Source: Trueperaceae bacterium (GTDB lineage: Bacteria > Deinococcota > Deinococci > Deinococcales > Trueperaceae). From it: a stretch of 11,382 nt of DNA. The notes under the pieces were generated by a model that worked only from the letters and a program-made list of their open reading frames with translations, made no database searches and was not told the DNA's origin. A program made the translations under genes and the position numbers. Positions 1-11,382 of the stretch are shown piece after piece. Location: NCBI GenBank assembly GCA_024636105.1, contig JAGXHO010000112.1, positions 1-11,382 on the forward strand, written 5' to 3'. Position 1 is the first letter of the stretch. Each line of letters starts with the position of its first letter.

Positions 1-1549
1 GCACGAAGCCGCGAGCTGATGCGGGCACGGCGCTCGCGGCGAGGGCGTCCGCCACGGCCTCCGGATCGGGGCTTTCGAGCGCGGCCACGAGGGCGTCCGC
101 CTGGGCGGCGAACGCGGCCCGGATGCTGGGGCCGACGTCGGCCCCACCCGTGGACGCGAGCTCGCCCCCCTGGATGGTGGGGGCGTCGATCCCTTGGGCG
201 GCCGTCGTTCCTGCAAGCGCCCCGAACGCGCCGGCCAGCGTGGTGGCGAGGATCGTCCCCATGACCGCGGCGCCGACGGCACCACCGATTTGGCGGAAGA
301 ACTGCGCCGCGCTGGTCGCCTGCCCCACCTTGCGCGGATCGATGGCGTTCTGGATCGCGAGCGTGTAGAGCGGGAGCCCCGGGCCCACGCCGAGGCCGGC
401 GACCACCATGTACAGCGTCACCTGCCAATACGGAACGTCGACGGGCATCGTCGACAGCAGGAACATCGCCACGAGCAGGACCGAACCCCCGAAGACCATG
501 AGCCCCTTGTAGCGGCCGAGCCGCGAGGCGATCTGCCCGCCGAAGATCGAGCCCAGCACGACGCCGAGCGAGAGCGGGATGAGGCTGACGCCGGCGCGCG
601 TGGCGCTCACGCCCAGGACGTTGACCATGAACAGCGGGAGGAAGATGACCGTCGACAGGAAGGCCGCGCCGAGCAGGAACGCCGCCAGGTTCGCGGTGCT
701 GAACACGCGGTTGGCGAAGAGGCGGACCTCGAGCACGGGGTTGGGCGATGCCAGCGAGCGGAGCACGAAGGCGACGCCGAACACCAGCGCGGCCGCGAAG
801 GTCGCGAGCGTGACCGGCCCGGCCCACGGGTACACGGTGCGGTCGAACGAGAGCCCGAGGACCAGCGGCACCAGCGCACCGACCAGGAACAGCGCCGAGA
901 GGACGTCGAGCCGCGAGGCCGCCTCGCGCGGGCGCAGCGGCGGCATGCGCGTCGCCACGAACCACAGCGCGATCGCGCCGAACGGGACGTTGACGTAGAA
1001 GACCCAGCGCCAGCCCTCGATGCCGGGGACGATCGCGCCGCCGTAGTCGGTCAGGAGCCCGCCGATCCAGGGCCCGAGGACGCTGGCGACGCCGAACGTC
1101 GCACCCACCAGCCCCTGGTACTTGCCGCGCTCCCGAGGCGGGTAGAGGTCGGCGATCACGATGAAGGCGAGCGAGAACAGGCCCGCCCCGCCGAGCCCCT
1201 GGATCGCGCGGAACACGATGAGCTGGGTCATGCCGTCGCCGAGCACCGGCAGCGCCCCGAACTCGCCGGCCACGCCGCACAGGAACGAGCCCAGCAGGAA
1301 CGTGCTGATGGCGAACAGCACGATGCGCTTGCGCGAGTACATGTCGGCGAGCTTGCCGTAGATCGGCACGAGCACCGTCGACGCGAGCAGGTAGGCGGTG
1401 GCCACCCAGGCATAGCGCGACACGCCCTCCAGGTCCTCGACGATCTTGGGAAGCGCCGTCGCGACGATCGTCTGGTCGAGCGCGCCGAGGAACACGGCGA
1501 GCAGGATGCCGGTGAGCGTGAGCGCCTTGTCGCGCGGGGAGAGGTCCAC
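1..1549 (-). CDS. DHA2-family (14-TM) MFS drug exporter, C-terminus cut by window edge
   Basis: This is a proton-coupled inner-membrane multidrug exporter of the EmrB/QacA (DHA2) type. 516 residues are visible and the stop lies outside the window. Family motifs are clear: LDQTIVATALP in TM1 (about residues 24-34), motif A GKLADMYSRKR (65-75), motif B RAIQGLGGAG (114-123), motif C GVASVLGPWIGG (153-164), then WRWVFYVNVPFG (180-191). Late in the protein comes the family-typical SAAQFFRQIGGAVGAA. The start is GTG at 1549, 9 nt after the permease stop in the same frame. That stop rules out any longer start, and no good Shine-Dalgarno is present, so translation probably depends on coupling to the permease gene. 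The region after the last TM is an alanine-rich tail. The substrate cannot be told; antibiotics, dyes or metabolites are usual for the family. Confidence 0.9.
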   Translation of the reverse strand, partial: MDLSPRDKALTLTGILLAVFLGALDQTIVATALPKIVEDLEGVSRYAWVATAYLLASTVLVPIYGKLADMYSRKRIVLFAISTFLLGSFLCGVAGEFGALPVLGDGMTQLIVFRAIQGLGGAGLFSLAFIVIADLYPPRERGKYQGLVGATFGVASVLGPWIGGLLTDYGGAIVPGIEGWRWVFYVNVPFGAIALWFVATRMPPLRPREAASRLDVLSALFLVGALVPLVLGLSFDRTVYPWAGPVTLATFAAALVFGVAFVLRSLASPNPVLEVRLFANRVFSTANLAAFLLGAAFLSTVIFLPLFMVNVLGVSATRAGVSLIPLSLGVVLGSIFGGQIASRLGRYKGLMVFGGSVLLVAMFLLSTMPVDVPYWQVTLYMVVAGLGVGPGLPLYTLAIQNAIDPRKVGQATSAAQFFRQIGGAVGAAVMGTILATTLAGAFGALAGTTAAQGIDAPTIQGGELASTGGADVGPSIRAAFAAQADALVAALESPDPEAVADALAASAVPASARGFV

Positions 1550-1558
1550 CGGCGAAGC

Positions 1559-2428
1559 TTACGCCTCGCGCCGACGGTCCCTCTGGTACCCCCACGACGC
1601 CAGGACACCGAAGACGACGAAGGTGGCGAGGAGCCAGGCGACGTGCACCCAGGTCCCCTGCGGCGCGGTCCCCACGTACGCCTCGACGTCCGCTGGCGTC
1701 CCCACCGTGGCCCACACCAGCTGGCCGTAGTGGTACGTGGGGAGGTACGGCGCCAGGTCTTGCAGGAACCGCGGCAGCTGCGCGAGCGGGAAGAAGAAGC
1801 CCGAGGCGAAGGAGAGCGGCAAGAAGATCAGGTTGCCGATCGTAGTCGCCGCCCGCGCCCGCGTCAGGAACCCGAGCGCGAACCCCATCGGCGCCAAGGC
1901 GAGGGCCCCGCCGATGAGCGCACCCGCCGCCCCGAGCCACTGCCCGAGCGGCAACCGCACCTGCGCGAAGGCGGCCGAGACGGCGAAGAGCACGATCAGC
2001 GTAGCGACCGCGAACAGCAGGCTCATCGCCAGCTTGCCGGCGAAGTAGGCCCAGGCCGGCACCGGCGTGGCGCGCATCAGCCGCAGCCACCCCTTCGCGC
2101 GCTCCTGGGCGATCTCGACGCCGAACGCGAAGATCACCAGGCTCAACAGACCGTACGCGCCGAACCCCGGCATCATCAGCGTCGACACGCGCGTTCCCTC
2201 GGGGAGGGTGAAGCGCGCGTTCGGCGGACCGAACATCAGGAACAAGAAGACGGGGATCGCGACGACCCCGATCACGAAGTCGGGGGCACGAACGCTCGAG
2301 AGGAACTCCGCGCGCACTTGGGCAACGAGCATGGCGAGCGGGCCGCTCGTGCGGCGCGCGGTGGGGCTCAGGCGCCGCGGCGTCGCCGCGCCGTCGGCCG
2401 CTGCCGAGCCCGGAAGGGTCCGGCTCAT
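1559..2428 (-). CDS. ABC-2 type transporter permease
   Basis: This is the membrane subunit of an ABC exporter, 289 residues, with about six predicted TM helices (roughly 51-67, 86-106, 132-153, 164-186, 196-214, 261-280). The cytoplasmic stretch after TM2, ERAKGWLRLMRATPVP, is the coupling segment typical of ABC-2 permeases. The SGFFFPLAQLP segment before the last extracellular loop is also typical. The ATG at 2428 has a strong Shine-Dalgarno (GGGAGGT about 7 nt upstream) and overlaps the ATPase stop by 4 nt (ATGA), so the two genes are translationally coupled. The first 30 residues are Ser/Arg/Ala-rich and not conserved in the family; M33 is a less likely alternative start. With its ATPase partner it resembles the DrrAB-like class of drug or lipid exporters. 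The substrate is unknown. Confidence 0.9.
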   Translation of the reverse strand: MSRTLPGSAAADGAATPRRLSPTARRTSGPLAMLVAQVRAEFLSSVRAPDFVIGVVAIPVFLFLMFGPPNARFTLPEGTRVSTLMMPGFGAYGLLSLVIFAFGVEIAQERAKGWLRLMRATPVPAWAYFAGKLAMSLLFAVATLIVLFAVSAAFAQVRLPLGQWLGAAGALIGGALALAPMGFALGFLTRARAATTIGNLIFLPLSFASGFFFPLAQLPRFLQDLAPYLPTYHYGQLVWATVGTPADVEAYVGTAPQGTWVHVAWLLATFVVFGVLASWGYQRDRRREA

Positions 2429-3336
2429 GCGCGCACCTCCCGGGTCGCGGCGGTACGGCCCTCACCTCCGGTGAGGGCCACGAACGCGGCTTCGAGGTCC
2501 GCATCGGTGACGGTGAGGTCGCGCAGCGTCGCCCCCTCCGCGAACAGCTCGTGCAGCAGGTGCTCGGGCTCGTTCGTGTACACGGCGAGGAGGCCGCCGG
2601 CCTCGACGTCGACCCGCTGGACGTGCGGACGGGCGCTCAGGGCCACGCGGTCGACCTCACTGCGGAAGCGCACGGCCTTACCAGCCACCCGCGCCTTGAC
2701 CTCGCGCGGTGTCCCCTCCGCGATCACCCGCCCGTGGTCGATCACCACGAGTCGCTGCGCGACCGCGTCGGCCTCGGCGAGGTGGTGGGTGGTGAAGAGC
2801 ACCGTCTTGCCCAGCGCCACGAACCCCTCGACCTGGGCCCAGAAGGCGCGGCGCGCCTCGACGTCCAGCGCGGCGGTCGGCTCGTCCAGGAACAGCAGGT
2901 CGGGGTCGCCGACGATCGCGAGCGCGAAGTAGAGCCGCTGCCGCTGGCCGCCCGACAGCGTGCCGACGAGCGCGTTCGACTTCGCCGCGAGGTCCGCGCG
3001 CGCCAGCACTTCGGCGGTCGGGAGCGCGTAGGGGTAGTAGCGCGCGAATAGGTCGACGAGCTCGCGGACGCGGAGCGAGGTGGGCACGCCCGACTCCTGG
3101 AGCATGACGCCGACGCGGCCGCGCGCCTCACGGCGGCTCGGGTCGCCGCCGAACAGGAGCGCGTGCCCCCGGGTGGGTTCGGTCAGGCCGAGCATCACCT
3201 TGATCGAGGTGGTCTTCCCGGCGCCGTTCGGCCCCAAGAACCCGACCACCTCGCCCGGGGCAACCGTCAAGTCGACCCCGGCAAGCGCCTGCACGCTGCC
3301 GTAGCGCTTCTCCACGCCGTGCATCTCGACGATCAT
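2425..3336 (-). CDS. ABC transporter ATP-binding protein, ABC-2/DrrA-like
   Basis: This is the ATPase subunit that drives the ABC-2 permease encoded next to it. All catalytic motifs are present: Walker A GPNGAGKT (35-42), Q-loop Q80, signature LSGGQ (127-131), Walker B LLFLDEP (147-153) and switch histidine in TTHH (about 184). After the ABC domain there is a C-terminal extension of about 90 residues ending in LEAAFVALTG, as in DrrA/NatA-like subunits. I place the start at ATG 3336 (303 aa, MIVEMHGVEKRYG). An in-frame GTG at 3357 would add 7 residues, but it overlaps the probable -10 box and the family normally begins at the later site. It is the first gene of a three-gene operon with the permease and the MFS exporter. 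Confidence 0.93.
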   Translation of the reverse strand: MIVEMHGVEKRYGSVQALAGVDLTVAPGEVVGFLGPNGAGKTTSIKVMLGLTEPTRGHALLFGGDPSRREARGRVGVMLQESGVPTSLRVRELVDLFARYYPYALPTAEVLARADLAAKSNALVGTLSGGQRQRLYFALAIVGDPDLLFLDEPTAALDVEARRAFWAQVEGFVALGKTVLFTTHHLAEADAVAQRLVVIDHGRVIAEGTPREVKARVAGKAVRFRSEVDRVALSARPHVQRVDVEAGGLLAVYTNEPEHLLHELFAEGATLRDLTVTDADLEAAFVALTGGEGRTAATREVRA

Positions 3337-3355
3337 CCGTGTGCATCCATGCCCC

Positions 3356-3361
3356 ACGCTA
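3356..3361 (-). promoter_or_regulatory. putative -10 box (TAGCGT) of the exporter operon
   Basis: TAGCGT matches TANNNT and lies 19 nt upstream of ATG 3336. Transcription starting about 7 nt downstream would leave a leader of roughly 12-14 nt with a weak GGA Shine-Dalgarno element. No convincing -35 is seen. Confidence 0.35.
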
Positions 3362-3375
3362 CGTGCCCGACGCCG

Positions 3376-3430
3376 GAGCGCGCCTCCGTCATCGGCGGCG
3401 ACGGGCGTCCCCCGGAAGGCGGAGGCGCTC
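3376..3430. repeat. imperfect inverted repeat between IDH and exporter operon
   Basis: GAGCGCGCCTCCG (3376-3388) is complementary to CGGAGGCGCTC (3420-3430) apart from a 2-nt bulge, with a 31-nt spacer. It lies in the 146-bp gap between the IDH stop and the ABC ATPase. No T-rich tract follows on either strand. It could be part of a transcript 3' end or have no function. Confidence 0.3.
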
Positions 3431-3460
3431 GGCGATCGGTCATGCCCGCGCTCGCGACGC

Positions 3461-3482
3461 CCGCTCGCTCAGGCTCGAGCGG
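3461..3482 (-). terminator. GC hairpin directly after the IDH stop codon
   Basis: CCGCTCG (3461-3467) and CGAGCGG (3476-3482) form a perfect 7-bp stem with an 8-nt loop, starting at the base after the IDH stop (3485-3483). A U-tract is missing, so it is only a candidate terminator or 3' stabilising hairpin for the IDH mRNA. Confidence 0.35.
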
Positions 3483-4943
3483 TCACTCCCCCTGCGCCAA
3501 CGAGTACCCCGGTTCGCCGTCGAAGTCGTACAGGTGCTCGGTCTTGATCACCTCGAGGCCGGCAGCGTCGACGGCGGCGAGCAACTCGAGCACCTGGGCG
3601 AAGCGCGCCAGCGCACCTTCCGAGGGGAACAAGCGGCAGCGCCAATGGTCGGTGCAATGCGTCTCGGGGAACCCGTCCGGGTAGACGCGGACGCCGCGGT
3701 TCGTGATCATCTTGAGCGTCCAGCCTGCGGCCGTCGCGGCCGCAGCGAGCCGGTCGCCGATCACGTCCGGGGCACGGTCGCCTTCGGACCAGTCGAGGAA
3801 GACGTCGACGCCGCGCAGCACCTTGGTCACCGGCACCGGCGGGCTCAGGTGCACCTGGAGGTCGGCGGCGCGGTAGTGCACCGGCGTGAGCTGCCGGGGC
3901 ATCTCGCCGAGGCGTTCGATGACGGCGTCGGCGAAGCTCTCGGTGCCCACCCGCTCGCGGCTGGTGCCCGCGCGGTAGACGTCGCCGGTGTGCACGCCGT
4001 CCTCGAGCGTGCGCAGCCAAGCGTTGGCGATGCGCTCCGCGACCTCGGGTTGACCCACGTGGACGAGCATCTGCGTGGCCGCCATCAGCATCCCGGACGG
4101 GTTGGCGATGCCGCGGCCGGCGATGTCGGGCGCCGTGCCGTGGATGGCCTCGAACATCGCGACGCGCTCGCCGACGTTCGCGGAACCGCCGAGTCCCACC
4201 GAGCCGGCGATCTGCGCGGTGACGTCCGAGAGCACGTCGCCGTACAGGTTGAGGGTGACGACCACGTCGAAGTCCTCGGGCGTGTCGGCGAGCTTGGCGG
4301 CGCCGATGTCGACGATCATGTGCTCCGCGGTGATCTCGGGGTACTCGACCGCCACCTCGTCGAACACCTTGTGAAAGGTGCCGTCGGTGAGCTTCATGAT
4401 GTTGTCCTTGGTCATGCACGTGACCTTGGAGCGGCCGTACGCGCGGGCGTACGCGAACGCGTAGCGCACGATGCGTTCGGTGCCGGGGCGGCTGATCAGC
4501 TTGAGCGACTGGAAGACCTCGGCCGTCTGCCGGTGCTCGATGCCAGCGTAGAGATCCTCCTCGTTCTCGCGCACGATCACGACGTCCATGCCCGGATGGC
4601 GGGTGGGGACGTAGGGCGCCAGCGCCCGCGTCTCGCGCACGTTGGCGAAGAGCCCGAGGCTCTTGCGCAGGGTGACGTTGACGCTCTTGTAGCCGCCGCC
4701 CTGGGGGGTGAGCACCGGGCCCTTGAGCATGACGCGGTGCTCACGGATCGCCTGCCACGCGGCTTCGGGAACGCCTGAGGTCTCGCCCTGGAGGTAGGCG
4801 GCGTTGCCGACCGTGATCGGGACCCAGGCGATCGCCGCACCGGCGGCGTCGACGATGCGGCGGGTCGCCGCGGTGATCTCGGGGCCGATGCCGTCGCCCT
4901 CGGCGACGGCGACGGCTACGGGGACATGCGGATCGGTGGCCAT
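3483..4943 (-). CDS. icd: isocitrate dehydrogenase, Thermus type with C-terminal extension, probably NAD-dependent
   Basis: This enzyme oxidatively decarboxylates isocitrate to 2-oxoglutarate in the cytoplasmic TCA cycle. It has 486 residues, close to the 496 of T. thermophilus IDH and longer than E. coli Icd, because of a C-terminal domain (about 365-486) ending in YDFDGEPGYSLAQGE, nearly the Thermus ending. Substrate and metal residues are visible: S87, N89, R93, R103, R125, Y132, K179, D212, D236, D240. The cofactor pocket reads HGTAPDIAGRGIANP: D273, I274 and A280 stand where NADP enzymes have K, Y and V. This predicts NAD preference, unlike the Thermus enzyme. The start is ATG 4943. There is no Shine-Dalgarno, but TACCCT lies 7 nt upstream, so the mRNA may be leaderless. 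The S-N-R substrate loop and the C-terminal domain argue against isopropylmalate or homoisocitrate dehydrogenase. Confidence 0.93.
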   Translation of the reverse strand: MATDPHVPVAVAVAEGDGIGPEITAATRRIVDAAGAAIAWVPITVGNAAYLQGETSGVPEAAWQAIREHRVMLKGPVLTPQGGGYKSVNVTLRKSLGLFANVRETRALAPYVPTRHPGMDVVIVRENEEDLYAGIEHRQTAEVFQSLKLISRPGTERIVRYAFAYARAYGRSKVTCMTKDNIMKLTDGTFHKVFDEVAVEYPEITAEHMIVDIGAAKLADTPEDFDVVVTLNLYGDVLSDVTAQIAGSVGLGGSANVGERVAMFEAIHGTAPDIAGRGIANPSGMLMAATQMLVHVGQPEVAERIANAWLRTLEDGVHTGDVYRAGTSRERVGTESFADAVIERLGEMPRQLTPVHYRAADLQVHLSPPVPVTKVLRGVDVFLDWSEGDRAPDVIGDRLAAAATAAGWTLKMITNRGVRVYPDGFPETHCTDHWRCRLFPSEGALARFAQVLELLAAVDAAGLEVIKTEHLYDFDGEPGYSLAQGE

Positions 4944-4950
4944 GGGGCTC

Positions 4951-4956
4951 AGGGTA
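4951..4956 (-). promoter_or_regulatory. putative -10 box (TACCCT) for leaderless IDH mRNA
   Basis: TACCCT lies with exactly 7 nt between it and the ATG of the IDH gene, and no Shine-Dalgarno is present. This spacing is what leaderless genes of Deinococcus show (TANNNT just before the start codon). A clear -35 is not visible. Confidence 0.45.
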
Positions 4957-5023
4957 CGGTGCACCGGCCCGCGGCGTGGTCGGGCGCGCGCCGCCGCCGT
5001 GCCGTTCGCGGTGCCTCGCCGGG

Positions 5024-7531
5024 TCAGACGGCGCCGAACTCGACCCGAAGGCGCCGCTGCCGCGCCTTCGCGAGCGCCAACCGCGGATCGCCGGCGGGCA
5101 GTGCGTCGGCCGCGGCCTCCCACAGCTCGAGGTCGTCGCCGAGGCGCTCGGCGAGGTCGAACAACACGTCGGCGTCGGCCGCCGTGAGCGCAGCCTCGCG
5201 CAAGTGCTCTTCGAGCCCGTCGCGCGCCTCGCGCACGCCGAACGCGTCGCTCTCCGGCAACAGCGCCCCGCGCACGAGCGCCACCGCCTCGCGCACCCGA
5301 CCCGCCGCCAGCTGGCGGCGCGCCTCGAGCACGTCGGCCACGTACGGCTCGGTGAACCGGTACGGGGCGTCGCTCACGGGCAGCAGCGTGCGCAAGCGGG
5401 TCGTGAGCCCGCGCAGGCCGCCGCTCGTGAACGGCGCCTGGCCGCCCCGCGTCAGGAAGTCGTTGAGCGCGTCGCGGTCGATGCCGTCGGGATGCAGCGC
5501 GAGCGCGAGGGCGACCTCGCGCAGCCGCGGCGGCAGGGCGACCGGGCGTCCGTGCCACCGCGCGCGGACGGTCCCGAAGAACTCGAGGTGGAGCGCCGAG
5601 CCACCCCCGCTCATCGCGGCGATCACGCCGTCGAACACGTCGGGTGGACCGGCGAACACGCGCAGGGCACTCGGAGCGAGCCCACGGAGCACCGGGCGGA
5701 GCTCCTCGGGGAGGCTCGCGGCCAGCTCGGGCCGCACGAGCAGCAGGTGCAGCGCGGCCGGCAGCCGGTGTTCGGCCTCGAGCGTTCGCTCGAACAGCGC
5801 CTCCGACAGGTCGTCCGCGGCAGCTCGACCCGCGGGCCCCTCGCTCGCACCGGCGCGCCAGGCGACGACGGCGCGCGCCATGCCGCGCGTCAGGGCGGCG
5901 AGCGCGCGAGCGTACGGATCGCCCCACGGGGCGAGCTCGAAGGTCGCGTCCGCGACCTCGCACGCTTCGCGCTCCCGCCCCAGCTCCAGCAGCGTGCGGA
6001 CGAGGACGACGGCGTGGTGGCTGCGGGTCCGAAGCGACGCTGCATCGAAGGCGGGTCGGATCCGCGCTTCGGCCGCCTCGGGCCGCCCGACGGCGAGCTC
6101 GAAGGCCGCCCACGTCGACCGGAAGTGTCCGGCAAGGTCCGGGAGCGCGCCGTCGAGGACGGCGGCCCCGTCGGCGAAGGTGCGCTCGAGGCCCGCCAGG
6201 TCGCCGGTGAGCACGCGCGCGTACGCCAGGTCGTTGACCAACTGCAGCCGCCGCGGCCCGTCGTTGATGCCGTGCCGATCGAGCGCCTGCAGCGCCCAGT
6301 GGGCCCAGGCGCGGGCGCGCACGAAGGCGCCGAGGTGCAACAGCCGGGCGGCGAGCGCCCCGGCGTTGCGCGCGACGTCGTACGGCGTGCCGACGTCTTC
6401 GGCGAGGCGGACCGACTCCTCGAGGAGCTCCGCGCCGCGGGCCAGGTCCGGGTGGAGGCGGCCGAGCTGCCACACCGTCAGCGGCGTCCGGCGCGCCTCG
6501 ACCGCCGCCGTGGCCAGGGCGAATCCCTCGGCAGACGCCATCGCACCGGCTCGGCGGGCGCGCAGTTCGGGCGCGGCGAAGGCGGCGAGGTGAGCGTCGA
6601 CCTCGTCGACCACGTCTGCCAAGCGCCCCGTGCCGGCGGCGGCGACGAGGCGCCACTCGAGCACCCGCTCGCGGGTGTGGTACGGCGGCCCGAGCGCGGT
6701 GAGGAGTAGGTGCAGGCGGTCGAGCAGGCCCCGTTCCTGGTACGCCGGACCGGACCGACGCAACAGCTCGTCGGCGAGCTCGGGCGCCCGCAGGACCGCG
6801 AGCTCGAGCGCGCCGACGTGGTCGCCGTCGCGGGCGAGCGCTCGGGCGGCGAGGCTCGCGTCGACGGCGCGCGCGTCGTCGACGGCCACCAGCGGCCCGC
6901 CGGGTCCCGGCACCTTGGGGAGCGGGAGGTGGACGGCGCGCGCCGCCTCCAGAAGCAGGTCGCCGAACCGACCGCCCGTGGCCAACAGGAGCTCGGAGAC
7001 CGCGGCGCGATCGAGCGCACGCGGCACGATCGCGTCCACTTCCGCCGGGCGCACGGCCAGTTCGGACGGGCCGCGGATGGTCGCCCACGTGCGCAGCGCG
7101 TCGCCGACGTCGGTCGTGCGCACGTCGAGGAGGACGCGCAAGCCCTCGTCGTGCAGCGCCCCCAGGTCGGCCAACCAAGCAGGGGGCGGCGCCGTAAGGG
7201 TCGCGACCACCCAGAGCGGGGCGAGGTCGGCCCGGTGGTGGCGCACCGCGTCGAGTTGGGCCTGCACCGGCAGGCCGAACCCGAACAGCGGCCCGCCGGC
7301 CACCGAGTTCAGGGCCGCGGCCAGGGCGTTCGCCTGGGCGACGGGATCGCCGTCCTGGCGTGGGCCCAAGGCGAACCAGGCGAGCCGCCGACGCTCGCGC
7401 AGGGCGTCGATCACGAACGGCGTGCCGCAGGGCTCACCGCCGTGCAGCACGACCGGTCGTCGGCTTCGCTCCAGAGCCTCGAGCTGGCGGGGAAGCCACA
7501 CGCCGGCACGATAGCGGGTCGTGCGCACCAC
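5024..7531 (-). CDS. large SARP/BTAD-type transcriptional regulator with degenerate STAND NTPase region
   Basis: This 835-residue protein is probably a transcription factor. The N-terminus resembles MalT/LuxR-type STAND proteins: VVLHGG-EPCGTP (about 27-38) sits where the P-loop belongs, followed by RLAWFALGPRQDGDP (49-63). The Walker A lysine is absent and no acidic Walker B is seen, so ATP use is doubtful. Residues about 220-630 are Ala/Leu/Arg-rich helices resembling TPR-like repeats. Residues about 646-730 fit an OmpR-type winged helix as in SARPs (LHLEFFGTVRARWHGRPVAL, then LRGLTTRLRTLL). Residues 731-830 are helical, like a BTAD. Unusually, the DNA-binding region is C-terminal. The start is GTG 7531; GTG 7528 is equally possible. 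It lies 12 nt after the small upstream gene with no strong Shine-Dalgarno, suggesting coupled translation. Ligand and targets are unknown; the palindrome at 7770-7827 is the obvious candidate operator. Confidence 0.8.
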   Translation of the reverse strand: MVRTTRYRAGVWLPRQLEALERSRRPVVLHGGEPCGTPFVIDALRERRRLAWFALGPRQDGDPVAQANALAAALNSVAGGPLFGFGLPVQAQLDAVRHHRADLAPLWVVATLTAPPPAWLADLGALHDEGLRVLLDVRTTDVGDALRTWATIRGPSELAVRPAEVDAIVPRALDRAAVSELLLATGGRFGDLLLEAARAVHLPLPKVPGPGGPLVAVDDARAVDASLAARALARDGDHVGALELAVLRAPELADELLRRSGPAYQERGLLDRLHLLLTALGPPYHTRERVLEWRLVAAAGTGRLADVVDEVDAHLAAFAAPELRARRAGAMASAEGFALATAAVEARRTPLTVWQLGRLHPDLARGAELLEESVRLAEDVGTPYDVARNAGALAARLLHLGAFVRARAWAHWALQALDRHGINDGPRRLQLVNDLAYARVLTGDLAGLERTFADGAAVLDGALPDLAGHFRSTWAAFELAVGRPEAAEARIRPAFDAASLRTRSHHAVVLVRTLLELGREREACEVADATFELAPWGDPYARALAALTRGMARAVVAWRAGASEGPAGRAAADDLSEALFERTLEAEHRLPAALHLLLVRPELAASLPEELRPVLRGLAPSALRVFAGPPDVFDGVIAAMSGGGSALHLEFFGTVRARWHGRPVALPPRLREVALALALHPDGIDRDALNDFLTRGGQAPFTSGGLRGLTTRLRTLLPVSDAPYRFTEPYVADVLEARRQLAAGRVREAVALVRGALLPESDAFGVREARDGLEEHLREAALTAADADVLFDLAERLGDDLELWEAAADALPAGDPRLALAKARQRRLRVEFGAV

Positions 7532-7543
7532 CGGAGTGGCGCT

Positions 7544-7729
7544 CTAGGCAGCGTGCTCCATCGATGCGTTCGCGAGCGGCGACGCCCGCCACGCGTCTCC
7601 GGAACGATCCTCGACGCTGAGCGCCTCGATCGACCGCAGCCAGCGCGGATCGCGAACGAGCACCCGATCGCCTTGGAACCGGAACTCCGTCGTCCGCTCG
7701 AGGCGACGGCGCGCTTCTTCATGGGTCAT
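7544..7729 (-). CDS. small orphan protein, 61 aa, first gene of the regulator operon
   Basis: I do not recognise this protein. It is a soluble, charged 61-residue product with no signal or membrane segment. It has a basic, helix-prone start (MTHEEARRRLERTTEF), a middle rich in R, D and W (about 20-31), and an alanine-rich end. The case for a real gene is the start: ATG 7729 follows GAGGAGG at 7-nt spacing, with a TANNNT box 27 nt upstream, and the stop is 12 nt before the large regulator's GTG. It is therefore probably co-transcribed and coupled with the regulator. A role as modulator or partner of the regulator would be inference. It could also be a translated leader that sets regulator expression. 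Confidence 0.65.
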   Translation of the reverse strand: MTHEEARRRLERTTEFRFQGDRVLVRDPRWLRSIEALSVEDRSGDAWRASPLANASMEHAA

Positions 7730-7756
7730 GGTGGGACCTCCTCGAACTGTGCAGCC

Positions 7757-7762
7757 AGCCTA
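7757..7762 (-). promoter_or_regulatory. putative -10 box (TAGGCT) of the regulator operon
   Basis: TAGGCT on the minus strand lies 7 nt beyond the outer edge of the left palindrome arm and 27 nt before ATG 7729. TTTGGA inside the arm is 13 nt upstream, too close for a normal -35. An activator bound at the arm may therefore replace -35 contacts. Confidence 0.45.
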
Positions 7763-7769
7763 CGGACGT

Positions 7770-7827
7770 GGGCGCTCCAAAGCCGCGCCATCGTTTCACG
7801 CGTGCATGAAGCGGCTTTGGAGCGCCC
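7770..7827. promoter_or_regulatory. perfect 17-bp inverted repeat, likely operator of a divergent promoter pair
   Basis: GGGCGCTCCAAAGCCGC (7770-7786) and its exact reverse complement (7811-7827) are separated by 24 bp, giving a centre-to-centre distance of 41 bp, close to four helical turns. It sits in the middle of the 134-bp gap between two divergent small genes. Each arm is followed outward by 7 bp and a TANNNT box (7762-7757 on minus, 7835-7840 on plus). No T-tract follows either arm, and both neighbours point away, so a terminator is unlikely. A shared binding site for the SARP-like regulator is the best reading, but which protein binds is inference. Confidence 0.7.
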
Positions 7828-7834
7828 CCCTGCG

Positions 7835-7840
7835 TACCCT
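7835..7840 (+). promoter_or_regulatory. putative -10 box (TACCCT) of the peptide gene
   Basis: TACCCT lies 7 nt beyond the right palindrome arm and 23 nt before ATG 7864. It mirrors the TAGGCT box on the other side with identical spacing. The 8-mer CGTACCCT here also occurs in front of the IDH gene. Confidence 0.5.
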
Positions 7841-7863
7841 CCGATCAACTCAAGGAGGGTCCC

Positions 7864-8004
7864 ATGACCACCTTCAAGACCATCGTTCGTACCGCGCTCG
7901 TCGTCCTCGCCCTCGGTGGCCTCACCTCCGGCACCTTCGCGGCGCTGCAGCCCACCAGCACGACCTTCGCCGGCAGCACCAAGGGCATCATCGACGTCGG
8001 CTGA
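7864..8004 (+). CDS. 46-aa secreted peptide precursor, candidate signal peptide pheromone
   Basis: This tiny gene has a near-ideal start: AGGAGG (7853-7858) 5 nt before ATG 7864. Its 46-residue product has a standard Sec signal: basic N-region with K5 and R9, hydrophobic core about 11-20 (ALVVLALGGL), and a small-residue site T24-F25-A26. Cleavage there would release a 20-residue peptide starting ALQPTSTTF and ending STKGIIDVG. It has no cysteines, no lipobox and no double-glycine leader, which argues against a lipoprotein or a typical bacteriocin. It diverges from the regulator operon across the shared palindrome. I know no homolog. A secreted signal sensed by the cell, or a small envelope peptide, are the main options. 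Confidence 0.7.
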   Translation: MTTFKTIVRTALVVLALGGLTSGTFAALQPTSTTFAGSTKGIIDVG

Positions 8005-8063
8005 CGCCGACTCGACGGACCACGCCCCCCGGCGCACCGCGTCGTAGAGAGAGACGAGGATCC

Positions 8064-8087
8064 GGCGCCTGCGATCGTGCGGGCGCC
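8064..8087 (+). repeat. small GC hairpin upstream of the EAL gene
   Basis: GGCGCC at 8064-8069 and 8082-8087 can pair across a 12-nt loop. It lies in the 92-bp gap between the peptide stop and the EAL start and ends 9 nt before the EAL ATG, where a Shine-Dalgarno would be expected. No T-tract follows. It could affect EAL translation, or be chance in GC-rich DNA. Confidence 0.25.
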
Positions 8088-8096
8088 ATTCACCTG

Positions 8097-8915
8097 ATGC
8101 CCGACCTGCAGCAACCCCACGAGCCGCCGCCGCTCGACGCCCTGCGCTTCCTGTACCAACCGGTCGAGGCCCTCTCGACGCGCGACGACGGTTGGCACGA
8201 AGCGCTGGTGCGGTGGTACCTCGAGGACGGGACCGTGCGCGGACCCGACACGGTGCTGCCCTACTGGCTCGAGCCCACGCGTCAGTCGACGTTCACGCGC
8301 TTCACGGTGCAGCACGCCGCCGAGGCGCTGCACGCGTACCCGGACGCGCGCCTGAGCGTCAACCTCAGCCCGCGCCAGGCGACCCATCCGACCGCGCTGT
8401 GCGCGCTCGAGGACGTCCTCCCCGATCTGCGCGGCCGCTTGATCGTCGAACTGACCGAGCAGCGCTACCTCGACATCGGCAGCCTCTGGGCCAGCCTCGC
8501 CGCCCTGGGCGAACGCCTCGACCTGGTCCTACTCGACGACGTCTCCGCAACCGACCTCGAGCGCCGCTGGCAGCTCGACGCCCCGGTCGACGGCATCAAG
8601 CTCGACCGCAGCGTGCTCGCCCTGTTGCGCGATCGCGACACCCGCCCCGGCGTCGCCAAGCTCGTGCGCGAGGCCTCGTTGCGGTACCGCATCGTGGTGG
8701 TCGAGGGCGTGGAAGCCGAGCACGAACTCGACCTGCTCGAGGGCATCGGCGCCACCCACGCGCAAGGGTTCGCCATCGGTCGCCCCGGGCGCGCGCTGGC
8801 GCCCGACGACCTGCGGCGGCGTAGCCACCGGGGAGCGTACGAACGGTCGGAGCGACCCGACGGCCTCGGCCGCCTCGACGCACGTCTCGATGCGCGCCAC
8901 GATCGTGATCGCTGA
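8097..8915 (+). CDS. stand-alone EAL-domain protein (cyclic-di-GMP phosphodiesterase or binder)
   Basis: This 272-residue protein is one EAL domain with no GGDEF, sensor or membrane part. EAL enzymes hydrolyse cyclic-di-GMP to pGpG. The key residues can be matched: E35 in EALVRW, N89 in SVNLSPRQ, E118 in VELTE, D147-D148, K168 in GIKLDRS, E203 in VEGVE and Q223 in AQGF. Loop 6 is unusual: DDVSATDL replaces the usual DDFGTGYSS, and this loop supports metal binding and dimerisation. It may therefore be weak, or act as a sensor. The last 30 residues are a charged Arg/Asp-rich tail. ATG 8097 is the first sensible start in frame, with no good Shine-Dalgarno. It lies 92 nt after the peptide gene on the same strand and has no clear promoter of its own, so co-transcription is plausible. 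Confidence 0.85.
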   Translation: MPDLQQPHEPPPLDALRFLYQPVEALSTRDDGWHEALVRWYLEDGTVRGPDTVLPYWLEPTRQSTFTRFTVQHAAEALHAYPDARLSVNLSPRQATHPTALCALEDVLPDLRGRLIVELTEQRYLDIGSLWASLAALGERLDLVLLDDVSATDLERRWQLDAPVDGIKLDRSVLALLRDRDTRPGVAKLVREASLRYRIVVVEGVEAEHELDLLEGIGATHAQGFAIGRPGRALAPDDLRRRSHRGAYERSERPDGLGRLDARLDARHDRDR

Positions 8916-8932
8916 CCCCGATCGCTGACCCC
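8907..8932 (+). repeat. tandem duplication of a 13-bp unit at the EAL stop codon
   Basis: GATCGCTGACCCC occurs twice head to tail (8907-8919 and 8920-8932). The first copy holds the TGA stop of the EAL gene; the second holds another TGA in a different frame. It looks like a recent slippage duplication. Confidence 0.85.
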
Positions 8933-8960
8933 AACCGTGCCCACGAACGGCGCGCCGCGC

Positions 8961-8966
8961 TATCGT
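8961..8966 (+). promoter_or_regulatory. putative -10 box (TATCGT) of the aminotransferase gene
   Basis: TATCGT fits TANNNT and lies 19 nt before ATG 8986. Transcription starting about 7 nt downstream would give a short leader that still contains the TGGAGGT Shine-Dalgarno at 8975-8981. No good -35 is seen. Confidence 0.45.
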
Positions 8967-8985
8967 GCGTTCTCTGGAGGTCCGC

Positions 8986-10305
8986 ATGCCCGCCGACGCC
9001 GTCGTTCGCCCGAACGCCACCCGCGACCTGCTCGCCCGCCAGCGCGAGTTCCTCCTGCCGGTCCAGAGTTCGATGCTGTACTACGGCGACCGTCCGCTGG
9101 CCGTGGACCACGCCAAGGGCGATTGGCTCTGGGACGTCGAGGGCAACCGTTACCTCGACTTCTTCGGCGGCATCCTCACGGTGTCGGTGGGGCACGCCAA
9201 CGACGAGGTCGTCGAGGCGACGGCCCGGCAGATGCGCACCGCAGGGCATACGAGCACGCTCTACCTGAACGAGATCACCGTCAAGGTCGCCGAGTTCTTG
9301 GCGCGCATCACCCCGGGCCGCCTCAAGGTCAGCTTCTTCACCAACAGCGGCACCGAGGCCGACGAGATGGCGGTCATGGCGGCGCGCACGTACACCGGCC
9401 ACCGCGACGTGATCTCGCTGCGCCACGCCTACTCCGGGCGCAGCGCCTCGATGATGGCGATGACGGCGCACGCCAACTGGCGCCAAGGCGGTGTCTACGA
9501 CGGCCACATCAAGCAGGTGCGCAGCCCCAACCTCTACCGCAAGCCCAAGGGCATGACCGACGCGGCCTACCTCGATTTCCTGGTCGACGACCTGGCCGAC
9601 TTCCTGGCCACCTGCACGGACGGGAAGATCGCCGCGTTCATGGCCGAGCCGATCCAGGGGGTCGGCGGCTTCGCGGTCGCGCCGGCCGACTACTTCAGGC
9701 GCGTCGAACCGCTCGTGCGCGAGGCCGGCGGCCTGCTGATCGTCGACGAGGTGCAGACCGGTTGGGGGCGCACCGGCACGCACTGGTGCGGCATCGAGCA
9801 CTGGGGCGTCGAGCCCGACGTGATGACCTTCGCCAAGGGGATCGCGAACGGCGCGCCGGTGGGCGCCACGGTGATGACCCCCGAGGTGGCCGAATCGGTC
9901 CGTGCGTTCACGCTCTCGACGTTCGGCGGGAACCCGGTGTCGATGGCGCAGGCCCACGCCACCCTGACGTACATGGAGCGCCACCGCGTCCCGGAGAACG
10001 CCGAGGCGCAGGGTGCGCGTCTGCGCGCGCGGCTCGAGGCGATGAGCGCGCCGCACCCGTTCGTCGGCGACGTCCGCGGCATGGGGCTCATGCAGGCGCT
10101 CGAGCTGGTCGTCCCGGGCACGCAGGAGCCGGACGCCGCCCGTGCCAACGCCCTCCTGAACGCCGCGCGCGATGAAGGGCTGCTCGTCGGCAAGGGCGGC
10201 AGATGGGGCAACGTCATGCGCATCGCGCCGATGCTGAACGTGTCGGCCGATCTGATCGACGAGGGATGCGCGCGGCTGGAGCGCGCTCTGACCAGGGTCG
10301 CCTGA
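8986..10305 (+). CDS. class III PLP-dependent aminotransferase, AGXT2-like
   Basis: This is a 439-residue cytoplasmic transaminase of fold type I, class III, most like the alanine-glyoxylate aminotransferase 2 / beta-alanine-pyruvate group. The sequence shows the cofactor-phosphate motif SGTEA (121-125), HAYSGR (147-152), the PLP-ring aspartate D254 in LIVDEVQTGWGRTG, and the Schiff-base lysine K284 in TFAKGIANGAPVGA. TFGGNP, which binds cofactor from the partner subunit, follows. Length is normal for the family. ATG 8986 is chosen because GGAGG lies 5-6 nt upstream; an in-frame start at 8965 would overlap the -10 box. The likely reaction moves an amino group from alanine or a beta- or omega-amino acid to glyoxylate or pyruvate, but the exact substrate cannot be read from sequence. 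It appears monocistronic. Confidence 0.92.
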   Translation: MPADAVVRPNATRDLLARQREFLLPVQSSMLYYGDRPLAVDHAKGDWLWDVEGNRYLDFFGGILTVSVGHANDEVVEATARQMRTAGHTSTLYLNEITVKVAEFLARITPGRLKVSFFTNSGTEADEMAVMAARTYTGHRDVISLRHAYSGRSASMMAMTAHANWRQGGVYDGHIKQVRSPNLYRKPKGMTDAAYLDFLVDDLADFLATCTDGKIAAFMAEPIQGVGGFAVAPADYFRRVEPLVREAGGLLIVDEVQTGWGRTGTHWCGIEHWGVEPDVMTFAKGIANGAPVGATVMTPEVAESVRAFTLSTFGGNPVSMAQAHATLTYMERHRVPENAEAQGARLRARLEAMSAPHPFVGDVRGMGLMQALELVVPGTQEPDAARANALLNAARDEGLLVGKGGRWGNVMRIAPMLNVSADLIDEGCARLERALTRVA

Positions 10306-10308
10306 ACG

Positions 10309-10345
10309 GCGCGACGCGCGACGGGGTTCCGTCGCGCGCCGCGCC
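10309..10345. terminator. strong bidirectional hairpin between convergent genes
   Basis: CGCGCGACGG (10315-10324) and CCGTCGCGCG (10329-10338) form a perfect 10-bp stem with a GGTT loop. A further 5-bp stem, GGCGC/GCGCC (10309-10313 with 10341-10345), closes it past a small bulge. It fills the 59-bp gap between the aminotransferase stop and the stop of the gene converging on it. The T-tract is weak (GTTGGTTCT), but place and stem support termination on both strands. Confidence 0.65.
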
Positions 10346-10364
10346 GCGTTGGTTCTGCGACGGG

Positions 10365-11382
10365 TTACGGCCGCCGCACCTCGAACGCCAGATGCATGGC
10401 CGGCAGCTCCTCGCCCGGATGGTCCGCGGCGTGGAGCATCGGCACCTGCAGGTACGTGGCGTTCGCGTCCGGCGTGGCCGGAGCACCCGGACCCGTGACC
10501 TCGCCCTGGTAGATCGACGGGTAGAACGACAGGAAGTGCACGCCCTCTTGGCCCGGCGCCTTCAGGTGGATCGTCACGTCGCCCTGGCTGTTGAAGCCGC
10601 AGCCGTAACCCAGGTAGCCGTTGTTGAGCAGCACCGTGTAGATGTTGGCGGTCTCGGTCCAACCGACGCCCTTGAGCACGATCGTGACGTCGCCGCCCGG
10701 CTCCACCACGGCCGGCGTCGCGAGCATCACCGACGGGGTGATCGTGTAGACGAACGTCGCCTCGGCGCCCTCGGCGCGCGCGTGGAAGACGTGTTCGCCG
10801 CCCAGGTCGTCGGGGGTCGGCAGCGTGGTGGCGAAGGCGCCGTCCATGTCGGTCTCGACGGTGCCGAGCTCGTTCTCGACGACCTCCCACCCGCCGCCGC
10901 TGATGCGGTTGCCGCGGACGCTGTCGAACGAGAGGCGCACGGCGGTGTTCGCCGGGAAGCCGGAACCGCTCAGCGCGATCGGGCTGCCGACCGGACCGGA
11001 GCGGTAGTCGGCCCACAGGTGGGGATCGGCGCCCATCGTCGGGGCGGCCGGACGGCGCGGTAGCGTCTGCGTCTCGGGTGGCGGCGGCAGGACCGCGTCG
11101 CCCTCCGTGATCTCGAACAGCGCGCTCACGACGGTAGGAACCGCCGGCTTGTAGTTGGGCGACTGCTGTTGGTTGAGGTACGGCACCGGGTGGGTGCCCG
11201 AGAGCAACTGCAGGGTGTGAAGCCCGACCGCGCCGGTCGCCGGGATCGTGGCGACGGCCGTGCCCTGGCTGGTGATCGCCGTGAGCATGCCGGCGTGCGC
11301 GCCGTCGTAGAGCAGGTGCCAGGCGATCTCCCAGAAGCGGTAGCCGACGCCGGTCATCGTCACGGTGATCGGCGTGCCGACC
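10365..11382 (-). CDS. secreted-looking beta-sandwich (IPT/Ig-like) repeat protein, N-terminus outside window
   Basis: The reading frame stays open to the window edge, so the start is missing; 338 residues up to TAA (10367-10365) are visible. The text is rich in G, T, V, P and N, with beta-strand patterns. The opening VGTPITVTMTGVGYRFW is typical of IPT/TIG-like Ig folds, and a second unit begins near GPVGSPIALSGSGFPANT. A third, near VEPGGDVTIVLKGVGW, repeats the pattern of a Gly/Pro turn, a beta strand, then GxGF or GxGW. A proline-rich linker (DAVLPPPPETQTLPRRP) separates the first from the rest. No enzyme motif or C-terminal anchor is seen. An extracellular or envelope structural or adhesion role is likely for such proteins, but the specific job is unknown. 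The ending is next to a strong terminator hairpin. Confidence 0.7.
   Translation of the reverse strand, partial: VGTPITVTMTGVGYRFWEIAWHLLYDGAHAGMLTAITSQGTAVATIPATGAVGLHTLQLLSGTHPVPYLNQQQSPNYKPAVPTVVSALFEITEGDAVLPPPPETQTLPRRPAAPTMGADPHLWADYRSGPVGSPIALSGSGFPANTAVRLSFDSVRGNRISGGGWEVVENELGTVETDMDGAFATTLPTPDDLGGEHVFHARAEGAEATFVYTITPSVMLATPAVVEPGGDVTIVLKGVGWTETANIYTVLLNNGYLGYGCGFNSQGDVTIHLKAPGQEGVHFLSFYPSIYQGEVTGPGAPATPDANATYLQVPMLHAADHPGEELPAMHLAFEVRRP

What the first reader, a model, noticed from the sequence alone, without database searches (positions are those of the whole stretch)
7544..8004. Possible peptide-signalling locus: secreted 46-aa precursor facing a large repeat-containing regulator
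A Sec-type pre-peptide (predicted 20-residue product) with an ideal ribosome site is divergent from an operon of a 61-aa protein and an 835-aa regulator with a helical-repeat middle. Helical-repeat regulators paired with short exported peptides are a known logic in Firmicutes (RRNPP systems). Here the regulator would be of SARP/BTAD type in a likely Deinococcota genome, which I do not know as a described system. The arrangement is seen; the sensing role is inferred.
Basis: inference. Interest (0 to 1): 0.75.

Follow-up and report, generated by a model that had tools for sequence, protein, structure and literature searches.

The report
Peptide signal module in Deinococcota bacteria
A bacterium of the Deinococcus phylum carries a compact four-gene module in which a tiny exported peptide lies back to back with a large regulator that probably senses it, suggesting a peptide-based cell signal built from different parts than the known ones.

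Summary
The 46-aa ORF belongs to a family of secreted precursors: 90 cluster representatives, the window's own included, all ending in D-x-G. In 20 of the 78 from the first search the tail is repeated; one is QTSNQPGEYDVG three times head to tail. That is how processed peptide pheromones look. In the family of G002 (a Trueperaceae MAG) the precursor lies beside the regulator in 15 of 17 genomes with a regulator at least 50% identical (in the other two the contig starts inside the gene), plus one more distant genome; 111 genomes of the phylum gave no other full-length match. The regulator models as MalT-like NTPase fold, MalT/Rap-like TPR superhelix and C-terminal SARP domain. Between the divergent genes lie two outward promoters with SARP-like geometry, specific to this locus among exact matches. 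A small conserved protein and an EAL (c-di-GMP phosphodiesterase) gene complete the module. Best reading: a self-contained autoinducing peptide circuit that works like RRNPPA with an unrelated receptor. Peptide binding is inferred; tail/TPR covariation was not specific.

The parts
5024..7531 (-). Regulator, 835 aa: degenerate MalT-like NTPase fold (about 12-220), TPR superhelix (about 221-640), C-terminal SARP domain (about 645-831). Proposed cytoplasmic peptide receptor and transcription activator.
7544..7729 (-). p61, small protein in front of the regulator; N-terminal ~35 residues conserved (roughly M-x4-A-x3-(L/V/I)-x2-(S/T)-x2-F ... V-x-(V/L/I)-R). Role unknown.
   Evidence: Picked by eye in 17 loci besides the window from the ORF list, 16 sequences aligned; no Pfam/NCBIfam/PHROG hit.
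7757..7790 (-). SARP-type promoter towards p61/regulator: TGGCGCG (7784-7790), N4, TGGAGCG (7773-7779), N10, TAGGCT (7757-7762).
   Evidence: 0 of 300 shuffles as good; geometry.
7807..7840 (+). SARP-type promoter towards peptide/EAL: TGAAGCG (7807-7813), N4, TGGAGCG (7818-7824), N10, TACCCT (7835-7840). With the minus-strand copy it forms the 31-nt inverted repeat 7761-7791/7806-7836.
   Evidence: in 15 genomes of relatives the exact pattern occurs only at this locus.
7852..7859 (+). Ribosome-binding site AAGGAGGG, 4 nt before the peptide ATG.
   Evidence: Sequence.
7864..8004 (+). Peptide precursor, 46 aa: signal sequence (residues 1-26), spacer ALQPTSTTFA, proposed active tail GSTKGIIDVG (residues 37-46, 7972-8001).
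   Evidence: Family of 90 precursors all ending D-x-G; 16 of 111 genomes of the phylum, each at the regulator locus.
8097..8915 (+). EAL-domain protein, 272 aa, likely c-di-GMP phosphodiesterase; proposed output gene, downstream of the peptide.
   Evidence: PF00563 E 2e-25; matched in 14 of 19 wide loci, i.e. all that have the peptide and sequence beyond it, one of them (L091) as a fragment; motif residues kept in relatives.

Best explanation
The locus is a self-contained autoinducing peptide-signalling module. The 46-aa precursor is exported by Sec, cut by signal peptidase and then trimmed to a C-terminal peptide of about 8-12 residues (here around GSTKGIIDVG). The peptide is taken back up, most likely by one of the many oligopeptide ABC importers, and binds the inner groove of the TPR superhelix of the 835-aa regulator, where the conserved D-x-G-COOH end is the shared handle and the residues before it give specificity. 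[quoted passage not shown] That is a positive loop whose output is loss of c-di-GMP through the EAL enzyme. Shown by computation: precursor family, tail repeats, linkage, promoter geometry, predicted domain folds. Inferred: export and trimming, re-uptake, binding, direction of the effect, c-di-GMP output.
For: Precursor conserved and linked: 16 of 111 genomes, each beside the regulator; 15 of 17 genomes with a regulator >=50% identical, the other two truncated. All 78 + 12 precursors end D-x-G. 20 of 78 carry two or three tail copies, e.g. P0123 with 3 x QTSNQPGEYDVG without linker and P0121 with three tail copies at a 23-aa period, which points to a processed unit of at most 12 residues. In 5 of the 7 precursor pairs with any change, the last 12 codons have a lower rate of amino-acid change than the rest. 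TPR region: best matches are MalT domain III and, next to APPBP2, Rap pheromone complexes; NprR-NprX also listed; Foldseek's first hit is a STAND protein with a TPR sensor, 6mfv. SARP domain plus SARP-type repeats: 11-bp period in 16 of 16 regions, TAnnnT at exactly 10 nt in 16 of 16, none at the other spacings tried. The distant locus L023 keeps the geometry towards the peptide with another heptamer (TTCAACG), the only hit in its genome. Exact element: 22 hits in 15 of 17 genomes, all 22 at this locus, 0 for the reversed pattern. Module kept while neighbours change. PF00496 oligopeptide-binding matches in 4 of 4 genomes.
Against: No binding, expression or secretion data. Tail/TPR covariation given the SARP domain (partial r 0.57) is hardly above that of the signal sequence (0.50), so simple co-inheritance can explain it. 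In 2 of 7 pairs the tail changes faster than the rest (L010/L011 2 of 12 against 1 of 36; L013/L008 7 of 12 against 20 of 36). TPR superhelices are common: APPBP2 scores as high as Rap, many eukaryotic TPR proteins follow. Regulators at 39-42% identity in G025, G032 and G037 have no such peptide in the upstream DNA searched, so the sensor fold does not require it. In a diderm phylum the peptide may stay in the periplasm. The gap from heptamer to -10 is 10 nt against the 8 bp stated for SARPs, unless the repeat is counted as 9 bases. With 2 mismatches allowed, 14 further sites appear in three genomes against 12 in the reversed control (in G022 4 further against 1), so other targets are not excluded.
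Confidence: 0.68

Rival explanations
1. The regulator senses another ligand (sugar, nucleotide, envelope stress, as MalT senses maltotriose), and the secreted peptide is only one of its outputs, for example a surface-active, antimicrobial or biofilm peptide co-expressed with the EAL enzyme.
Against: Tail of about 12 residues in tandem near-identical copies with a fixed C-terminus, by eye not cationic or amphipathic; the exact element is found only at this locus, so the regulator would serve little but its own operon, the peptide and EAL.
Confidence: 0.17
2. The peptide is sensed, but as a cell-autonomous gauge (of Sec export, periplasmic proteolysis or peptide import) rather than as a signal between cells.
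For: Deinococcota have two membranes (recalled), so Sec export delivers to the periplasm; many PF00496 matches for uptake.
Against: Tail residues diversify between close relatives (G/D/R at position 41, V/I/T at 43 in 24 window-type precursors), as expected for signals with distinct types; multi-copy precursors raise dose.
Confidence: 0.1
3. The short ORF is a leader or regulatory uORF for the EAL gene, acting in cis, not as a product.
For: It precedes the EAL gene by 92 nt with a G+C-rich hairpin in between.
Against: Conservation is at protein level with a typical signal sequence and fixed C-terminus across 90 sequences; tandem duplication of the coded tail; the spacer folds no better than shuffles (z -0.46).
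Confidence: 0.04

Closest known systems
RRNPPA systems of Firmicutes (Rap-Phr, NprR-NprX, PlcR-PapR, Rgg-SHP, AimR)
   Same: Short Sec-type precursor next to a TPR regulator, C-terminal active peptide, tandem pheromone copies in some precursors (PMC11343458: abstract and section list seen), positive loop; TPR fold match.
   Different: Receptor is NTPase fold-TPR-SARP, not N-terminal HTH or three-helix bundle plus TPR (architecture from PMC9765709 passages); SARP-type repeats; Deinococcota, not Firmicutes; linked to an EAL enzyme and p61.
Large SARPs such as AfsR (S. coelicolor)
   Same: SARP DNA-binding/BTA domain, NOD and TPR parts; direct repeats 11 bp apart next to a -10 element (PMC10936776, passages seen).
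   Different: Domain order reversed (SARP at the C-terminus); NOD without a P-loop GK[ST]; a peptide gene next door; AfsR is modulated by ATP and phosphorylation, no peptide in the passages seen.
MalT (STAND activator of the maltose regulon)
   Same: Order NTPase fold - TPR sensor - C-terminal DNA-binding domain (order in MalT recalled); both parts match MalT structures.
   Different: C-terminal domain is SARP, not LuxR-type HTH (recalled for MalT); P-loop lost; genetic linkage to a peptide rather than sugar genes.
SARP-LAL regulators (PimR)
   Same: SARP joined to STAND-like parts; heptamers with 4-nt spacers (PMC10972967, passages seen).
   Different: SARP at the N-terminus; antibiotic gene clusters; no peptide partner in the passages seen.

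Membership tests
RRNPPA | Small secreted propeptide encoded next to the receptor | tested here: met
   16 of 111 genomes, each adjacent to the regulator; signal sequence judged by eye and hydrophobicity.
RRNPPA | TPR-type peptide-binding domain | tested here: inconclusive
RRNPPA | N-terminal HTH or three-helix bundle followed by a C-terminal TPR domain | tested here: not met
RRNPPA | Mature peptide is re-imported and binds the receptor | not testable with these tools
   Only the presence of PF00496 matches was seen, 4 of 4 genomes.
SARP regulators | OmpR-type winged helix plus BTAD | tested here: met
SARP regulators | Target promoters with direct repeats 11 (or 22) bp apart | tested here: met
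   16 of 16 regions at 11 bp, 0 at 8-10 or 12-15 (L021 and L023 left out, L023 has another heptamer in the same layout); binding by this regulator is inferred.
SARP regulators | 3' repeat 8 bp from the -10 element | tested here: inconclusive
   10 nt from heptamer to TAnnnT in 16 of 16; 8 if the repeat is taken as 9 bases; the -10 is itself a prediction.
Large SARPs | SARP domain at the N-terminus | tested here: not met
   It is residues ~645-831 of 835.
STAND ATPases (MalT type) | NTPase domain with Walker A GxxxxGK[ST] | tested here: not met
   Fold matches MalT but the loop reads HGGEPCGTPF, consensus LLGGExYGxPF in 38 sequences; motif recalled.
EAL phosphodiesterases | EAL domain with catalytic residues | tested here: met
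   PF00563 2e-25; E of the EAL/ESL/ETL motif in the 15 EAL-type ORFs printed (of 17 loci; L011 none, L009 another frame), N, E, DD, K, E, Q in the 14 sequences; residue roles recalled.

The most novel reading that the evidence does not exclude
A complete peptide-pheromone circuit outside the Firmicutes in a diderm phylum, evolved separately from RRNPPA: a nucleotide-independent STAND-derived receptor with a C-terminal SARP domain senses a D-x-G-ending peptide, autoinduces its own divergent locus through SARP heptamer repeats and, in the same operon, turns down c-di-GMP, so that peptide level is wired directly to the sessile/motile second messenger.
Probability: 0.55. Interest if true: 0.9.

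Novelty: new variant of a known kind. Interest (0 to 1): 0.78.

Why it matters
Cytoplasmic-receptor peptide signalling is treated as a Firmicutes trait: the RRNPPA survey PMC9765709 looked in Firmicutes and found all but one genus within Bacilli (passages seen), and the main text of the RRNPP_detector paper PMC10075063 does not contain 'Deinococc' or 'BTAD' (term search). Here an unrelated receptor class, related to the large SARPs whose TPR input is mostly unknown (recalled), would gain a defined ligand. It makes testable what signal such SARP/STAND regulators read, and links a peptide signal to c-di-GMP in one four-gene unit that could be moved into a laboratory host.

Tried and rejected
Sigma-70 consensus and intrinsic terminator scans of 7500-8150 gave nothing; the inverted repeat is better read as two outward SARP-type promoters than as a terminator. 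Pfam, NCBIfam and PHROGs gave no family for peptide, p61 or regulator; PF27103 is attached to many homologues in the protein table but was not among the families our Pfam copy returned, so its name is not known to me. Profile search of solved structures by sequence found only 5 weak matches, E 0.055 to 6.4. Rfam: 0 matches at gathering threshold in 14 sources. Plasmid search with the 46-aa peptide: none. Covariation: the first Mantel test (27 pairs) included a bad row (L016, translated to 2 residues); repeated without it, 26 pairs; not specific, so not used as support. Fifteen of the pairs were matched only by equal contig length in two tables, which is indirect. A second, 33-aa peptide family beside paralogous regulators lacks the heptamer geometry (0 of 9 regions scanned), so it is not claimed as the same system. 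A single-protein scan of genome contigs, run before an alignment was at hand, gave only 2 loci. Literature: 10 searches; no paper on this system in the listings seen, which were capped (12 of 74, 10 of 107 and 12 of 253 papers seen); papers outside the held library are not excluded. Own slip: the text search for 'EAL' hit residue 24 (VEALS), not the catalytic motif; the motif lines were used instead.

Full report
Observation. Between p61 and the peptide lies a 31-nt inverted repeat, 84% complementary. No family model covers peptide, p61 or regulator; the EAL protein is PF00563, E 2e-25.

Where it occurs. The regulator has 144 homologues at E <= 0.001 among 7988 scored candidates, 120 listed; those listed with an organism name are Trueperaceae or, once, Deinococcales. 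In the 39 whole genomes of the family of G002 (the genome of locus L002, titled Trueperaceae bacterium; NCBI lineage), 31 have a match, 17 at >=50% identity. Upstream of those regulators a divergent short ORF with signal sequence was found by script. A profile of 33 precursors against 111 genomes of the phylum gave 16 genomes with E <= 1e-9, each beside the regulator: 15 of the 17 genomes with a >=50% regulator, plus G013 (38%). The two misses, G008 and G019, have contigs that begin inside the regulator gene. The other hits listed (E 4e-5 to 0.1) cover only part of the profile; one is the second tail copy in G002. Regulators in G025, G032 and G037 (39-42%) have no such peptide in the upstream DNA held (894-1506 bases); G032 still has a p61-like ORF.

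The peptide family. A search of 5.8 billion proteins with the first 15 precursors returned 78 proteins (the window's own included) with E up to 0.0044 and none from there to 10; all 78 end in D-x-G: DVG 61, DAG 9, DPG 8. A second search added 12, all ending D-x-G. The profiles contain that ending, so it is partly selected. Twenty of 78 carry two or three tail copies (of the five counted there as three-copy, P0154 and P0173 are two-copy with a DPG in the linker). P0123 reads ...QTSNQPGEYDVG QTSNQPGEYDVG QTSNQPGEYDVG with no linker; P0121 has three tails GSSGQPGDIDVG at a 23-residue period. Repetition without linker suggests a unit of at most 12 residues. In 24 precursors of the window's own type, residues 36-39 and 44-46 are nearly fixed while 41 (G/D/R), 42 and 43 vary. 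Amino-acid changes in the last 12 codons against the rest: L015/L018 0 of 12 against 3 of 36, L016/L017 1 against 10 of 36, L017/L015 3 against 14 of 36, L016/L015 4 against 14 of 36, L025/L009 0 against 13 of 34; the other way round L010/L011 2 against 1 of 36 and L013/L008 7 against 20 of 36. Two more pairs were identical and two not comparable by length. In L009 (G015) the usual ATG is ACG and the EAL gene gives only a fragment: decay or assembly error.

The promoter. All 18 p61-peptide regions were scanned for two heptamers 11 bp apart and TAnnnT (L018/L019 and L011/L012 are near-duplicates, and for L009 and L021 a fixed 170 bases was taken). Towards the peptide 16 of 18 match TGAAGCG-N4-TGAAGCG-N10-TAnnnT with 0-2 mismatches, none of 300 shuffles each doing as well; misses are L023 and L021. 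Towards p61 the same 16 have a copy with 1-4 mismatches (in L015, L018 and L019 the TA is one base earlier). With other spacings allowed, 16 of 16 have the heptamers at period 11 and none at 8-10 or 12-15, and 16 of 16 have TAnnnT at gap 10 and none at 5-9 or 11-17. The heptamer was read from these regions, so spacing, not its sequence, is the independent point. L023 holds TTCAACG-N4-TTCAACG-N10-TAAGCT towards its peptide: same geometry, other heptamer, one hit in its genome with 2 mismatches allowed; the stretch of its SARP domain around the presumed recognition helix also differs. In 17 genomes the exact pattern occurs 22 times in 15 genomes, all 22 at this locus, reversed pattern 0 (the two empty ones are the truncated G008 and G019). 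With 2 mismatches in three genomes there are 20 hits: 6 at the locus and 14 elsewhere, control 12. This is the layout described for SARP targets (repeats 11 bp apart, 3' repeat 8 bp from -10; PMC10936776, passages; heptamers with 4-15 nt spacers, PMC10972967, passages), except that the gap is 10 counted from the heptamer.

Module and output. Of 19 wide loci, 14 have the EAL gene, i.e. all with the peptide and sequence beyond it (L091 as a fragment); L105 ends too early and L101-L104 lack the peptide. The neighbours are shared at >=70% identity only by L091 (aminotransferase, icd, ABC, MFS), L098 (aminotransferase, icd) and L100 (aminotransferase), the last two being short stretches, so reg-p61|peptide-EAL persists or moves as a unit. 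Motif residues of EAL are kept. PF00496 oligopeptide-binding matches number 15-37 in 4 of 4 genomes, so re-uptake is possible.

Covariation. Over 26 peptide/regulator pairs the tail distance follows the TPR domain (r 0.69), also given the SARP domain (0.57), while the reverse partial is -0.31. But the signal sequence behaves nearly alike (0.50), so this shows co-inheritance, not recognition.

Conclusion. It works like RRNPPA but is not a member: the domain order was tested and not met. It is a SARP-type activator by predicted fold and target layout, with a new kind of partner. Main uncertainty: nobody has shown that the peptide binds. As recalled and unverified, the single-contig genome G037 (3,260,398 bases) has the size of Truepera radiovictrix; no peptide was found there, so a cultured host may not exist and heterologous tests come first.

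Noticed in passing
L126-L135, e.g. L126 1501-1599 (-): A second conserved short peptide, 33 aa, MKNTGKRIF...SQR, in 10 of 111 genomes of the phylum; in at least six it lies about 0.2-2.6 kb upstream, on the same strand, of a paralogous regulator (L107, L108, L109, L111, L113, L132). No SARP-type repeats before it.
   Followed up: partly
L126, L128, L129, L130, L132, L135, within 130 nt before the 33-aa peptide: A recurring short stem-loop-like motif around TTGGGAG or CTGGGAG with complementary flanks before the 33-aa peptide (seen by eye); no Rfam match.
   Followed up: partly
window 7544-7729 (-): p61 is a conserved small protein without any family, between the divergent promoters and the regulator in the peptide-bearing loci; could be a co-regulator or anti-activator.
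   Followed up: partly
L009 / L091 (G015): Peptide start codon reads ACG and only a fragment of the EAL gene matches: decaying module or assembly errors.
   Followed up: no
L016 (G020:C15:19240-21684): Regulator frame contains one internal TAG; left as is.
   Followed up: no
window 3483-4946 (-): Ordinary NADP isocitrate dehydrogenase of the TIGR02924/PRK09222 type, above both cut-offs.
   Followed up: no
window 10365-11381 (-): Protein with weak IPT/TIG and PGS Ig-like matches, below cut-offs, running off the window.
   Followed up: no
window 8064-8087: G+C-rich hairpin between peptide and EAL gene; the whole spacer folds no better than shuffles.
   Followed up: partly
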